Shown one piece after another: positions 1 to 64,000 of a DNA stretch of 64,000 nt. A program made the translations under genes and the position numbers. Below the pieces are notes generated by a model. That model searched no databases. It was given only the letters and a program-made list of their open reading frames with translations, and was not told the origin of the DNA. Position 1 is the first letter of the stretch. Every line of letters begins with the position of its first letter. The stretch is from assembly GCF_014193425.1 (NCBI RefSeq), contig NZ_JACHZG010000001.1, forward strand, positions 2,170,001 to 2,234,000. Direction: 5' to 3'. The DNA comes from Microlunatus antarcticus. GTDB lineage: Bacteria; Actinomycetota; Actinomycetes; Propionibacteriales; Propionibacteriaceae.

Positions 1-1299
1 GTGTAGAAGTTGGGGTCTGAAGCCGCCGGTCTCGAGCAGGCTTCGGGCGATGTAGTTGGTCAGGTTGCGGAACCCGAGTGCGGAGCCGCGCAGGTGTTCG
101 AGCCGTCCGTTGAGCGCCTCGGTCGGCCCGTTGCTGGTGCCGGGTCGTTCGAAGTAGGCGAGCACGTCAGCGGCTCGCTTCTTCAGGGTCCGGCCCAGGG
201 TGGTGAGCTCGGTGAGCACCTTGGGGACGCCGGCGCTGAGGTCGGTGATCAGCTTCTCCATGAGCTCGCGGCCACGTTGCCGGTCCTCGTGGCGATAGGC
301 GGCGATCATGCGCTGGTAGACACCCCAGGTCGCCTCGACCTCGACGTGAGCGTCATCAACGAACAGCGCGCGTAGCTTGTCGGTGAGCAGGTCCGCGCCG
401 GTGTGCAGCGTGCGCCGCGACTTGTAGAGCGGGTCGTCCCTGAACCCACGGTGCCCGTGGATCGCGAGTTGGACCCGGCGCCGGCACCTGTCGAGGGCGT
501 CACCGGCCAAGCGCACGACGTGGAAGGGATCCATCACCGTGACCGCGTCCGGGATCTCCTCTGCAGCGGCGGTCTTGAACCCGGTGAAGCCGTCCATCGC
601 GACCACCTCGACCGCGTCACGGAAGGCGTCGTCGCGGTCGGCGAGCCAGGTCTTGAACGCCGCCTTCGACCGGCCCTCGACCATGTCCAGCAGCCTTGCT
701 GGGCCGGCGCCATCGCGGACCGGGGTGAGGTCGATGATCACGGTGACGTACTTGTCGCCACGCCTGGTGTGGCGCCAGACGTGCTCATCGACGCCAATGA
801 CCTTCACGCCCTCGAACCGCGTGGGGTCGTTGATCAGCAGCCGCTTGCCTTCGGCCAGGACCGCGTTGTTGGCGGTGTCCCACGCGACCCCGAGTCCCTC
901 GGCGACACGGGCGACGGTGAGGTGTGCGACCACGATCCCTTCCAGCGCCCACCGCAGCCCGGTGCGCGAGAGCTTCGCGCGTGGCTCCGCCGCGGCGCTG
1001 GTGTCTTGGCGCCACACGTGTCCGCAGTCGGCACAGCGGTAGCGGCGCACTACAACTTCCAGCACGGTGGGTCGCCAGCCCAGCGGCTCGTGGGCCAACC
1101 GCCGGATCACGGTGTCACGAGCAGCGCCTTCGCTGCCGCACCGTCGGCACCACTGATCTGGTTCCACCACGCGGCACGCGAGGACCGCACGATCCGGTTC
1201 AAGTCGTTGCCCGGTCACGCTCAGACCGAGGCCGTCGAGTCGAGCGAAGGCGGTCAGGTCAGGGCGGCCGAAGCCGGCCGGCGGGGTAGCGTCGGACAC
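1..1299 (-). CDS. ISL3-family transposase (3' end cut by window)
   Basis: The reading frame is open from a GTG at 1299 to the window edge (433 codons) with no interruption. The stop lies outside, so the protein is close to the usual ISL3 length of about 430-440 residues. An N-terminal zinc-binding region is visible (CRRCG near residue 45, then CADCGHVW). It is followed by the DDE catalytic core with VIGVDEHVW (first Asp), a central VVAMDGF/DPFHVVRLAGDAL block, and the C-terminal NGPTEALNGRLEHLRG segment characteristic of ISL3 (DDE_Tnp_ISL3). It catalyses cut-and-paste movement of the element. An intact frame suggests recent arrival. Confidence 0.9.
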   Translation of the reverse strand, partial: MSDATPPAGFGRPDLTAFARLDGLGLSVTGQRLEPDRAVLACRVVEPDQWCRRCGSEGAARDTVIRRLAHEPLGWRPTVLEVVVRRYRCADCGHVWRQDTSAAAEPRAKLSRTGLRWALEGIVVAHLTVARVAEGLGVAWDTANNAVLAEGKRLLINDPTRFEGVKVIGVDEHVWRHTRRGDKYVTVIIDLTPVRDGAGPARLLDMVEGRSKAAFKTWLADRDDAFRDAVEVVAMDGFTGFKTAAAEEIPDAVTVMDPFHVVRLAGDALDRCRRRVQLAIHGHRGFRDDPLYKSRRTLHTGADLLTDKLRALFVDDAHVEVEATWGVYQRMIAAYRHEDRQRGRELMEKLITDLSAGVPKVLTELTTLGRTLKKRAADVLAYFERPGTSNGPTEALNGRLEHLRGSALGFRNLTNYIARSLLETGGFRPQLLH

Positions 1300-1410
1300 G
1301 TCGAGGTCTTTCGGATGGATGGCGTAGGAACCTCCGTCGTCGGGAGACCTCGACGTCTATCTGCGGACCGACGCGCCCGGCCGACCTACACCGTCATCTG
1401 GGAAGACCCC
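1..1410 (-). mobile_element. ISL3-family insertion sequence (partial, left part outside window)
   Basis: The element contains an open ISL3-type transposase reading leftward and ends at about 1410 with a terminal inverted repeat. Read inward, that repeat begins GGGGTCTTCCCAGATGAC, which is typical of ISL3 ends. The opposite end lies beyond position 1. The terminal 167 bases (1244-1410) recur almost exactly at 3881-4048, so two copies of this element have been present here in the same orientation. Confidence 0.88.
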
Positions 1411-1642
1411 TGAAACGTCTTCGACGACGACGGGACCGGCTAGGAGGAGGGCGCGGTGAGCTAAAAGAATGGAGCTTGCTCGGCTTCGACGCCGCCGCAA
1501 GCTCCGGTGAAACGGTCGGTACTGGTCGGTCGTCGTCGGTCACCACCGGATGGCGGCGCCCCCCACTCTCGGCGTTTGCGCAGGTCAGCGGCTCGTTCGC
1601 CCAGTGGGCGCATCAAGCGATAGACGCAAAGCCGACGTGATT

Positions 1643-1673
1643 AGGTCGTCGGTTCGATTCCGACAGGCGGCTC
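1643..1673 (+). other. tRNA 3'-end-like fragment (possible attachment-site remnant)
   Basis: A perfect T-arm (GTCGG, TTCGATT loop, CCGAC at 1648-1664) is followed by AGGCGGCT, which reads like a 3' acceptor strand. No matching D-arm, anticodon arm or 5' acceptor strand is found upstream, so this is only the 3' part of a tRNA. The acceptor resembles some actinobacterial tRNA-Thr genes, but the identity is uncertain. Such 3' ends are the usual core of integrase attachment sites. No integrase gene is seen beside it. Confidence 0.45.
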
Positions 1674-1683
1674 TGGCGAACAG

Positions 1684-1713
1684 CCCCTGACCTGCGGAAA
1701 CGCAGGGCAGGGG
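1684..1713 (+). terminator. Stem-loop downstream of tRNA-like fragment
   Basis: A 13-base arm (CCCCTGACCTGCG) pairs with its near-perfect complement across a GAAA tetraloop, with one mismatch. It lies 11 bases beyond the tRNA-like 3' end, where a tRNA terminator would be expected. The following T-run is weak. Confidence 0.5.
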
Positions 1714-2291
1714 CGGTTCGGTTCTGGTGGTCGCGCGATGCGCTGGCCTCACGGCTCTGCCCGACACCGACGTCGCTCTCCTCTGCGACGGACCCCTCGC
1801 CGGCTGAGCGCTCGCAGCCCGCATCCTGTCCGTGTGCCGATAGGCCTCGCTCCGCTCGGCAACGCGGCGTGGCGTTGTGTCGCGACCTGGACGTGCGAGG
1901 TGTCAACGGTGCGTCGGCGCAGCGATCGTTGTGTGCGCAGCGAGATGTTCCATGCCGCACGGGCGACGCGCACGAACGCAACGCCCCGGAACGCCAACGA
2001 CCCGTCATCGCTGCGACGCGCAACGCGTCTCCCGTCACGGCAACGGATCGCAACCAAGACCCGCCCACGGCGCCTAGCGGGACGGAGGGCAAGTTGACAC
2101 AGTTGCGCTGCCATGGAACCGCGCTGGCTCTCTCGATGACCACCGGTGAACCAGTGCCGCTCCAGGCTTGCGCCTGGTGTTGCCTGGCCCCCCTCGTGAT
2201 CGGCCCGTCGGGGATCGTCAACGTGGTGCGGGTGTCGAGGCGGTCGGGTCCGACGGCTCGGCGGGGCGCGATCGTCTCGTGCGTTGGCGGA
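1714..2291. other. Non-coding or unrecognised stretch
   Basis: Several overlapping open frames cross this region in most frames, but none has a recognisable domain, a convincing start with a ribosome-binding site, or consistent coding bias. Together with 1411-1642 it separates the ISL3 copy from the first ordinary gene. It probably contains degraded mobile DNA. Confidence 0.4.
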
Positions 2292-2603
2292 CTACGGGAG
2301 CTTGGACGCGAGGACGTCGGCCGCCAGGATCTCGGGTGCTGCGCCGAGGAGGTGCTGGTTGGCCATCAGGGCTGCGACGATGGCGCCGTTGGCGTGGGCG
2401 TCGCGAGCGGCCTCGTCGGGGAATGCATCGAAGATCCAAAAGGTGTCGGCGTGGGTTCTAGCCGCGAACCAGACAATCGTTCCCACTTCTTCGTTGGCGA
2501 GTGCGACAGCGCCGGCGAGCAGATCGGCGAGCGCGTCGTGCTGTCCATCGGCCGCGACGATCTTGGCGACGAAGGCATACGGAAGTGATGCGGGTGTGGA
2601 CAT
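2292..2603 (-). CDS. Putative quinol monooxygenase (ABM domain)
   Basis: This is a 103-residue single-domain protein of the antibiotic biosynthesis monooxygenase (ABM, dimeric alpha-beta barrel) family. Such proteins oxidise quinols or other small aromatics without a cofactor. Family features visible are the N-terminal FVAKIVAADGQ strand, the NEEVGTIVWFAART strand, DTFWIFDAFPDEAARDAH, and the closing LLGAAPEI block. It is transcribed divergently from the GlxA-type regulator that starts at 2711, which suggests control by that regulator. The substrate cannot be told from sequence. Confidence 0.75.
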   Translation of the reverse strand: MSTPASLPYAFVAKIVAADGQHDALADLLAGAVALANEEVGTIVWFAARTHADTFWIFDAFPDEAARDAHANGAIVAALMANQHLLGAAPEILAADVLASKLP

Positions 2604-2710
2604 GAGGGGTTCTCCTTGAAGTCGGGGTTCTTCGTGGGGCGAGTTCAGCGTATGACGAGCGAGGGCCGATGGGGAGTGGCGTATACGACAGTATTGCTAT
2701 TGTTCGCGCC
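2604..2710. promoter_or_regulatory. Shared divergent promoter region
   Basis: This 107-base gap separates the divergent ABM monooxygenase and AraC-type regulator genes and must hold both promoters. It is locally A/T-richer (ACAGTATTGCTATTGTT near 2687-2705), which fits a -10 region for the regulator gene. No operator repeat was identified with confidence. Confidence 0.4.
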
Positions 2711-3652
2711 ATGCGTATCGGACTGATCGCGATCGACGGCTGCTTCGGTTCGGCTGTCGCGTCGGTCATCGACATCGTGCGGGTGGCCGACGGAGCCCGC
2801 GGCGATATCGACCCGCGGATCGACCCGATCGAACTCGCCATCCTCGGACCGAAACGGCGAGTGACCACGACGGCATCGATGACCCTGTCGGTTGACCACC
2901 CGCTGTCGGAGTCCGGAGAGTTCGACGTGGTCGTCGTCCCTGCGCTTGGAACCCTCACGGCCGCCGCTACCAACGACGCCCTCCAGAGCCGAGATGCTCG
3001 TTCGGTCATCGCCTCGCTCGGGCGCCTCGACGACGCGACCACCCGGATCGCCGCGGCGTGCACCGGCGTGTTCGCCGTCGCCGAGACCGGACGGATGCAT
3101 CATCGGCGGGCGACGACCAGCTGGTTCCTGGGGCCGGAGTTCCTGAAGCGCTATCCAACCGTCGCCCTCGATCTCGACACCATGGTCGTCGTGGACGGGA
3201 ACCTCGTCACCGCCGGCGCCGCGTTCGCCCACATCGACCTCGCGCTCTCACTCGTGCGATCGATCAGCCCCGACCTGGCCCAACATGTCGCCAAGCTCCT
3301 CATCATCGACGAGCGTCCGTCGCAGGCGGCCTTCGTCGCCTACGAACATCTCCGGCATGAGGACCCGATCGTCGTCGAGTTCGAACGCTTCGTGCGCGCC
3401 CGCCTGGACGAACCGTTCAACGTCGCCTTCGTCGCGCAGTCGCTCGGCACCAGCCGGCGCACCCTCGAACGACGAGTCCGTGCGGCGCTCAACATCACTC
3501 CGCTCGGCTTCGTCCAACGGCTTCGCATCGAACGAGCTCGGCACCTCTCAGCAACCACGGACCTCACCTCCGCCGAGATCGCGCTACGGGTCGGCTACGC
3601 GAACGCCGAGACTCTGCGCTCCCTCCTGCGCAGGGAGCGACGCCGTTCCTGA
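2711..3652 (+). CDS. GlxA-family AraC-type transcriptional regulator
   Basis: This is a 313-residue cytoplasmic regulator. Residues about 1-165 form a DJ-1/PfpI-like (glutamine-amidotransferase-type) sensor domain, with AACTGVFAVAETG carrying the nucleophile-elbow cysteine. The last ~90 residues form two AraC helix-turn-helix motifs (VAFVAQSLGTSRRTLERRVR and AEIALRVGYANAETL). I chose the ATG at 2711 (MRIGLIAIDG) because homology begins there; an upstream in-frame ATG at 2669 would add 14 unrelated residues. It lies divergent to the ABM monooxygenase, its most likely target. The inducer is unknown. Confidence 0.82.
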   Translation: MRIGLIAIDGCFGSAVASVIDIVRVADGARGDIDPRIDPIELAILGPKRRVTTTASMTLSVDHPLSESGEFDVVVVPALGTLTAAATNDALQSRDARSVIASLGRLDDATTRIAAACTGVFAVAETGRMHHRRATTSWFLGPEFLKRYPTVALDLDTMVVVDGNLVTAGAAFAHIDLALSLVRSISPDLAQHVAKLLIIDERPSQAAFVAYEHLRHEDPIVVEFERFVRARLDEPFNVAFVAQSLGTSRRTLERRVRAALNITPLGFVQRLRIERARHLSATTDLTSAEIALRVGYANAETLRSLLRRERRRS

Positions 3653-3880
3653 CCTATCGCCATGCCTGTAGCCGGTGTCCTAGCGCCCGGTTGGAACCAC
3701 CTCTCAGCACGTCGCGTCGACGCTCCTGCGTCGCCCCTGGACGACCCACTCGACACGCCCGCAGCACAGGCCATGTGACGTGCCCCGGCTTCCCGGCCGC
3801 TCGGGGTTGGGTGGCTGTGATGTCGCTGCGTTCTCGTCGAGGGGGTCAGCAGACCCGATCAGGGTCGATTGGGATGAGAC
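3653..3880. other. Unrecognised spacer before ISL3 remnant
   Basis: About 230 bases between the regulator stop and the ISL3 remnant contain no gene I can support. Confidence 0.4.
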
Positions 3881-4048
3881 GCGAAGGCGGTCAGGTCAGG
3901 GCGGCCGAGGCCGGCCGGCGGGGTAGCGTCGGTCACGTCGAGGTCTTTCGGATGGATGGCGTAGGAACCTCCGTCGTCGGGAGACCTCGACGTCTATCTG
4001 CGGACCGACGCGCCCGGCCGACCTACACCCTCATCTGGGAAGAGCCCC
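3881..4048 (-). mobile_element. ISL3-family terminal remnant
   Basis: These 168 bases match 1244-1410 with only a few differences, including the inverted repeat (here GGGGCTCTTCCCAGATGAG read inward) and the transposase start region. The match stops abruptly at 3881, so the rest of this copy is lost. The outer end sits exactly in frame against codon 46 of a truncated tnsA-like gene. This suggests that an ISL3 insertion broke that gene and a later deletion removed most of the IS and what lay beyond it. Confidence 0.85.
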
Positions 4049-4186
4049 GTCACGGACCGGGCGCCACCCCTCGACGGCGAGGCCAGCGAGATCTAGCAGG
4101 TCACAGGTGCGCGGCTGGCCGAGACCGTCGACGTAGACCACGCACGTCGAGACCGCCGACAAGTTCGCGGGCAGCACACCAGTCAT
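4049..4186 (-). pseudogene. tnsA N-terminal fragment, truncated by ISL3
   Basis: An ATG at 4186, preceded by GAGG at a ribosome-binding distance, opens 46 codons that end exactly where the ISL3 inverted repeat begins. The peptide (LPANLSA...VYV...RTCDLLDLAGLAVEG...PVRD) aligns without gaps worth noting to the start of the intact TnsA at 32634 (LPANMSA...VYV...RSCSVTELGSVEVE...PVRE). I infer it is the leftover N-terminus of the endonuclease subunit of a second, broken Tn7-like element, in the same orientation as the intact one. No trace of its tnsB, tnsC or tniQ is seen to the left. Confidence 0.65.
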
Positions 4187-4285
4187 CGCAGGACCTCGTC
4201 ACGGGCCGCGGCGCCTCGGCCAACATCCACAGTCGCACTACAACCCTGGACTGGCAACGCCTCCTGCCGGGCACTGCCTCCCGGA

Positions 4286-5302
4286 CTAGGAGCCGAGGTC
4301 GTCAGAGCCACCGAGGTCGTCGATGAGTCGACGGATGGCGGGGTCGTTGATCTCCGGGTAGGAGGGCGAGGTCGTAGTGTCAGCGGAGCCGTCGCTGCGG
4401 GACCAGGTGACCGTGGGGGTCGGCATTGTCGGCCGCGTGGGCGATAGGGGCGGCACGTCTGGCCAAGGTGCGCTTGGGCTGGCGAACAGGGCGTCGTAGG
4501 CCTCGAACGCCAGACGTGCGTTCACGACGCTGGCGAGTTCCGGGAGCAGTTGGTCGCCACCGGCAAGAGGGCGCCGCGGTTCACCTATCAGGAGCTGGCG
4601 TGAGCTGATCGGAATGAACACGGGCGAGCCTGGGGGCAGAATGCCTTGCCAGCCAAGGTCGGCGCTGGGCAGGACGGCTACGGGTGCGTCCGCCGTGATG
4701 AGGCACGCCCTGGGTGCCGTACGCACCGACCAGGTCCAGTCGTTGAGCCGCTCACTGAGCCGGTCGAACTCACGCAGAAATATGCGGAGGTTGGCCTGGG
4801 CGGGCTCATCTGGCTTGCCCAACCGTTCCCAGACGGCGGTTGCGGCGACCTGAGCTGCGTTCAGCGCGTCTGGCGAGAGTGTCGTCGGATCGATCTTCCT
4901 GTTGACAAGGTGCTCGTGAAGTACCAGGACCGGTCCGATGTGTTCGCCGACCTGCTCGAGGCGAGCCCGCGTGGTCGCGGTCCGGAGCAGACCGCTGGCA
5001 GCGAACCTCGCCAGCGCCGTGTTATCCGGCGCGTTCAAGGGGTCACCTCGACGCGCTCGTATGAGTACCGGCGCGACGGGGCCCTCGATGTCGCTGCTCA
5101 GCCAGTCCTCGATGTCATCGACCAGAGCGCCGGCGGCACCGGTGTAGCTGTAGAAGTTGGTGCGCACGGACGCGTTGTTCACCGAGATCAACGACTCCGT
5201 CCCGTCCCGGCGTCGGAGCGCCAGCCTGCTCCTCGTGTCGACGAAGCCGCGCAGCAACGTCTTCGGCACCGTGTGCTGCTTCGCCTTGTGTTGTCTCGTC
5301 AC
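4286..5302 (-). CDS. DUF4238 family protein, putative defence-related cargo
   Basis: This 338-residue protein opens with KQHTVPKTLLRGFVD, the signature start of DUF4238 proteins (QH-VP--LL--F). The DUF4238 module fills most of the chain, including a central LITADAPVAVLPS segment and a region resembling the family's FIPISSRQLL block. The last ~60 residues are proline/serine-rich and end in an acidic tail. The family has no assigned reaction, though members often sit in variable or defence islands. Its start overlaps the stop of the upstream metallopeptidase gene by 4 bases (5299-5302), so the two are co-translated. No signal peptide or membrane segment is visible. Confidence 0.75.
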   Translation of the reverse strand: MTRQHKAKQHTVPKTLLRGFVDTRSRLALRRRDGTESLISVNNASVRTNFYSYTGAAGALVDDIEDWLSSDIEGPVAPVLIRARRGDPLNAPDNTALARFAASGLLRTATTRARLEQVGEHIGPVLVLHEHLVNRKIDPTTLSPDALNAAQVAATAVWERLGKPDEPAQANLRIFLREFDRLSERLNDWTWSVRTAPRACLITADAPVAVLPSADLGWQGILPPGSPVFIPISSRQLLIGEPRRPLAGGDQLLPELASVVNARLAFEAYDALFASPSAPWPDVPPLSPTRPTMPTPTVTWSRSDGSADTTTSPSYPEINDPAIRRLIDDLGGSDDLGS

Positions 5303-6267
5303 GGGGCGTCCGCGGCGTTCGCATCGTCGCGGAGGTCGCCTTCTGCGACCAGCTGCTGCCAGCGTGCTTCGAACATGGCGTCAGTACCGCTCCGGCGGAA
5401 CGCCCATTTCGAGTCTGGGCGGGCGTCATTGCTCTGGATGGTGAAGCCCGTGTCGCGGAGGAGCTTCCGCTCCACCTCGGCTGCCTGCCGCAGATGCGTG
5501 GCACGAACGGAGCCGCCCCACGAGGTGCCTGCAGCTGGGATCCGCCGGTAGAGGTCCAGCCTCTCCTGCCAGCTGCGGGCGATCAGCTCGTTCCAGCACT
5601 GGTTGCCAAAGGTCGACAGATCGTCCACGCTGACGAGGGTCCCGCCGTCGACGACGGCCCCGGCGAGGTAGCCCAGGCTGATGGTGAGCCGGTGCTGAGC
5701 GGCCAGGACCTTGCTCGCGAAGAGGAACACGTCGTCCGACTCGGGGGCGTGCAGCGCCTCGAAGACCTGACAGGTGAAGTCGAACATCTGATCGTTCATG
5801 CTGCTGGGCGTGGCCAGACCTGCGACCGGGTAACCGGCTTCTGCAGCGCGTCGCTCGACTCGGAACTCCTCGATCGCGAGCTCAGCGATCATCCGCAGCC
5901 AGGCGAGACCGCTGGTCGACCGGTCGGGCTGCACCACAAACGCCGCTTCATCCTGTGCGTGGAGCAGGACGTGGCCGCCCTCGTGCGCCAGCAGCCGTTC
6001 GATCTCCGCGACGGAAGCGCTGCTGACGACCGCGTGGTTGATCACGACGGTCGTGTGCCCGTCATGGTGAATCGTCCGACCGCCGACCACCCCGTAGCCA
6101 CGGTCCGTGTCGTACAGGCCCGAGCTGGGATCGAGTCGCTGCACGGTCTCGGCGAAGTTCTCGCTGACGATGACAGCCGCGTCGGGCTTTCCGATGGCGT
6201 CCAGACCACGCTGCATCGCTGCCCCTGCAACGTTGGAGACCAGACAGCCTTCGGTGGAGAGATTCAT
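5299..6267 (-). CDS. Zinc-metallopeptidase-like protein (HEGGH), cargo
   Basis: This protein of about 322 residues contains LLAHEGGHVLLH near residue 98, a classical HExxH-type zinc site of the gluzincin kind (compare ImmA/IrrE-like peptidases). A downstream acidic segment (AELAIEEFRVERR) could supply the third ligand. No secretion signal is evident, so it should act in the cytoplasm. I chose the ATG at 6267 (MNLSTEG); an in-frame ATG at 6315 is possible. The GATACT six bases before 6267 could be a -10 box of a leaderless transcript. It heads a tightly overlapped operon with the DUF4238 gene just inside a Tn7-like end. The target is unknown; ImmA-like cleavage of a repressor or an abortive-infection role is conjecture. 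Confidence 0.65.
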   Translation of the reverse strand: MNLSTEGCLVSNVAGAAMQRGLDAIGKPDAAVIVSENFAETVQRLDPSSGLYDTDRGYGVVGGRTIHHDGHTTVVINHAVVSSASVAEIERLLAHEGGHVLLHAQDEAAFVVQPDRSTSGLAWLRMIAELAIEEFRVERRAAEAGYPVAGLATPSSMNDQMFDFTCQVFEALHAPESDDVFLFASKVLAAQHRLTISLGYLAGAVVDGGTLVSVDDLSTFGNQCWNELIARSWQERLDLYRRIPAAGTSWGGSVRATHLRQAAEVERKLLRDTGFTIQSNDARPDSKWAFRRSGTDAMFEARWQQLVAEGDLRDDANAADAP

Positions 6268-6350
6268 ACCTGCAGTATCGGCAGGAGCGCTGACAGATCG
6301 CGCCGGCCAGATCAATCCCCAAGGGCGTCACCTCGGAGTGGGCCGCGCTA

Positions 6351-6435
6351 CTGACAAGATCATTGCGAGAATGAGCCTGATCCGGACTACTGACAAGATC
6401 TTTGAGAAAACTGACAGCTTGTATGAGACAGGACA
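6351..6435. repeat. Tn7-like terminal repeats of the relic element (outward end at 6435)
   Basis: Three copies of a roughly 20-base site are present. They start with CTGACAAGAT at 6351, CTGACAAGAT at 6390 and CTGACAGCTT at 6411. The last runs through GAGACAGGACA to the terminus at 6435. Read from outside, the terminus is TGTCCTGTCTCATACAAGC, matching the ends at 6491 and 32840. These are interpreted as TnsB-binding sites. They point left, so the element they bound lies to the left. Confidence 0.72.
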
Positions 6436-6490
6436 CTCTCTCGCCGCGCCGCCGCCAAAAAAGTCAGCCCGGACCTCTACCGTGATTGGA
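6436..6490. other. 55-base spacer between two Tn7-like ends
   Basis: This short stretch separates the outward end of the relic element (6435) from the left terminus of the complete element (6491). It carries no gene and no site repeat. It may be what is left of the original target DNA between two adjacent insertions. It shows no similarity to the sequence right of 32840. Confidence 0.5.
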
Positions 6491-6615
6491 TGTCCGGTCT
6501 CAATCTTCATGTCAGCGGCTGCGCGCTCCGCGGACACCTCTTGTGAGACGAATTAGGCACGATCTGTCTCAAGGATCTTGTCAGCACCCGGACGCTGTCT
6601 CATCCAGGTTGTCAG
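6491..6615. repeat. Left-end terminal repeats of the Tn7-like transposon
   Basis: Three related sites are found at 6491-6515, 6565-6584 and 6596-6615. The second reads TGTCTCAAGGATCTTGTCAG and the third TGTCTCATCCAGGTTGTCAG. All are in the same orientation, pointing right into the element. They share TGTC at the outer side and TGTCAG at the inner side with the right-end sites in inverted orientation. They are interpreted as TnsB-binding sites, with the terminus at 6491. Confidence 0.72.
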
Positions 6616-6815
6616 CGACCGGACGCTCTCGGTTGCAACCTGGTGTGGTTGGCGCTCGGCGGCGAGGCGGCCGCCACTTTCTTCGCCGTAAGGGGACCGT
6701 GGTGCGGAGCACGCTGAACTACCGTCCTGCGAGACGGCGGAGGCCAACTTCCGGGGACGACCTCGGGTTGAGCGAGATGCTCGGAACTCTGACCTTGGCT
6801 GCTTGGCTGCTTGGC
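6616..6815. other. Spacer with two cargo-gap motif copies
   Basis: No gene is supported here. The stretch contains GACCGTGGTGCGGAGC at 6695-6710 and a weaker ACCGTCCTGCGAGAC at 6721, members of a motif that recurs between cargo genes across the element. Confidence 0.45.
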
Positions 6816-7694
6816 TCAGCCGCAGTCCCAGTTGTATCGAACAGACGAGAGATCGCCGCCGGCTACCGCGGAAGGGTCGGCGAACAGCTGCCCGACACCG
6901 CCGTCGCCCCAGCCTCCGCTCTCACCCGAGTCCAGCTGCAGCAGCACTGATCCCCTCGGTGCGTTGCGGGCGGGGTAGGCACCGTCTCCTCGTGGGTCCG
7001 TCTGGGTGAATCGAGCGAATCCGCCGATTTTGCTGCCGACGACGAAGCCGACCAGCGGCGACTCGTACCCGCGCGCGAGGTCCTCCCACACGTCTTCGGG
7101 CTCGAGCTCATACCCGACTGCGGCGAGGCCCTTGTCGCCGAGGACGTCCGTCACCTCCTGCCACAGCGGCTCGGCGCGCACGTCCTCCGGCAGCTCCTTC
7201 CACGCAGGTAAACTCAGGCCTTCCGTCAGAATTAGGCGTCCGTCCCCGACTGGGGACCAGTCGGTGTCGACGTCGTCCGGCTCCTCGCCCACGCTGGGCG
7301 CGGACACGTCGTCGAACCAGCGCGCGAGGAAACCGACCGTCCCCCGCGACTCGTCGAACGTCAGCCCGTAGGTGTCGTCGGCGGAGGTGAACCACTGCAG
7401 CAGTCCGCGTTCGGGGAAGCCGACCAACTTCGGCGCCTCGGCGAAGTTGATCTGGGCGACGAAGCACATCGGGCCGTTTTCGTCGATCGGCCATGGCTGG
7501 CCGTGCGGCAAGTACGCACCCTCGCCAAGGCAGCTACCGGTCGGCGGGGACGCCGCGTCATCCGAAGCGAGGTCGACGCGCACACACGGCGCCGCGAGCT
7601 CGGCCAGCCGCTGACGCAGCCTGCCCCGGACCTCCTCGCGGACGGCATGAGCGGCGCCGCCCTTCTTGCGCTTGCCGAAGGGCTTGGGACTCAT
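6816..7694 (-). CDS. DUF1963 (YwqG-like) protein
   Basis: This is a 292-residue cytoplasmic protein with the DUF1963 fold. Family marks are the LGEGAYLPHGQPWP segment, FVAQINFAEAPKLVGFPERGLLQWFTS, and the C-terminal SVLLQLDSGESGGWGDGGVGQLFAD. The family is widespread but has no proven biochemical role. I chose the ATG at 7694 (MSPKPFGKRKKGG). The frame is open further upstream to 7838, but that part is not family-like. It is the first cargo gene inside the left end and stands alone between cargo-gap motifs (6695, 7792). Confidence 0.75.
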   Translation of the reverse strand: MSPKPFGKRKKGGAAHAVREEVRGRLRQRLAELAAPCVRVDLASDDAASPPTGSCLGEGAYLPHGQPWPIDENGPMCFVAQINFAEAPKLVGFPERGLLQWFTSADDTYGLTFDESRGTVGFLARWFDDVSAPSVGEEPDDVDTDWSPVGDGRLILTEGLSLPAWKELPEDVRAEPLWQEVTDVLGDKGLAAVGYELEPEDVWEDLARGYESPLVGFVVGSKIGGFARFTQTDPRGDGAYPARNAPRGSVLLQLDSGESGGWGDGGVGQLFADPSAVAGGDLSSVRYNWDCG

Positions 7695-7853
7695 GCCCTT
7701 ATCGTGCCCGGTGGGAGCGCCGAGCGTGGCTGTGACAGACCAAGGACGACGACAAGTAACTGAGGCAGAACCCTGACGTTCGTCGTAGGCCGACCGTCTA
7801 CCGAGCACATAGGCTGGAAGGCTGCCGGGGACGGTCAATCTTCGTGCGCGTCT

Positions 7854-8408
7854 TTATCGATGGTGGGGTCCGGTCAGCGCCGGCTGCCTGCTGGCCTGCT
7901 CGTCTTCGTCTTGAAGGTCGAGGTCGTGACGCAGCCGTAGCCGTGCTCGGCGGAGCCGAGTCCGGACGGTAGCTGCGGGCAGGTCCAGGACGGTGCCGAT
8001 CTCGGCCGAGGTGAACTCTTCCCAGACGGAGAGCTGGATGATCTCGCGGTCTACGGGGTCGAGCTGATCGAGAGCGGCACGAAGGTTGAGCGTGCTGCCG
8101 TGTTCAGTCGGGGTGGTCCCGACCGCCCGCAGCTGCTCGGCAAGGGCCGCAGCGGCCTGGCGGTGCCGCACGGCCTGGCGCCGGTGGTTGGCCAGCACGT
8201 TGCGGGCCACGACGAACAACCAGAGCCGGTCCTGGCCGGCGGGCGGAAGGTCCCGACGGCGGCGCCACAGCACCACGAGGACCTCGCCGAACAGGTCGGC
8301 CGCTTCCTCGGGGGTCGCTGCTCGGCGGGTCAGGTAGCCGAGCACCGCCGGCCCTGCCTGGCGGTAGAGGTCCTCGACCTGCTCGGTCTGCCGGTCGGTC
8401 TTGCTCAC
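7854..8408 (-). CDS. ECF-type RNA polymerase sigma factor
   Basis: This 184-residue protein has sigma-70 region 2 at about residues 10-80 (LYRQAGPAVLGYLTRRA...ADLFGEVLVVLWRRR...LWLFVVARNVLANHRR) and region 4 at about 108-160 (LDQLDPVDREIIQLSVWEEFTSAEIGTVLDLPAATVRTRLRRARLRLR). It would direct RNA polymerase to a small set of promoters. Its GTG start at 8408 overlaps the stop of the upstream membrane-protein gene (GTGA), so both come from one transcript and the partner is the natural candidate for its anti-sigma factor. Confidence 0.85.
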   Translation of the reverse strand: MSKTDRQTEQVEDLYRQAGPAVLGYLTRRAATPEEAADLFGEVLVVLWRRRRDLPPAGQDRLWLFVVARNVLANHRRQAVRHRQAAAALAEQLRAVGTTPTEHGSTLNLRAALDQLDPVDREIIQLSVWEEFTSAEIGTVLDLPAATVRTRLRRARLRLRHDLDLQDEDEQASRQPALTGPHHR

Positions 8409-9118
8409 CGGAACTTCCAGTCGCAGTTGATCCGCCGTTCGCGCTGCAGCGCAGCCACCTTGTCGGCTCGCGCCGCATCAACGAGTTCTCCTTCGTACGC
8501 TCGTCCGGGCTTGTCGAGGGTGAGCACGCTGTCGAGCTTGGCGACGGTTCCGGCCAGCCCGTTCGTCGCTGCACGCTTGCCGGCGGCGTCCCCGTCGCGG
8601 TCTGCGGTAAGCCAGTAGTCGACCCAGGTGCACTGGCTGAAGAAGAAGACGTCGTCGTGGGCCATTGCGGCGGTCGCTTCCGACCTCTTAACGTTCGCGT
8701 AGCCGTCGAGGAGCGGGTCCAGGCTGTATCCGGGCGCCAGCGGGTAGGTCTGCTCCCAGGCCTGCAGCTGACGCGCCAGCTCAGGGGAGTCGAGGCGCCA
8801 CATCTCACGATCCGCTGTCTTCGGCTGGGGGGCTGACCGCGGCCCGGTGTCGTACTCGCCTGTGTGCAGGCCGACCCAGTCGGCGAACGCTGGCGCCCCA
8901 CCAGCACCGAGCCCGACCACGACGAGGGCCGCGACAGCCCCGGTAATGCGCCGCCGCACCTTCGCGCCTCGTCGGGGAACCACCGTCGTCGGTGCAACGG
9001 CTCCGGCCTTGGCCTCAAGCCAGAGAGCGTCCATGCCGTCGACCGACCCGGGTGACCGCAGGTCCTCGTCCAGGACTCGGGCGTCTGCGCGTAGTAGGTC
9101 GTCGAGTGGGTCGGACAT
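8405..9118 (-). CDS. Single-pass membrane protein, possible anti-sigma partner
   Basis: This 237-residue protein has an acidic cytoplasmic N-terminus of about 62 residues (MSDPLDDLLRADARVLDEDL), one membrane segment (about 64-84, ITGAVAALVVVGLGAGGAPAF) and an exported domain of about 150 residues with no recognised fold. Coupling by a 4-base overlap to the ECF sigma gene points to signalling across the membrane. The classical zinc anti-sigma HxxxCxxC motif is absent, and the gene precedes rather than follows the sigma gene. I chose the ATG at 9118; 9181 is an alternative. The anti-sigma role is inference. Confidence 0.6.
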   Translation of the reverse strand: MSDPLDDLLRADARVLDEDLRSPGSVDGMDALWLEAKAGAVAPTTVVPRRGAKVRRRITGAVAALVVVGLGAGGAPAFADWVGLHTGEYDTGPRSAPQPKTADREMWRLDSPELARQLQAWEQTYPLAPGYSLDPLLDGYANVKRSEATAAMAHDDVFFFSQCTWVDYWLTADRDGDAAGKRAATNGLAGTVAKLDSVLTLDKPGRAYEGELVDAARADKVAALQRERRINCDWKFR

Positions 9119-9322
9119 CGCTGCCTCCTGCCATGCGAGCTCCTCGCAGTGAGGATCCCTGTCACACCAGACGTGTCGCAAGAAGGCTCCGCTGTTTCAC
9201 GATCGCCGGACTTTTCGCCCGTACCGCGTCAGCCGTCAACGTCGACTGTCACGCCGCCGTCCCGCAACCCGATCGTCTTGCGGAACAGGTGCCATGGGCG
9301 TCGAAGACCGGCTGCTGTAGGC

Positions 9323-9973
9323 CTAGGTTGGCCGGACCGACCGGTCTATGGCTGAGCGGTCGCGGGAAGCAGCTAAGCCGAGGCGGGCGGCGCCCGTGCT
9401 CGCCAGCAAGATCACTGCAGCTAAGGCCATAGCGGTCACCGCCTGGTTCGTCCCGATCACGTGCGCGGTGCTGTCGCCGACCGCGCGGGCGTCTCGAACG
9501 CGTACATGGCCTTCCCACGCGGCGTACGAGGGCACGACCATCTGAGCCAGCAGGCCGAGGACGCCGCCGCGGCGGATGACGGTGACGATGAGGCCGAGAC
9601 CGGCTGCGGCGATGGCCGCCACGACGCCGTAGCCGACGACGTCGCTGCCGAAGCTCAGCCAGTCGGTCACGATCGAGGACGACGGGTCGGCGGACGCGAG
9701 CCCGGTGTAGACGCCGAAGTGCAGATCCATGAGGTCGTAGCAGAGGACGGCCGCCCAGAGCGCGACGGCGCTGAGAAAGGCCGACCTCGACCACGAGCGG
9801 GCTGCGAAGCACGGGACGAGCCCGACCGCGACCCACGTCCAGGGTGCGTCGAGGAGCTGGCTTATATAGCTCGGTGCGAGGCCGTGCCCGTGGTTCGCAA
9901 GTGACGTCGCCGCGCCCAGCAGCCCACCAAGGAGTCCGGCGAGTATCGCCCTCAGCCGAAGGGTCGTCCGCAT
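9323..9973 (-). CDS. Small multi-pass membrane protein, unknown
   Basis: This 216-residue protein begins with a basic stretch and membrane segment (MRTTLRLRAILAGLLGGLLGAA). It shows about five hydrophobic helices, including WTWVAVGLVPCF, FLSAVALWAAVLCYDL, GYGVVAAIAAAGLGLIVTVI and AVTAMALAAVILL. No catalytic or transport motif was recognised. It is an isolated cargo gene, with the cargo-gap motif GATCGTCTTGCGGAAC at 9271 just downstream. The IS3 element inserted about 65 bases upstream of its start, possibly into its promoter region. Confidence 0.6.
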   Translation of the reverse strand: MRTTLRLRAILAGLLGGLLGAATSLANHGHGLAPSYISQLLDAPWTWVAVGLVPCFAARSWSRSAFLSAVALWAAVLCYDLMDLHFGVYTGLASADPSSSIVTDWLSFGSDVVGYGVVAAIAAAGLGLIVTVIRRGGVLGLLAQMVVPSYAAWEGHVRVRDARAVGDSTAHVIGTNQAVTAMALAAVILLASTGAARLGLAASRDRSAIDRSVRPT

Positions 9974-10088
9974 GGGCAGGCAGCCCTCCGTCGTAGTGGA
10001 GCAGTGACGCTAGCCAACGCAGGGCGGAGAAGCTGGATTGAACCGCACCGGCGTGTCCGGGGACTCCACTTCTTGAGAGGTTGGGGTC

Positions 10089-10415
10089 ATGGCAGGAAGC
10101 ACGTCGAAGAGGTATCCGCCCGAGCTGCGTGAGCGGGCGGTCCGGATGGTCGCCGAGATCTCGGGTGATCATGAGTCGCAGTGGGCCACGATGAACGAGG
10201 TCGCCCGCCTGCTCGGGATCGGCACGGCCGAGACGGTCCGTAAGTGGGTCCGCCAGGTCGAGGTCGACGCCGGCCAACGCCCCGGCGCAACGTCGGATGA
10301 GTCGGCGGAGCTGAAGCGGCTGCGCCGGGAGAACGCCGAGCTCAAGCGGGCGAACGGGATCCTCAAAGCAGCATCGACTTTCTTCGCGGCCGAGCTCGAC
10401 CGGCCACACCACTGA
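10089..10415 (+). CDS. IS3-family transposase OrfA
   Basis: This 108-residue protein has an N-terminal helix-turn-helix (RYPPELRERAVRMVAEI...ATMNEVARLLGIGTAETVRKWVRQ) that binds the IS ends. It ends in a leucine-zipper-like coiled coil (LKRLRRENAELKRANGILKAAS). It is followed at once by orfB in the -1 frame. In this family programmed frameshifting near the end of orfA yields the full OrfAB transposase. Confidence 0.92.
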   Translation: MAGSTSKRYPPELRERAVRMVAEISGDHESQWATMNEVARLLGIGTAETVRKWVRQVEVDAGQRPGATSDESAELKRLRRENAELKRANGILKAASTFFAAELDRPHH

Positions 10416-10417
10416 TC

Positions 10418-11371
10418 GTGGAGTTCATCCGCACCCACCAGGGCCGCCGCGAAGCGGCGGGCCTGGTCTGGGGCGTCGAGCCGATCTGCACCGTGCTCAC
10501 CGAGCACGGCCTACCGATCGCCCCATCCACCTACTTCGACCACTGCCAGCGACTCGACCAGACGCCGAGCCGCTGGAAGGTCCGCGACGAGCAGCTTGAG
10601 GCCGACATCGTGCGGGTCCATGCAGCGCACTACGGCGTCTACGGCGCCCGGAAGGTGTGGCTGCAGCTGAACCGCGAGGGCGTCCCGGTCGCTCGGTGCA
10701 CGGTCGAGCGGCTGATGCGCCGCCTCGACCTGCACGGCGCGGTCCGGGGCAAGGTCAAGCGGACCACGATCGCCGACCCGGCGCGGCCGCTGCCCGACGA
10801 CCTGGTCCAGCGGCGCTTCGCCCCAGCAGCACCAGACCGGCTCTGGGTCGCCGACATCACCTACGTGTCGACCTGGTCGGGCTGGGTCTACGTCGCGTTC
10901 GTCGTCGACGCCTACGCGCGTCGGATCCTGGGCTGGCGCACCGGCACGTCGATGACCACCAAGCTCGTCCTCGACGCCCTCGAGCAGGCCATCTGGACCC
11001 GCAGCCGCGACGGTCACCCCGACCTGACCGGCCTCGTGCACCACCATGACCACGGGTCGCAATACACCTCGGTGGCGCTGAGCGAGCGTCTGGCCGAGTC
11101 CGGGATCAAGCCGTCGGTCGGGGCCGTCGGGTCGTCGTATGACAACGCGCTGGCCGAGACGATCAACGGTCTCTATAAGACCGAGCTGATCAAGAGACAA
11201 GGGCCGTGGCGAGGCGTCGACCAGGTTGAGATCGCCACCGCGGAATGGGTCGATTGGTTCAACCACCGTCGGCTCTACGAGTACTGCGGAGACGTGCCGC
11301 CGGCCGAGATGGAGGTTGCTCACTACGCTCAGATCAGAGCCCAGCAGCCCGCTGAGCTCTCAAACCGATAG
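10418..11371 (+). CDS. IS3-family transposase OrfB (DDE integrase)
   Basis: This 317-residue catalytic subunit has the HTH_21-like N-terminal region (GVEPICTVLTEHGLPIAPSTYFDH) and an rve/DDE integrase core. The triad is visible in WVADITYVSTW (Asp), HHHDHGSQYTS (second Asp) and SYDNALAETINGLYKTELI (Glu). The -1 frame relative to orfA is consistent with production as OrfAB. It is intact, so the IS may still be mobile. Confidence 0.92.
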   Translation: MEFIRTHQGRREAAGLVWGVEPICTVLTEHGLPIAPSTYFDHCQRLDQTPSRWKVRDEQLEADIVRVHAAHYGVYGARKVWLQLNREGVPVARCTVERLMRRLDLHGAVRGKVKRTTIADPARPLPDDLVQRRFAPAAPDRLWVADITYVSTWSGWVYVAFVVDAYARRILGWRTGTSMTTKLVLDALEQAIWTRSRDGHPDLTGLVHHHDHGSQYTSVALSERLAESGIKPSVGAVGSSYDNALAETINGLYKTELIKRQGPWRGVDQVEIATAEWVDWFNHRRLYEYCGDVPPAEMEVAHYAQIRAQQPAELSNR

Positions 11372-11516
11372 GTCTCCGGACACGCCGGTGCGGTTTAGAT
11401 CGCCTCGCGCCGTAGCTGGGTCGTGCTGGCGCTCAGTGGCGGACTGACTGCGATCTGCGCCTTCACGCAGTCAACGGTCATGAGGGCGCTCTGATCTGTT
11501 GCTGGGGACCAGCCCG

Positions 11517-11966
11517 CTATTGCAGACCGAGGTGGACGCATGCAGCGTCCGCGACGGAGCCGATGATGAACGCCCACCCGCCTCGGAGCCGGGGTCGGTA
11601 AGGAGAGGGCCTTCCGACACCCGGCATCGGTCCACTCAGCAAGAGGAAGGCCAGCGCGCCAATCGGGTTGTTTCCCAGCCAGAACCAGGCCCAGCGTGTC
11701 GCACGCCAAGGCTCGGGACCGCAGACAAGGCAGACGAAGCTCAAGAACACGTAGACCAGCGCGACGACGAGCAGCCAGGGCGGTACCTCCATGCCCCAGA
11801 TGCTCACCGAGGTTGCGTCCTCCTGGCTCGAGGGGTGTCTGCCAAGGGTCATGGCTGCGATGGGTAGTGCCGCCCAGGCTGCGACCAGCCCGATCCGCAG
11901 CCTCATCCACCCCGCGGTGGACAGCCCGCGCGTCGGGCGGGAGGAGATCTCGGACAGCTCGCTCAC
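11517..11966 (-). CDS. Small membrane protein, unknown
   Basis: This 149-residue protein has a polar N-terminus of about 22 residues and at least three hydrophobic helices: RIGLVAAWAALPIAAMTL, WLLVVALVYVFLSFVCLVCG, and WAWFWLGNNPIGALAFLLLSGPMPG. The last resembles a generic DUF-type phospholipase-D-nuclease-N-like or transporter helix pair, but no family is assigned. It starts at a GTG (11966) facing the divergent membrane-protein gene at 12004, so they share a 37-base promoter gap. Confidence 0.55.
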   Translation of the reverse strand: MSELSEISSRPTRGLSTAGWMRLRIGLVAAWAALPIAAMTLGRHPSSQEDATSVSIWGMEVPPWLLVVALVYVFLSFVCLVCGPEPWRATRWAWFWLGNNPIGALAFLLLSGPMPGVGRPSPYRPRLRGGWAFIIGSVADAACVHLGLQ

Positions 11967-12003
11967 GAGGCCACACGCTACTGATCGAACTTAGGATTCG
12001 CGC

Positions 12004-12519
12004 GTGTCCGGTAGTCATCACCCAGGGCGTGCGCGTTCGCGGACGGTCCAGCGGGACCTGCGTCCGCCGAAGGCGATTCTGTGGCGTGCCCTCGTTGGCG
12101 GGATGACCGCCGGCGGGCTCCTTGGCGCGCTGCTGGTCCTGCCCGACAGCTTCAAGGCCCAGTTCGCCCCCACGCCGGACACGACGGCCGCGGTCACCTG
12201 GTCCGCTCTCATCGTCACCGTCCCGGTCGGCGCGGTGGTCGGCTTCATGCCCGCCCTGCTGGCCCTGGTCGTGTGGGAGTGGCAGATCTCGAAGGGCGCT
12301 CGGCGTGCTCGGGTCGCGGGCAGCGCGACCGCCGCCCTCGCGGTCGTCGCCACCGCAGGCATCGTCGCCCTGCTGATCGCAGCGCCCGACAGCGAGTGGA
12401 CGATCTGGAACTCCCTCGTCGTGGCGGCGGCTGCTGTGATCAGCTTCGCGATCGCTTTCGTGTCCGTCCCCACGATCACGACCACGAGACGGGCGGATGG
12501 TGTCTTAACGCGGTCGTGA
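12004..12519 (+). CDS. Small multi-pass membrane protein, unknown
   Basis: This 171-residue protein carries four predicted membrane segments: ALVGGMTAGGLLGALLVLP, ALIVTVPVGAVVGFMPALLALVVW, AALAVVATAGIVALLIAA and SLVVAAAAVISFAIAFVSV. It has a basic N-terminus and no recognised functional motif. Its stop overlaps the GTG start of the next gene (12516-12519), showing translational coupling. Confidence 0.58.
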   Translation: MSGSHHPGRARSRTVQRDLRPPKAILWRALVGGMTAGGLLGALLVLPDSFKAQFAPTPDTTAAVTWSALIVTVPVGAVVGFMPALLALVVWEWQISKGARRARVAGSATAALAVVATAGIVALLIAAPDSEWTIWNSLVVAAAAVISFAIAFVSVPTITTTRRADGVLTRS

Positions 12520-12887
12520 CTGCGTCGGAAGACGACCTACCTGTCGGGTTCGCGGCGGAGATGTTGTGCCATCTCGAGCGGTTGGGGACCTCTCGTCCCG
12601 GTGACGTGCACCCAGACAAGGTGACCGTCGTGGCTACGCGGGTCGACGGTGACAGGTTCACCGTCGTGTATCGGCAGCGCTGGTCTCCGCAGCTTCTCGG
12701 CCGACGCGGGGACACCGCCGCGTTTTCTGCCTTGTTCCGCCCTCGTCTGACCCTATATCACCTCGCCCAGATCGTGCTGCAGGCGCTGTCCGAGCCCGGG
12801 GACCGCGGCCAGCCCGGGCCGCCATCCTGGACCGAAGGGCTCGTCGCCGACCCCACAGCAGTGAGCTGGCTCGCCAACCTGGAGTGA
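12516..12887 (+). CDS. Hypothetical soluble protein coupled to membrane gene
   Basis: A 123-residue frame starts at GTG 12516, overlapping the upstream stop (GTGA). It has no membrane segment or known domain. The sequence (DRFTVVYRQRW...LTLYHLAQIVLQALSEPGDRG...WTEGLVADP) reads like a compact alpha/beta protein. Coupling suggests it acts with the membrane protein before it. Unrecognised. Confidence 0.5.
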   Translation: MTASEDDLPVGFAAEMLCHLERLGTSRPGDVHPDKVTVVATRVDGDRFTVVYRQRWSPQLLGRRGDTAAFSALFRPRLTLYHLAQIVLQALSEPGDRGQPGPPSWTEGLVADPTAVSWLANLE

Positions 12888-13058
12888 CGCCACCACCCCG
12901 ACCTCGTCATCAGGACACGTGACGCAGATACAACCCTCAGTCGAGACGCCGCGCGGTAGTTGCCGGGCGGGCACGCGTTTGTTGCTGGGCGGAAGCGGAC
13001 CTGCTGCTGGGACTTGCGACACGAATTGGTCGAACGCGGCCGACTTAGGGTTGATCCC

Positions 13059-13490
13059 GTGAGCTCAGCGCCGGAGGGTCGGTGGTCGCCGGTGCGGTCT
13101 GTCGCGCCGCTGCGGCTAGCGATGCGTCCCGTCAACAATGCTCACGTCGACCAGGTCGACGGTCGTAACTGGACCGAGCACGGCTGGTATGTGTGCGGAG
13201 CTGGCGCCACGATCGGCTTCGGCTTCGCCGCTGTCTCCATCTTGACCAGCCTGTGGTGCCACTCCGTTCCGGCGCCCACCGCTAGCGGCTTCGACATGGT
13301 CTGCCCTCGGAACACCGGCCTGGCCGCGGGGCTCTTCTTCTGCAAGGTCGCCGGTAGCGTCGCTGTGCCCGCCCTGTGGGTAGGAGGTGCCGCCCTCCTC
13401 GACGCCCTTGTCGGAGCGCTCCGCGAGCGGCGCCGCTGCTCGGCGGCCTGTCGTGTCGCTGAAGGTCGCTCATCCAAGCGCAGTCGGTGA
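13059..13490 (+). CDS. Hypothetical membrane protein
   Basis: This 143-residue protein starts at GTG 13059 (VSSAPEGRW) and has two hydrophobic segments: WYVCGAGATIGFGFAAVSILTSLW and TGLAAGLFFCKVAGSVAVPALWVGGAAL. Four cysteines lie in and around the exported loop (VCGAG, LWCHS, MVCPR, FFCKV). It ends 14 bases before the signal peptidase start, so the two may be one transcription unit. No family was recognised. Confidence 0.5.
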   Translation: MSSAPEGRWSPVRSVAPLRLAMRPVNNAHVDQVDGRNWTEHGWYVCGAGATIGFGFAAVSILTSLWCHSVPAPTASGFDMVCPRNTGLAAGLFFCKVAGSVAVPALWVGGAALLDALVGALRERRRCSAACRVAEGRSSKRSR

Positions 13491-13506
13491 GATCCTCGGT
13501 CGTGTG

Positions 13507-14274
13507 GTGACCGAGACGACAACACGACCAGCGACGCGAGGGCGTCGTCCGGCGCTGGCGTTCCTTAGGGAGCTCATCTTCGTCGTCGTTGGCGCCCTGA
13601 TCGTCAGCTCGCTGCTGCGGGCCTTCGTCGGGCAGATGTTCATCATCCCGTCGGCGTCGATGCAGAACACGCTGCTGGAGGGTGACCGGGTGGTCGTCGA
13701 GAAGGTCATCGCCTTCCACCGAGGTGACGTCGTGGTGTTCACCGACCCGGCGAACTGGCTACCCGACGAGCCTGACGGGCCTGAGGGTCCGCTCGACCAT
13801 GTGCTCGAGTTTGTGGGGGTACCGACAGTCGGGACAGGGCACCTCATCAAGCGCGTGATCGGCATGCCCGGCGACACCGTCGTCTGCTGCGACGACTCCG
13901 GCCGGGTCACCGTCAACGGTGTGGCGCTCGACGAGACGGCCTACCTGTACACGAGCTCCTCGGGCGTCCCGGTTGCGCCGTCGGATTTCGGGTTCACCGT
14001 CGTCGTACCGCGGGATCGCATCTTCGTCATGGGAGACCACCGCGACCTCAGCGCCGACTCGCGCTGTCACCTGACTGATCTGTCGACGCAAGGTCGTGGG
14101 CAGACCGCGTTCGTGCCGATCTCCGACGTCGTCGGGCCAGCATTCGCCATCGCGGCTCCGTTCAACCGCGCGAAGCGCCTGCACGTGCCAGCGACCTTCA
14201 CGAACGTGCCCGACGCCCCCGCGCCCCCGCCCGAAAGCGGCGAGATCAAGCTCGAGGGCGCGGGCTGCGGCTGA
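13507..14274 (+). CDS. lepB: Signal peptidase I (S26 family), cargo copy
   Basis: This 255-residue membrane-anchored serine protease removes signal peptides from exported proteins. One N-terminal membrane helix (ALAFLRELIFVVVGALIVSSLLRAF) is followed by the catalytic Ser box IIPSASMQNTLLEGD, the Lys box LIKRVIGMPGDTV and the MGDHRDLSADSR box, so all key residues are kept. I chose GTG 13507 (VTETTTRP); the frame continues upstream without homology. Proline-rich and acidic residues end the chain. Being inside a transposon, it is an accessory copy, possibly serving the exported cargo proteins around it. Confidence 0.85.
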   Translation: MTETTTRPATRGRRPALAFLRELIFVVVGALIVSSLLRAFVGQMFIIPSASMQNTLLEGDRVVVEKVIAFHRGDVVVFTDPANWLPDEPDGPEGPLDHVLEFVGVPTVGTGHLIKRVIGMPGDTVVCCDDSGRVTVNGVALDETAYLYTSSSGVPVAPSDFGFTVVVPRDRIFVMGDHRDLSADSRCHLTDLSTQGRGQTAFVPISDVVGPAFAIAAPFNRAKRLHVPATFTNVPDAPAPPPESGEIKLEGAGCG

Positions 14275-14329
14275 TCACAGACGCGGCGCGCGGATGCCCC
14301 GCGGTGTCCCGATGGACAACCGTCCTGCG

Positions 14330-14484
14330 GGCGGTGTGCCGACCTCCGTGAGCGGGGCGAGCGCGTGTGCTTCGTGACCTACCACGCGGGCGAGGACGGA
14401 CCGGAGGGTTTCTACCTCCAGCTCGGGTTTTGTCCAACCGGAGAGTCCAGCGGCCATGAAGTCGTTGCCCGTCTCGATCTCTGA
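14330..14484 (+). pseudogene. GNAT acetyltransferase C-terminal fragment
   Basis: An open frame without a start, ending at TGA 14482-14484, gives ADLRERGERVCFVTYHAG, then EGFYLQLGFCPTGE and GHEVVARLDL. This is the last 45-50 residues of a GNAT N-acetyltransferase (motif A/B end with the FY--LGF signature). The homology stops at about 14330, directly at a cargo-gap motif (AACCGTCCTGCGGGC, 14318-14332). The 5' two thirds of the gene are missing. Confidence 0.65.
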
Positions 14485-14644
14485 TGCGTCCCTGAGCGTC
14501 GCAAGCTGACCGTTGTGCGGAGCGCGCTGAGGACCCCTCCTACTGTGTGCATGCGACCCGGTTGTCGTGTGGATCATGCCCAGCGCTGAACAGCAAAGCA
14601 AGGATCGGGCGGCCCCGACGTAAGCAGTCTGAGCACAGCGGTTC

Positions 14645-15229
14645 TCACGCAGGTTCGGGGGGCTCGCTCACCACGATGCGAACGGGCATCTCGGCCTGCT
14701 CGGAGAGCTGCGCGGCACTCGGGAGCTTTCGCTTGCCCTTCGCGGTCGTCTCCACCTCGATCCCGCTTCCGTCGTCCTCCGGGCTGCCGGAGTGGATGAC
14801 GGGGTACCGGTCCATCAGCTCGTCGAGCGCACGGTCAGTGGTGGCGTAGTCGTACCCGGCGCGATGAAGCCGGATCGCCAGGTCGTGAGGCGGCATCACG
14901 ATCAGTTGCGCGACCCTTGCTGGTGGAGTTCCGACCCACCAGAGGTCGAGAGCGCGGTGCTCGGGATCGACCGCAACGCCCGCGTATCCCGGGATGTCGT
15001 TGCCGTCGCGGTCTTGCTCGATCTCGGTGATGAGGTTGCTCAGCTGCTCGTCGACGTCGGTGTAGAGCGTTCCCGACGGCTCGGGCGGTTCGGGGCTCGT
15101 AGTTGTCGTCGAGGGGGTGGCGGCCGGCGATGCGACGGTCGTCGCCGAGCAGGCTCCGCACACTGCGACGAGAAGGAGACCGACCACGACTCCGAGAAGC
15201 CGGCGGCCACTTGGGCGAGAGCTCTTCAT
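14645..15229 (-). CDS. Secreted lipoprotein, unknown
   Basis: This 194-residue protein has a lipoprotein signal peptide: basic MKSSRPSGRRLL, hydrophobic GVVVGLLLVAV, then lipobox VCGAC with the modified Cys near residue 26. A Thr/Pro/Ser-rich linker (TTTTSPEPPEPS) precedes a soluble domain of about 130 residues with no recognised family. It would be anchored outside the membrane by Lgt/LspA. It stands alone between motif-bearing gaps (14508, 15353). Confidence 0.65.
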   Translation of the reverse strand: MKSSRPSGRRLLGVVVGLLLVAVCGACSATTVASPAATPSTTTTSPEPPEPSGTLYTDVDEQLSNLITEIEQDRDGNDIPGYAGVAVDPEHRALDLWWVGTPPARVAQLIVMPPHDLAIRLHRAGYDYATTDRALDELMDRYPVIHSGSPEDDGSGIEVETTAKGKRKLPSAAQLSEQAEMPVRIVVSEPPEPA

Positions 15230-15365
15230 GTCATCGCAACCTCTCGTCGACGATCAGCACTGGCCCACTCAAGCAGTGACGCCAGCTGCGGAGGTAGGGA
15301 GATCGGTACCAAGCTGGTCACGGTCGAAACTGCATTGCTGTCGTCGCAGGACGACCGTTCTGCGG

Positions 15366-15680
15366 TCAGTCGCGAAGGTAGCCGGTTTCCTTATCGACTT
15401 GAGCCAAGAAGATTTGAACCTCGTTTGTCATCTCTGCCCGGTCAGGCCGCCACTCGGGGTTGCCGCCGACAGCGAAACCGTAGGCCTCAGGGTGGTCAGT
15501 CCAGTCGAAGTCGTACGTGCCCGGTGAGCCGGGGCGATGCGTGACGACGAAGCATTCTCCGTCGACCACTATCTCGACGGGATCGAGGCCGACTGGGGGT
15601 GGGGGTGCCAGACCGGGAACTGCGTTCCCGTCTGGTTCGACTGGACGACCTGGATCATCGTCGGAGTACACGTTCCACAT
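15366..15680 (-). CDS. Hypothetical protein
   Basis: A frame of 104 codons starts at ATG 15680 (MWNVYSDDD). The protein is acidic with tryptophan/aspartate-rich turns (FDWTDHPEAYGFAVGGNPEWRPD) and no signal, membrane segment or known domain. Unrecognised cargo. A cargo-gap motif (15353-15368) overlaps its stop. Confidence 0.45.
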   Translation of the reverse strand: MWNVYSDDDPGRPVEPDGNAVPGLAPPPPVGLDPVEIVVDGECFVVTHRPGSPGTYDFDWTDHPEAYGFAVGGNPEWRPDRAEMTNEVQIFLAQVDKETGYLRD

Positions 15681-15811
15681 GGGTGTCAGCCTGGCGCACT
15701 CGGAAGATACCTGCCAACGGTCCACGACACTCGAGGTGTCAAGTTGCGCCGCAAGCCGTCCCTCCTGCGGGCGTCCCCATCGAGCCGTTAGAGACTTAGC
15801 CCGGCCGACGG

Positions 15812-16346
15812 TTACGCCAAGCTCTGAAGCAGGGCGAGGAGTTCGTGTGGGTGCGAGGCGGCATCGCTGACCTCGAGCTGAGCAATGGCTATCGCCCCAG
15901 CACGAACGACGAGGGTGCTGCGCTTGTACAACTGGCGTCCTTCGTGGGTGAAGATCGGCAGCCCGAGTCCTCGCTGCAACGTCAGCTCGGGGTCGGACAA
16001 CAGCGGGTAGGAGAGCCGGAGATGCTGGACGGCTCGCGCCTGGTCGGCGGTGCTCTGGGTCGACAGGCCGTAGATCAACAGTCCGAGCTCTCGGAAGTCG
16101 TCTACGAGGTCGCGGAACTCGCAGGACTCGGCGGTACAGCCCTTCGCGCCCGGGATACGGAGCCACTCGGCGCTCACCTGGTCGTCGGGTCGGGCGATGC
16201 GCGGGTAGATGAACAGCACGAAGCCGCCCAAGGAGGTGTCCGCGAGCCGCACCGCGCTACCCGCCGTCGAGGGAAGGACGACCCCGGGATCGCCCGACCC
16301 ACGAGCCCTCCGTCGGACACCGCTGCTACTGCGTCGGCCACAGCGA
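15812..16346 (-). pseudogene. Peroxiredoxin (PrxQ/BCP-like) with probable frameshift
   Basis: The downstream frame (from 16252) reads FVLFIYPR...GCTAESCEFRDLVDDF, with the PrxQ-type Cys-x4-Cys peroxidatic/resolving pair, then LLSDPELTLQRGLG and the C-terminal block. N-terminal homology (VVLPSTAGSAVRLADTSLGG) continues upstream of the only GTG (16252). It then switches to another frame (VSDGGLVGRAIPG) at a run of four cytosines, 16282-16285. One extra base there would restore a normal N-terminus. It is either a decayed thiol peroxidase or a sequencing error. It lies downstream of a TlpA-like thioredoxin gene, suggesting a redox pair. Confidence 0.65.
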
Positions 16347-16520
16347 CATCTTCACAGGGACCTGCCGGCCGCCTGCTTGGCGTCACCGCAAGCCGACCGG
16401 CTAACGGGCACCCATGCGGGAGCGGGCGCTGTCTCATACCCCGCGCTCAACCACCGTCCTACGGAACCGAAGCGTGAAGAAGCGCAGCCCTTCGTCATCG
16501 CCTCGCCGAGCGAAGGCCGG

Positions 16521-17108
16521 TCAGGTCGAGCTGGCGACTTCGTCGATCAGCTGAGTCAGGGTCTCAGCAGACACCGGACCGATGATCCGCGCCGCGATCC
16601 TGCCCTGCTTGTCGATCACCGCGGTACTGGGGATCGCCTGCACCGGAAGGATGCCGTTGAACTTCAACAACTGCTGCGCGTCGGGGTCGAAGATGTGCGG
16701 GTAGGAGCTCCCGCTCGTCCGCAGGAACGCCCGGGCAGCCGCTCGCTGGTCGACGACGTCGAGGCCCACGAACGTCGCCTCCTCGGCTGTGGACCGTGCT
16801 GCGGCCTCGAGCGCACCGGCCTCGCCCCTGCACGGCCCACACGTCGACTGCCACACGTTCACCACGACCACCTTGCCCGGATGACTGATCGAGGCCACAC
16901 CGCTGCGGCTGACGAGCGGACCCTCGATGCTCGGCGCATCCTTCCGGTCAACCTCGTCGAACCGAGTCAACCCCGGGCTGACGCCCAAGCCGCTATCAGC
17001 GTCGTCGTTCTTTCCGAGCGGCGTAGCCACCAAGAAGACCGCCACAACGACCGCCACCAAGAACGCGGCCGTGGCTGCTGTCGAGGCAACTTTCCACCCG
17101 ACAGGCAC
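16521..17108 (-). CDS. TlpA/ResA-like membrane-anchored thioredoxin
   Basis: This 195-residue protein has an N-terminal membrane anchor (about residues 10-30, TAATAAFLVAVVVAVFLVAT) and an extracytoplasmic thioredoxin fold. The active site is VNVWQSTCGPCRGEAGALE near residue 90 (CGPC), and the cis-proline segment is QAIPSTAVIDKQGRI. It would reduce or form disulfides in exported proteins, for instance during c-type cytochrome maturation. It is a cargo gene, transcribed in the same direction as the peroxiredoxin remnant. Confidence 0.82.
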   Translation of the reverse strand: MPVGWKVASTAATAAFLVAVVVAVFLVATPLGKNDDADSGLGVSPGLTRFDEVDRKDAPSIEGPLVSRSGVASISHPGKVVVVNVWQSTCGPCRGEAGALEAAARSTAEEATFVGLDVVDQRAAARAFLRTSGSSYPHIFDPDAQQLLKFNGILPVQAIPSTAVIDKQGRIAARIIGPVSAETLTQLIDEVASST

Positions 17109-17270
17109 AACTCAGACGTTACCGCGGTGGAGCTCCTGCGGTCACGCGTGAGCCGTCTGTCAACGGCGGGTGAAATCGGACCCCTAGACGACGGCCGAAA
17201 ATGGACCCCCTTGGGGAACCAATTCTTGCCACGAAGCCACGGCGGCAGGTCGCGGTTCTAGGGTGGGCGG

Positions 17271-17552
17271 GTGAGCTTCGACTGGAAGAAGCTGGATCGC
17301 GATCAGCGAGAGCGGGATGCTCGGCTGACGCCCGTGCTGGGCGCCGTGTGGTTGATCGGCGGAGTCGTCATGCTGGCGGTTGGCTTCTTCACTGATCACC
17401 TGAGCAGGGGCCTGGTTTCGTCGTTGTTCTGGGTCATCCTCGGCGCTGCAACGCTGGCGGTGGGGATTGGGCTACGCAAGCGGAACCGCAGAGCCGCCGA
17501 GCAGGTGGGCGGCGAGTCGGACCGCGGGCCGGGTTCGGTTACTCCGACGTAG
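17271..17552 (+). CDS. Small membrane protein, passenger within IS21 element
   Basis: This 93-residue protein from GTG 17271 has a basic/acidic N-terminus (SFDWKKLDRDQRERDARL) and two hydrophobic helices (GAVWLIGGVVMLAVGFF and LFWVILGAATLAVGIGL). The tail is polar. Its 3' end overlaps istB tail to tail by 14 bases. It is located between the left inverted repeat and istB, so it travels with the IS. No family was recognised; it may be a simple passenger or a captured cargo gene. Confidence 0.5.
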   Translation: MSFDWKKLDRDQRERDARLTPVLGAVWLIGGVVMLAVGFFTDHLSRGLVSSLFWVILGAATLAVGIGLRKRNRRAAEQVGGESDRGPGSVTPT

Positions 17553-18336
17553 TCGGCGCCGGAGTGCGGCCGAGGTCGCGGTTGCGGAGGCGGTAGCTGT
17601 CGCCTTTGAGGGCGATGACTTCGGCGTGGTGGACGAGGCGGTCGATCATGGCTGCAGCGACGACGTCGTCGCCGAAGACCTCGCCCCACCGGCCGAACGG
17701 CTTGTTCGAGGTCACGATCAGCGAGGCGCGTTCGTAGCGGGCGGAGACGAGCTGGAAGAACAGGTTTGCCGCTTCGGGTTCGAACGGGATGTAGCCGACC
17801 TCGTCGATGACGAGCAGCGGGTAGCGGCCCAGCCGGGTGAGCTCGGCTTGCAGGGTGCCGCCGTGGTGGGCGTCGGCGAGGCGGGTGACCCACTGCGATG
17901 CGGTGGCGAACAAGACCCGGTGTCCAGCCTGGCAGGCGCGGATCGCGAGGCCGGTGGCGAGGTGGGTCTTCCCGGTCCCGGGCGGGCCCAGCAGCAAGAC
18001 GTTGTCTTTCGCGGTGACGAAGTCGAGGGTGCCCAGGTGCGCAACCAGGTCTCGCTTGAGGCCGCGGGCGTGGTCGAAGTCGAACTCCTCCAGGCTCTTG
18101 CGCGACGGGAACTTCGCGGCACGGATCCGGCCCTCGCCGCCGTGCGACTCCCGGGCGGAGACCTCGCGCTGCAGGCACGCGACGAGGAACTCCTCGTGCG
18201 TCCACGACTCCTCCCGGGCTCGTGGCGCGAGGCGTTCGACCGCATCGCGCAGCGTGGGCGCCTTCAACGCCCGCGTCAGGTAGGCCATCTCCGCAGCCAT
18301 GTCACGACCGCTGCTGGTCGTCGTCTTGGCTGCCAT
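17539..18336 (-). CDS. istB: IS21-family helper ATPase IstB
   Basis: This 265-residue AAA+ protein has Walker A LLGPPGTGKTHLA and Walker B LLVIDEVGYIPF, followed by sensor motif LIVTSNKPFGRWGEVF, all classical for IstB/DnaC-like helper ATPases. IstB remodels target DNA and activates the IstA transposase. Its ATG at 18336 overlaps the istA stop (TGATG). The frame is open to 18792 upstream, but that part lies in istA and is not IstB. Confidence 0.92.
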   Translation of the reverse strand: MAAKTTTSSGRDMAAEMAYLTRALKAPTLRDAVERLAPRAREESWTHEEFLVACLQREVSARESHGGEGRIRAAKFPSRKSLEEFDFDHARGLKRDLVAHLGTLDFVTAKDNVLLLGPPGTGKTHLATGLAIRACQAGHRVLFATASQWVTRLADAHHGGTLQAELTRLGRYPLLVIDEVGYIPFEPEAANLFFQLVSARYERASLIVTSNKPFGRWGEVFGDDVVAAAMIDRLVHHAEVIALKGDSYRLRNRDLGRTPAPTTSE

Positions 18337-19571
18337 CAGGCCACCTCGACGTTGTCGAGGCCGAATGCGGCGTCGTAGTCGCTGAGCTGCCGTTGCTCGA
18401 TCTGCTCGACCTGCGCAGTCGTGACCGGACCTCGCGTGTGAAGGTGGTGGCGTAGCTGTTGGGCGGTGAGGGCGTGGGCGAGGTCGGTGATCGTCTGGTG
18501 CGCGGCCCAGCAGCGGGCATGGGACCCGACCGGGCGGCCGTCGCAGGTGATGGTGACCGTCTCCAGGTCCGCGCTCACCTCGACCCGGCGCCCAACCGCG
18601 GACGGGGCCACGGAGTAGTCGTTGCTCGCGACCCGGACGTAGTGGTCGCGGGGCAGCCGCAACGAGGCCCGCCACCCGACCACCGGCGCGACGGGCGGCA
18701 AGGTCAGCATCGCGGCCAGGTCGGCCTCGAGCCGGTCGGCGGGGCGGCAGCCGAGGCGGCGGTGCTGGCGCCGGTTCGCCAACACCAGCCACGCCTGGAG
18801 CTGATCGTTGAAGTCAGCCGGGCCGGTGAACGTCCTGCCGGGCAGGAAGCTGGTCTCGAGGTAGCCGTTGGCCCGCTCGACCAGGCCCTTCGCTTCCGGG
18901 TCACGGGGCCGGCACTGCACCACCTTGACGCCGAGCATGCCGCGGAACGCGTCGAACTCCTCGGTCAACTTCGGCCGACCCGCCCGCCACGACCCGACCG
19001 CGGACTCGTTGTCCCACACCAACGCCCGCGGCACCTTCCCCAGCTGAGAGAGCAGCCACCAGTGCCCGGCGATCAGGTCCAAGCCCTGCCTCGATGGCAG
19101 CAGCAGCGCGGAGATCCAGCGTGAGTAACCCGACACCATCACCAGCACCGGCGGCCGACCTACCTGACCGGCGCCGAGCGGCACATCGACCGGCGGGAAC
19201 CACAAGTCGCACTGCATCAACTCCCCGGCCAAGTAGGTCGTGCGCGACGCCGGATCGGGTGGGACGAACAGCGGCCGCAAGACTCGGACCCGGTCTTTTA
19301 AGATCGTCAGCGAGTGCGTCCAGCCGATCCGCTCGGCGATCACCGTCAACGGCATTGTCGGCCACAACGCGAGCAGCTCACGGATCTGCGGCTCGACGCC
19401 GTCGACCAGCGACCCCTTCCCAGCCCGCTCGTAGCGCGGTGGCTCGTCTGCTGCCAACGCCCGACGGACCGCGTTACGCGACACCCCCGTCTTGCGCACG
19501 ATCGCCTTGATCGGCATTCCATCAGCCCGATGCAGCCTGCGGATCTCGGCCCAGTCCTCCACCGTCAACAC
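18336..19571 (-). CDS. istA: IS21-family transposase IstA
   Basis: This 411-residue DDE transposase has an N-terminal HTH (WAEIRRLHRADGMPIKAIVRKTGVSRNAVRRAL) and an integrase core with ELMQCDLWFPPVD (Asp), ALVWDNESAVGS (Asp) and DPEAKGLVERANGYLE (Glu). A C-terminal Mu-transposase-like beta barrel (Mu_transpos_C-like; YSVAPSAVGRRVEVSADLETV) follows. It is intact and coupled to istB. Confidence 0.93.
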   Translation of the reverse strand: MLTVEDWAEIRRLHRADGMPIKAIVRKTGVSRNAVRRALAADEPPRYERAGKGSLVDGVEPQIRELLALWPTMPLTVIAERIGWTHSLTILKDRVRVLRPLFVPPDPASRTTYLAGELMQCDLWFPPVDVPLGAGQVGRPPVLVMVSGYSRWISALLLPSRQGLDLIAGHWWLLSQLGKVPRALVWDNESAVGSWRAGRPKLTEEFDAFRGMLGVKVVQCRPRDPEAKGLVERANGYLETSFLPGRTFTGPADFNDQLQAWLVLANRRQHRRLGCRPADRLEADLAAMLTLPPVAPVVGWRASLRLPRDHYVRVASNDYSVAPSAVGRRVEVSADLETVTITCDGRPVGSHARCWAAHQTITDLAHALTAQQLRHHLHTRGPVTTAQVEQIEQRQLSDYDAAFGLDNVEVA

Positions 19572-19628
19572 CCCTCATCGTCAACGCGGGGGGTCCGTTT
19601 TCGCCCGTCGTCTGGGGGTCAGTTTTCA

Positions 19629-19907
19629 GCCGTCGGCGACACCGTCCGCCCCAGGGGCGCAGGTCGTCTTCTCAAGCCGACCACCCTGCGGGCCTAGCGT
19701 CCGGGGAGCAGCCGTCGCAGTGATCGACCGTCGTGCGGAGCACGCAACCCGACCCTCTACCAAGGCATAGGCGGTGTCAGACCTTCTCTTCCATGTGGCC
19801 CAGGCCGGCCAGGTCCCCAGGGAGATTGACGCCCCGGAGATACGCCCACCCGTGCACCACTCACCGGCACTCGACTGGCCTTCGTCGGTGGTACCTAAGG
19901 TGAGCGT
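19629..19907. other. Gap with two cargo-gap motif copies
   Basis: No gene is supported between the IS21 end and the kinase-like gene. Two motif copies are present (GACCACCCTGCGGGCC at 19679 and GACCGTCGTGCGGAGC at 19726), the second nearly identical to those at 6695 and 14508. Confidence 0.45.
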
Positions 19908-20453
19908 GTGGTGATCGAGCCCTACGTCATCTTCCTCAACGGCTCCTACGGCGTAGGTAAGTCCTCGACGCTCGACCACCTGGGCGACCTACTAGCCGAG
20001 CACGGCCGAGCCTTCAGCTTGATGGATGTCGACTGGTACCACCGCTCTTGGCCACCAGCAGAAGATGATCCCGAGAACGTGGTCACCGAAGCAGCCAACA
20101 TGACCGCGGTTTGGAGCAATTACCGCCAGGCCGGGCCACGACAACTGGTTGTAGCCGGTGTCATCGCCTCGACGACCGACCGAGACCGATACGAGCGGGT
20201 CTTCGATCTACCGGTCCGGATCGTCAGACTGGTGGCAGGGCCTGCGGTGACCGAGAAGCGCCCGCGGCGCCGCTACACCAAGCACCAGCATGCGGCTTTG
20301 ACGTGGCACCTTCAGCGACACGTGACGCTTCATGAGCAGCTAGCGCGAGCGGATCTGGACGAGCTGCTGGTCGACACCGACGAACGTGATCCCCAAGCAG
20401 CGGCGACCCAGGTGGCCGAGCACTTCGGCTTGCTCCAACCGCTCAACGGATAG
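19908..20453 (+). CDS. P-loop nucleotide kinase-like protein
   Basis: This 181-residue cytoplasmic protein has Walker A FLNGSYGVGKSSTLDHL at residues 8-24, an SLMDVDWYH segment like the acidic second strand of nucleoside/antibiotic kinases, and VTEKRPRRRYTK near residue 113, which resembles a lid with arginines. It belongs to the AAA/adenylate-kinase-like P-loop group seen in phosphotransferases of the chloramphenicol-phosphotransferase type. The substrate cannot be assigned. It starts at GTG 19908 and is followed 51 bases later by a methyltransferase gene on the same strand. Confidence 0.62.
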   Translation: MVIEPYVIFLNGSYGVGKSSTLDHLGDLLAEHGRAFSLMDVDWYHRSWPPAEDDPENVVTEAANMTAVWSNYRQAGPRQLVVAGVIASTTDRDRYERVFDLPVRIVRLVAGPAVTEKRPRRRYTKHQHAALTWHLQRHVTLHEQLARADLDELLVDTDERDPQAAATQVAEHFGLLQPLNG

Positions 20454-20504
20454 ACCACAAGCCGACCGTCAAGCGAGAACGCCGAATCTGGCAGCATCCG
20501 TCTC

Positions 20505-21179
20505 GTGACGCTACGGAGCTGGGTGCAGACGTTCGCCGGCGGCACCTTCTCGACCTCGATGGCCAAGCTCAACGCCCGACACCCGTGGAGCCACAACGAC
20601 TATTTCCACAGCTGGATCCTGGCCAACCTGCCGGAGCCGTGCACGGTCGCGCTCGACGTCGGGTGCGGACGGGGCGGACTTGCTGCGGCGCTCTCACCCC
20701 ACGTCGACCGGGTGATCGGCAACGACGTCGACGAGACCATGCGCCTCGAGGCCAGCCGGCGGTGCGCCGGCCTGCCCAACGTCACCATCACCGGCGGCCC
20801 ATGGGTCGACGGGAACGAGGACCTCGACCTCGTCACGATGGTCGCTGTCCTGCACCACCTCGACGTCGCCGACGCTCTGGCCCACGTGTGTCGACGTCTC
20901 CGATCTGCAGGCCGTTTTCTGGCTGTAGGGCTCGCCCCTCCAACGACTGCTCGCGACTACGCCTGGGACGTCGCCTCCATCGTCACCAACCCGGTCATCG
21001 GCTACGTGACGCATCCCTGGCCCAGCAAAGAAGGAGCCCCCACGCATCTCTCGGTCCCTGTTCGCGACCCGACCCTGCCCTTCGACCAGCTGCGCCGGCT
21101 TCTAGATCAACTGATGCCGGGAGCCATCCTCCAGCACCGACTCGGCTTCCGACACACCATCGAGTGGACGAAGCCCTGA
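20505..21179 (+). CDS. Class I SAM-dependent methyltransferase
   Basis: This 224-residue protein has SAM-binding motif I VALDVGCGRGGLAAAL, motif II VIGNDVDETM and the post-motif VTMVAVLHHLD, all of the Methyltransf_11/25 kind. The N-terminal HPWSHNDYFHSWIL segment is typical of small-molecule methyltransferases in actinobacteria. The substrate is unknown. It starts at GTG 20505. A cargo-gap motif variant lies in the gap before it (20464-20480). Confidence 0.82.
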   Translation: MTLRSWVQTFAGGTFSTSMAKLNARHPWSHNDYFHSWILANLPEPCTVALDVGCGRGGLAAALSPHVDRVIGNDVDETMRLEASRRCAGLPNVTITGGPWVDGNEDLDLVTMVAVLHHLDVADALAHVCRRLRSAGRFLAVGLAPPTTARDYAWDVASIVTNPVIGYVTHPWPSKEGAPTHLSVPVRDPTLPFDQLRRLLDQLMPGAILQHRLGFRHTIEWTKP

Positions 21180-21247
21180 GCGGCTGATCAGCCGAGGCGA
21201 CTTCGCTCAAGACGACCCTCTAGCGACGCGTAGCGACAGCCGATGGA

Positions 21248-21850
21248 TCAGAGGTTCGGCTCTAAGCGGCCGGCGGCAGCCGACCTGAGGCCGAACGAGG
21301 CAAGCCACTCCTGGACCCCCTGATCGTCCGTGGCAGATGCCTCCCAGGACACTGCCTCACCACCAGCTATCGGCGTTCCCTCGATGGCGAACAAGACAAC
21401 TCCGGACCCTCGAACCTCGATCGTGACCGTGCACCCCGCGTACTCGCCTTCGGTGGCTACCGCAGTTAAACCATGAAGCGTTGCCCACCAGACGCTCAGA
21501 TCTCCCTCGGGCATCACCAACACTCGCAGTGCGTCGACGACACGCTTTAGGGCATCTCGTTGCCCCTCGGTCATGAGCGGGTCCCACCTCGTATGACAGC
21601 TCACTGCCTGCTCCAGAGCAACAACGAGAGCGGGCCGGTGGGGTTCGCGGCCCCAGGACAGTGCAGCCGTCAAGTGATCCTCGAGCAGATCCACGTCGCT
21701 CAGCAGGTCTACGCAGTCATCTCCCCACTCGCGGTCGAGCGCCACGACTGGACTCGGAAAGGTTGAACGCAACAGCTCGCGCAGGTCGCGGATGTTCCGC
21801 CTGCCTCTGCGCTCCCGCACCCACCTCACGGCTAGAGCCTCGCATCTCAC
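21248..21850 (-). CDS. Hypothetical protein
   Basis: A soluble protein of about 200 residues has no known domain. The frame is open to 21988, but sequence before about 21850 looks non-coding and holds a cargo-gap motif variant at 21907. I therefore favour GTG 21850 or GTG 21829. Visible features are an arginine-rich start (VRWVRERRGRRNIRDLRELL), an acidic centre (DDCVDLLSDVDLLEDHL) and a C-terminal beta-rich half (TVTIEVRGSGVVLFAIEGTP). Unrecognised. Confidence 0.45.
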   Translation of the reverse strand: MRCEALAVRWVRERRGRRNIRDLRELLRSTFPSPVVALDREWGDDCVDLLSDVDLLEDHLTAALSWGREPHRPALVVALEQAVSCHTRWDPLMTEGQRDALKRVVDALRVLVMPEGDLSVWWATLHGLTAVATEGEYAGCTVTIEVRGSGVVLFAIEGTPIAGGEAVSWEASATDDQGVQEWLASFGLRSAAAGRLEPNL

Positions 21851-22235
21851 TGTGGAACGGCGATGCCGGACGGCCGAGCCCGGTTGCACACCCGTGCTCG
21901 TAAGCCGTCCGTCGAGCGGAAGCGACGCTGCTGAACCTAAGCAGCCCCGGCTCGCGCTGGTCGAGATCTTCGTATGACCCGCTCGCAAAAATGCCCGGTC
22001 AACGGGGTAGTTGCGAAGCAGTAGGTGACGTGAGCGAGCCGATGAGTGGCTATGCCCGTGTCCCTGCGGTCGCCAGGAGTCTCGCGGCTCCCACGCCGGG
22101 CCTGCCGGCGTCGGCTCCGACGACCCCGCTGGCGTGCCACTGAGGTCCCTGTTGCGCCGGCGTCAGTGACAGAGTCGCTGCGACAGTGAGCAGGTTCGGG
22201 ACAAGCCGGGTAACCGAACTGCCTACGGATCCCCG

Positions 22236-24788
22236 CTAGAGGCGGGGGTCGACGGGTTCGGACTCGAGGGCGAGGACGGCGAAGACGGGTTCGTAGACGC
22301 GCCAGAGGGGCTCGCGCTGCGCGGCGCGTTCGAGGGACTCGATGCCGAGGGCGTACTCGCGGCTGGCCAGCGAGCGTTTGTGGCCGAGGTTGCGGTCGCG
22401 GAGCCGTTCCAGGTTGGCGGGCTCGGTGTAGTCGGGGCCGTAGATGATGCGCAGGTATTCACGACCGCGGACCTTGATCCCGGGCTGGGCGTAGCCGCGC
22501 CCGGTAGCGACCAGGTTGGCGAAGGGCTTCACGACCATGCCCTCGCCGCCTGCGCCCGTGCGGTCCTCCCACCAAGTCACGGCGGCAGCGACCGAGGCAG
22601 GGTCGGTGGTGTCGACGAGGGTGCTCCGCGTGGGTCGGACGAGGGCCGGTGCAGCCGCGGCGAGGCGGTCGGCAAGGGCAAGGTGCCAGCCGTGGTCGTG
22701 ATCGGTCCAGGTCCGGCCCTCGGTCGCAAGCAGCTGGAACGGCGCCAGCTGGACGCCGTCCAGGCCGGAGGTGGGCCAGACGTAGCGGCGGTAGCTGTCG
22801 GTGAACGCCTCCGCGTTGCCGACTCGAGACACGGTCCGGGCCAGCAGTTCGGTGACATCGGTCCCGCGTGCGGCGACGGCCTCGAGCACACCGACCGCAG
22901 CGGGCAGCGCGGCGCGGGCGGCGGCGCCGACCGCGGCGTACTGGTGGCGGAGGAGCTCGTCGGCCTTGACCGACCAGGGCAGCAGCTCGGCGTCCAGCAG
23001 GAGCCAGTCGGTGTCGAGCTCGCCCCACAATCCGGTGTCGTCGACGGCTCGACGCAGCTGCTGCAGCAGCTGCTCGGTCTCGGCCGGCGCGAAGAACGGA
23101 CGCCCAGTACGGGTGTAGACAGCCCCAGACGCGCCGTCGCCGGCACCGAACCTCATCGCGGCGACCTCGGAGCTGCGGCAGAGCAGGACGACGGCGCGGG
23201 AGCCCATGTGCTTCTCCTCGCAGATCACCTGCTCGACTCCGGAGCGGCGGTAGTAGTCGAAGGCGGTGGTGGGGTGCTCGAGCAGGTCCCCGTCCGGGGT
23301 GGTGGCGGTGGGGGACATGGTCGGCGGGAGGTAGAGCAGCCAGCGCGGTTCGAGAGCGAAGCGGCTCATCACCTCCAGGGCGCCGGCGGCGTTCTCCTCG
23401 CGCACCGTGACGCGGCCGGCCAGGCGGGTGTCGACCCCGCGCTTGCCGAGGACGTCGGTGATGACCAGCTCGTCTGGTTCACGGGTGGCCGCCGGAGCGG
23501 CTGCCGGGTTGAGGAACGGTCTGGCCGGCTCGTACCAGACCTGCTGGGCCGGGACCGAGACGACCTCCTTCTCCGGATAGCGGAGCGCCGAGAGGTGGCC
23601 GCCGAACACGCACCCGGTGTCCAGGCACATCGTGTTGTTGACCCACTCGGGTGTCGGGGTCGGCGTGTGGCCGTAGAGGACCATCGTCTTGCCGCGGTAC
23701 TCGTCGGCCCACGGGTAGCGCACCGGCAGGCCGAACTCGTCGGTCTCCCCGGTGGTGTCGCCGTACAGGGCGAAGCTGCGGACCCGGGCCGAGGCGCGGC
23801 CGTGGTAAGCCTGCTTGAGCCCCGCGTGCGCGACGACCAGCCGGCCGCCGTCGAGGACCAGGTGCGAGACCAGGTCGTGGCAGAACTGCTCCACCTGCTC
23901 GCGAAACTCGGGCGGCTCGCCGGCCAGCTGTGCCAGCGTCGTCTCCAGCCCGTGGCTGACCTGCACGTCGCGGCCCTGCAGCGCACGCACGAGCTTGCTC
24001 TCGTGATTGCCGGGCACGCAGAGGGCGTGTCCGGCCGCGACCATGCCCATGACGAGCCGCAGCACACCTGGAGTGTCCGGGCCGCGGTCGACCAGGTCGC
24101 CGACGAACACCGCCTTGCGCTGCCCGGGCGGCTGGGCATCGACGGGCCGGCCCTGCTCGTCGCGGACCAGGTTGTAGCCGAGCTCGATGAGCAGGGACTC
24201 GAGCTCGGCCCGGCAGCCGTGCACGTCGCCGACGACGTCGAAAGGTCCCTGCTCGTGGCGGAAGTCGTTCAGGAGCCGCTCGCGGACGACGACCGCGTCG
24301 GTGACCTCCTGCTCGCTGCGCAGCACATGGACCTTGCGGAACCCCTCCTTCCCGAGCTGGCGAAGCGAGCGGCGGAGCTGGTCGCGCTGCCGCTTCACCA
24401 CCGAGTCCGGGTAGCTGCGTTCGGGACGGGAGGCGTTGCGGTCGAGGCAGACGCGTTCGGGCAGGTCGAGCACCACTGCCACCGGCAGCACGTCGTGGGC
24501 GCGAGCGAGGGCGACGAGCTGGCGGCGCGCCTCGGGCTGCACATTCGTCGCGTCGACCACCGTGAGGTGTCCGCCGTCGAGGCGGAGGCCGGCGACGTGG
24601 TGCAGAGCGTCGAAGGCGGCCGCGGTCGCCGACTGGTCGTTCTCATCGTTCGAGACCAGTCCTCGGAAGAAATCGCTGGAGAGGACCTCGAACGGGGCGA
24701 AGTGCTGCCGCGCGAACGTCGACTTCCCCGAACCGCTCGCCCCGACCAGGCAGACCAGCGACACCTCCGGCACCGCCAGCTCGCTCAC
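22236..24788 (-). CDS. pnkp: Polynucleotide kinase-phosphatase-ligase Pnkp (RNA repair)
   Basis: This 850-residue three-domain bacterial Pnkp heals and seals broken RNA. It has an N-terminal 5' kinase (Walker A VGASGSGKSTFAR, residues ~11-22) and a central metallophosphatase (VVGDVHGCRAE ~190, VGDLVDRGPDT, VPGNHES, VAHAG, LYGHT). The C-terminal ligase/adenylyltransferase domain has its nucleotide-binding Lys in CEEKHMGSRAVVLL near ~525. Length fits the family (about 850-870). It starts at GTG 24788, overlapping the hen1 stop (GTGA). With Hen1 it forms the known heterotetramer that repairs ribotoxin-cut tRNA and marks the junction by 2'-O-methylation. It is carried here as transposon cargo. 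Confidence 0.95.
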   Translation of the reverse strand: MSELAVPEVSLVCLVGASGSGKSTFARQHFAPFEVLSSDFFRGLVSNDENDQSATAAAFDALHHVAGLRLDGGHLTVVDATNVQPEARRQLVALARAHDVLPVAVVLDLPERVCLDRNASRPERSYPDSVVKRQRDQLRRSLRQLGKEGFRKVHVLRSEQEVTDAVVVRERLLNDFRHEQGPFDVVGDVHGCRAELESLLIELGYNLVRDEQGRPVDAQPPGQRKAVFVGDLVDRGPDTPGVLRLVMGMVAAGHALCVPGNHESKLVRALQGRDVQVSHGLETTLAQLAGEPPEFREQVEQFCHDLVSHLVLDGGRLVVAHAGLKQAYHGRASARVRSFALYGDTTGETDEFGLPVRYPWADEYRGKTMVLYGHTPTPTPEWVNNTMCLDTGCVFGGHLSALRYPEKEVVSVPAQQVWYEPARPFLNPAAAPAATREPDELVITDVLGKRGVDTRLAGRVTVREENAAGALEVMSRFALEPRWLLYLPPTMSPTATTPDGDLLEHPTTAFDYYRRSGVEQVICEEKHMGSRAVVLLCRSSEVAAMRFGAGDGASGAVYTRTGRPFFAPAETEQLLQQLRRAVDDTGLWGELDTDWLLLDAELLPWSVKADELLRHQYAAVGAAARAALPAAVGVLEAVAARGTDVTELLARTVSRVGNAEAFTDSYRRYVWPTSGLDGVQLAPFQLLATEGRTWTDHDHGWHLALADRLAAAAPALVRPTRSTLVDTTDPASVAAAVTWWEDRTGAGGEGMVVKPFANLVATGRGYAQPGIKVRGREYLRIIYGPDYTEPANLERLRDRNLGHKRSLASREYALGIESLERAAQREPLWRVYEPVFAVLALESEPVDPRL

Positions 24789-26200
24789 GCGGCCACCTTC
24801 CGGAACACGGCCAGCTGGGTCGGCGGGCCCACCTCGGGGTCGTCCTCGCCCACGGGCTCGAATCGGACGGTGTAGCCGTACGCCGTCGCGGTCGTGCCCG
24901 CCCACGTCTGGAACTCCTGGCGGGTCCACTCGAAGCGATGGTCGCGGTGCCGCATCTCGCCAGCCCTGAGGTTCGGGAAGCGCACGTTGTGCTCGACGTT
25001 AGGCGTGGTGACCAGCACCGACGTCGGTCGGGCGTGAGCGAAGACGCTCCGCTCCAGCGCGGGCAGCCGCGGCAGGTCGACGTGCTCGACGACCTCCATC
25101 AAGACCACGGCGTCATAGCCCGCAAGCCGGTCGTCGCGATACGTCGCCGAGGACTGCAGCAGCTCCAGGCGGGCGCGCTGGGAGTCGGGCATCCGGTCCG
25201 GGTGCAGCCTTCGGGTCGCGATCTCCAGCGCCCGGTGTGACACGTCAACCCCCGTCACCCGGGTGAACGCCGGGTCCGCGACCAGCGCGCGCAATAGCGC
25301 GCCCTCCCCGCAGCCCAGGTCGACCACGGTGGTCGCGCCCTCGGACCGCAGGGCTGCGACCACGGCCGCCTTGCGGAGCTGAGCCATCGAGGCCGGCCGT
25401 TCCGGGGCGCCGGGGTCGGAACCTTCGTCCAGCACCTCGGCCTCGGTCTCGTCGAGCTCGGCGAGCCGGCCGACCGCGTCCTGGACGAGCGTGTGGTGGT
25501 GGCCGAGGTAGCGGCTCGTGATCAGCTCGCGCTCGGGGTGGTCGGCGAGCCAATGACCTCCGGCCCGCATCAGCTTGTCGACCTCGTCGGTATTCACCCA
25601 GTAGTGCTTGGTGTCGTCCAGGACCGGCATCAGCACGTACAGCTGCGTCAACGCATCCGCGACCGTCAGCACACCGGCCAGGCGGAGGTCGACGTACGGC
25701 GAGACACCCCACGACGGCACCTGCTCGTCCAGCACGATCGCCGTCGTCGTCACCGACCACCCCAGCGGCGCGAACAGCCGCTCCACCAGGTCCGCGCCAC
25801 CTCGGGTCGGCAGAGCCGGCACGTGCACCTCGAGCGGGATCGCCCTGCCGGCCAGCTCGGGTCGTGCGTCGCACCGGCCGCTCATCGCGGTCCGGAACAC
25901 CTTGCCCAACGCCACCGACAGCATCGACGACGCCGCGTACGGCCGGTCGTTCACGTATTGCGACAACGAGAACCCCGTGTCACCCCGCCCACCCCGGCCG
26001 CGGACCAGCGCCACCGGGTCGACCTCCAGCAGGACCGCCACCGTGGCCCGCTCATCGCTGACCTCCGGCCAGATCACGTGCACGGTCCCGGACGCCACGT
26101 CGAACGACTGGGCCCGGTCCGGGTGCTTGTGCAGCAGGAACCCGAGGTCGGCAGGGACGGGCATCGACGTCGTCGCGGACGTCGACAGAGTCAGCAGCAC
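24785..26200 (-). CDS. hen1: 3'-terminal RNA ribose 2'-O-methyltransferase Hen1
   Basis: This 471-residue bacterial Hen1 has residues about 1-240 forming the N-terminal Hen1_L domain that activates Pnkp ligation (DLGFLLHKHPDRAQ...FSLSQYVNDRPYAASSMLSVAL). Residues about 285-471 are the methyltransferase, with SAM motif VVDLGCGEGALLRAL, the Mg/catalytic block LMEVVEHVDLPRL, and TTPNVEHN plus RHRDHRFEWTR carrying the metal-ligand His. It methylates the 2'-OH at the 3' end of damaged RNA before Pnkp seals it. First gene of the hen1-pnkp operon, coupled by a 4-base overlap. Confidence 0.95.
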   Translation of the reverse strand: MLLTLSTSATTSMPVPADLGFLLHKHPDRAQSFDVASGTVHVIWPEVSDERATVAVLLEVDPVALVRGRGGRGDTGFSLSQYVNDRPYAASSMLSVALGKVFRTAMSGRCDARPELAGRAIPLEVHVPALPTRGGADLVERLFAPLGWSVTTTAIVLDEQVPSWGVSPYVDLRLAGVLTVADALTQLYVLMPVLDDTKHYWVNTDEVDKLMRAGGHWLADHPERELITSRYLGHHHTLVQDAVGRLAELDETEAEVLDEGSDPGAPERPASMAQLRKAAVVAALRSEGATTVVDLGCGEGALLRALVADPAFTRVTGVDVSHRALEIATRRLHPDRMPDSQRARLELLQSSATYRDDRLAGYDAVVLMEVVEHVDLPRLPALERSVFAHARPTSVLVTTPNVEHNVRFPNLRAGEMRHRDHRFEWTRQEFQTWAGTTATAYGYTVRFEPVGEDDPEVGPPTQLAVFRKVAA

Positions 26201-26239
26201 GACCGTCAGTCTGCCCTTCTGAGGAGGGGTCCCGCTTGG

Positions 26240-26394
26240 CTACGCCTCGGTCTCTGTCCGCCCGGTCTCAAGCGTCGATCGGTGGACGTGGACTGCGGTG
26301 CTGATCAGGGCCGTCACCGCAGCGATGCCGAAGAAGGTCGCGGTCGGGCCGGTGTTGTCGAGCGCTGCTCCGGCTAGTGTTGGTCCCAACGGTG
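26240..26394 (-). pseudogene. MFS transporter C-terminal fragment
   Basis: A start-less frame ending at TAG (26240-26242) reads APLGPTLAGAALDNTGP, then TATFFGIAAVTALISTAVHV. This is the last membrane helix region of a major-facilitator transporter. Homology stops near 26394, next to a partial cargo-gap motif (CCGTCAAGACC, about 26405). The rest of the gene is absent. Confidence 0.6.
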
Positions 26395-26640
26395 CTACGC
26401 AGCGGCCGTCAAGACCGAACTCGCAAGGCGGAAGCCCAAAAATGTCGGAGTCTTCAGGGTGAGCGAGAGCGCCGGATCGGGTCCGGTGGCAGTGGCGACT
26501 ACTCGTGACCTCGCCAGGCTGATGGCTTCGCGCAGTTGTGGACCAAGGCCAAGAAAGTATCGATATCGGTACTGCTTCTTGAACGAGTTCCGCGTGGTGT
26601 GTGGGGGTGGCGCATCGGGACTTGGATCCGTCCCGGTTGC

Positions 26641-26886
26641 GTGAGGTTCAACGTGCGCCGGGCGGCGAGCGGGCTGACATTCGAGCAGCTTGTTGAGGCG
26701 AGCGGGGTATCGCGCCAGACCCTGTTGAGGTTGTCGGCGGGGCAGGCGCGCGGCGAGGTCGTGACGTGGATGCGGTTGTCGATCGCGTTCCAGGTCTCGA
26801 TAGACGAGCTGCTCGGGCCGGTATTCATCGACGACGCACCGTCCGTCGTGGGGCGTGACGGCACGGGCGTCAGCGACGTCGGGTAG
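26641..26886 (+). CDS. Xre-family HTH regulator
   Basis: This is an 81-residue helix-turn-helix protein (Xre/Cro): FNVRRAASGLTFEQLVEASGVSRQTLLRLSAGQARGE followed by VVTWMRLSIAFQVSIDELLGPV. It starts at GTG 26641, though the frame is open from ATG 26536, which would add 35 less typical residues. It lies 14 bases before the 299-residue gene, forming a two-gene unit that runs convergently toward tniQ. A role in controlling transposition or its partner gene is inferred from position only. Confidence 0.65.
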   Translation: MRFNVRRAASGLTFEQLVEASGVSRQTLLRLSAGQARGEVVTWMRLSIAFQVSIDELLGPVFIDDAPSVVGRDGTGVSDVG

Positions 26887-26900
26887 GACCGGATTCGGCG

Positions 26901-27800
26901 ATGGTGCAGCGGCTCTTGGTGGGGGAGTGGTGGCTGCTGCGACTGCTCATTGACCCGACGACCGGGTCGATGGACCATCCGTTAGGCACGGTGCTTCACG
27001 TTGTCGCGGCATTGGATGGCCCGGGCAGGTGGAAGACCCAGCAGCTGCTGGAGCATCCCGACGTTCCGGACACGGTAGAGGACCCGGGGCTGCGGGCGCG
27101 GGTGGAGGCGTCGCGTGGTCGAGGCAGGCCGCCGCTGGTCCGGGTGATGGTGCTGCGTGGCCCGCTTCCCGAGCAGTCGCTTGAGCAGACGGTGCTGGAC
27201 TCGTGGGACGACCACGACCGCGGAACCGAGGGGGCGCTTGACTTGGCCGAGGGGTTACCCGAGGTTCCCACGGACGAGAGCGGCACGGGGCTGCTGGGGG
27301 AGTGGTCTGCCGACGACTATCTGCGGATCCGTGCCGCTGACCGGGTGGAGGTGCCGCTGGATGTGGCGTTGGTCGTGCTCCGGGTGTCGAATCCGGTGGG
27401 TCCGCGGGCCGGAGACGTCGAGCGGGGTGGGCTGACCGGTCTGGGCGTGCTGCCGGTCGAGATCAGTATGAGCATGGCTTCGTCGAGGACGGCGTACGCA
27501 CAGCTGGGATTGTTCGATCCCGCTCCGGCAGCGGTGGTCGTGGTGCGGAACCGCCCGTTGCACGGCCCGTTGCGGCAGGGGATGGTGGTGGAAGTGGGTC
27601 GTGCTCGTCAGTCCCTCGTGGGCGGGTCCCTGCGGGTCGTGGATGTTGCCGCTTCAGGTGATGATGACGAGGTGGCAGCGTTGCGCCGACGGCTGCTGTA
27701 CCGCGTGCTGGTCGAGCCGACGCGGGTTGCGGGTCAGGCTCCGTTCACGCTCTACCCGTCTCGGGTGGCTGACTACGACGGTTCACGGCACGCCGGCTAG
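26901..27800 (+). CDS. Unrecognised 299-residue protein adjacent to tniQ
   Basis: This soluble protein has no family I recognise. It has an N-terminal hydrophobic patch (LLVGEWWLLRLLIDP), a basic stretch (RVEASRGRGRPPLVRV), an acidic centre (LAEGLPEVPTDESG) and a beta-rich C-terminal half with repeated V-rich strands (VPLDVALVVLRVSNP, AAVVVVRNRPLHGPL, GGSLRVVDVAA). It is the second gene of the Xre unit and its end overlaps tniQ tail to tail by 18 bases, so it sits where target-selection or regulatory genes sit in Tn7-like elements. No signal peptide. Confidence 0.6.
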   Translation: MVQRLLVGEWWLLRLLIDPTTGSMDHPLGTVLHVVAALDGPGRWKTQQLLEHPDVPDTVEDPGLRARVEASRGRGRPPLVRVMVLRGPLPEQSLEQTVLDSWDDHDRGTEGALDLAEGLPEVPTDESGTGLLGEWSADDYLRIRAADRVEVPLDVALVVLRVSNPVGPRAGDVERGGLTGLGVLPVEISMSMASSRTAYAQLGLFDPAPAAVVVVRNRPLHGPLRQGMVVEVGRARQSLVGGSLRVVDVAASGDDDEVAALRRRLLYRVLVEPTRVAGQAPFTLYPSRVADYDGSRHAG

Positions 27801-28721
27801 CGCGAACGGGAGCGGCCTGCCTTCTGCGCTGCTGAGATCGCTGGTGAGTCGGTCGCTGAAGCGGTGGAGCCGCTGCCTGACTCGCCAGGTCTCCACCTGC
27901 TGCTCGGGGTCGTCGCCCTCGTCGTCGAGGTATGCGTAGCCCCCGCCGGGCAGGGCCCAGCGGATCTGGACGCGGGCCAGCTGGTCGCGCGAGGGCTCCC
28001 AGCAGATGTGGGGTAGGCGGGACAGCTCGTCGGCGACGCGGTTGATCGTGGCGTCGCGCACGGTTGACGTGTCGGTCAGGCCGGCCCGGACCGCGGGGTC
28101 GATGAGCGCCTGCGCCCAGCGGATCTGTACGGCGTATTGGGCCGCCCTCAGGTAGTGCCTGGACAGCTCAGTTGTCGAGGAGTCGGCGACCTGGCTTGAC
28201 CCGGGCCGGATGAGGTGCGCGAGCTCGAGGGCGAACAGCATCAGGGGACTGTCGACGAGCACCCCGCGCGGAGCGAGCTCGCGCCGGAAGGTGCGTTCGG
28301 CGGCGACGACGAGGGCCTGCACCGGTGCCCGGTCGTCGTCATCGACGTGGCCGGCGATGTGACGGGGCGGGTAGTCGGTCCACCACTGGTGGGTCAGGCA
28401 GCACCAGCCGCGCTGCGGGAGCCGACCGGTCGCCGGGTGGCCCTGCGTGCAGCGCAGGCACAGGTCGCGACTGGTGACCCAGACCCCGCCGGTCTGCACA
28501 GGCGTGGTGAACGCCACGGGGTGCAGGCTGCCGAGCTGGCGCCACCGGGTGAGGCGTTCGGGGTCGTGGTGGGCGTGGCTGTGCAGCAGGTCGCGGTTGA
28601 ACAGGGCCCGCTCGACGGCGTGGACGGTGGTGTGGTTCCGCGAGCAGTGTCGGGTGGCCCAGCTCGTCAGGTCCTCGCCGGCGTAGCAGCGCGTCGGTAC
28701 CGGCAGCGGCGCCAACTTCAC
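27783..28721 (-). CDS. tniQ: TniQ-family target-selection protein
   Basis: This 312-residue protein belongs to the TniQ/TnsD family that recruits the transposase complex to a target. The N-terminal region (LAPLPVPTRCYAGEDLTSWATRHC...NRDLLHSH) and the zinc-binding block (LCLRCTQGHP...GWCCLTHQWW, residues ~88-112) are diagnostic. It is shorter than the roughly 500-residue TnsD of Tn7. It starts at GTG 28721, overlapping the tnsC stop (GTGA). The same frame is open back to 29771, but that part is the shadow of tnsC. Last gene of the tns operon. Confidence 0.85.
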   Translation of the reverse strand: MKLAPLPVPTRCYAGEDLTSWATRHCSRNHTTVHAVERALFNRDLLHSHAHHDPERLTRWRQLGSLHPVAFTTPVQTGGVWVTSRDLCLRCTQGHPATGRLPQRGWCCLTHQWWTDYPPRHIAGHVDDDDRAPVQALVVAAERTFRRELAPRGVLVDSPLMLFALELAHLIRPGSSQVADSSTTELSRHYLRAAQYAVQIRWAQALIDPAVRAGLTDTSTVRDATINRVADELSRLPHICWEPSRDQLARVQIRWALPGGGYAYLDDEGDDPEQQVETWRVRQRLHRFSDRLTSDLSSAEGRPLPFALAGVP

Positions 28722-29806
28722 CCTCCGCTCCCTCCTCCCGCACCGCTCGCACGACCCGATCCGCGGCGCCGGGCCACCGACGCGGGCAGGGCAGCGGCGT
28801 CGCGGGCGGTGCGGAGGTCGTCGGCCTGCCGGTCGGTCGGGGTGGCGTCGAGCAGGTTCCGGGTGACTCGTTCGGTGTGGGTGAGGATCGCTTCGGTTGC
28901 GGCGTCGGCGAGCAGGGCACGCAGGGTGCCCAACGAGCCACCGGTCCGGTCGAACAGGTACCCGGCGTGGGCCGTGAGGCTCCGGGCGGGGTGGCGGGTG
29001 AGGACGAGCAGGTCCTCGCAGGAGGCGACGAGGTCGACCCAGACGCCCTGCTGGGTGCGGGTGGCGAACGTGTAGGGCAGCATCTGGTGGACCACGATCC
29101 GGCCGGTGATTTGGCGGGAGAACTCGCCGGTGAACAGCTCCGAGCGGGGCAGGTCGATGCCGGCGTAGACGAACGTGGCGTCGAGGCGTTCGGCGAACAG
29201 CTTCAACGCGGTCGCGGCTTCGGCGCCGACTTGGCGGTTGGTCCGTAGGTTGTGGATCTCGTCGACGATCACCATCGACGTGCGCAGCGCGGTCATGGTG
29301 TCGATCGCGGCGTCGGTGAGGAACTGGGTCGTGGCGTGCGTGGTCCACGGCAGATCCAGCCCCTGGCAGATGGCGTGCATCAACATTTTCGGCGTCGCCG
29401 CCGCCGGCACCACCACGTACACGACCGGGTGCAGTGCGTCGTCGCGTCCGTGTGGGTGTGCGGGTTGGCGGGCCCGGACGGCGCGGTCGTGGCGCCGGCC
29501 CAGGTGCAGCACCGCGGTGCTCTTGCCGAGCGTCGACGCCCCCGACAGCGCGATCGCCCGGCGGGCGGTGACTGAGTCGACCCGGTTGCGGACCGTCGCC
29601 ACTCGCACCATCCGGGTCAACGCCTTGACGTCGTCGGTGTCGAACACCACGTCGGCCGACAGCCACGCCAACCGCTGCGCGTCGTAGGCCAACTGGGCAG
29701 CGCTCGGCAGCGCCTGCCGCGCGGCCGCGGACAACCTGACTGGTGGGACCGGGTCCGGCCGGTTGGCCCACGCCTGCCAGGCCTGCAGCGTGACCGGTAC
29801 CGCCAC
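28718..29806 (-). CDS. tnsC: Transposition regulator ATPase TnsC
   Basis: This 362-residue AAA+ ATPase has Walker A ALSGASTLGKSTAVLHLG (~residue 88) and Walker B MVIVDEIHNLRTNR (~178), followed by FVYAGIDLPRSELF (sensor) and the SRQITGRIVVHQML segment typical of TnsC/TniB proteins. It links the target complex (TniQ) to the transposase. The C-terminus is Gly/Ser/Arg-rich and flexible. The gene starts 3 bases after the tnsB stop and overlaps tniQ, so the operon is fully coupled. Confidence 0.9.
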   Translation of the reverse strand: MAVPVTLQAWQAWANRPDPVPPVRLSAAARQALPSAAQLAYDAQRLAWLSADVVFDTDDVKALTRMVRVATVRNRVDSVTARRAIALSGASTLGKSTAVLHLGRRHDRAVRARQPAHPHGRDDALHPVVYVVVPAAATPKMLMHAICQGLDLPWTTHATTQFLTDAAIDTMTALRTSMVIVDEIHNLRTNRQVGAEAATALKLFAERLDATFVYAGIDLPRSELFTGEFSRQITGRIVVHQMLPYTFATRTQQGVWVDLVASCEDLLVLTRHPARSLTAHAGYLFDRTGGSLGTLRALLADAATEAILTHTERVTRNLLDATPTDRQADDLRTARDAAALPASVARRRGSGRASGAGGGSGG

Positions 29807-29809
29807 GAT

Positions 29810-31888
29810 TCAGACCCAGCCGTCGTCGGGAGGCTCGTTGTAGAGGAACCGCTTTAGCGGCTGCGGCTCCGGCAGTGGCTCACCAGCCAGCTTCTGCTCG
29901 GGCTGGTCTTCGGCAACGTCGGAGGCGTCGACGACGACGCGCAGATACGCCCGCTCCGCAGACGGTTCAGGTTGGGGGAGTGCCGCTGGTAGTTGCTGGG
30001 TGCTGCCGCGGCGTCGGGCGGCGCGTTCGACCCGGTTCTCCGCGGTCACGCTCGTCTGGATTCGGTTGATCTCGTTTAGCAGGGCTGCGGCGCTCGCGGC
30101 GGGCCGCTCGGCACGACGGGCGACGGCGGCCTGAGCGGCGCGGAGGACGTCGATGCCGAACGGAGCCAGGGTCTGCGCTTGCAACGTCCACCCCACCTCG
30201 ACCCAGCAGCCGGCTTCGTGGTTGCGCAGGTAGACCCGGTTCATCCGGTACGGGTCGTAGCGGACCTCCCACTTGTCGCACGCCTCCGGCGAGCGGATCC
30301 CGCTGCGCACGTTGCGGAACGGCCCGAGGGCGGGGGAGTCGTAGGTCAGGCCGGAGAAGTTGATGCCGTAGCGCTGCACCGTGCGCCACACCCGCGGCAG
30401 CAGCGCGATGTAGTCGTCGGTGTCGAACACCACCGCCACACCGGGCGCGACAGCCGAGAGGGCTTCGAGCATCTCGTTCGGCGTGAGGTGCTGCTGCGGG
30501 ACCGCGAGCAGCCGCAGCCCGGAGTGGGGCCGGTTCTGCCAGCACTGGACGATCCACTGGTCAAGCAGGTCCTGGACCTGCGCCAACGGCCACAAGGCCT
30601 CCGCCGCGACGTCTGCTCCGCGGCACACGACGTTGGGGCCGGTGTAGCCGGTCAGGTACTGGATAAACAAGGTGTTGATCGAGCGAAACATCCGCTCGAC
30701 GTGCGGCTTGTCCGTCGGCGTGCGCGGCGCGGCCTTGACAAGCGAGATCTGCAGTCGTTCGCACGCAGCCAGGAACGTGCTCGACACGAACACCCGCCCG
30801 CGGTCGATCGTCACCGACTCGATCGACACCACCGGCCGCTCCCGCAGCTGCTCGGCCAGCACCTCCGGCTCTTCGAGAGCCCCTTCTGGCAGCAGGCTGC
30901 GACTGAACCGGACCGCGTCCGCCCACCCCGGCTGCACCAGCGGCGGCGTCATCGCTCGCGCCAGCATCAGCGCCGCGTCGACCGCCTTCGCCGCCACCGG
31001 ACTCAGCACCGCGGCCAGAAGCGTCCGCGTCGCTATGTCTAAGACGATCGTCAGGTCGACGCGGCCTGAGCCGCCGTCGGGATAGAGCACCAGCACGTCC
31101 AGCGGGGTGCTGTCGATCTCCACCAGCTGGCCCGGGCGGGACGGCACCTGGTGGCCGTAGGCGCGGTCTGGCCGGTTGGCCTGAGTGCGCCGCGTCGTCG
31201 CGTTCCCGAACGAATGCCGCTGCCGGTCCAACCTGTTCACCAGCCGGTACAGGGTGCGGGACGACGGCAGGGTCAGGTTCTCTGCGGCCGCCTCGACCTC
31301 GATCTGCGCAAGCGCCCGGGCTCTGGTGCCGGTCGACAAGATCTTCTGATGGGCCAGTACGTCCTCAACGACAGCAACGACCCGCGGGTCGACGCGGCCG
31401 GTCACCGTGGCAGTGCGGACAGTCCTCGGATCGAGCAGGCCCGCGACGCCATCGATGCGGTAGTGAGCGATGCACCGCCACAGCGACCTGGGCGATAGGT
31501 CAATTCCTATGGTTGACAACTCGGTCGACTTCGCCTCGACCCGTTGGCGGAGGGTGTGCTGGTGGTCGTACTCGGGCCGCGCCCGGGTACCACTCGGGCA
31601 GTCAGGCGGGAGCCCGGTCAGTACCTCGTGCACGTGCCTCTGCAAGAACAACGCCTGCGCACGAGCAGCCGCGGGCGCGGTGTCGAAGGCGCTCACCCGC
31701 AACAGCGGAACTCGATTCGCCTCCAGGGGACCGTCCTCCGGGCACGTCAGCAGAGCAGCGACGGTTGCGGTCCGCGGCCGAAGCCCGTCGAGCGAGCGGA
31801 GGGCGACCGCACCTGCATCGAGGGCCACTACCTGCCAGCGCGAGCCTTCGAACTGAACGGTCTCCCATAGGGCGACACCGACCTTCAT
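29810..31888 (-). CDS. tnsB: Transposase TnsB (DDE, Mu/Tn7 type)
   Basis: This 692-residue transposase has N-terminal HTH regions (SPRSLWRCIAHYRIDGVAGLL; LPSSRTLYRLVNRL). The rve integrase core has its triad in LVEIDSTPLDVLV (~258), ESVTIDRGRVFVSS (~360) and DKPHVERMFRSINTLF (~398). A Mu-transposase C-terminal domain (VRYDPYRMNRVYLR) and a proline/glutamate-rich tail, likely the TnsC contact, follow. I chose ATG 31888 (MKVGVALWE), which overlaps the tnsA stop (ATGA). It cuts the 3' ends and joins them to target DNA by binding the terminal repeats at 6491-6615 and 32742-32840. Confidence 0.93.
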   Translation of the reverse strand: MKVGVALWETVQFEGSRWQVVALDAGAVALRSLDGLRPRTATVAALLTCPEDGPLEANRVPLLRVSAFDTAPAAARAQALFLQRHVHEVLTGLPPDCPSGTRARPEYDHQHTLRQRVEAKSTELSTIGIDLSPRSLWRCIAHYRIDGVAGLLDPRTVRTATVTGRVDPRVVAVVEDVLAHQKILSTGTRARALAQIEVEAAAENLTLPSSRTLYRLVNRLDRQRHSFGNATTRRTQANRPDRAYGHQVPSRPGQLVEIDSTPLDVLVLYPDGGSGRVDLTIVLDIATRTLLAAVLSPVAAKAVDAALMLARAMTPPLVQPGWADAVRFSRSLLPEGALEEPEVLAEQLRERPVVSIESVTIDRGRVFVSSTFLAACERLQISLVKAAPRTPTDKPHVERMFRSINTLFIQYLTGYTGPNVVCRGADVAAEALWPLAQVQDLLDQWIVQCWQNRPHSGLRLLAVPQQHLTPNEMLEALSAVAPGVAVVFDTDDYIALLPRVWRTVQRYGINFSGLTYDSPALGPFRNVRSGIRSPEACDKWEVRYDPYRMNRVYLRNHEAGCWVEVGWTLQAQTLAPFGIDVLRAAQAAVARRAERPAASAAALLNEINRIQTSVTAENRVERAARRRGSTQQLPAALPQPEPSAERAYLRVVVDASDVAEDQPEQKLAGEPLPEPQPLKRFLYNEPPDDGWV

Positions 31889-32634
31889 CGCCACACCGGG
31901 GTCGACGGCCGTAGGGCTGCCCCGAGGTCTGCGTGCAGCTCGTGGCGCCACAGCAGGTGGTAGCAACCGGCCAACACTGTCGCCAGGGGACGAGAGCAGG
32001 ACCGGCTGAGTTCGTCGGCCCCGTCGCGTAGTTCCTGGCCACCAGCGAACACCATCGACGCCGCCGCCGAAAAGCTTGAGCCCAGCGTGAAGCGGTCCTG
32101 CCGGTATCCAGCAAGGAACTCAAGGTTCGACCGGACCGTGGCGCCCAAGCCGGTGAAGACCTGGTAAGCCCAGCCGAGCTCGGCGCAGGTTCGCCGGGTC
32201 TGCTCGAACTGTCTCGCCGCACGAGTGTCAACAAGCTCCGCCGGCCTCACGTCGACAACGCCACCGCCGCCGCCCTGGAGGCGCACGAAAAGGTCAGGGA
32301 CGTGGTGTTGGCCAGCTGCCGACCCGCGCGGCCACAACAGAGCGAAGGGCTGCACCGCCAACCCCACGGCCCTCGGCTCAAAGTCCCACGCCATCAACGC
32401 CTGCCGTTCGAGAAGACTCTCAAAGGCCAGCAATGTCCCCGTGGTCCTCGACCACCACCAGCCCTGGAACGACCGCTGGCCGGGCCAGGCGAAGAACTCG
32501 CGCACAGGAGCACAGCGCTCCACCTCGACACTGCCGAGCTCGGTCACAGAGCACGACCGCAACTCAGCGTCACTGCCGACGTAGACCGCTCGCGCTGTCT
32601 CCGCGGACATGTTCGCGGGCAGGGCACGAACCAT
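31885..32634 (-). CDS. tnsA: TnsA-like heteromeric transposase endonuclease subunit
   Basis: This 249-residue protein has a TnsA-type restriction-endonuclease fold: GTLLAFESLLERQALMAWDF with the catalytic Glu (~73), HHVPDLFVRLQ with the Asp (~113), then GVVDVRPAELVD (~126). In the last motif the Lys of E. coli TnsA is replaced by Arg. It would cut the 5' strands so the element moves by cut-and-paste rather than cointegration. I chose ATG 32634 (MVRALPANMSA); the upstream in-frame GTG at 32715 adds unrelated residues. The start is shared in style with the fragment at 4186. First gene of the operon, just inside the right end. Confidence 0.82.
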   Translation of the reverse strand: MVRALPANMSAETARAVYVGSDAELRSCSVTELGSVEVERCAPVREFFAWPGQRSFQGWWWSRTTGTLLAFESLLERQALMAWDFEPRAVGLAVQPFALLWPRGSAAGQHHVPDLFVRLQGGGGGVVDVRPAELVDTRAARQFEQTRRTCAELGWAYQVFTGLGATVRSNLEFLAGYRQDRFTLGSSFSAAASMVFAGGQELRDGADELSRSCSRPLATVLAGCYHLLWRHELHADLGAALRPSTPVWR

Positions 32635-32741
32635 GGCGACACCCTCGTCCAGACCGTGACTCACGGTCACAACGAGCGTCGCACCGTACCGCCCTCGTGA
32701 CAACGAGCAGCCCACCCGCAGGTCACATCGTGGTCAAGGTG

Positions 32742-32840
32742 TTGACAAGGTCCTGCTGACAAGACGGATGTCAAACAGGGCCTGGTTCCGGACGCTGACA
32801 AGTTGGATGGCAAGAATGACAAGTTGGATGGCACAGGACA
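32742..32840. repeat. Right-end terminal repeats of the Tn7-like transposon
   Basis: Four closely packed sites are present, beginning with TTGACAAGG (32742), CTGACAAGACGGATG (32756), CTGACAAGTTGGATGGC (32795) and ATGACAAGTTGGATGGC (32816). The last runs through ACAGGACA to the terminus at 32840. All point left into the element. The dense four-site pattern matches the Tn7 right end and lies about 100 bases upstream of tnsA, so TnsB binding may also repress the tns promoter. Confidence 0.78.
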
Positions 32841-32930
32841 CCTCCAGCAGGAACTGCTTCGCCTCCGCGTCTGTGCATTGTCATAATGCTGCTTATCGGA
32901 CAGCCACCCAGATGCTCGCGAGAGTGGGGT

Positions 32931-33143
32931 CTAGAGCCGCCGCTCATGATCAGGATGCGGCACCTCATGCACGACCAGGCCGTCCATGCCGCGGAAATCG
33001 TCCGGGTTGCAGGTGTGGGATGGAACTGGCTCGGCCTGCTGCAGCACCGCCTGCCGCAAAGCCCGGTCGGCGGTGGCGACGAGTGTCCCACTGGACAGCT
33101 CGGCCAAGGTGATGGTGCTGATTAGCGGCTCACCGGGTGTCAT
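32931..33143 (-). pseudogene. vapC-like PIN toxin remnant
   Basis: The frame retains short pieces of a VapC toxin in order: GEPLISTITLAELSSG (middle helix), LRQAVLQQAE, and a C-terminal CNPDDFRGMDGLVV. The N-terminal Asp motif and most of the catalytic core are gone through in-frame deletions. Its ATG still overlaps the antitoxin stop (ATGA at 33140-33143). Non-functional as an RNase. It is the nearest gene to the right transposon end, 91 bases away. Confidence 0.65.
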
Positions 33144-33394
33144 AATGTCTGGTCGACCGCTTCATCGATGTCCCGAAGAAGTCGATCCGGGTCTACGGGT
33201 GGCACGGCACGCCAGCGCCGCAGCACCTCGGCTCCGGTCAGTCCGCGGTGCCCACGAGGATGCAGCTCGGCGACCTCAGCTCCGTCGCGAGTCACCACCA
33301 CGACTTCACCGCGCGCAACTCTGTCAAGCACCGATCCCGCATCGTTGCGCAGCTCACGCACGCTCACCGTGTCCACGTACACACAGTGATCCAC
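33140..33394 (-). CDS. Phd/YefM-type antitoxin
   Basis: This 84-residue antitoxin has the Phd_YefM DNA-binding fold: VSVRELRNDAGSVLDRVARGEVVVVTRDGAEVAEL, then a C-terminal toxin-binding tail (LTGAEVLRRWRAVPPVDPDRLLRDIDEAVDQTL). It would repress its own promoter and neutralise VapC. The frame opens at 33394, but the true start is probably the GTG of VSVREL at about 33367. It looks intact while its partner toxin is decayed. Confidence 0.78.
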   Translation of the reverse strand: MDHCVYVDTVSVRELRNDAGSVLDRVARGEVVVVTRDGAEVAELHPRGHRGLTGAEVLRRWRAVPPVDPDRLLRDIDEAVDQTL

Positions 33395-33418
33395 ACTCGA
33401 TCTCGAGGCAAGCGCAGA

Positions 33419-34006
33419 TCAGGACGACGCCCGACCCGAGCGGTGCGGCGCCCCGTCGCGGATCTGCGTCGGCCGCTTGATCAGGTGATCGTGACCGAGC
33501 TCCCAGGTCCGCTGCCACTCGCGCTCGTCGATGGTCGCCTTGCGTCGCTCGACCCGTCCGAGGTCCGCCGCGACGAAGTCGGCGATCACGGGGTGGAAGT
33601 TCGACCACGGCCCCGAGGCGTACGGGCCCGGCACGATGTCGCGGGCGGTCGGGCTCCCCCGGTGGTACGTGTTCACGGTCAGGCGCCGGGTGCCGACCTG
33701 GACGTAGCTGTCGGTGGGCCGCCGATCGAAGCGCAGGATCACCACCGCGTCGAAGTCCGAGCTGTACGCGGCGACCAGCAACGGCTGCAGGTTCATCACG
33801 ACGGCCGCTCGGCTGTCGCCGTTCCACAGGTGCGCGTCCAGGATCTTGCGCGCGATCAGACGGGTCGGCAGCACCGAACCGACGCCGAAGAGCGACGGGG
33901 ACAGCTGACGCAGCCGCTGGGGATCGATCGTCACTCCCCCGGGGTCGGAGGCCAGGGCTTCGTTGCTCATGAAGGGGGTGTCGCGCGGCTGCACCGGTTC
34001 GCTCAT
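33419..34006 (-). CDS. Hypothetical protein
   Basis: A soluble protein of about 195 residues from ATG 34006 (MSEPVQPRD). The body (QRLRQLSPSLFGVGSVLPTRLIARKILDAHL...AAVVMNLQPLLVAAYSSDFDAVVILRF) has mixed alpha/beta character, and the end is basic and unstructured. No family was recognised. It is the first gene outside the mobile region that seems fully intact, 60 bases downstream of the RND exporter gene on the same strand. Confidence 0.55.
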   Translation of the reverse strand: MSEPVQPRDTPFMSNEALASDPGGVTIDPQRLRQLSPSLFGVGSVLPTRLIARKILDAHLWNGDSRAAVVMNLQPLLVAAYSSDFDAVVILRFDRRPTDSYVQVGTRRLTVNTYHRGSPTARDIVPGPYASGPWSNFHPVIADFVAADLGRVERRKATIDEREWQRTWELGHDHLIKRPTQIRDGAPHRSGRASS

Positions 34007-34066
34007 GCCCTCATTCTCCGACCCCACGGAGCCCGCTCGGAGGGTTTTCCCCAGGCCAGCTCACGA

Positions 34067-37000
34067 TCACGAGATCGTGGTCGGCGTGTCCTCCTCGGCG
34101 CGAGCCGGCGCCGCGGCGGCGAGCTGGGCCCGGGCCTTCTTGCCGGCGACGCGGGCCACCAGCCCGTACAGGGTGGGGACGAGCAGCAGGGTGAGCAGCG
34201 TCGAGGAGACGAGGCCGCCGATGACGACCACGGCGAGCGGCTTGCCGATGAACCCGCCGCCCGCGCCCGTGATGCCCAGACCCATGGGCAGCAGGGCGAA
34301 GACGGTCGCCGCCGCGGTCATGATGATCGGTCGCAGCCGGAGCCGCGCGCCGTCGATGATCGCCGTCAGCGGGTCCTCGCCCCGCAGCCGGTAGTGGTTG
34401 ATCAGGTCGATCAGCACGATGGCGTTGGTGACGACGATGCCGATGAGCATCAGCAGGCCGATCATCGCGGGCACACCGAGCGGCGTGCCCGTGACGAGCA
34501 ACCCACCGAGGGCACCTGTCGCCGCGAACGGGATGGCCACCAGCAGGATCAGCGGCTGCACGAGGCTCTTGAACGTCGCCACCATGATGATGAAGACGAG
34601 CACGATCGCCAGGCCCATCGCCAGGCCGAGCTGGGAGAACGCCTTCGCCTGGTCGGCCGAGGCACCGCCCTGGACGACCTGGACCCCCGCCGGCGGCGTG
34701 AACTCGGCGACCTTCGCCTGCAGCGCCGTGTTGACCGCACCGAGGTCGGTGCCGCCCGGCGTACCGGTGATCGTGACGGCCTGCTTGCCGTCCTCGCGGC
34801 GAACGGTCGACGGCGCGTTCTCGGTCACGACCTTCGCGACGTCCCCGACCTCGATCGGACGGGCCTTCAGGTCCTGCAGGTCCTTCTGGTCGTCGGCGAG
34901 GTCCTTCTGCTCGTCGGTGAGCTTCTTCTGCTCGTCCTGCAGGGCGTCGCCCTCGTCGCTGAGCTGGTCGGACTCGTTGCTGTACGCGTCGGACTGCGCC
35001 TGCTGCTGGGCCGAGTCGGACAGCTGCTCGTTCGTGCTCTTGACCTGGTCGTCGAGCTGGTCGACGCCGGACTCGGCCTGCTTGACCCCGGCTCGGGCCT
35101 GCTCGATCGCTCCTTCGCGCGCTCCCAACTCTTGTAAATACTGCTTCTGAGCGATCTGGAACTGAAGTGCAGCAGCCTCGTCAGGAGTTGTCGGCGGCTT
35201 CGGCGGTGTGGGAACTGGAGCCTTCTTGGCATTCGCCAGCGCCTTCTTCGCCTTGCTGACCGCGTCCTTGGCGTCGTCGCGCGAGTCGAGCAGGTCGTTC
35301 TTGCCGTCCTGTGCCTTGGCGTTCGCCTTGTCCTGCTGCTCCTCACCGGTCGCCTTCTGGCGGTCGGCGAGGTCCTTCTGCTTGTCCGTCAGCGCGTCCG
35401 AGCGGTCGGACAGCGCGTCGCCCTGGTCGCTCAGCTCGTCCGACCGGGCGTCGAGGGCGTCGGTCGCCTTGTCGACGGCCATCTGCTGCTGGAGCTGGCT
35501 GACCGGCAGCTTGAGCGCGGCGATCTGCTTCGGCGTGGCGTCCGGTGCGTGCGTCCGGACGAAGACGTCGGTCGTGTCGTTGTCGAGCGTGATGGACCCG
35601 GCTTTCGAGCCCTGCAGCGCCGTCGAGACGGCGGCGCCGATCTCACCCTGCGTGAAGCCGAGCTCGGCCGCACGGTTCCGGTTGATGGCGACCCGGAGCA
35701 GCGGGCGCTCGTCGGACAGGTTGGAGGTGACGTCGGTCAGCTGCGGGACCTGCTTGACCATGCCCAGCAGCTCGTCCGACGCCGTGCGCAGGGTCGCCGC
35801 GTCGTCGCCGCTCAGCGTCACGGTCAGGTCGTTCGACGAGTACGCCGCGCTCCCGGGCTGGACCACGATGTCCCCGCCGTCGCTGGACTCGACCAGCTGG
35901 CTGCGCAGGTTCGCCGTCGCGGCGTCGGTGTCGACCGTGTCGTTCAGCGTGATCGAGTAGGTCACGATGTTCGGCGAGCCCGGCTGGCCGACCGTCGCCT
36001 GGTAGTTCTTGATGTCGCGGTTGGACGCCAGCTCCGACTCGACCTGGGCCGCCTTCTCCGCAGTGGCCTCGAGCCGCAGACCGGCGGGCAGCGTCTGGGT
36101 CACGAGCAGCGCACGGTCGTCGCCGAAGGACCCGAGGAAGTCGGTCTTCAGCAGCGACGTCGCCCCGAGGGTCCCGGCGAGGATGGCCCCGGCCACGCCC
36201 AGCACGACGACCGGGTGCTTGAGCGAGAACGTGAGCAACGGAAGGTAGCCGCGCTGCAGACGCGTGACGTGCTCCGCCTCCGACGCGGCCTCCTCCCGGG
36301 CCTCGGCCGTCTTCTTGCCCCGCATGAACCAGTAGGCCAGCAGCGGCACGATCGTGAGCGCCACGAACAGCGAGGCCGTCAGGGCGATGGCCACGGTCAC
36401 CGCGAACGGCCGGAACAGCTCGCCGGTCGAGCCCGACACGGTGGCGACGGGGAGGAAGACGGCGACGGTGGTCAGGGTCGACGCCGTGACGGCACCACCC
36501 ACCTCCTTCACCGCGGCGACGATGTCGTCCATCGACGGTCGTCTGGTGTGCCCCGTACGGCGCTTGATGTTCTCGATGACCACGATCGAGTCGTCCACCA
36601 CGCGGCCGACGGCGATGGTCAGCGCGGCGAGCGTGAAGAGGTTGAGCGAGTAGTCCGCGGCCCACAGCCCGACCATCGCGATCAGCAGCGACAGGGGGAT
36701 GGAGATCGCGGTGATCACCGTCGAGCGCACCGACAGCAGGAACACCAGGATGATCAGCACCGCGAAGCCCAGGCCGAGGCCGCCCTCGGTGGCCAGGTCG
36801 TGCAGGGACTCCTCGATGAGGGGCGACTGGTCGAAGACGGTGGTGAACGAGGCGTTGTTGCCGAGGTCGCGGGTGAGCTCGGGCGTGAGCCCGTTGACCG
36901 CGTGCGACACCGCGACGGCGTCGGCGTCGGAGCTCTTCAGGACGGCGAGCCCGAGCGCGGGGCGGCCGTCGGCGCGGGAGATCGACGTGCGCTCGATCGA

Positions 37001-37789
37001 CGCGATCTTGACCGTGGCGAGCTGGTCGAGGCGCTTGGCCCCGTCCTTCTCGGTCGCGATCGGCAGGGCGGCCACGCTCTTGACGGAGTCGGGCGCGCTG
37101 CCGACCTCGACCGTGAGCGCGGAGCTGCCGTCGTAGCTGGTGCCGGCCGGGAGCGCGGTCAGCTGGTCGGTGATCGACTGCGTCACGCCGGCGACGGTGA
37201 GGTCGTACTTTTCGAGCTGCGAGGCCTTGGTGGTGATCTCGATGCGGGTGGTGTCCTCGCCGCTGACCTGCACGGTGCGGACGCCGTCGACGGCCTCGAG
37301 CTTGTCGACGACCCGGTCGTCGACGAGGGGCCCGAGCTTGGTCAGCGGCAGGTCGGAGGCCACGGCGAGCTGGAGCACCGGGATGTCGTCGCTGCTGCCC
37401 TGCTGGACGTTCGTCGTGACGTCCGCCGGCAGCGTCGACTCGACCGAGTTGATCGCGTTCTGGATGTCGGCGAGCACCTTGTCGTTGTCCAGGCCGTAGT
37501 CCCACTCGACGGTGATCGACGTCGACCCCGTGGTGGAGCTCGAGCTGACCTTCGTCACGCCGGTGACGCTGCGCACCGCCTGCTCGATCGGGTCGGCGAC
37601 CTCGTCGGCGACGATCTGCGGCGAGGAGCCGGCGTACGTCGCGGAGACGAGCGCCTGGGGCGCCGTCGTCGAGGGGATCAGCTCCTGCTTGAGCGCGGTG
37701 ATCGCGACGACGCCGAAGATGACGACGGCGATCGACAGCAGGGCCACGACCAGCCGGTTGACGAGGCTCAGTCGGGTCAGGAGTGACAC
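34067..37789 (-). CDS. RND-family (HAE1/AcrB-like) efflux transporter
   Basis: This 1240-residue membrane exporter of the AcrB type has 12 expected helices. Marks are the N-terminal RLSLVNRLVVALLSIAVVIFGVVAITALKQELIPS, the TM4 proton-relay segment TIAVGRVVDDSIVVIENIKRR, and the C-terminal GIVVTNAIVLIDLINHYR. The length exceeds AcrB by nearly 200 residues. Residues about 770-976, in the second large exported loop, form a charged heptad-rich coiled coil (ALSDRSDALTDKQKDLADRQ and similar). Actinobacteria lack the TolC partner, so this insert may span the wall. No adaptor gene is adjacent. Substrate unknown. Confidence 0.85.
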   Translation of the reverse strand: MSLLTRLSLVNRLVVALLSIAVVIFGVVAITALKQELIPSTTAPQALVSATYAGSSPQIVADEVADPIEQAVRSVTGVTKVSSSSTTGSTSITVEWDYGLDNDKVLADIQNAINSVESTLPADVTTNVQQGSSDDIPVLQLAVASDLPLTKLGPLVDDRVVDKLEAVDGVRTVQVSGEDTTRIEITTKASQLEKYDLTVAGVTQSITDQLTALPAGTSYDGSSALTVEVGSAPDSVKSVAALPIATEKDGAKRLDQLATVKIASIERTSISRADGRPALGLAVLKSSDADAVAVSHAVNGLTPELTRDLGNNASFTTVFDQSPLIEESLHDLATEGGLGLGFAVLIILVFLLSVRSTVITAISIPLSLLIAMVGLWAADYSLNLFTLAALTIAVGRVVDDSIVVIENIKRRTGHTRRPSMDDIVAAVKEVGGAVTASTLTTVAVFLPVATVSGSTGELFRPFAVTVAIALTASLFVALTIVPLLAYWFMRGKKTAEAREEAASEAEHVTRLQRGYLPLLTFSLKHPVVVLGVAGAILAGTLGATSLLKTDFLGSFGDDRALLVTQTLPAGLRLEATAEKAAQVESELASNRDIKNYQATVGQPGSPNIVTYSITLNDTVDTDAATANLRSQLVESSDGGDIVVQPGSAAYSSNDLTVTLSGDDAATLRTASDELLGMVKQVPQLTDVTSNLSDERPLLRVAINRNRAAELGFTQGEIGAAVSTALQGSKAGSITLDNDTTDVFVRTHAPDATPKQIAALKLPVSQLQQQMAVDKATDALDARSDELSDQGDALSDRSDALTDKQKDLADRQKATGEEQQDKANAKAQDGKNDLLDSRDDAKDAVSKAKKALANAKKAPVPTPPKPPTTPDEAAALQFQIAQKQYLQELGAREGAIEQARAGVKQAESGVDQLDDQVKSTNEQLSDSAQQQAQSDAYSNESDQLSDEGDALQDEQKKLTDEQKDLADDQKDLQDLKARPIEVGDVAKVVTENAPSTVRREDGKQAVTITGTPGGTDLGAVNTALQAKVAEFTPPAGVQVVQGGASADQAKAFSQLGLAMGLAIVLVFIIMVATFKSLVQPLILLVAIPFAATGALGGLLVTGTPLGVPAMIGLLMLIGIVVTNAIVLIDLINHYRLRGEDPLTAIIDGARLRLRPIIMTAAATVFALLPMGLGITGAGGGFIGKPLAVVVIGGLVSSTLLTLLLVPTLYGLVARVAGKKARAQLAAAAPARAEEDTPTTIS

Positions 37790-37994
37790 GGGGTGGTGCT
37801 CCGTTCAGTTGCCGGCATCGAGCCGACGCGCGTCTTCGCTGCTGGTGACTCAGCGGCCATCGTACGTAGGCTCCCGGCACCCACACCTCCGGCACAACCC
37901 CCTCTCAGGCCCCTGACAGCACCCTGAGCCGGGGCCTGACGAGGAGGTCGGCGGCCGGGCGCGACATGGTCCGAGGCCGTCCTAGAGTGTCCGG
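37790..37994. promoter_or_regulatory. Divergent promoter gap
   Basis: About 205 bases separate the divergent RND exporter and polysaccharide deacetylase genes. No specific operator was recognised. A GTACGTAGG sequence at 37864 is the only short palindrome seen. Confidence 0.3.
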
Positions 37995-38759
37995 GTGCGG
38001 GCGGTGGCAGGCGGGACGGTGCTCGGTGCGAGTGCCGCCGTCGGAGCGGCCTGGTGGGCCGGTTTCGGCTCCCGCACCCAGCTGTGGGGCCCGTTCCCCT
38101 ACCGCGCGGCGCCCGCCGCGGACCCTGGTCCGGATTCCCCCGCGGCCGAGTCGGCGGACCGGGTCGTCGCGCTGACCTTCGACGACGGGCCGAACGAGCC
38201 GTGGACCGGGCAGCTGCTCGACGTGCTGGCGGCCAAGGGCGTACGCGCCACGTTCTTCCAGGTGGGCCGGTGCGCCGAACGCTTCCCCTCGACGACGCGC
38301 CGGGTCGTCGACGAGGGTCACGTGCTCGGCAACCACAGCCTCAGCCACGACTTCACCACCTACCTGCGCCACCCGCGCCAGCGCGACGAGGTGGCGCGCG
38401 CGCAGGAGGTCCTGCACCGGGTGTCGGGGGTCGTGCCGGCCCTCTACCGTCCGCCGTGGCTGTGCCACTGGCCCTGGGTCCTGGGCACCGTCCGCGGCGC
38501 CGGCCTGCAGGTCGTGTCGGGCACCTTCGGCCACCCGTTCGAGGTCTTCCAGCCCGCCGCGGCCCGGATGGCGTCCGGTGCTGCTCGCCGCGTCCGGCCC
38601 GGGACGATCCTGATCATGCACGACGGACGTGAGGCCCGCGGCGGGGACCGCAGCCAGACCGTCGCGTCCGTCGGCCCGCTGATCGACCGGCTGCGCGACG
38701 ACGGTTACTCCTTCGCCACGGCCGACGAGCTCCTCGGCGTGCCCGCCCACCTGGGCTGA
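37995..38759 (+). CDS. Polysaccharide deacetylase (NodB/CE4 family)
   Basis: This 254-residue exported enzyme removes acetyl groups from cell-wall or capsule sugars. An N-terminal membrane/signal segment (VAGGTVLGASAAVGAAWWAGF) is followed by the NodB domain: metal/catalytic motif 1 LTFDDGPNEPWT, motif 2 GNHSLSHDF (two His ligands), motif 3 YRPPWL, and motif 5 TILIMHDG. The catalytic residues are kept. It is divergent to the RND exporter. Confidence 0.85.
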   Translation: MRAVAGGTVLGASAAVGAAWWAGFGSRTQLWGPFPYRAAPAADPGPDSPAAESADRVVALTFDDGPNEPWTGQLLDVLAAKGVRATFFQVGRCAERFPSTTRRVVDEGHVLGNHSLSHDFTTYLRHPRQRDEVARAQEVLHRVSGVVPALYRPPWLCHWPWVLGTVRGAGLQVVSGTFGHPFEVFQPAAARMASGAARRVRPGTILIMHDGREARGGDRSQTVASVGPLIDRLRDDGYSFATADELLGVPAHLG

Positions 38760-38790
38760 CGCCACCGCCTCCCGCCGGGCGGGCCGAGGG

Positions 38791-40083
38791 TCACCGGGTG
38801 GTGCGCCGTACGTCGGACCAGCTCCCGCTACCGACCTCGTTCGTCGCCCGGACCCGTACCTCGCAGACCTTGGCCTTCTTCAGCCCGTCGATGTTCCGGA
38901 AGCGGGTGCTCGGCGTCTCGGTCGAGGTCTTCCACGTCCCCAACGACGTCGGCTTGGTGGCGCACCGACGCGCCACGGAGTACGCGGTGACCGGGCCGCC
39001 CAGCGTGTCGGGCTCGCTCCAGCCGTAGTGCAGATAGCTCTTCGTGCTGCTCGTCGTCTGCTTCCACTCCAGGTAGCGCACCGGCGGGGCGAGCGGCGCC
39101 CCGAGCACCTCGCGGAAGCCGGACCAGCGGCTCCACCCCTGGCCCTGGTGGAGCGCGACCCGCGCGCGGTAGCGGTGGTCGTTGTCGACGTCGTCGAAGA
39201 CGGTGCTCGTCGCCCCGGCCGGCCGGGTGACCACCGACACGGGCCTCCAGGCCTTCAGCGTGGGACGCCAGATCTCCAGGTCCACCGCCCAGGAACCGTC
39301 GCGCGCGGGGACGTCGAGGGCCACCGTGATCGAACGGTCGCGCCGCGTCAGCCGGGGCGACGGGCTCGCGGGCGTCGTCGTCCGGTCCGCCGTGACGCAG
39401 CGGTCGTCGAGCGTCGGCGAGATGAACCTCTTCGCCGGGTGCAGCCCCGGGGCGTTCCAGCTGTCGAAGCCGAGCGCCTCGGGCAGCTGCAGAGGACCCT
39501 GCGCGCCGCACCCGCGCAGCGATCCGAGGTCGACCCGTTCGCCGCCCTGCCCGTCGCTCTGCGCGTCGTGCAGCACCTCGAAGTGCAGGTAGGTCGTCTG
39601 GCAGGGGGGGAGGTCCCCGGAGTGGCCCATGGTGCCGATGCGCGTGGCCGGGGTGACCAGCTGCCCCTCCTCGATCGTGATGGTGTCGAGGTGGCGGTAC
39701 CGGCTGATGACGCCGCCGCCGTGGTCGATCCAGACCCAGCGCCCGGCCTCGACCTCGCTCGACGTGCTGCAGCCTCCGGAGTCGCCTCCGACGTGGGCGA
39801 TGCCGGCGCCCGCCGCGTGGACCGGGTCACCGAGGGCGCCGAGCAGGTCGATGGCGTCGAAGCCGTGGTCGGCCGCCGTCCCGCACCCGACCCTCGCGCA
39901 CCCGATACGGGCCGGCGTCCGCAGCGGGAACCACGTCGGGTCGCTGTACGGGTGGTCGGAGGAGACCTGGGGCGGGGGCGCGCCCTCGGCGTCGGGCGTC
40001 GGGTGCCCAGGAGCGACCACCAGCAGCACGCCCAGGACGAGGACGAGGCAGCCGACGAGGCCGGGTCGGGACGTGGTGGGCAC
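38791..40083 (-). CDS. Secreted M23-family metallopeptidase-like protein with Fn3 region
   Basis: This 430-residue exported protein begins with signal peptide MPTTSRPGLVGCLVLVLGVLLVVAPGH. An M23/LytM fold follows (about residues 60-185), with DHGFDAIDLLGALGDPVHAAGAG, YRHLDTITIEEGQLV and LHFEVLH. HGFD at 70 and HFEV carry the expected metal ligands of lysostaphin-type endopeptidases. The C-terminal ~170 residues resemble fibronectin type III repeats (YRARVALHQGQGWSRWSG; YSVARRC...CEVRVRATNEVGSGSWS). It probably acts on peptidoglycan or as a wall-associated scaffold. Confidence 0.78.
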   Translation of the reverse strand: MPTTSRPGLVGCLVLVLGVLLVVAPGHPTPDAEGAPPPQVSSDHPYSDPTWFPLRTPARIGCARVGCGTAADHGFDAIDLLGALGDPVHAAGAGIAHVGGDSGGCSTSSEVEAGRWVWIDHGGGVISRYRHLDTITIEEGQLVTPATRIGTMGHSGDLPPCQTTYLHFEVLHDAQSDGQGGERVDLGSLRGCGAQGPLQLPEALGFDSWNAPGLHPAKRFISPTLDDRCVTADRTTTPASPSPRLTRRDRSITVALDVPARDGSWAVDLEIWRPTLKAWRPVSVVTRPAGATSTVFDDVDNDHRYRARVALHQGQGWSRWSGFREVLGAPLAPPVRYLEWKQTTSSTKSYLHYGWSEPDTLGGPVTAYSVARRCATKPTSLGTWKTSTETPSTRFRNIDGLKKAKVCEVRVRATNEVGSGSWSDVRRTTR

Positions 40084-40280
40084 GGTTGGGGACCTCCGGT
40101 GAAGAAAGATCTCCCCGAGCCGAGCGACCCCCGCCGCTGAGCCGTCGACGCTAGAGCAACGGGGAACCCCGTCGGCGGGCGACGTCGGGTTCTCAGCGGT
40201 CTCGGCGGAGACGCTCGGAAGTTCTCAGCGTGGTCTCACCTGGGCCCATGCCCCCGCGCTCGGTTCCCTACGATGACCCC

Positions 40281-40679
40281 ATGAACATCCTCGTGGGCTA
40301 CATCCCCTCGCCCGAAGGCCTCGCCGCCATCGACTGGGCCATCGCCGAGGCGCAGGAGCACCGCGCCTCGCTCTTCGTGCTGAACACGGGCAAGGACGGC
40401 AACTACGCCGACCCCCAGTTCGCCACGGCCGAGGACATCGACGCGCTCGACGCCCAGCTCGCCGCCTCCGGCCTGGAGCACACGATGCTCCGGCCCACGG
40501 ACGGGGTCGACGCGGCCGACAGCCTGCTGACCGCCGCCGCGCAGAACGACGCGGACCTCATCGTCATCGGCCTGCGCCGCCGGTCCCCCGTCGGCAAGCT
40601 CATCACCGGCAGCACCGCGCAGGCCGTCCTGCTCGGCGCCGACTGCCCGGTCGTCGGGGTCAAGGCCGCCAAGGGCTGA
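40281..40679 (+). CDS. Universal stress protein (UspA family)
   Basis: This 132-residue UspA-fold protein starts at ATG 40281 (MNILVGYIPSPEGLAAIDWAIAEA). The ATP-binding pattern G-x2-R...G-x8-GS is visible in LIVIGLRRRSPVGKLITGSTAQAVLLGADCPVVGV. It is soluble and acts as a stress-linked nucleotide-binding regulator. The upstream in-frame ATG at 40248 and GTG at 40230 are less likely. Confidence 0.85.
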   Translation: MNILVGYIPSPEGLAAIDWAIAEAQEHRASLFVLNTGKDGNYADPQFATAEDIDALDAQLAASGLEHTMLRPTDGVDAADSLLTAAAQNDADLIVIGLRRRSPVGKLITGSTAQAVLLGADCPVVGVKAAKG

Positions 40680-40709
40680 GCCCCGCCCGCCGCCGGCCGG
40701 GGAGCCCGG

Positions 40710-41090
40710 TCAGCGGTGGACGACGACCTCGACGTTGTGCCCGTCGAGGTCGCGCAGGAACACGGCGTAGTAGCCCGGGTGGTACTCCGGCCACTCCCGG
40801 GGCGCGTGCAGGACCTCGTAGCCCGCCCCGACCGCCGCGGCGTGGACCGCGTCGACGGCGTCCCGGTCGGGCGCCACGAACGCGACATGGATCTCCCGCG
40901 TCTCGGCCGGAGCTCCCTGGGAGAGCCAGAAGTCCGGCTGCCCGCCGGCCGACGACACCATCCCGACCACCGACGAGGGCGGGACCGGGATCCGGACGGC
41001 CTCGCGCAGCCCCACCGCGGCGAGCGCGGTGGTGTAGAAGGTCGCGGCGGCGTCGACGTCGGCCACCTGGATCCCGAGATGATCGATCAT
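40710..41090 (-). CDS. VOC (glyoxalase/bleomycin-resistance) family protein
   Basis: This 126-residue protein has two beta-alpha-beta-beta-beta units. The metal-binding positions are MIDHLGIQV (His), REIHVAFVAPD (His) and the terminal HNVEVVVH (Glu), with YYAVFLRDLDGHN typical of the family. It likely handles a small metabolite or xenobiotic; the substrate is not assignable. ATG 41090 chosen. Confidence 0.85.
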   Translation of the reverse strand: MIDHLGIQVADVDAAATFYTTALAAVGLREAVRIPVPPSSVVGMVSSAGGQPDFWLSQGAPAETREIHVAFVAPDRDAVDAVHAAAVGAGYEVLHAPREWPEYHPGYYAVFLRDLDGHNVEVVVHR

Positions 41091-41152
41091 GCGGCTGAGG
41101 CTAGCGACGCGGAGCCTCGCCGGACATGCCCCCGTCCCTCGACCAGCAGCCC

Positions 41153-44131
41153 TCAGTCGAGCAGCCCGCGGCGCCGGGCGATCGAGACGGCCTCCGTACG
41201 GCTGCGCGCGCCGAGCTTGGCGAGGATGTTCGAGACGTGCACGCTCGCCGTCTTGGTGCTGATGAAGAGCCGCTGACCCACGTCGCGGTTGCTCCCGCCC
41301 TCGGCGACGAGGGCCAGGACCTCCGCCTCGCGCGGGGTCAGCACGTCGCCGCCTGCCCCGGACGCGTCCCCGCGACCGACGAGCGGTCGGACCTCGTCCA
41401 GCAACGGTCGGGCCCCGAGGGCGCGGGCCACCTCCAGGGAGGCCGACGCGGCCGCCGTGGCGTCGGCCTCGTGACCGGTCGCCCGGAGCGCGACGGCGAG
41501 CCGCGCCTGCGACCGTGCCGTCTCGAAGACGTGCCCGTACGCCGCGAAGCCGGCCACGCTGCCGGCCCAGGCGGAGCGGAGCTCGTCGGCGTCGGTCGGC
41601 TGCGAGGCCAGCCAGCGCAGCCGCAGGTGCTCCGCGCGGACCCGGTGCAGCCACGCCTGACCCTCCGAGCCCGGCACCCGGTGCCGACCGGCTTCGGTCC
41701 ACCCTTCGGCCTCGGCGGCGAGTCGTTCGGCCAGCGACAGCAGCGCCGAGCGCCGGTCCGGGTCGAGGCCGGCGAGCTGGGGCGCGAGCTGACCGAGCAG
41801 CAGCCCGGTCAGCCTGATCCGGCCCTGGAAGGCCGGCGACCCCCACAGAGAGGTCATCGTCACGACGACGGCGTCGTGGACCGCGAGCGCCCCGTCGAGG
41901 TCGCCGGCGTCCCCGTGGAGGTCGATGGCGGCCGCGGCGCTCTGCATCGCGACCATCCCCTCGGCCGTCCACTCGGGACGGGTCCGTTCGAGCACGGCCG
42001 CCCAGCCCGCACGGTCCCCCCGTCCGGCCCGGACGAGGAGCTCGACCGCGGCCAGCGCGGCAGCGGGCAACGACGGCGCCTGGTCGACGGCGTCCCGGGC
42101 CAGGGCGAGCGCGTCGTCCCAGCGGCCGAGCTGGTAGCAGACGAGGCCCGCGTACACCCGCGCCTCGGCGCCGTAGGGGGCGAACGGCAGCCCCAGCCGG
42201 GTGCTCAGCTCGGCGGCGCGCCGGTACGACCCGAGCGACTCGGTCAGCCGGCCCTCCTCGAGCAGGACCCCGCCGAGCTGGTGGCGGATGCGCACCTCGG
42301 CCGGGTCGTCGGCCGCGTGCAGCGCCTCGGCGAGCTCGCCGAGGATGCGCTCGGACCCCGCGCTGTCCCCGCGCCGCTCGGTGACCCGGGCCACCACCGT
42401 CCGCAGCTTGACCGTCGTCTCCCCCGGCCGGAGCTCGGGCGGCATCGCCAGTCCTTCCTCGGCCCAGCCGACCGCCGCGTCGAGCCGCCCCGACAGCACC
42501 AGCGCCGACGCGAGCGCCGTGACCGTCCGGGCCCGCAGCGCGGTCGGAGGCTCGGCCGGCACCAGACGCTCGGCCTCACCCGCCAGGCCGACCAGGTCCG
42601 ACGTCGTCTCGTACACCTCGGCGGCCTCGACGAGGGCGATCAGCAGGCGGGCCCGGTCCGCGGGCGCGGCGTCGGCCGGCAGCCGCGCGAGCTCGGTCGC
42701 CGCCAGCCCCTCCGCCCGGCGCGCCATCCCCGCGGCTGCGGTGGCGGAGACCGCGCGCTCGACGAGCCCGACGAGCTCGACCGGCGGGTCGACGTCGGCG
42801 AGCTGCACGCGGCCGGCCGAGACGAGGTCGAGGGCCCGGGCGTAGTGGCGCGCGGCCTCGTCCGGACCACCCGCCGCCGCGGCCTCGTCACCGGCGCGCA
42901 CGCTGGCGGCGAAGGCCTCGGGCAGCCGTCCGGCGGCGAGCGCGTGCCGAGCGAGGTCGGCGGAGGCGCCGCGGTCCGTCCGACCGGCGAGGGCCGCCGT
43001 GAACGCGTCGTGCAGCCGGGCCCGCTCGCCGGGCAGGAGATCGGCCTCGATCGCCTCGCCCAGCATCGAGTGCCGGAAGCCGTAGCCGTCGCGGTCGCTG
43101 AGGAGGACGTTGCGGTCCAGGGCCGACCGCACGGCCACCTCGAAGCGATCGGGCTGGAGCCCCGTGACCTCGCCGAGCAGGGCGTCGGGGAGCCCGTGAC
43201 CGCCCACGGCCAGGGCGCGGGCCACGAGCCGGGCGTCGGGGTCGAGCTGGTCGACCCGCAGCAGCATCAGGTCGGCCAGGTCCCGCGGCGTGTCCGAGGT
43301 GCCGATGGCGGCCACCAGCTCTTCGGCGAAGAACGCGTTCCCCTCCGCCCGCTCGACCACGTCCTGGAGCTCGGCGGCGGTGGTCGGCTCGGAGCGCAGG
43401 GAGCCGACCAGGGCGCGGACGTCGTCGTCCGGCAACGGCCCGAGCTCGAGGCGGTTCACGCCGGCCAGCCGGTTCCAGGCCGCGAGCAGCGGGCGCAGCG
43501 GGTGCCGGCGGTGCAGGTCGTCGCTGCGGTAGGAGCAGACCAGCCCGACCCGGTCACCGGAGCCGCGCGTGAGCAGGAACGTGAGCAGGTCGTACGTGGA
43601 CTGGTCGGCCCAGTGCAGGTCCTCGACCACCACGAGGAGCGGCTGCTCCGTGGCCAGCGTCGACAGGGTCGCGTGCACGGCCTCGAAGAACAGCCCCCGC
43701 TCGGCCGGCTCGGTCGAGGACGCTCCCGCCCCCGAGGCCACGAGCCGCCGCAGCGACGGGTGCCGGGCCGTGAGCTCGGCGACGGGCTCCGGGTGGACAG
43801 CGGCGAGGCGACCGGCCAGCTCGGTGAACGGGAGGTAGGGCACGGGGCTGCCGCCGAGGTCGAGGCAGTGCCCGACCGCCACGTCCCAGCCGTACGCCCG
43901 GGCCCGTTCCGCGAGGGCGCCCAGCAGGCGGGACTTGCCGATGCCGGCGTCGCCGCCCAGGAGCACGGAGCCGTGGCCGGCCGGCTCGACGACGCCCGCC
44001 CGCATGGCCAGCTCCTCGAGCTCGTGGGTACGCCCGACAAGCGGCGGGGCGGGGGTGGGCACGAGCGTCATCCTCGCAGCCGCCACCGACGGAACGGCAG
44101 CCGTGACGCCGTCGTGCGGTGTGGTCGGCAC
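41153..44131 (-). CDS. Large LuxR-family ATPase regulator (LAL type)
   Basis: This 992-residue regulator has an N-terminal AAA/NACHT-like ATPase (LVGRTHELEELAMRA, Walker A LLGGDAGIGKSRLLGAL at ~60, Walker B LLVVVEDLHWADQSTYDLL) and a long alpha-helical TPR-like middle rich in alanine and leucine. The C-terminal LuxR helix-turn-helix is LTPREAEVLALVAEGGSNRDVGQRLFISTKTASVHVSNIL. This architecture senses an inducer and activates target operons with ATP. Its own target is not obvious from the neighbours. Confidence 0.88.
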   Translation of the reverse strand: MPTTPHDGVTAAVPSVAAARMTLVPTPAPPLVGRTHELEELAMRAGVVEPAGHGSVLLGGDAGIGKSRLLGALAERARAYGWDVAVGHCLDLGGSPVPYLPFTELAGRLAAVHPEPVAELTARHPSLRRLVASGAGASSTEPAERGLFFEAVHATLSTLATEQPLLVVVEDLHWADQSTYDLLTFLLTRGSGDRVGLVCSYRSDDLHRRHPLRPLLAAWNRLAGVNRLELGPLPDDDVRALVGSLRSEPTTAAELQDVVERAEGNAFFAEELVAAIGTSDTPRDLADLMLLRVDQLDPDARLVARALAVGGHGLPDALLGEVTGLQPDRFEVAVRSALDRNVLLSDRDGYGFRHSMLGEAIEADLLPGERARLHDAFTAALAGRTDRGASADLARHALAAGRLPEAFAASVRAGDEAAAAGGPDEAARHYARALDLVSAGRVQLADVDPPVELVGLVERAVSATAAAGMARRAEGLAATELARLPADAAPADRARLLIALVEAAEVYETTSDLVGLAGEAERLVPAEPPTALRARTVTALASALVLSGRLDAAVGWAEEGLAMPPELRPGETTVKLRTVVARVTERRGDSAGSERILGELAEALHAADDPAEVRIRHQLGGVLLEEGRLTESLGSYRRAAELSTRLGLPFAPYGAEARVYAGLVCYQLGRWDDALALARDAVDQAPSLPAAALAAVELLVRAGRGDRAGWAAVLERTRPEWTAEGMVAMQSAAAAIDLHGDAGDLDGALAVHDAVVVTMTSLWGSPAFQGRIRLTGLLLGQLAPQLAGLDPDRRSALLSLAERLAAEAEGWTEAGRHRVPGSEGQAWLHRVRAEHLRLRWLASQPTDADELRSAWAGSVAGFAAYGHVFETARSQARLAVALRATGHEADATAAASASLEVARALGARPLLDEVRPLVGRGDASGAGGDVLTPREAEVLALVAEGGSNRDVGQRLFISTKTASVHVSNILAKLGARSRTEAVSIARRRGLLD

Positions 44132-44293
44132 ATCTGAGGTACCTCAGACGCCGCCGGGCCCCACCTCAGACGACGACTGGCCCGAGAAACGTGTGCTGAT
44201 CAGGCCGAACTCCTGATGCGCGGCCTCTGGCTCACGACGAGATTCACCGTCATGAGGGGTTCGACCAGAGCCCCCGGGACGCAGGAGATCGCC

Positions 44294-44470
44294 ATGGGAC
44301 TCAACGAGTACGAGAACAGCGCCAGGATCGCCGAGCTGCAGGACATCGCTGCGCTCGACCGGCTCGCCGCGGAGGGCCAGCCGCCCGCCGTGCTGAACCG
44401 CTGGGCGACGCGGGAGCACCGCACGGCCCGCCCGGGCGGCCTGCGTCGGCTGCTCCACCTGAGCCACTGA
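44294..44470 (+). CDS. Small hypothetical protein (58 residues)
   Basis: A short frame starts at ATG 44294 with a good ribosome-binding site (CAGGAG, 6 bases upstream). The product (MGLNEYENSARIAELQDIAALD...NRWATREHRTARPGGLRRLLHLSH) is acidic at the N-terminus and basic at the C-terminus. No family was recognised. It lies divergent to the LuxR regulator and convergent with lpd. Confidence 0.5.
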   Translation: MGLNEYENSARIAELQDIAALDRLAAEGQPPAVLNRWATREHRTARPGGLRRLLHLSH

Positions 44471-44501
44471 CGACTCGTCCGGTGGAGCGGCCGCCGACCG
44501 C

Positions 44502-45902
44502 CTACAGGTTGATCATGTGCCCCTCGATGCCGTGCGCGACCTCCTTGAGGGCCTCGGACAGCGTCGGGTGGGCGTGCACGTTGCGGGCGACCTCTTCGGC
44601 CGTGAGGTCCCAGAGCTGGGCGAGGGTGAACTCGGGCAGCAGCTCGGTGACGTCCGGGCCGATCATGTGCAGGCCGAGGATCTCGCCGTACTTGGCGTCG
44701 GCGACGAGCTTGACGAAGCCGGTGGCCTCGCCGAGGCCGTGCGCCTTGCCGTTCGCGGTGAACGGGAACTTGGCGACCTTGACGTCGTAGCCCTTGTCCT
44801 TGGCCTGCGCCTCGGTGTAGCCGAAGGAGCCGATCTGCGGCTGGCAGTAGGTCGCCCGCGGGATCATGTCGTAGTTGATCGCCATGGTCTCGGCGCCGGC
44901 GATCGTCTCCGCCGCCACGACGGCCTGGGCCTCGGCGGTGTGGGCGAGCAGGAGCTTGCCGGTGACGTCGCCGATGGCGTACACGTGCGGGAGGTTCGTC
45001 CGCATGGAGTCGTCGATCTCGATCGCCCCGCGCGCGCCGAGGTGCACACCGATCTTGTCGAGGCCGTAGCCCTCGGTCCGCGGCGCGAAGCCGATGGCCT
45101 GCATGACCTTGTCGGCCTCGAGGATCTGGGTGTCGCCGCCCTTCGCCGGGGAGACGCTCACCTTGACCTTGTCGCCCGAGTCGTCGATGCCCTCGACCTT
45201 GGTGCTGGTCAGCACCTTCACGCCGAGCTTCTTGTACGCCTTCTGCAGCTCGGCGGAGATCTCCGGGTCCTCCAGCGGCACCATCCGGTCCAGGAACTCG
45301 ACGATCGTGACGTCGACGCCGTAGTTGGCCAGCACGTACGCGAACTCGGTCCCGATCGCGCCCGACCCGGCGATGATGATCGAGCCGGGCAGCTCCTCGG
45401 TGAGGATCTGCTCCTCGTACGTCACGACGCGCTCGCTGAGCGAGGTGCCCGGCAGCAGGCGCGTGGTCGCACCGGCCGCGATGATGACGTTGTCGAAGGT
45501 GACGGTCTGGTTGCCGCCCTTGTTCAGCGCGACGTCGAAGGTGTGGTCGTCGACGAACGTGGCCCACCCGTCGATCTCGGTGACCTTGTTCTTCTTCATG
45601 AGGAAGTGCACGCCCTTGGCCATTCGGTCGGCCACGGTCCGGCTGCGCTTGAACGCGACGCCGAAGTCGAACGTGACGTCGCCGCCGATGCCGAAGGTCT
45701 TCGCCTCGTGGGTGAAGAGGTGGGCGATCTCGGCGTTGCGCAGCAGGGCCTTGGTGGGGATGCAGCCGACGTTGTTGCAGACGCCGCCCCAGTACTTCAG
45801 CTCGATGATGGCCGCGGACAGACCCAGCTGTGCGGCGCGGACGGCGGCGACGTAGCCACCCGGTCCGGCGCCCAGCACGACGACGTCGTAGTGATCGCTC
45901 AT
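44502..45902 (-). CDS. lpdA: Dihydrolipoamide dehydrogenase
   Basis: This 466-residue FAD flavoprotein is the E3 subunit of pyruvate and 2-oxoglutarate dehydrogenase complexes, reoxidising dihydrolipoamide with NAD+. The FAD motif is [20 protein letters not shown] and the redox disulfide [16 protein letters not shown]. The NAD motif is [16 protein letters not shown], and the dimer-interface catalytic His-Glu pair is [13 protein letters not shown]. Length is normal. Confidence 0.95.
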
Positions 45903-46003
45903 GTCGCTAGCCTAGGGGTCGCGGCGAAGGCCCGGCCGAGGTGGTCATGGGGCCTTTCCCCCACCGGACGACACCCCGACACGCCCCGTGGTTGAAGAAA
46001 AAT

Positions 46004-46015
46004 CTCACATGTGAG
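46004..46015. promoter_or_regulatory. Perfect palindrome before murA fusion, candidate operator
   Basis: CTCACATGTGAG is a perfect 12-base palindrome centred 20 bases before the GTG start at 46030, with AT-rich flanks (GAAAAAT and TTATCG). Position and symmetry fit an operator overlapping the promoter. The downstream gene itself encodes an N-terminal Xre-type DNA-binding domain, so autoregulation is the simplest reading. Confidence 0.55.
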
Positions 46016-46029
46016 TTATCGTCGGGCGT

Positions 46030-47553
46030 GTGACCACCACAGACCTCGACCGTATCGGCGGACTGATCAGGAGCGCGCGCAAGCACCGCGGCCTGACCCA
46101 GACCCAGCTCGCGGACGTCCTCGGCACCAGTCAGAGCGCCGTGCACCGCATCGAGGCCGGTAACCAGAACCTCAGTCTCGAGATGGTCAACCGCATCGCC
46201 GCCGCGCTGGACGCGCCGCTCATCTCGGTCGGCCAGCCCGCGCCCCAGCACCTGCGGGTGCAGGGCGGGGTCAAGCTCAACGGGACCATCGAGGTCCGCA
46301 GCTCCAAGAACGCCGCCGTCGCCCTGCTCTGCGCCAGCCTCCTCAACCGGGGCCGGACGGTCATCCGGGGCATCGCGCGCATCGAGGAGGTCAACCGGAT
46401 CCTCGAGGTGCTGACCAGCATCGGCGTGCAGGCCCGCTGGCTGAACGGCGGCGCCGACCTCGAGCTCAACCGGCCCGAGGAGCTCGACCTGGCGGCCATG
46501 GACGTCGAGGCCGCCCGCCGCACGCGCTCAGTGATCATGTTCCTGGGCCCGCTGCTGCACTCGTACGCCGACTTCTCCCTCCCGTACGCCGGCGGCTGCG
46601 ACCTGGGTGCCCGCACGATCGAGCCCCACCTGCAGGTGCTGCGCCGCTTTGGCCTCGACGTCGTCCCGACCGAGGGCTTCTACCGCTGCACGGTCGACGC
46701 CACCGAGCCCGCGCGGCCGATCACGCTGACCGAGCGGGGCGACACCGTCACCGAGAACGCGCTGCTCGCCGCCGCGCTCTCCCCCGGCGTCACGGTCATC
46801 CGCAACGCCAGCCCCAACTACATGGTCCAGGACCTCTGCGTCTTCCTGACCCGCCTCGGCGTCGAGATCGACGGCATCGGCACCACCACGCTGCAGGTGC
46901 ACGGGGTGGAGAGCATCAACACCGACGTGGAGTTCGCGCCGTCGGAGGACCCGATCGAGGCGATGAGCCTGATCACCGCCGCGATCGTCACGCAGTCCGA
47001 GCTGACGATCCAGCGCGCGCCGATCGAGTTCCTGGAGATCGAGCTGGCGATCCTCGAGGAGATGGGCCTCGAGTTCGACCTCGGCACCGAGTACGTCGCC
47101 GCGAACGGGCACACCCGCCTCGTCGACCTGACGGTCAAGCCGTCGGTCCTGCACGCGCCGATCGACAAGATCCACCCGATGCCGTTCCCCGGGCTTAACA
47201 TCGACAACCTGCCGTTCTTCGCGGTCATCGCGGCCAGCGCCGAGGGCAAGACGATCATCCACGACTGGGTCTACGAGAACCGGGCGATCTACCTCACCGA
47301 GCTCAACCGCCTCGGCGCCCGTGTCCAGCTCCTCGACCCGCACCGCGTGATCGTCGAGGGCCCGACCCGCTGGCGCGGGACCCAGGTCGTCTGCCCGCCC
47401 GCGCTGCGCCCGGCCGTCTGCATCCTGCTCGGCATGCTCGCCGCCCGCGGTGAGTCCGTCCTCCGCGACGTGTACGTGATCAACCGCGGCTACGAGGACC
47501 TGGCCAACCGCCTCAACCTCCTTGGCGCCGACATCGAGGTCTTCAGAGATTAA
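46030..47553 (+). CDS. murA: UDP-GlcNAc 1-carboxyvinyltransferase with N-terminal Xre HTH
   Basis: This 507-residue fusion has residues about 5-68 as an Xre helix-turn-helix (IGGLIRSARKHRGLTQTQLADVLGTSQSAVHRIEAGNQ). From residue ~75 it is an EPSP/MurA enzyme (HLRVQGGVKLNGTIEVRSSKNAAVALL). The MurA loop keeps its catalytic cysteine (PYAGGCDLGARTIEPHL). It also has LTERGDTVTENALLAAAL and HPMPFPGLNIDNLPFFAVIAA. The enzyme transfers enolpyruvate from PEP to UDP-GlcNAc, the first step of peptidoglycan synthesis. The fused HTH suggests gene control by precursor state. Whether this is the housekeeping MurA is not shown here. Confidence 0.9.
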   Translation: MTTTDLDRIGGLIRSARKHRGLTQTQLADVLGTSQSAVHRIEAGNQNLSLEMVNRIAAALDAPLISVGQPAPQHLRVQGGVKLNGTIEVRSSKNAAVALLCASLLNRGRTVIRGIARIEEVNRILEVLTSIGVQARWLNGGADLELNRPEELDLAAMDVEAARRTRSVIMFLGPLLHSYADFSLPYAGGCDLGARTIEPHLQVLRRFGLDVVPTEGFYRCTVDATEPARPITLTERGDTVTENALLAAALSPGVTVIRNASPNYMVQDLCVFLTRLGVEIDGIGTTTLQVHGVESINTDVEFAPSEDPIEAMSLITAAIVTQSELTIQRAPIEFLEIELAILEEMGLEFDLGTEYVAANGHTRLVDLTVKPSVLHAPIDKIHPMPFPGLNIDNLPFFAVIAASAEGKTIIHDWVYENRAIYLTELNRLGARVQLLDPHRVIVEGPTRWRGTQVVCPPALRPAVCILLGMLAARGESVLRDVYVINRGYEDLANRLNLLGADIEVFRD

Positions 47554-47711
47554 TTGCCTCCGCTTCGCTCCGGCGCGGGTCGGGCTCCAACCCTCTGCCT
47601 TCCTCCCTGCCGGGCACGACGAAAAGCATGTCGTGCCCGTCCGGTCGTCCAGGCAGAGGCGCCCGATCCGGTAGTGGTCGAGCTTCAAACGCGTCGGAGC
47701 AGTCCCGCTCG
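47554..47711. other. Convergent intergenic gap
   Basis: About 158 bases between convergent murA and pdxY. It has scattered short inverted repeats (GTCGTGCCCG / CGGGCACGAC around 47613-47641, usable as a bidirectional terminator hairpin) and no gene. Confidence 0.45.
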
Positions 47712-48566
47712 CTACGTGAGGCGTACGGCCTCGAAGCGGCGCGACGGGCGTACGAGCTCGTCCTGCGCCGCGACGAGCTCGAGCTCGCGCCGACCGGAAC
47801 GCCGCGTCGCGTCGAGGACGCCGAACACCACCGAGGCCGTCCACGCGGCGGCGTCGGCGGGGTCGTCGGTCTGCAGCAGGCGCGCCAGGAACACGGCCGC
47901 GGTCAGGTCGCCGGCTCCCTGGAACAGCCCGTCGAGGCGCGGCGTCGTGACGCGCCAAGCGCCCGCGCCGGTCGCGACGACCAGGTCGAGCGTGCCGGGC
48001 TCGGCGTCCTCGACGTCGACGCTGGTGACGAGGACCGTCTCCGGCCCGAGCGCGCGAGCCGCCTGGGCCGCCGCGACGACGTCGGCGAACGTCCGTACCG
48101 TCCGCCCGGTGAGGAACTCGAGCTCGAACTGGTTCGGCGTGATCACCTGCGCCTGCGGCACGACGGCGTCACGCATCAGCTCGGGGATCCCCGGAGCCAC
48201 GAAGAACCCGCGCCCGACGTCCCCGAGGACCGGGTCGCAGCAGTAGAGCGCGGCCGGGTTGCGCTGCTTGACCAGCGCCACGGCCTCGAGGATCGCCGAG
48301 CCGCTGTCGGCCGCTCCCTGGTAGCCCGAGAGCACCGCGTCGCACTCCCCCAGCACCCCGAGCTCGTCGATCCCCCGCACCACCTCGCGGACGTCGTCCG
48401 CCGTCAGGAGCGGCCCGCGCCACGAGGGGTAGCCGGTGTTGTTCGAGAAGTGCACCGTGATCACCGGCCACACCTCGACGCCCATCCGCATCAGCGGGAA
48501 CGTCGCCGCGCTGTTGCCGACGTGGCCGTACGCGACGCTCGACTGGATCGACAGGATCGTGGTCAT
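47712..48566 (-). CDS. pdxY: Pyridoxal kinase (PdxY-like)
   Basis: This 284-residue ribokinase-fold enzyme phosphorylates pyridoxal to pyridoxal 5'-phosphate. Marks are ILSIQSSVAYGHVGNSAATFPL at the start, VLSGYQGAADSG, YCCDPVLGDVGRGFFV, and the catalytic anion-hole/Asp motif GLFQGAGDLTAAVFLARL. ATG 48566 chosen (MTTILSIQS); the frame upstream overlaps the neighbouring gene. Confidence 0.9.
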   Translation of the reverse strand: MTTILSIQSSVAYGHVGNSAATFPLMRMGVEVWPVITVHFSNNTGYPSWRGPLLTADDVREVVRGIDELGVLGECDAVLSGYQGAADSGSAILEAVALVKQRNPAALYCCDPVLGDVGRGFFVAPGIPELMRDAVVPQAQVITPNQFELEFLTGRTVRTFADVVAAAQAARALGPETVLVTSVDVEDAEPGTLDLVVATGAGAWRVTTPRLDGLFQGAGDLTAAVFLARLLQTDDPADAAAWTASVVFGVLDATRRSGRRELELVAAQDELVRPSRRFEAVRLT

Positions 48567-48591
48567 GGGACGAGCCTCGACGGATCCGGGC

Positions 48592-48900
48592 TCAGAGCGT
48601 CCCGGCGGAGCCACCGACCGGGATCGGCTCCATGGTCACCACGCGGACCGGCTCCGCCAGGAGCTCGCCCGTGGCCGCCTGCAACGGCTTGACGGCCGAG
48701 CCGGAGGCGTGGGCCTCGAGGTCGGCGGCCGACTCCCACTTCTCGATCATCGTGACCGTGCCGTCGTCCGCGTCGTGGATGGCGTAGAGCAGGCAGCCCG
48801 CCTCGGCGTGCACGGCAGGGATCGTCGACCGCAACGCCTCGACGAGGTCGTCCTTGCGGCCGGGGACGGGGTGGAACACAGCGGTGACGACGACGGGCAC
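48592..48900 (-). CDS. Putative quinol monooxygenase (ABM domain)
   Basis: This 102-residue ABM-fold protein contains VVTAVFHPVPGRKDDLVEALRSTIPAVHAEAGCLLYAIHDADDG, TMIEKWESAADLEAHASG and PLQAATGELLAEPV, which follow the family pattern closely. It starts at GTG 48900 behind CGGAGGTC. It sits upstream of pdxY on the same strand with a 25-base gap, so they may share a transcript. It is distinct in sequence from the mobile-region ABM gene at 2292. Confidence 0.8.
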   Translation of the reverse strand: MPVVVTAVFHPVPGRKDDLVEALRSTIPAVHAEAGCLLYAIHDADDGTVTMIEKWESAADLEAHASGSAVKPLQAATGELLAEPVRVVTMEPIPVGGSAGTL

Positions 48901-49054
48901 GAGACCTCCGGGGCTGGGATGCGGACGGACGAGGTGGATGGACCGGTCACAGTCTGGCGGTTCCGCGGGGACGCCGACGACCGGTCCTGAGGGAGCGACG
49001 AGAACTTGCCCGCCCCCTCGGCGTGTCTTGCTTGACGACCGTAGGCTGGCCGAC

Positions 49055-49567
49055 ATGTCCGGCTGGGTCGACGAACAGGCCCGCCCGGGGACCCCTGCCG
49101 ACAAGAGCCCGTCCCCCCACAGCCAGGACTCGACGTCCGACCTCGAGCCGCCCCTGCGCGCACCGCACGAGGACCGCTGGGCCTGGCGGCGCCGCATCCG
49201 CGCCAACCCGCACCAGCTCCGCATCTACCGCGCCGTCGTCGCCGCCATCGGCCTGCTGCTGGTCCTCCTGGGCCTCGCCACCGGCTGGCTCCCCGGCCCC
49301 GGCGGCATCCCCCTCATCCTCGGCGGCCTCGCCGTCTGGGCAAGCGAGTTCCGGTGGGCGCACCGGCTGATGCTGCGGCTCAAGCACGCCCTGCACGTCT
49401 ACCAGGGGTGGACCCGGCGCCGGAAGATCGTCTCCTGGCTCGTCTTCCTCGCCGCGTGCGGCCTGATCGGCTGGGGCTACCTCGCCGCCGTCGGTCCGCC
49501 GACGTGGATCCCGTTCGAGGTCGACCGCGTCCTCGCGGTCCTGCCCGGCGTCGACATCCCCGGCTGA
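49055..49567 (+). CDS. PGPGW-motif membrane protein (TIGR02611 type)
   Basis: This 170-residue actinobacterial membrane protein has a charged N-terminal ~70 residues and then helices VVAAIGLLLVLLGLATGWLPGPGGIPLILGGLAVWASEF and IVSWLVFLAACGLIGWGYLAAV. The glycine/proline-rich turn GWLPGPGG is the family mark. Function unknown. ATG 49055 chosen. It is upstream of the GDPD gene on the same strand. Confidence 0.78.
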   Translation: MSGWVDEQARPGTPADKSPSPHSQDSTSDLEPPLRAPHEDRWAWRRRIRANPHQLRIYRAVVAAIGLLLVLLGLATGWLPGPGGIPLILGGLAVWASEFRWAHRLMLRLKHALHVYQGWTRRRKIVSWLVFLAACGLIGWGYLAAVGPPTWIPFEVDRVLAVLPGVDIPG

Positions 49568-49615
49568 GTCGCCCGCCAGACCCTCCGCCGGCCCGCCGGC
49601 TGACATGATGACGGC

Positions 49616-50398
49616 GTGCGCGCCGCCGAGTACGCCTTCTTCGACGCACCGTTCCTGGCCTTCGCCCATCGCGGGGGCGCCGGGTACGCCCCGAACGTCG
49701 GCCGGGAGAACACCCGCCACGCCTTCGCCGAGGCCGTCGCGCTCGGCTACCGCTACCTGGAGACCGACGTCCACGCCACCGCCGACGGCGCGCTGCTCGC
49801 GTTCCACGACCCGCTGCTCGACCGCGTCACGGACGGCTCCGGCGCCGTCGCGAGTCGCACCAGCGCCGAGCTCGTCGGAGTCCGGATCGGTGGGCGCGAC
49901 CCAATCCCCACGTTCACCGAGCTGCTCGAGGCGTTCCCCACCGCGCGCTTCAACGTCGACGCCAAGTCGGAGCCGGCCGTCGACCTGCTGGCCGACGCGA
50001 TCGGCGCCCACGACGCGTACGACCGGGTGTGCGTGAGCTCGTTCTCGCCCGCCCGGCTGCACCGGCTGCGCCGCCGGCTCGGCCCCCGCGTGCCCACCGC
50101 CGTCAGCTCGCGTGGGGTGGTCCTCACCCGCTTCGCCCCGTGGCTGACCCGGGTTCTCGACTCACCCGCGCCCGCGCTGCAGGTGCCGCTGTTCACTCGG
50201 ATCGGGGGCCGTACGGTCCGCATCACCACCCCTGCCTTCGTCCGCGCCGCCCACCGGCGCGGCAAGCAGGTGCACGTGTGGACGGTCGACGACCAGCCGA
50301 CGCTCGAGCGCCTGGTCGACCTCGGCGTGGACGGCGTCTTCACCGACCGGCCGGACACGCTCAAGACGGTCCTGCTCGAGCGCGGGCTCTGGTCGTGA
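49616..50398 (+). CDS. Glycerophosphodiester phosphodiesterase
   Basis: This 260-residue TIM-barrel enzyme hydrolyses glycerophosphodiesters to glycerol 3-phosphate and an alcohol. The catalytic motif FAHRGGAGYAPNVGRENT (His-Arg) and metal motif YLETDVHATADGALLAFHD are both present, as are FNVDAKSE and HVWTVDDQ. It starts at GTG 49616, and its stop overlaps the GTG of the MFS gene (GTGA), so the two are coupled. Confidence 0.9.
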   Translation: MRAAEYAFFDAPFLAFAHRGGAGYAPNVGRENTRHAFAEAVALGYRYLETDVHATADGALLAFHDPLLDRVTDGSGAVASRTSAELVGVRIGGRDPIPTFTELLEAFPTARFNVDAKSEPAVDLLADAIGAHDAYDRVCVSSFSPARLHRLRRRLGPRVPTAVSSRGVVLTRFAPWLTRVLDSPAPALQVPLFTRIGGRTVRITTPAFVRAAHRRGKQVHVWTVDDQPTLERLVDLGVDGVFTDRPDTLKTVLLERGLWS

Positions 50399-51726
50399 GC
50401 ACGGTGGCTGGGCCCACCTCGGCCCCGGAGGTACCCGTCGCCCGCCGGCGGGTGCTCGCCTGGTCCCTGTGGGACTGGGGCTCGTCCTCCTGGAACGCGG
50501 TCATCGTGTCCTTCGTCTTCGGCCCGTACGTCGTGGCCGGCGTGGTCGGCGACGCCCGGCCCGGCGGGTTCACGGCGAACACCTGGCTGGGCATCTCCAC
50601 CGCGGTGGCCGGCCTGTTCATCGCGCTGATCGCGCCGGTCACGGGGCAGCGCTCGGACGCCGGGGGCCACCGCCGGCGGAACCTGGCGATCTGGTCCGCG
50701 CTCGTCTTCCTCGTCATGCTGGCGATGTTCGGCGTCCGCGACGAGCCGTCGTACCTGTGGCTGGCGCTCGTGCTGCTCGCCGCGGGCGGGATCTTCAACG
50801 AGTTCGCCGGCGTCTCCTACAACGCGATGCTGCCGCAGGTCTCGACGCCGGCCTCGATCGGACGCGTCTCCGGGTTCGGCTGGTCGATGGGCTACTTCGG
50901 CGGCATCTTCCTGCTGCTCATCTGCTACTTCGGGTTCATCGCGCCGCAGGTCGGCTGGTTCGGCGTCACCAACGCGGGCGGCCTCGACATCCGCGCGGTG
51001 GCGGTCTTCTCGGCCGTGTGGTTCCTCGTCTTCGGCTCGGCCGTCTTCTTCGCCGTGCCCGAGGTGGCGCCCGGCCCGGCCCAGCGGCGCGTCGGGATCG
51101 TCGACTCGTACCGGCTGCTCGTCCGCGACGTGCGCTCGCTGTGGCACCGCGACCGCAACGCCGTCCGGTTCCTCGTCGCCTCCGCCCTCTACCGCGACGG
51201 GCTGGCCGCCGTCTTCAGCTTCGGCGCGATCCTCGCCGTCAGCGTCTACGGCATGGCCCCGGCGACCGTGCTCGTCTTCGGTGTCGCGGCCAACGTCGTC
51301 GCGGCGCTCGGCGCCCTCGTGCTGGGCCGGGTGGAGGACGTCGTCGGGCCGAAGCGGATCATCATGGTGTCGCTGGTCGGGCTGATCGTGTCGTGCGTGG
51401 TCCTGCTCTTCGTGTCCGGCACCACGCTGTTCTGGGTCTTCGGCCTGGCCCTGTGCCTGTGGGTGGGCCCGGCGCAGGCCAGCTCGCGGTCGTTCCTGGC
51501 CCGGATCGCGCCGAAGGGGCGCGAGGGCGAGATGTTCGGGCTCTACACGACCACCGGCCGGGCCGCCTCGTTCCTGGCTCCGGCGCTGTTCGCGGTCTTC
51601 TCAGCACTGTTCTCAGACCGGGTCGGTATCGTGGGCATCGCGTTGGTGCTGGCGGCGGGGGCCCTGGCCATGACGCGGGTCACGCCTCCACGTGCGGCGG
51701 AACATATCGCCGCGCCCGTCAGTTAG
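50395..51726 (+). CDS. MFS transporter, UMF1/Atg22-like
   Basis: This 443-residue, about 12-helix permease contains LAWSLWDWGSSSWNAVIVSFVFGPYV at the start and GVSYNAMLPQVSTPASIGRVSGFGWSMGYFGGIFLLL, hallmark of the UMF1 group (the DWG and SGFGWA/MGY signatures). It may export or import small organic solutes. It starts at GTG 50395, coupled to the GDPD gene, which hints at transport of a breakdown product of glycerophosphodiesters. Confidence 0.85.
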   Translation: MSTVAGPTSAPEVPVARRRVLAWSLWDWGSSSWNAVIVSFVFGPYVVAGVVGDARPGGFTANTWLGISTAVAGLFIALIAPVTGQRSDAGGHRRRNLAIWSALVFLVMLAMFGVRDEPSYLWLALVLLAAGGIFNEFAGVSYNAMLPQVSTPASIGRVSGFGWSMGYFGGIFLLLICYFGFIAPQVGWFGVTNAGGLDIRAVAVFSAVWFLVFGSAVFFAVPEVAPGPAQRRVGIVDSYRLLVRDVRSLWHRDRNAVRFLVASALYRDGLAAVFSFGAILAVSVYGMAPATVLVFGVAANVVAALGALVLGRVEDVVGPKRIIMVSLVGLIVSCVVLLFVSGTTLFWVFGLALCLWVGPAQASSRSFLARIAPKGREGEMFGLYTTTGRAASFLAPALFAVFSALFSDRVGIVGIALVLAAGALAMTRVTPPRAAEHIAAPVS

Positions 51727-51779
51727 ACCCCCTGAGACCGGAATATCGGGCTCAACGTTCTTCAGGAAGGTTGCACTTC

Positions 51780-52163
51780 ATGGCCGATCGATCATTGCGC
51801 GGCACCGGGCTCGGCTCGAAGAGCTTCGAGGACGAGGCTGGCGTGGAGTTCGCCGCTCGTCAGGAAGTCGGGTACGACTGCGCCCGCCAGCACCACTTCA
51901 CCATGGTGTTCTCGTCCGAGGCCGAGATCCCCGCCCTCTGGGAGTGCCCCCGCTGCGGGGCCGAGTCGCTCCGTTCCGACGGCATCCGCCCGGAGGCCAA
52001 GGAGGAGAAGCCGGTCCGTACGCACTGGGACATGCTGCGTGAGCGCCGCTCGATCGCCGAGCTCGAGGAGCTGCTGGCCGAGCGCCTGACGCTCCTCCGC
52101 GCCGGCGAGCTCGGTTCCACGGCGTTCACGCGCTCCGCGCGCCCGTCGAAGAAGACCGCGTAA
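51780..52163 (+). CDS. rbpA: RNA polymerase-binding protein RbpA
   Basis: This 127-residue actinobacterial RbpA stabilises the housekeeping sigma factor on RNA polymerase and promotes open-complex formation. The N-terminal GTGLGSKSFE region, the zinc/Cys pairs (YDCARQHHFTMVFSSEAEIPALWECPRCG) and the sigma-interacting helix THWDMLRERRSIAELEELLAERL are all visible. Length is normal. ATG 51780 has AGGAAGG upstream. It is one of the best lineage markers in the window. Confidence 0.96.
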   Translation: MADRSLRGTGLGSKSFEDEAGVEFAARQEVGYDCARQHHFTMVFSSEAEIPALWECPRCGAESLRSDGIRPEAKEEKPVRTHWDMLRERRSIAELEELLAERLTLLRAGELGSTAFTRSARPSKKTA

Positions 52164-52186
52164 CCTCTGCTCCCGCAGACCTCAGA

Positions 52187-52222
52187 ACCGCCTCGGACCT
52201 CGTCCGGGGCGGTTCTTGTGTT
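52187..52222 (+). terminator. Rho-independent terminator of rbpA
   Basis: A strong hairpin (AGAACCGCC...GGCGGTTCT) is followed by TGTGTTTT, 20-odd bases after the rbpA stop. Confidence 0.85.
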
Positions 52223-52245
52223 TTCCGTCCGTCCCACGCGCCCCA

Positions 52246-52271
52246 GGTTTTTCACGTTCGCGTGAAAAACC
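52246..52271. repeat. Palindromic hairpin, first of a near-identical pair
   Basis: An 11-base arm (GGTTTTTCACG) pairs perfectly with its complement across a TTCG loop. A second hairpin with the same arms and a TGAA loop lies at 52308-52333. Both lie between convergent rbpA and fxsA. With T-runs on both strands they could act as bidirectional terminators or as a protein-binding repeat. Confidence 0.7.
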
Positions 52272-52307
52272 CGCGCTGAACGCACCAGATACGCCGTGGT
52301 CAGCGAC

Positions 52308-52333
52308 GGTTTTTCACGTGAACGTGAAAAACC
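52308..52333. repeat. Palindromic hairpin, second of a near-identical pair
   Basis: The same 11-base arms as at 52246-52271 with the loop changed to TGAA. The 36 bases between the two units are unrelated. Conservation of the arms with a different loop suggests selection on the stem. Confidence 0.7.
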
Positions 52334-52381
52334 TGAGGTCGACGCCGAGGAACGCGCCTCAGGCGGGCCTGGAGGAGGCGG

Positions 52382-52897
52382 TCAGGCCTGGGGGCGGCCG
52401 GACTCGATCTGGTCGGGGCTGACGGTGACCGTCTCTCCGTCGGGGACGACCTCGCCCTCGACCACGGTGCCGCGGGCGTACGGGTTGAGACTGCCCGGGA
52501 CGAGACCGGCGCGGCTGAGGCGGCGGGCCAGGAAGAAGGCCACCACCTTGCGCGCGAACGGGCGGGTGAAAGGGATCAGGAAGAACAGGCCGAGCACGTC
52601 GGTGACGAAGCCCGGCAGCATCAGCAGCACCCCGCCGACGAGCACCAGCGCGGCGTCCGCGAGCTCACCGCTCGGGATCCGCCCGCCGCGGAACGCATCG
52701 TCCAGCGCTTTCCACGCCCGACTGCCCTCGCGGCGCAGCAGCCAGGCGCCGATGACGGCCTCGACGACGAGGATCGCCACGGTCGGCAGGACGCCGATGC
52801 GCTGCCCGACCTGGACGAGGACGTAGACCTCGAAGATCGGGATCGCGACGAGGAGCATCACGAACACGGCCAGCGGCCATCCGCTCCGCAGCTTCAT
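52382..52897 (-). CDS. fxsA: FxsA family membrane protein
   Basis: This 171-residue inner-membrane protein has the FxsA core: VFVMLLVAIPIFEVYVLVQVGQRIGVLPTVAILVVEAVIGAWLLRREGSRA, then GGVLLMLPGFVTDVLGLFFLIPFTRPFAR. In E. coli FxsA modulates exclusion of T7 by the F plasmid; in actinobacteria its role is not known. It has a proline/glutamate-rich C-terminal tail. It is upstream of no partner on its strand. Confidence 0.85.
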   Translation of the reverse strand: MKLRSGWPLAVFVMLLVAIPIFEVYVLVQVGQRIGVLPTVAILVVEAVIGAWLLRREGSRAWKALDDAFRGGRIPSGELADAALVLVGGVLLMLPGFVTDVLGLFFLIPFTRPFARKVVAFFLARRLSRAGLVPGSLNPYARGTVVEGEVVPDGETVTVSPDQIESGRPQA

Positions 52898-52919
52898 CTC
52901 CGGCTCCCGCCCGTCCTGG

Positions 52920-53738
52920 TCACGTCAGCTCGGTCTGCTTGCGGCCCCGGACGAGGCTCTTGACCTGCTCGGCGCGGTGCCTGGCCCCCCAGACAGTCGT
53001 CCGCAGCAGCGCCTCGACGACGATCCGCTGACTCATCTTGGAGTCACCGTACTGCCGCTCGACAAAGGTGATGGGCACCTCGACGACCCGGAAACCCTGC
53101 TTCACCGCCCGCCACACGAGGTCCACCTGGAAGCAGTAGCCCGCCGACGCGACGTCGTCGAGGCCGATCCCGAGCAGCGTCGAACGGTCGAAGACGCGGT
53201 AGCCGCCGGTCGCGTCCTTGAGCGGGACGCCCAGAGCGACGCGGGTCCACAGGTTGCCCCCGCGGGACAGCACCTCGCGCGACTTCGGCCAGTTGACGAC
53301 GCGGCCGCCGCGGACCCAGCGGGAGCCGAGGACGAGGTCGGCCAGGCGCGCGTTCTTGGGACCGAGGGCGGCAAGCAGCTTGGGCAGCTGCTCGGGCTGG
53401 TGGGAGCCGTCGGCGTCCATCTCGATGATGACGTCGTAGCCCCGCTCGAGCGCCCACTGGAACCCGGCCAGGTACGCGGCGCCCAGGCCCTCCTTGCCGA
53501 GCCGGTGCAGGACGTGGACGTTCGCGTCGCGCGCGGCGAGGGCGTCGGCCATCAGACCGGTGCCGTCGGGCGAGTTGTCGTCGGCGACGAGGACCTCGGC
53601 GGCGGGCACCGCGTGCCGGAGCCGGCCGACGATGGTGTCGATGTTCTCCGACTCGTTGTACGTCGGGATGATCACGAGCACGCGCCCGTAGTCAGGACCG
53701 GCGGCCGAGGAGGTGGTGCTGGGAGTCGGTTCGCTCAA
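52920..53738 (-). CDS. ppm1: Polyprenol monophosphomannose synthase (Ppm1/DPM1-like)
   Basis: This 272-residue GT2 glycosyltransferase transfers mannose from GDP-Man to polyprenyl phosphate, supplying donors for lipoglycan and protein O-mannosylation. Marks: VIIPTYNESENI, VADDNSPDGTG, the metal-binding DADGSHQPEQ, and GYRVFDRSTL. In mycobacteria this domain is fused to or coupled with the apolipoprotein N-acyltransferase. Here its start overlaps the lnt stop by 4 bases (53735-53738), giving a split but coupled version. Confidence 0.93.
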   Translation of the reverse strand: MSEPTPSTTSSAAGPDYGRVLVIIPTYNESENIDTIVGRLRHAVPAAEVLVADDNSPDGTGLMADALAARDANVHVLHRLGKEGLGAAYLAGFQWALERGYDVIIEMDADGSHQPEQLPKLLAALGPKNARLADLVLGSRWVRGGRVVNWPKSREVLSRGGNLWTRVALGVPLKDATGGYRVFDRSTLLGIGLDDVASAGYCFQVDLVWRAVKQGFRVVEVPITFVERQYGDSKMSQRIVVEALLRTTVWGARHRAEQVKSLVRGRKQTELT

Positions 53739-55345
53739 CGGATCGGCTCTTTCGTCGGGGTCGGGTCGGCGGAGGACGTGGACGCGGCCTCCGGGCGCGG
53801 ATCATTCTGGCGTACGGGGCGGCGCCGGCCGGCCACCACGACCGCCACGAGCGCGAGCAGCGACAGCGCCCAGGCCGGCCAGGCCCCGGCGACCACGGCG
53901 GGCGTGAGCGCGGAGCGCCGCGGCATCTCCTTCACGAACCCGGCTGAGGTGAACTCCGAGGTCCGGTCCTCGACGCGGCCGTCGCGGTCGATGAAGCCCG
54001 ACACGCTGTTGGTCGTCGCGACCGCGATCTCGCGGCGCGACTCCATCGCCCGGGCGCGGGTGATGGCGAACTGCTGCTCGATCTGGCCGGTGCCGCCGTA
54101 CGTGGCGTTGTTGCTCTGGACGACGAGGACCTGCGCGCCATTGGTCATCGTCTCGTGGACCGTGCGGTCGTACGCGAGCTCGAAGCAGATGACGTCGCCG
54201 ACCTTGAGCGGACGGCCGTCGACCGTCACGTCCAGGACGCCGGGCGTGGTGCCCGGAATCGACTGAGAGCCCACCTCGCGCAAGATCGGCACGACCGGCA
54301 GGAGCTGCGCGCGGAACGGGATCCACTCGCCGAAGGGCACGAGGTTGCGCTTGTGGTAGGTCGCGACGGGGCCGCGGACGGGGTCCCACCACAGTGCCGT
54401 GGTCTGCCGCTCGTCGGGCCCGGGGCCCTCCGTCACCGCCCCCACGAGGATCGGTACGCCGGCCACCGCGGCCGCGCTCGCGACCGTCGTGCCGGTCTGC
54501 GCGTCGAGGACCGGGTCGATGTCGGTCGAGTTCTCGGGCCAGAGGAGGAAGTCGGGCTCCGCCGTCTGGCCGAGCCGGGCCCGGGCCATCACGTCGACGC
54601 TCTCCGACAGGTGGTTGTTGGTCACGGTGCGCGCGCGTCCCAGCGCCTCGATGCCGCGGCCGGGGACGTTCCCCTGGACGACGCCGACCGTCACGGTCCC
54701 GTCGCGGCCGGCGAGCGGCTCCACCTGGAACGAGCGCAGCCCCACCCCCGCTGCGCCGAGCGCGACGAGGACCAGCGCCGCCGGCAGCACCCGCGGGAAG
54801 ACACGCGGCCGCCGCTCACGGACGAGCAGCACGACCCAGGCGACGACCTGGCCGACGAGGGCCACGCCGAAGCTGACCCCGGCGACGCCCACGATCGGGA
54901 ACCACCCGTTCAGCGGCGTGTCGACGGCCGCGTACGCGAGCCGGGTCCAGCCGAAGCCGCCGAACGGCAGCGAGGAGTAGGCCAGCTCGACGGCGACCCA
55001 GCAGGCGGCGGCCGGCACGGGCCACCAGCGCAGCCGCGTGACGAGGGACAGCCCGACCGCGAGCACGCCGAAGAAGAGCGCCTCGAAGACGATCAGCAGC
55101 GCGGCGACCCACCAGCCGAGGACGTGCACCCAGGAGATGGTGATCGCGAGCATGGCCAGGCCGAAGAGGTAGCCCCGGCCGAAGGCGCGACGCGGTCGGC
55201 TCCCGCGGGACAGCAGGGTGAGGGCCGGGACGCCGACGAGCAGCAGCGGCCACAGCGCGTACGGCTGCCACGCGAGCCCGGTGGCCAGGCCGGCGAGCAG
55301 CGCCACCAGAGCCCACCGCACCCCGTCGCTCCGCCCCCGCCGCAC
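53735..55345 (-). CDS. lnt: Apolipoprotein N-acyltransferase
   Basis: This 536-residue membrane enzyme adds the third acyl chain to lipoproteins. Six or more N-terminal helices (WALVALLAGLATGLAWQPYALWPLLLVGVPALTLL and others) precede a CN-hydrolase domain. Its catalytic triad is visible in FLLWPENSTDIDP (Glu), YHKRNLVPFGEWIP (Lys) and VICFELAYDR (Cys). GTG 55345 chosen; the frame is open to 56149, but that part is the shadow of the amidohydrolase gene. Coupled to ppm1. Confidence 0.93.
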   Translation of the reverse strand: MRRGRSDGVRWALVALLAGLATGLAWQPYALWPLLLVGVPALTLLSRGSRPRRAFGRGYLFGLAMLAITISWVHVLGWWVAALLIVFEALFFGVLAVGLSLVTRLRWWPVPAAACWVAVELAYSSLPFGGFGWTRLAYAAVDTPLNGWFPIVGVAGVSFGVALVGQVVAWVVLLVRERRPRVFPRVLPAALVLVALGAAGVGLRSFQVEPLAGRDGTVTVGVVQGNVPGRGIEALGRARTVTNNHLSESVDVMARARLGQTAEPDFLLWPENSTDIDPVLDAQTGTTVASAAAVAGVPILVGAVTEGPGPDERQTTALWWDPVRGPVATYHKRNLVPFGEWIPFRAQLLPVVPILREVGSQSIPGTTPGVLDVTVDGRPLKVGDVICFELAYDRTVHETMTNGAQVLVVQSNNATYGGTGQIEQQFAITRARAMESRREIAVATTNSVSGFIDRDGRVEDRTSEFTSAGFVKEMPRRSALTPAVVAGAWPAWALSLLALVAVVVAGRRRPVRQNDPRPEAASTSSADPTPTKEPIR

Positions 55346-55380
55346 ACCGTGAGGGTACTGGGGCGGACGGACAGAACCGC

Positions 55381-56955
55381 TCAGGCGAGGTCGCCGACGA
55401 GCCCGTAGCCGTACGCGGCCCAGCCGTCGACGACCGTCGCGGCGCAGGTCGGCAGCGGGTCGCCCGCCTCGAGCCGGGGCAGCCCCGACGCCGGGTCGAG
55501 CCGGTCCCGCTCGACGTCCCAGACCGCGAAGGTGGCCGCCGAGCCGGGACCGAGGGTGCCGCCGTCGACGCCTGCGGCGAGCTGACCGCCGACCGTCGCG
55601 CAGGCGAAGGCGGTGGCCACGTCGAGCCGCTCGTCGGGACGGGTGTGGTCGACGGCGTCGCGCACCATCTGCCAGCCGGCCACGGGCGTCACGGGGGCGT
55701 CGGTCCCGAACGCGACCGGCACCCCGGCCCGCAGCATCGACGCGAACGGGTTCATCGTCGTGGCTCGCGCGCCCACGCGTTCGGCGTAGAGCTCGGCCGG
55801 GCCGCCCCACGCGGCGTCGAAGGCGGGCTGCACGCTCGCCGTGACGCCGAGCCGGGCGAGAACGGGCAGGTCCGCCGCCGCGACCATCTCGACGTGCTCG
55901 AGGCGGTGCCGGGCCGCCCGGACGCGGTCGTCGCCGAGCTGTTCCGCGATCCGGCGCAACCCCTCGACCGCGGTCGACACGCCGGCGTCGCCGATGCAGT
56001 GGAAGCCGCCGCTCACGCCCCGCTCGGTGCAGGCGCGCAGGTGCTCGACCACGGCGTCGAGGTCGAGGTACTGCGCGCCGCGACCGGGACCGTCGGAGTA
56101 GTCGTCGACCAGCGCCGCCGTCCGCGAACCGATCGCGCCGTCGACGCACAGGTCGCCGGCGAGCCCGCGGGCGCCGACCTCGGCCATCCGGCCGAATGCG
56201 GCATCACCCGCCAGCTCGCCCCAGTACGTGACCACGTCGATCCCGGCGAGGCGGCCGGCCTCGACCGTCCGGGTGAGGTCGGCCAGCGGCCCGAGGTGCG
56301 GCCCGCCGAGGTCGTGGACGGCGCCGACGCCGAGAGCGGCCGCCGCCTGCAGGGCGACGAGGGCCGCCTGACGTCGTTCGTCGTCGGTGGTCAGCAGGTC
56401 CAGCCGGCCGCGGCACGCGTGGTGCGCGTCCTGGCTCAGCAGACCGTCGGGGCGGTAGCCGACGAGGCCGTCGACGTGCGGGAGCGCGGCCAGCAGGCCG
56501 GTGGAGACGACGGCCGAGTGCACGTCGACGCGGGCCAGGTAGACCGCACGGCCCCGGCCGGCCTCGTCGAGCTCGGCCCGCGTCGGCGGACGCTGGTCGG
56601 GCCAGGACCGTTCGTCCCAGCCCTGACCGAGGACCACGCCGCGGCTCGGGTCGCGGTCGACGTAGCGGCGGACCCGTTCCAGCAGCTCGTCGACCGAGCG
56701 GACGTCGTGGAGGTCGAGCCCGGCCATCACGAGCCCGGTCTGCACCGCGTGGATGTGCGCGTCCACGAACGCCGGCGTCACCAGGCGCCCCTCGAGGTCG
56801 ACCAGCCGGTCGCCCGGCGCCGAGGCGCGTACCTCGTCGAGCGTGCCGACAGCGATCACCCGCCCGCGGCTCACCGCCAGCGCGTCGGCGGGCGGACGGC
56901 CGGGGACGACCACCAGGCCGCCGTGCAGGATCACGCGCCCCAGCCTGCCAGGCAC
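55381..56955 (-). CDS. Amidohydrolase family protein (YtcJ-like)
   Basis: This 524-residue metal-dependent hydrolase belongs to the amidohydrolase_3 group. It has an N-terminal composite domain, TPAFVDAHIHAVQTG (HxH ligands), then GGFHCIGDAGVSTAVEG (His), RLEHVEMV (His) and FGTDAPVTP (Asp). The general family cleaves amides or exo-cyclic bonds of small molecules; the substrate is unknown. It lies 35 bases upstream of lnt on the same strand. Confidence 0.85.
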   Translation of the reverse strand: MPGRLGRVILHGGLVVVPGRPPADALAVSRGRVIAVGTLDEVRASAPGDRLVDLEGRLVTPAFVDAHIHAVQTGLVMAGLDLHDVRSVDELLERVRRYVDRDPSRGVVLGQGWDERSWPDQRPPTRAELDEAGRGRAVYLARVDVHSAVVSTGLLAALPHVDGLVGYRPDGLLSQDAHHACRGRLDLLTTDDERRQAALVALQAAAALGVGAVHDLGGPHLGPLADLTRTVEAGRLAGIDVVTYWGELAGDAAFGRMAEVGARGLAGDLCVDGAIGSRTAALVDDYSDGPGRGAQYLDLDAVVEHLRACTERGVSGGFHCIGDAGVSTAVEGLRRIAEQLGDDRVRAARHRLEHVEMVAAADLPVLARLGVTASVQPAFDAAWGGPAELYAERVGARATTMNPFASMLRAGVPVAFGTDAPVTPVAGWQMVRDAVDHTRPDERLDVATAFACATVGGQLAAGVDGGTLGPGSAATFAVWDVERDRLDPASGLPRLEAGDPLPTCAATVVDGWAAYGYGLVGDLA

Positions 56956-57174
56956 CGGCCGTTCTCCTCATTTCGAAGCGCCAGATCGCTTCGAAGGGCG
57001 GTGTGAGCGCTCACAGGGGCATCTGAGGCTCCGGATTCAGGGGACACGCTCCGCGCCGCAGGGTCTGGGCCCGAAAAGACGCCGACCTCCTCGAGGCCCT
57101 TCGACAAGCTCAGGGAGCGTTCTCCGACCCACTCCGAGTGGCGGGACCAGCGTCGGAGCGGAGCGAGGACAGAA
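56956..57174. other. Intergenic gap with CTTCGACAAGCTCAG repeat
   Basis: About 220 bases without a gene between two genes on the minus strand. It contains a short imperfect palindrome CCCTTCGACAAGCTCAGGG near 57098-57117, a type often found dispersed in actinobacterial genomes. No promoter was identified with confidence. Confidence 0.45.
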
Positions 57175-57612
57175 CTACAGCGGCGCTCGGTCTTCGTAGG
57201 GAACCGACAGAACCGTCGTGGTGTGGGTCGAGACGCCCGCGTCAGCGCGGATGCGGGCGAGGAGGGACTCGAGGTCGGTCATGCTGCCGACCTGGACCTT
57301 GAGCAGATAGCTCGGCTCGCCGGCCACCGAGTAGCAGGAGACGATCTCGTTGATGTGCGACAACCGCTGCGGGGCGTCGTCGGCGGCGCTCGGGTCGAAC
57401 GGCTTGATCGCGACGAAGGCCGTGACCTGCAGGCCGAGCTCCGCGGGCTCGAGCACGGCGCGGTAGCCCTTGATCACCCCGCGCTGCTCCAAGCGCCGCA
57501 CCCGCTGCTGCGCGGCCGAGGTGGAGAGGCCGGTCTCCTTGCCGATGTCGGTGTAGGACATCCGGCCGTCCCGGGCCAGCAGCGCGAGAATGCGCTGGTC
57601 CAGCTGCTCCAT
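57175..57612 (-). CDS. Lrp/AsnC-family transcriptional regulator
   Basis: This 145-residue protein has a winged HTH (LDQRILALLARDGRMSYTDIGKETGLSTSAAQQRVRRLEQRGVIKGYRAVL) and a RAM ligand domain (VTAFVAIKPFD...VAGEPSYLLKVQVGSMTDLESLLARIRADAGV). It binds an amino acid or related small molecule. It is divergent to the exonuclease gene with a 26-base gap, so its operator could also control that gene. Confidence 0.92.
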   Translation of the reverse strand: MEQLDQRILALLARDGRMSYTDIGKETGLSTSAAQQRVRRLEQRGVIKGYRAVLEPAELGLQVTAFVAIKPFDPSAADDAPQRLSHINEIVSCYSVAGEPSYLLKVQVGSMTDLESLLARIRADAGVSTHTTTVLSVPYEDRAPL

Positions 57613-57638
57613 GGCGTCATCGTGCCAGGATCAGACCC

Positions 57639-58613
57639 GTGCGAACGCGAAAAATTTTGCTTTTGGACACGGCATCGCTGTATTTCCGTGCGTTCTACGG
57701 CGTCCCGGACTCGTTGCGGTCGCCGGACGGGCTGCCGGTCAACGCCGTACGCGGCCTGCTCGACTTCATCACGCGGCTCGTCGAGGTCTACTCCCCCACC
57801 CACGTGGCCTGCTGCTGGGACAACGACTGGCGCCCGGCGTGGCGCGTCGCGCTGCTGCCGACCTACAAGGCGCACCGCGTGGCCGGGGCGACCCCTGCGC
57901 CCGGCCCCACCAGCGTGATCAGCGAGATGTCCTCCTCCGCCGACACCAAGGGCGAGTCCGCGCCCGCCGACCTGGCGACGCAGGTGCCCTGGATCCGCGA
58001 GGTGCTGACGGCCCTCGGCATCCGGGTGGTCGGCGCGGACGGCTACGAGGCCGACGACGTGATCGGGACGCTCGCCACCACGCTCCCGCTCCCGGTCGAC
58101 GTGGTGACCGGCGACCGCGACCTCTTCCAGGTCGTCGACGACGCCCGCGAGGTGCGCGTCCTCTACATCGCCCGCGGCGTGGGCAAGCACGAGCAGGTGG
58201 ACGAGGCCTGGGTGCGCGACCGCTACGCCGTGCCGGCGTCGGCGTACGTCGACTTCGCGACGCTGCGGGGCGACGCCTCCGACGGCCTGCCCGGCGTCTC
58301 GGGCATCGGCGACAAGACCGCGGCCAGCCTGATCGGCTCCTACGGCGACCTCGCCGGCATCCTGAAGGCGGCGAGCGCCCCGGACACCCGCATCAGCGCG
58401 TCCGTGCGGGCCAAGCTCCACACGGCGATCGACTACCTGGCCGTCGCCCCCGAGGTGGTCGCCGTCGCCCGCGACCTCGACCTCGGCGTGACCCTCGACG
58501 ACCTCGCGCTGCCGACGGAGCCCGCGGACCCGGAGCTGTTCGCCGCGCTCACCGAACGCCTCGGTCTCGGCACCAGCGCCACGCGCGTGCTGGCGGCGAT
58601 GGCGCGTCCGTGA
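57639..58613 (+). CDS. 5'-3' exonuclease (FEN/Pol I type, stand-alone)
   Basis: This 324-residue protein corresponds to the N-terminal 5' nuclease domain of DNA polymerase I alone. Metal-binding motifs are ILLLDTASLYFRAFYG, GYEADDVIGTLAT and VTGDRDLFQVVD; the helix-hairpin-helix region is GLPGVSGIGDKTAASLIGSYGDL. It removes RNA primers or flaps. It starts at GTG 57639 just after an A/T-rich stretch. Confidence 0.9.
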   Translation: MRTRKILLLDTASLYFRAFYGVPDSLRSPDGLPVNAVRGLLDFITRLVEVYSPTHVACCWDNDWRPAWRVALLPTYKAHRVAGATPAPGPTSVISEMSSSADTKGESAPADLATQVPWIREVLTALGIRVVGADGYEADDVIGTLATTLPLPVDVVTGDRDLFQVVDDAREVRVLYIARGVGKHEQVDEAWVRDRYAVPASAYVDFATLRGDASDGLPGVSGIGDKTAASLIGSYGDLAGILKAASAPDTRISASVRAKLHTAIDYLAVAPEVVAVARDLDLGVTLDDLALPTEPADPELFAALTERLGLGTSATRVLAAMARP

Positions 58614-58647
58614 GGGCCCAGGAGTCCTGACGGCCTAAGGTCGGCCG

Positions 58648-60057
58648 GTGGACAAACTGCGGAACGTGGCCGTCGTGCTCGCCGGGGGGACTGGCACGCG
58701 CGTCGGTCTGAACATCCCCAAGCAGCTCATCAAGATCGCCGGCAAGCCGATCATCGAGCACACGATCGCGACCATGCAGGCGTCGCCGCTGGTCGACGAG
58801 ATCCTCGTGATGATGACGCCCGGCTACCTCGACGAGATCCGCGCGATCGTGCGTCAGGGCGGCTACGACAAGGTCAGCCAGATCCTCGAGGGTGCCGGCA
58901 CCCGGAACGACACCACCGCGGCCGCGCTCGCCGCGCTCGGCGACACCGAGTGCAACGTCCTGCTGCACGACGCCGTACGGCCGCTGGTCTCGCAGACGAT
59001 CATCGCCGCCAACGTCGAGGCGCTGCAGACCCACCGGGCCGTCGACACCGCCATCCCGTCCGCCGACACCGTCATCTCCGTCGACGCGACGGACGGCAAC
59101 ATCTCCGACGTCCTCCCCCGCCACCTGCTCCGCCGCGGCCAGACCCCGCAGAGCTTCCGCCTCTCGACGATCCGCGCCGCGTACGCGAACGCCGCGCTGG
59201 ACCCGGACTTCAGCGCGACCGACGACTGCACCGTCGTGCTCCGCTACCTGCCCGAGGTCCCCGTCGCCGTGGTCGCCGGGCACGAGCGGAACATGAAGGT
59301 CACCGAGCCGATCGACGTCTACATCGCCGACAAGCTCTTCCAGCTGACGTCGGCCGACGTCCCCGAGCCGCTGGACGACGAGGGCTACCGCGCCCGGCTC
59401 GCCGGCCGCACGATGGTCGTCTTCGGCGGCTCGTACGGCATCGGCGGCGACATCGCCGCGCTGGCCGAGTCGTACGGCGCCACCGTGCACACGTTCTCCC
59501 GGTCGAGCACCGCGACGCACGTCGAGCGTCGCAGCGACATCGCCGCGGCTGCCCGTACGGTCCTCGACCAGACCGACCGGATCGACTACGTGGTCAACAC
59601 CGCCGGGGTGCTGCCGCGCGGCGAGCTCGTCGAGCTGACCGAGGAGACGGTCTACGCGGCCACCGACGTCAACTACCTGGCACCCGTCTTCATCGCCCAG
59701 GAGTTCTTCCCGCACCTCGCGGCGAGCGGCGGGTCGCTCCTGCTCTTCACCTCGTCCTCCTACACACGCGGCCGGTCGGGCTACTCCCTCTACTCCTCCG
59801 CCAAGGCCGCCGTGGTCAACCTGACCCAGGCGCTCGCCGACGAGTGGGCCGGTGACGGCGTGCGCGTGAACTGCGTCAACCCCGAGCGCACCGGCACCCC
59901 GATGCGGACGAAGGCCTTCGGCGAGGAACCGCCCGGCACGCTGCTCGCGTCGGAGGAGGTCGCCCGCCAGTCGCTGGACGTGCTGCTCTCCGACGCCACC
60001 GGGCACGTGATCGACATCCGTCGCGCCGACGGCCCCGCCGCCCTCGCGAACGGGTAG
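58648..60057 (+). CDS. IspD/TarI-like cytidylyltransferase fused to SDR reductase
   Basis: This 469-residue two-domain enzyme has residues about 1-235 as a nucleotidyltransferase (VVLAGGTGTRVGLNIPKQLIKIAGKPIIEHT, HDAVRPLVS, VTEPIDVYIADKL). Residues about 245-465 are a short-chain reductase (TMVVFGGSYGIGGDIAALAES, NTAGVLP, SSSYTRGRSGYSLYSSAKAA with the catalytic Tyr-Lys). The layout and length match Bcs1/Acs1, the bifunctional CDP-ribitol synthase that reduces ribulose 5-phosphate and activates it with CTP for teichoic or capsular polymers. It starts at GTG 58648. Confidence 0.82.
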   Translation: MDKLRNVAVVLAGGTGTRVGLNIPKQLIKIAGKPIIEHTIATMQASPLVDEILVMMTPGYLDEIRAIVRQGGYDKVSQILEGAGTRNDTTAAALAALGDTECNVLLHDAVRPLVSQTIIAANVEALQTHRAVDTAIPSADTVISVDATDGNISDVLPRHLLRRGQTPQSFRLSTIRAAYANAALDPDFSATDDCTVVLRYLPEVPVAVVAGHERNMKVTEPIDVYIADKLFQLTSADVPEPLDDEGYRARLAGRTMVVFGGSYGIGGDIAALAESYGATVHTFSRSSTATHVERRSDIAAAARTVLDQTDRIDYVVNTAGVLPRGELVELTEETVYAATDVNYLAPVFIAQEFFPHLAASGGSLLLFTSSSYTRGRSGYSLYSSAKAAVVNLTQALADEWAGDGVRVNCVNPERTGTPMRTKAFGEEPPGTLLASEEVARQSLDVLLSDATGHVIDIRRADGPAALANG

Positions 60058-60078
60058 GTCCCCGGCGCCGACCGGCGC

Positions 60079-60561
60079 TCAGTACGTCTGCGTGCCCGTC
60101 GGGTTCCAGACGGCCCGGGCGCCGATGTCGCCGACGCGGTAGCACCACACGAGCACCAGCACGCCGACGACGACGAGCGCGAGCGGCAGGACCCGGTCGA
60201 CCGCGCGGACCACCCCGGCCCGGCGACCGACCAGGAACGCGCAGGCCAGGGCGAGCACCCCGTACGCGGCGAGGACGACGAGCAGCTGCGTCGCCAGCTG
60301 GGAGTGCCGGGCGATCAGGGCCGCGACGGGGTTGTCCCCGCCCTCGAGGCCGAGCGTCCGCTGCAGGCCCTCCCCGCTCTCCTTGGCCACGACGGCGGCC
60401 GCGAAGGCGCCGACGGAGACGACGGCGAGCGGCCAGCGCGCCCACGCCCGGAGGCGCGGCACCGCGAAGAGGAAACCGAGCAGGGCGGCGAGCGGAGCGC
60501 CCACCACCACCGCGTGGACGACGAGCGGGTGCAGCGGCATGCCGCCGATGGAGTCGAACAC
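60079..60561 (-). CDS. DUF2231 membrane protein
   Basis: This 160-residue protein from GTG 60561 (VFDSIGGMPLHPLVVHAVVVGAPLAALLGFLFAV) carries the family signature GLPLHPLVVH-like start and four hydrophobic helices. Function is unknown; homologues often sit near redox or cytochrome genes. A ribosome-binding site (GGGAGG) precedes the GTG. Confidence 0.8.
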   Translation of the reverse strand: MFDSIGGMPLHPLVVHAVVVGAPLAALLGFLFAVPRLRAWARWPLAVVSVGAFAAAVVAKESGEGLQRTLGLEGGDNPVAALIARHSQLATQLLVVLAAYGVLALACAFLVGRRAGVVRAVDRVLPLALVVVGVLVLVWCYRVGDIGARAVWNPTGTQTY

Positions 60562-60844
60562 CTGAACCTCCCAGGGCCGGGGCCCGCGGCTGGGGCCGAG
60601 GCTTGACGACGGTTGACGTCCTCTCAACGAGGCAGCCCGGGCTGAGGTTCAGCGCGCTGCGACCGTCCTCACACCATTCCGGGTGACGCACGGGGGGATG
60701 TGAGGTCGACCCCGACGGTTCGGTCCTAGGTGCTGACCTCGGGATGGGGGCGGCGGGTCATCGACCTGTGCCGCCTGGAGCTGGCGGACCACCGCTCCGC
60801 GCGTCGCTGACCCCCACCCGTCTCGTCACCCCGAGGTCTCTCCC
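60562..60844. other. Gap before dicarboxylate symporter gene
   Basis: About 280 bases between divergent genes with no supported gene. It should contain the promoters for the DUF2231 and symporter genes. Confidence 0.4.
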
Positions 60845-62197
60845 GTGTCTTCTGCTCCGTCCACCACCTCCGACGCCCCCGCACGGCGTCGTCTCCACCT
60901 GCCCTTCTGGGCGCAGGTCCTGCTCGGCCTGGCCGTCGGCCTCGTCCTGGGCTTCGTCGCCCGCGAGGGCCAGATCGGCTGGCTCGCCACCACGCTCAAG
61001 ACGATCGGCAGCACCTTCGTGCAGCTGCTGCAGGTCGTCGTCGTCCCGCTCGTCCTGACCGCGATCATCGTCAGCATCGCCAACCTCCGGCAGGTCACCA
61101 ACGCCGCGCGGCTCGCGGTCCAGACGCTGGTCTGGTTCGCCATCACCGCCCTCATCGCCGTGACGATCGGCATCGTCATCGGGCTGGTCACCAACCCGGG
61201 CTCCAGCGCCACGATCAGCACCGCCGGCGCCGAGGCCCCCTCACGCTCCGGCTCGTGGCTCGACTTCCTCACCTCGATCGTCCCGGCCAACATCCTCGGC
61301 CTCGGGTCGTCGAGCAGCGGCCTCTCCTTCAACGTCCTGCAGCTCGTCGTGCTGGGCATCGTCATCGGCGCCGCGGCGCTCTCGGTCGGCGAGCCGGCCG
61401 AGCCGTTCCTCGCCGTCGTCCGGGGTGCCCTGGCGATCTTCCAGAAGATCACCTGGTGGGTCATCCGCCTCGCACCGATCGGCACCGCGGGCCTCATCGG
61501 TCGCGCGGTCGCGCAGTACGGCTGGGACCTGGTCGCGCCGCTCGCCGTCTTCACCGTCGACGTGTACGTCGGCTGCCTCGTCGTGCTCTTCGTCGTCTAC
61601 CCGCTGCTCGCCCGCGCGCACGGTCTGAGCCCGCGGCGCTTCTTCGCCGGCGCCTGGCCCGCGATCCAGTTCGCGTTCGTGTCCCGCAGCTCCGTCGGCA
61701 CCCTGCCGCTGACCCAGCGCGTCGTGACCAAGAACCTCGGGGTCTCGGAGGATTACGCGTCCTTCGCCGTCCCGATCGGCGCCACCACCAAGATGGACGG
61801 CTGCGCCGCGATCTACCCGGCGCTCGCGGCGATCACCGTCGCCCAGCTGTTCGGCGTGCCGCTGGGGGTGACGGACTACCTGCTCATCGCCTTCGTCTCC
61901 GTCGTCGGCTCGGCGGCCACCGCCGGCATCACCGGCGCCGTGGTCATGCTGACCCTGACGCTGTCGACGCTGGGCCTGCCGCTCGAGGGCGTCGGCCTGC
62001 TGCTCGCGATCGACCCGATCCTCGACATGATCAGGACCGCGACGAACGTCGCCGGCCAGGCGCTCGTGCCGACGATCGTCGCCAAGCGCAACGGGCTGCT
62101 CGACCTCGACGTCTACAACGGCGCCAAGGTGAGCTCGATCGACGAGGCCGGCGGCGACGCCAAGGTCCGCGACCGGGAGCTCGCGCACAGCGCCTGA
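60845..62197 (+). CDS. Dicarboxylate/amino acid:cation symporter (DAACS/DctA-GltP type)
   Basis: This 450-residue transporter has eight expected helices and re-entrant hairpins. The first hairpin carries FVSRSSVGTLPLTQR, the serine-rich loop, and the second region carries GATTKMDGCAAIYPALAAI (NMDG-like). DPILDMIRTATNVAGQALVPTIVAK is the substrate-binding end. It takes up C4-dicarboxylates, glutamate or aspartate with Na+ or H+. GTG 60845 chosen. Confidence 0.92.
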   Translation: MSSAPSTTSDAPARRRLHLPFWAQVLLGLAVGLVLGFVAREGQIGWLATTLKTIGSTFVQLLQVVVVPLVLTAIIVSIANLRQVTNAARLAVQTLVWFAITALIAVTIGIVIGLVTNPGSSATISTAGAEAPSRSGSWLDFLTSIVPANILGLGSSSSGLSFNVLQLVVLGIVIGAAALSVGEPAEPFLAVVRGALAIFQKITWWVIRLAPIGTAGLIGRAVAQYGWDLVAPLAVFTVDVYVGCLVVLFVVYPLLARAHGLSPRRFFAGAWPAIQFAFVSRSSVGTLPLTQRVVTKNLGVSEDYASFAVPIGATTKMDGCAAIYPALAAITVAQLFGVPLGVTDYLLIAFVSVVGSAATAGITGAVVMLTLTLSTLGLPLEGVGLLLAIDPILDMIRTATNVAGQALVPTIVAKRNGLLDLDVYNGAKVSSIDEAGGDAKVRDRELAHSA

Positions 62198-62299
62198 CGC
62201 GGCACCGTACGAGACGTACGCACCGCAGCACCCGTACGACCGGACCGCCGGTCCCGGACCCCTCGCTGGGACTCGGGGCCGACGGTCTCGTCGTGGCCG

Positions 62300-64000
62300 C
62301 TACGCATCCGGCCGGTCCTCGCCCGACGACACGTCGGCGTCCACCGAGCCGGCCCAGGCACCCGAGGCTGCCTGCTGCTGCTCGGCCTCGAGCTTGATCA
62401 CGTGCAGCACGGCGTTGATCAGCGCCAGGTGGGTGAACGCCTGCGGGAAATTGCCCAGGTGCTGCCCCGAGTGCGCGTCGATCTCCTCGGCGTAGAGGTC
62501 GAGCGGACCGGCGAAGGAGAGCAGCCGGGCGCAGAGCTTGCGGGCCCGGTCGTACTCCCCGATCTCGCAGAGCGCCGACACCAACCAGAACGAGCAGATG
62601 GTGAAGCTGCCCTCCTCGCCGGCGAAGCCGTCGTCGGTCTCCTCCACCTTGTAGCGGAGCACGAGCCCGTTGACCGTCAGCTCCTTGGCGATGGCCAGGA
62701 CGGTGTTGCGGATGATCGGGTCGTCCGCCGGCAGGAAGCGCACCAGCGGCGCCAGCAGGGCCGAGGCGTCGAGCGCCTTCGACCCGTAGTACTGGGTCAG
62801 CACGCCCCGCTCGTCGACCCCGTTCGCGAGGACGTCGTCCTTGATCTCCTGCGCCGCGAGCTCCCACTCGGCGGCCTTGCCGTCCTCCCCCGTCATCCGG
62901 GCGATCTTGGCGCCGCGGTCCACCGCGACCCAGCACATGATCTTGGACGACGTGAAGTGCTGCAGCTCGCCGCGGACCTCCCAGATCCCGGCGTCCGGCT
63001 CGCGCCAGTACTTGAGCGCCTCGGTCACCTGGGCGTCGAGGATGCCCCAGATCCGGCTGTCGAGGTGGTCGGCCGCCTTGAAGTGCAGGTAGACCGAGTC
63101 GAGCAGCGCCCCCCAGACGTCGTGCTGGCGCTGCGCGTACGCGGCGTTGCCGACCCGGACGGGACGCGAGTTCGCGTAGCCCGGCAGCCAGTCGAGCTCA
63201 CGCTCGGTGAGCTCCTTCTCCCCGCCGATGCCGTACATGATCTGGATGTCCTGCTGGTCGGCGACCAGGTCGGCGATGAAGGCGAAGAAGTCCACCGCCT
63301 CCCAGTCGAAGCCGAGCGAGTAGAGGCCCCAGAGGGCGAACGTCGCGTCGCGGATCCAGGTGTAGCGGTAGTCGTAGTTGCGGTTGCCGCCCGGTGTCTC
63401 CGGCAGCGACGTCGAGCCCGCGGCGGCGATGGCGCCCGTCGGGGCGTACGTCAGTCCCTTGAGCGTCAGCGCGGAACGCTGCAGGTAGCCGCGCCACGGG
63501 TGGTCGGGAAAGCGGCCGCGGGCCAGCCAGTGCTGCCAGTGGTGCGCCGTCCAGACCTGCTTCTCGTACGCCTCCTCGTACGTCCGGACGGGGACCGCGC
63601 CGCCCCAGGAGAGGCAGACGAAGCGCGTGTCGCCCTGCTTGAGCAGCGTGCGGGAGCTGGCCTGGCCACCCTCGAACCCGAGCTTCATGTCGCTGGTCAG
63701 GGTCACGGTGACCGGGTCGTCCTCGGTGGTCGCCGTGCCCGAGTAGTAGCCGCCCTCCGTGTACTCCCACGCGGCGTGCTTCTGCCCGTAGTCGAACACC
63801 GGCTCGCAGTCCATCGTCGTCTGCACCTCGCCCGAGACGCACCGGATGGTGCGGATCAGCATGTGCTCGGCCTCGTAGTCGTTGGGCGTGCGCCGGTAGG
63901 TCCTGGACCGGTCCTCCTCGTGGTGCCACGGGCCGATCACGAGCGCGTCGCGCACGATGATCCAACCGGTCGGGGTGCCCCAGCTCGTCTCGATGATCAT
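62300..64000 (-). CDS. Glycoside hydrolase family 15 protein (5' end cut by window)
   Basis: At least 566 residues of a GH15 glucoamylase/trehalase-like enzyme. The start lies past position 64000: the first residues in the window (MIIETSWGTPTGWIIVRDALVIGPW) are an internal segment of the family. The (alpha/alpha)6 barrel is clear: GNRNYDYRYTWIRDATFALWGLYSLGF, and CVAVDRGAKIA. The tail (QQQAASGAWAGSVDADVSSGEDRPDA) is polar. It likely hydrolyses trehalose or alpha-glucans in the cytoplasm. Confidence 0.9.
   Translation of the reverse strand: MIIETSWGTPTGWIIVRDALVIGPWHHEEDRSRTYRRTPNDYEAEHMLIRTIRCVSGEVQTTMDCEPVFDYGQKHAAWEYTEGGYYSGTATTEDDPVTVTLTSDMKLGFEGGQASSRTLLKQGDTRFVCLSWGGAVPVRTYEEAYEKQVWTAHHWQHWLARGRFPDHPWRGYLQRSALTLKGLTYAPTGAIAAAGSTSLPETPGGNRNYDYRYTWIRDATFALWGLYSLGFDWEAVDFFAFIADLVADQQDIQIMYGIGGEKELTERELDWLPGYANSRPVRVGNAAYAQRQHDVWGALLDSVYLHFKAADHLDSRIWGILDAQVTEALKYWREPDAGIWEVRGELQHFTSSKIMCWVAVDRGAKIARMTGEDGKAAEWELAAQEIKDDVLANGVDERGVLTQYYGSKALDASALLAPLVRFLPADDPIIRNTVLAIAKELTVNGLVLRYKVEETDDGFAGEEGSFTICSFWLVSALCEIGEYDRARKLCARLLSFAGPLDLYAEEIDAHSGQHLGNFPQAFTHLALINAVLHVIKLEAEQQQAASGAWAGSVDADVSSGEDRPDA

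Follow-up and report, generated by a model that had tools for sequence, protein, structure and literature searches.

How does a Tn7-like transposon that carries a single, short TniQ choose where to insert? The question is raised by a stretch of 64,000 nucleotides of Microlunatus antarcticus (contig NZ_JACHZG010000001.1, positions 2,170,001 to 2,234,000; hereafter the window), in which an intact tnsA-tnsB-tnsC-tniQ operon lies on the minus strand directly inside a Tn7-type right end (Table 1). The original prediction of a complete Tn7-like core operon with one short TniQ, at a transposon right end in a high-GC genome, is borne out by coordinates, profiles and ends. Its further statement that target choice is open no longer holds: here and in relatives the right end lies at a near-fixed distance from dif, the short DNA site that bacteria use to separate joined chromosomes, a regularity that suggests how a short TniQ finds its place. 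Judged from sequence, the element is very probably a cut-and-paste transposon with TnsABC and TniQ, from an actinobacterial branch of Tn7-like elements, and would home to dif; its single short TniQ would choose the target, probably via bound XerC/XerD.

The four-gene operon and its ends

The genes are coupled as predicted, with an ATGA overlap between tnsA and tnsB, a 3-base gap between tnsB and tnsC, and a GTGA overlap between tnsC and tniQ. Profile searches, which the original prediction had proposed together with a comparison of insertion sites, place TnsA, TnsB and TnsC in the expected families, and TniQ weakly when searched alone and better by way of its relatives. TnsA, the nuclease expected of a cut-and-paste element, matches NF033179 (TnsA_like_Actin) with 216.5 bits against a cut-off of 110. 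The Arg that had been pointed out in place of the usual catalytic Lys is present and is not peculiar to this protein: in an alignment of the window TnsA with 10 relatives (the L192 TnsA was left out), Arg occupies this position in 9 of 11 proteins and Lys in two. Arg is thus the family norm and no sign of a changed active site. TnsB carries a Mu-transpos_C domain (Pfam) and matches solved TnsAB/TnsB chains with a best E of 7.7e-11; two Asp motifs were found, and the third DDE residue was placed by eye. TnsC matches PF05621 (TniB; E 7.1e-16), contains Walker A and B motifs and gave no PDB match at E 0.01. The window tnsB is the only match to TnsB in this genome at E 0.001 or better. No TnsB relative was confirmed in a search of genome contigs, and no relative of TniQ or TnsB in the viral contigs searched.

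Table 1. Features of the window, in window coordinates
Feature	Position	Strand	Basis or remark
Possible 47-aa remnant, weakly resembling the N-terminal part of TnsA	4049..4189	-	40% identity, E 1e-4, 160-kb search
RE_2, second Tn7-like right end, within the 119-kb element	6338..6435
Sequence S, 27 bp	6463..6489		Present to the left of three internal left ends and nowhere else in this genome
LE_G, Tn7-like left end, within the 119-kb element	6491..6632
tniQ, short target adaptor gene, 312 aa	27783..28721	-	CCCH residues; PF06527 in relatives
tnsC, AAA+ ATPase gene	28718..29806	-	PF05621 TniB; Walker A/B motifs
tnsB, DDE transposase gene	29810..31888	-	Mu-transpos_C; solved TnsAB/TnsB chains
tnsA-like endonuclease gene	31885..32715	-	NF033179 and alignment with 10 relatives; exact start uncertain
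Transposon right end with TnsB-type repeats (three full, one partial) and GGACA at its terminus	32743..32840
Target duplication CCTCC	32841..32845		The same 5 bp precede the left end at contig position 2083555
Predicted chromosomal dif, CTGTCCGATAA GCAGCA TTATGACAATG	32876..32903	-	Sole exact dif core in the genome

The TniQ of the window (312 aa; eight aligned relatives, 290-366 aa) falls below the Pfam cut-off when searched alone (E 0.19). PF06527 is matched by seven of nine aligned members at E up to 1, with a best value of 2.1e-10, and the family profile matches solved TniQ chains with E 0.004-0.008. The CCCH motif is present, and its residues are invariant in all nine aligned members. An AlphaFold model built from one sequence had a mean pLDDT of 35 and was set aside. 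Neither a CRISPR array nor a Cas effector, one of which would mark a CRISPR-associated transposon, was found: over 160 kb, a simple detector picked up no run of CRISPR-like repeats, and none of 20 further window proteins had a Pfam match to a Cas or TnsE family, in agreement with the original prediction. No second target selector was found among the proteins scanned.

The ends of the element are of the TGT...ACA type and contain arrays of putative TnsB sites. Where four packed terminal repeats had been described, three full copies are present (32757-32773, 32796-32812 and 32817-32833), and the fourth, near 32743, is only a partial copy recognized by eye. The repeat motif at up to three mismatches has four matches in the window, three of which are the terminal repeats, with 0.16 expected by chance. 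The left end lies beyond the window and defines an element of 119,286 bp with a 5-bp duplication, CCTCC, within which further Tn7-like ends are stacked and tnsB occurs only once. Sequence S (Table 1) has no convincing match in other genomes, viral contigs or plasmids. The element of the operon could be shorter, running 26.35 kb from LE_G (window 6491) to the right end at 32840, with the outer 119-kb frame belonging to other elements. Of the correctly oriented left ends, LE_G is indeed the nearest, but the 5 bp to its left are TTGGA rather than CCTCC, and by eye it resembles a different end subtype. The outer left end, in contrast, is preceded by CCTCC among the left ends found, and its outer flank restores a haloacid dehalogenase frame; the shorter element is therefore unlikely. 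The 119-kb element splits this haloacid dehalogenase fragment, and the gene itself was rejected as the target, since in G003, where the element lies at the same dif, flanks and duplication are different.

dif beside the right end, here and in relatives

The genome has a single exact dif core, whose centre is 49 bp away from the right end. This core is in agreement with the dif proposed for F. alni, as given in the available text of PMC3025954. Among 245 related genomes, 228 contain the exact core (216 once, 12 more than once) and 17 do not, and a reversed-core control gave 0 in every row of the survey; at up to two mismatches, the core occurs once in 800 kb of sampled chromosome. As the core is so widespread and usually single, homing to it offers a landing place that needs no gene breakage. 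GC skew, taken from 20 samples in each of two genomes, did not confirm the position of the terminus.

Comparison of insertion sites shows that an exact dif core adjoins the right end at nine loci. In addition to the window element, these comprise seven relatives, one of them on an Arthrobacter plasmid, and, in a sister species, one element at this same locus that has no tns genes. The distance from dif centre to element is 48-50 bp at six loci (49 in this genome, G000; 48 in G003 and G069; 49 in G311; 50 in G073 and, with dif inverted, in plasmid pJ349-116), 52 bp at one (G123) and 64-65 bp at two (G282, 64; G178, 65). The right end is dif-proximal at all nine, and the gap between dif core and insertion is 37-54 bp; eight of the nine insertions are on the XerD side. 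Exact 5-bp duplications are found at six of the nine (CCTCC here and five others), G073, on a short contig, having been left out of the far-end search; in 1200 trials with random 5-mers, a comparable far end turned up twice. No far end was found in the stretch scanned for G069, and a far-end candidate of G311 was rejected, with 8 of 24 bases matching.

In a tree of 26 chosen TnsB rows, the clade of the window TnsB has a support of 100/100, and dif adjoins all four of its members that could be tested. The tree excludes G311, whose TnsB has two stops, the split genes of L182 and L189, the other three Tn7706 loci and a number of distant ones. Among loci with TnsB identity of at least 39%, 17 of 24 have no dif core within the stretch scanned. 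One of these 17, G123, has a core 2.9 kb further out, beside its right end; in another, L018, the contig ends before tnsA; and several have mobF or recombinase genes nearby or occupy sites of Tn7706. Several sister lineages are not at dif, and dif is therefore not the target of the whole branch. At TnsB identity of 33% or less, none of 15 loci has a dif core at up to two mismatches; the stretches scanned are short (3.6-5.1 kb), such that a more distant dif could be missed, and among them one has no TnsA match and one only about 160 bases before TnsA. L182 (Arthrobacter Hiyo8), whose TnsB and TniQ are close to those of the window element although its genes are broken, shows no dif core at up to four mismatches.

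How a short TniQ may read dif

In the proposed mechanism, TnsA and TnsB would excise the element, TnsC would connect these two proteins with the target, and the choice of target would fall to the one short TniQ; insertion would then leave dif intact, with its centre some 49 bp from the right end, and create the 5-bp duplication. Ends, duplications, spacing and orientation are read from the DNA itself, and the role of TniQ as target chooser is inferred. We favour recognition by TniQ of host XerC/XerD bound at dif, rather than of dif DNA by contact. Alternatively, TniQ could bind dif DNA directly, without XerC/XerD, as TnsD of Tn7 binds its attachment site. The constancy of dif as a neighbour of varying flanking sequence suits such binding. 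The window TniQ and its relatives (258-366 aa, the shortest being an open frame of about 258 aa on pJ349-116), however, are near the TniQ core size of about 300 aa, and direct selection has been suggested for one protein of dual loci that is usually longer than 400 aa, although size alone hardly separates direct-binding TniQ proteins from partner-dependent ones (available text of PMC10293859). The unchanged centre distance at the inverted plasmid dif is also consistent with a protein complex that has two sides, but dif DNA has partial symmetry of its own. Direct binding is thus plausible, if somewhat improbable.

Two other accounts were also weighed. Location at dif is what would be seen if XerC/XerD had integrated the elements, as for Xer-exploiting mobile elements, but the junctions are 34 bp or more away from the 28-bp dif, dif is not duplicated (G000 and G003 each have one exact core) and six of the nine elements have TGT...ACA ends with 5-bp duplications, which makes Xer integration extremely improbable. 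Proximity by chance, in a terminus region that tolerates insertions, is very improbable: accessory DNA often collects near the terminus, yet chance would have to account for the 48-50 bp spacing at six loci and for the dif-proximal right end at nine, one of them on a plasmid.

Recognition of bound proteins might extend beyond dif, in that related TniQ proteins near relaxase or recombinase genes would read other bound recombination proteins likewise. More generally, and only tentatively, the core-only TniQ proteins of this branch may read recombination proteins of host or plasmid bound to their own sites (XerC/XerD at dif, MobF relaxase at oriT and recombinases at res in sister lineages), the chooser being borrowed from the host. 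If so, the study of new TniQ proteins could uncover further sites of this kind.

Comparison with known systems

No report of a Tn7-like transposon at dif was found in the open-access literature searched, and the nearest precedents are the IS1202-family dif hunters and the Tn5053 res hunters. Homing to dif would extend Tn7-like target choice to the chromosome dimer resolution site. Similar to the window element, Tn7 combines TnsABC with a TniQ-family selector, and its right end adjoins an attachment site that stays intact; the differences are that the window target is dif rather than a gene end and that the window selector is of core size. The Tn5053 family, which is not known to carry TnsA, has as its site the res of Tn3-family resolvases, whereas that of the window element is dif. 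The single TniQ of Tn5053-family elements, aimed at res, is reported to sense bound resolvase (in a title cited in PMC11406308). The ISAjo2 group of the IS1202 family shares the TnsB-like transposase, TGT...ACA ends and 5-bp duplication and likewise targets chromosomal and plasmid dif. As described in the accessible part of PMC10132070, however, it is a 1.5-kb IS without TnsA, TnsC or TniQ, which inserts 5 bp from the XerC site, against 37-54 bp from the core, mostly towards XerD, at the nine loci; the window element has a four-gene operon in place of the single transposase of the IS1202 family. In Tn6022/TnsF, a short TniQ has a tyrosine-recombinase-fold partner, as proposed for the window, but that partner is carried on the element (PMC10293859, text as available), and here it would be host XerC/XerD.

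Tn7706 of Rhodococcus, in the portion of PMC12915292 available, has the order tnsA-tnsB-tniB-tniQ, a short TniQ (290 aa) and a TGTCC right end, as in the window, and shares with the window element a cargo of fluoride-transporter and phosphatase genes. Its 5-bp duplication, again as in the window element, is seen in two of four copies with both flanks read (ACCAC and TTCGG). It differs in TnsB (39% identity over 681 aa), has no exact dif core nearby and sits elsewhere on plasmids; in one target region, three positions of the right end fall inside some 30 bp. Benler et al. 2021, in the text available, describe an Actinobacteria-dominated TnsB clade with no experimentally characterised member. 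Homing to dif would make it possible to test directly whether a bound recombinase is what a short TniQ recognizes, and the natural 4.8-kb element of pJ349-116, with open frames for tnsA, tnsB, tnsC and tniQ, is usable for such work.

Boundaries of the element and the proteins of its operon

The right end of the element lies in the window, and a whole-genome search with the repeat motif located clusters in left-end orientation outside it. Immediately before the outer left end stands CCTCC, and these five bases recur directly after the right end; the element spans 119,286 bp. With seven left ends available in the region, a five-base match has a chance probability of roughly 7 in 1024. Stronger evidence for the outer left end is that joining the flanks brings a haloacid dehalogenase fragment back into a single reading frame. 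The junction falls at residues 11–12 of the joined peptide, and alignments to the sister species G003 (52% identity) and to two other related genomes, G018 and G140, start at residue 3 or 4 and thus cross it; several other haloacid dehalogenase alignments start at residues 11–16. An element of this size is big but has precedent, since Benler et al. (PMC8649781) report Tn7-like elements of up to 140 kb.

Coordinates of features of the element and its surroundings
Feature	Window	Contig C1
Outer left end of element		2083555
Right end of element	32840	
Predicted dif	32876–32903 (−)	
Antitoxin-like (PhdYefM) gene and short downstream ORF	32931–33394	
ORF with homologue beside the G003 element	33419–34027	
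27-bp sequence S, three copies	6463–6489	2135983; 2142815
Possible TnsA remnant (weak)	4049–4189	
RNA-repair cargo genes	22236–26200	
8.9-kb cargo block		2127059–2135957
Lone left end		1463428

All genes of the complete tnsA-tnsB-tnsC-tniQ operon named in the original prediction are present. TnsA is a member of the NCBI TnsA_like_Actin family, and TnsB and TnsC match the Pfam transposase and TniB models. The arginine noted at the catalytic lysine position of TnsA is there, but it is not a departure from the usual, being found in 9 of 11 aligned proteins (lysine in two). On its own, TniQ reaches only E 0.19 against Pfam. The TniQ model is matched by seven of nine aligned members, the window protein included (best E 2.1e-10), and the family profile matches solved TniQ chains (E 0.004–0.008); TniQ is thus recognized through its homologues rather than from the single sequence. 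In all nine, the zinc-finger positions C88, C91, C108, and H111 hold the same residues. At 312 residues, the protein falls within the range of its relatives (258–366), and annotated ones at other loci reach 389. By every defining feature tested, the element is Tn7-like.

The insertion site at dif

In G003, an 11.86-kb element with similar ends and the duplication CTCGC occupies the same place, adjoining a homologue (66% identity) of a window ORF; no tns genes were found in it. Both right ends face an identical 25-mer, TGTCATAATGCTGCTTATCGGACAG, the reverse complement of which has the layout of dif: an 11-bp arm, 6 bp, and a second 11-bp arm. By eye, 16 of 22 arm positions agree with the suggested Frankia alni dif quoted in an excerpt of PMC3025954, which states that no actinobacterial dif had then been experimentally confirmed. 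At up to three mismatches, the 25-mer occurs once in each of 10 of the 20 genomes of the genus and is absent from the other 10. Of 245 related genomes, 228 contain at least one exact copy of the core CCGATAA-N6-TTATGNCA (reversed controls, 0); by our count, there is one core in 216, more in 12, and none in 17. An 800-kb sample of chromosome contains one core at up to two mismatches and three at up to three. GC skew did not show a terminus. Just past dif are an antitoxin-like gene and a short ORF that matches no Pfam model. The 1.6-Mb genome G103 carries seven exact cores, perhaps dif modules, each of them on the reverse strand of its contig.

The comparison of insertion sites among relatives that the original prediction proposed yields an attachment site, dif, in nine insertions, that of G003 included. 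The core was sought at 39 loci, 24 with TnsB identity of at least 39% and 15 with at most 33%. The exact core lies close upstream of tnsA in seven of the 24 (the window, G073, G069, G178, G311, G282, and the Arthrobacter plasmid pJ349-116), and in G123 it lies 2.9 kb further out, beside the right end; at up to two mismatches it was found in none of the 15 (3.6–5.1 kb per locus). The distance from dif center to right end is 49 bp in the window genome, 48 in G003, 50 in G073, 48 in G069, 49 in G311, 50 in pJ349-116, 52 in G123, 64 in G282, and 65 in G178. In pJ349-116, dif is inverted and the distance is unchanged. Closed elements with exact duplications were obtained for pJ349-116 (4,826 bp), G178 (7,015 bp), G282 (6,799 bp), and G123 (7,757 bp); in 1200 trials with random 5-mers, a comparable far end turned up twice. 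As judged from sequence, the ends, the duplications, the nearly fixed distance to dif, the proximal right end, and the integrity of dif are established.

Target choice in the element and its relatives

A TnsB tree with 26 rows places the window together with G073, G069, pJ349-116, and G093 in one clade (support 100/100). The G093 contig stops before tnsA, so all four testable members are at dif. The sister clade is a mixture of dif, mobF-adjacent, recombinase-adjacent, and Tn7706 elements.

The remaining loci with TnsB identity of at least 39% have no dif in the stretch scanned (L018, whose contig ends before tnsA, is outside this count), and homing to dif is therefore a property of the window clade and some sister lineages, not of all. 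They comprise four loci of the Rhodococcus transposon Tn7706, one Streptomyces locus near a linear-plasmid end, five loci beside mobF, two beside an annotated recombinase family gene, one locus without annotation, one adjoining another TnsA/TnsB pair, and Hiyo8 (L182), which is closely related in TnsB and TniQ but has broken genes. At five plasmid loci (L183, L185, L187, L188, and L191), the right end precedes a gene annotated as a mobF relaxase, and the insertion region is probably that of oriT. The recombinase family gene lies near the Streptomyces plasmid loci L184 and L189, a position that would be consistent with targeting of a res site.

By eye, L183, L185, and L188 share GTGCANNAGGTNTGA 42–49 bp from the end. 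In related Rhodococcus plasmids (L075, L078, and L083), the Tn7706 right end takes three different positions in one target region, all inside a stretch of about 30 bp; a duplication was seen for the L075 copy and not for L078. Of the Streptomyces matches listed, 15 of 24 are no more than about 12.3 kb from the end of their record by our count. At the linear-plasmid locus L073, TnsABC is accompanied by no annotated TniQ; a TniQ is present at L184, which is linear too.

TnsA and TnsB would cut and join the element DNA, TnsC would form a bridge, and TniQ would select the target. We favor a TniQ that reads XerC/XerD bound on dif. Its core size (312 residues) points this way, as do the equal distances in either dif orientation, the reported sensing of bound resolvase by res-site hunters (a title cited in PMC11406308), and the tyrosine-recombinase fold of the TniQ partner TnsF (part of PMC10293859). 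Direct reading of dif DNA by TniQ is somewhat less probable; according to PMC10293859, TniQ size alone does not decide between direct and partner-dependent reading.

No Tn7-like transposon at dif was found in the open-access literature, as judged from the titles and opening abstract lines of the papers listed, a scope outside which most subscription papers and bioRxiv preprints lie, and this target class was not found described within it. The words dif, XerC, and XerD are absent from the available text of PMC8649781, as are the dif site and XerC from PMC11406308; in PMC10293859, 12 of the 18 places with related terms mention XerH and no dif site. Insertion sequences of the IS1202 family that hunt dif have been described (PMC10132070, in part).

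Internal ends and cargo

End models detected nine left ends genome-wide, all on one strand: eight full (E at most 3.8e-24) and one partial (E 8.5e-7). They also detected three right ends, with E at most 1.4e-23. Because the models were made from these same sequences, what counts is that no additional full copies turned up, rather than how well these score. Seven of the eight full left ends, the element's own included, lie inside the 119 kb. The genome has one tnsB match, and a weak possible TnsA remnant is present. Far from the element lies a single left end of this family, with no full right end matched nearby by the end models. Three internal left ends have sequence S immediately to their left, and the genome contains no other copy of S with three or fewer mismatches; the distances from S to neighboring right ends vary.

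Cargo adjoining the operon comprises Pnkp-type and Hen1-type RNA-repair genes. The 8.9-kb block, in which genes for CrcB-like and stress proteins were recognized by eye, is 91% identical to cargo in the tns-less G003 element.
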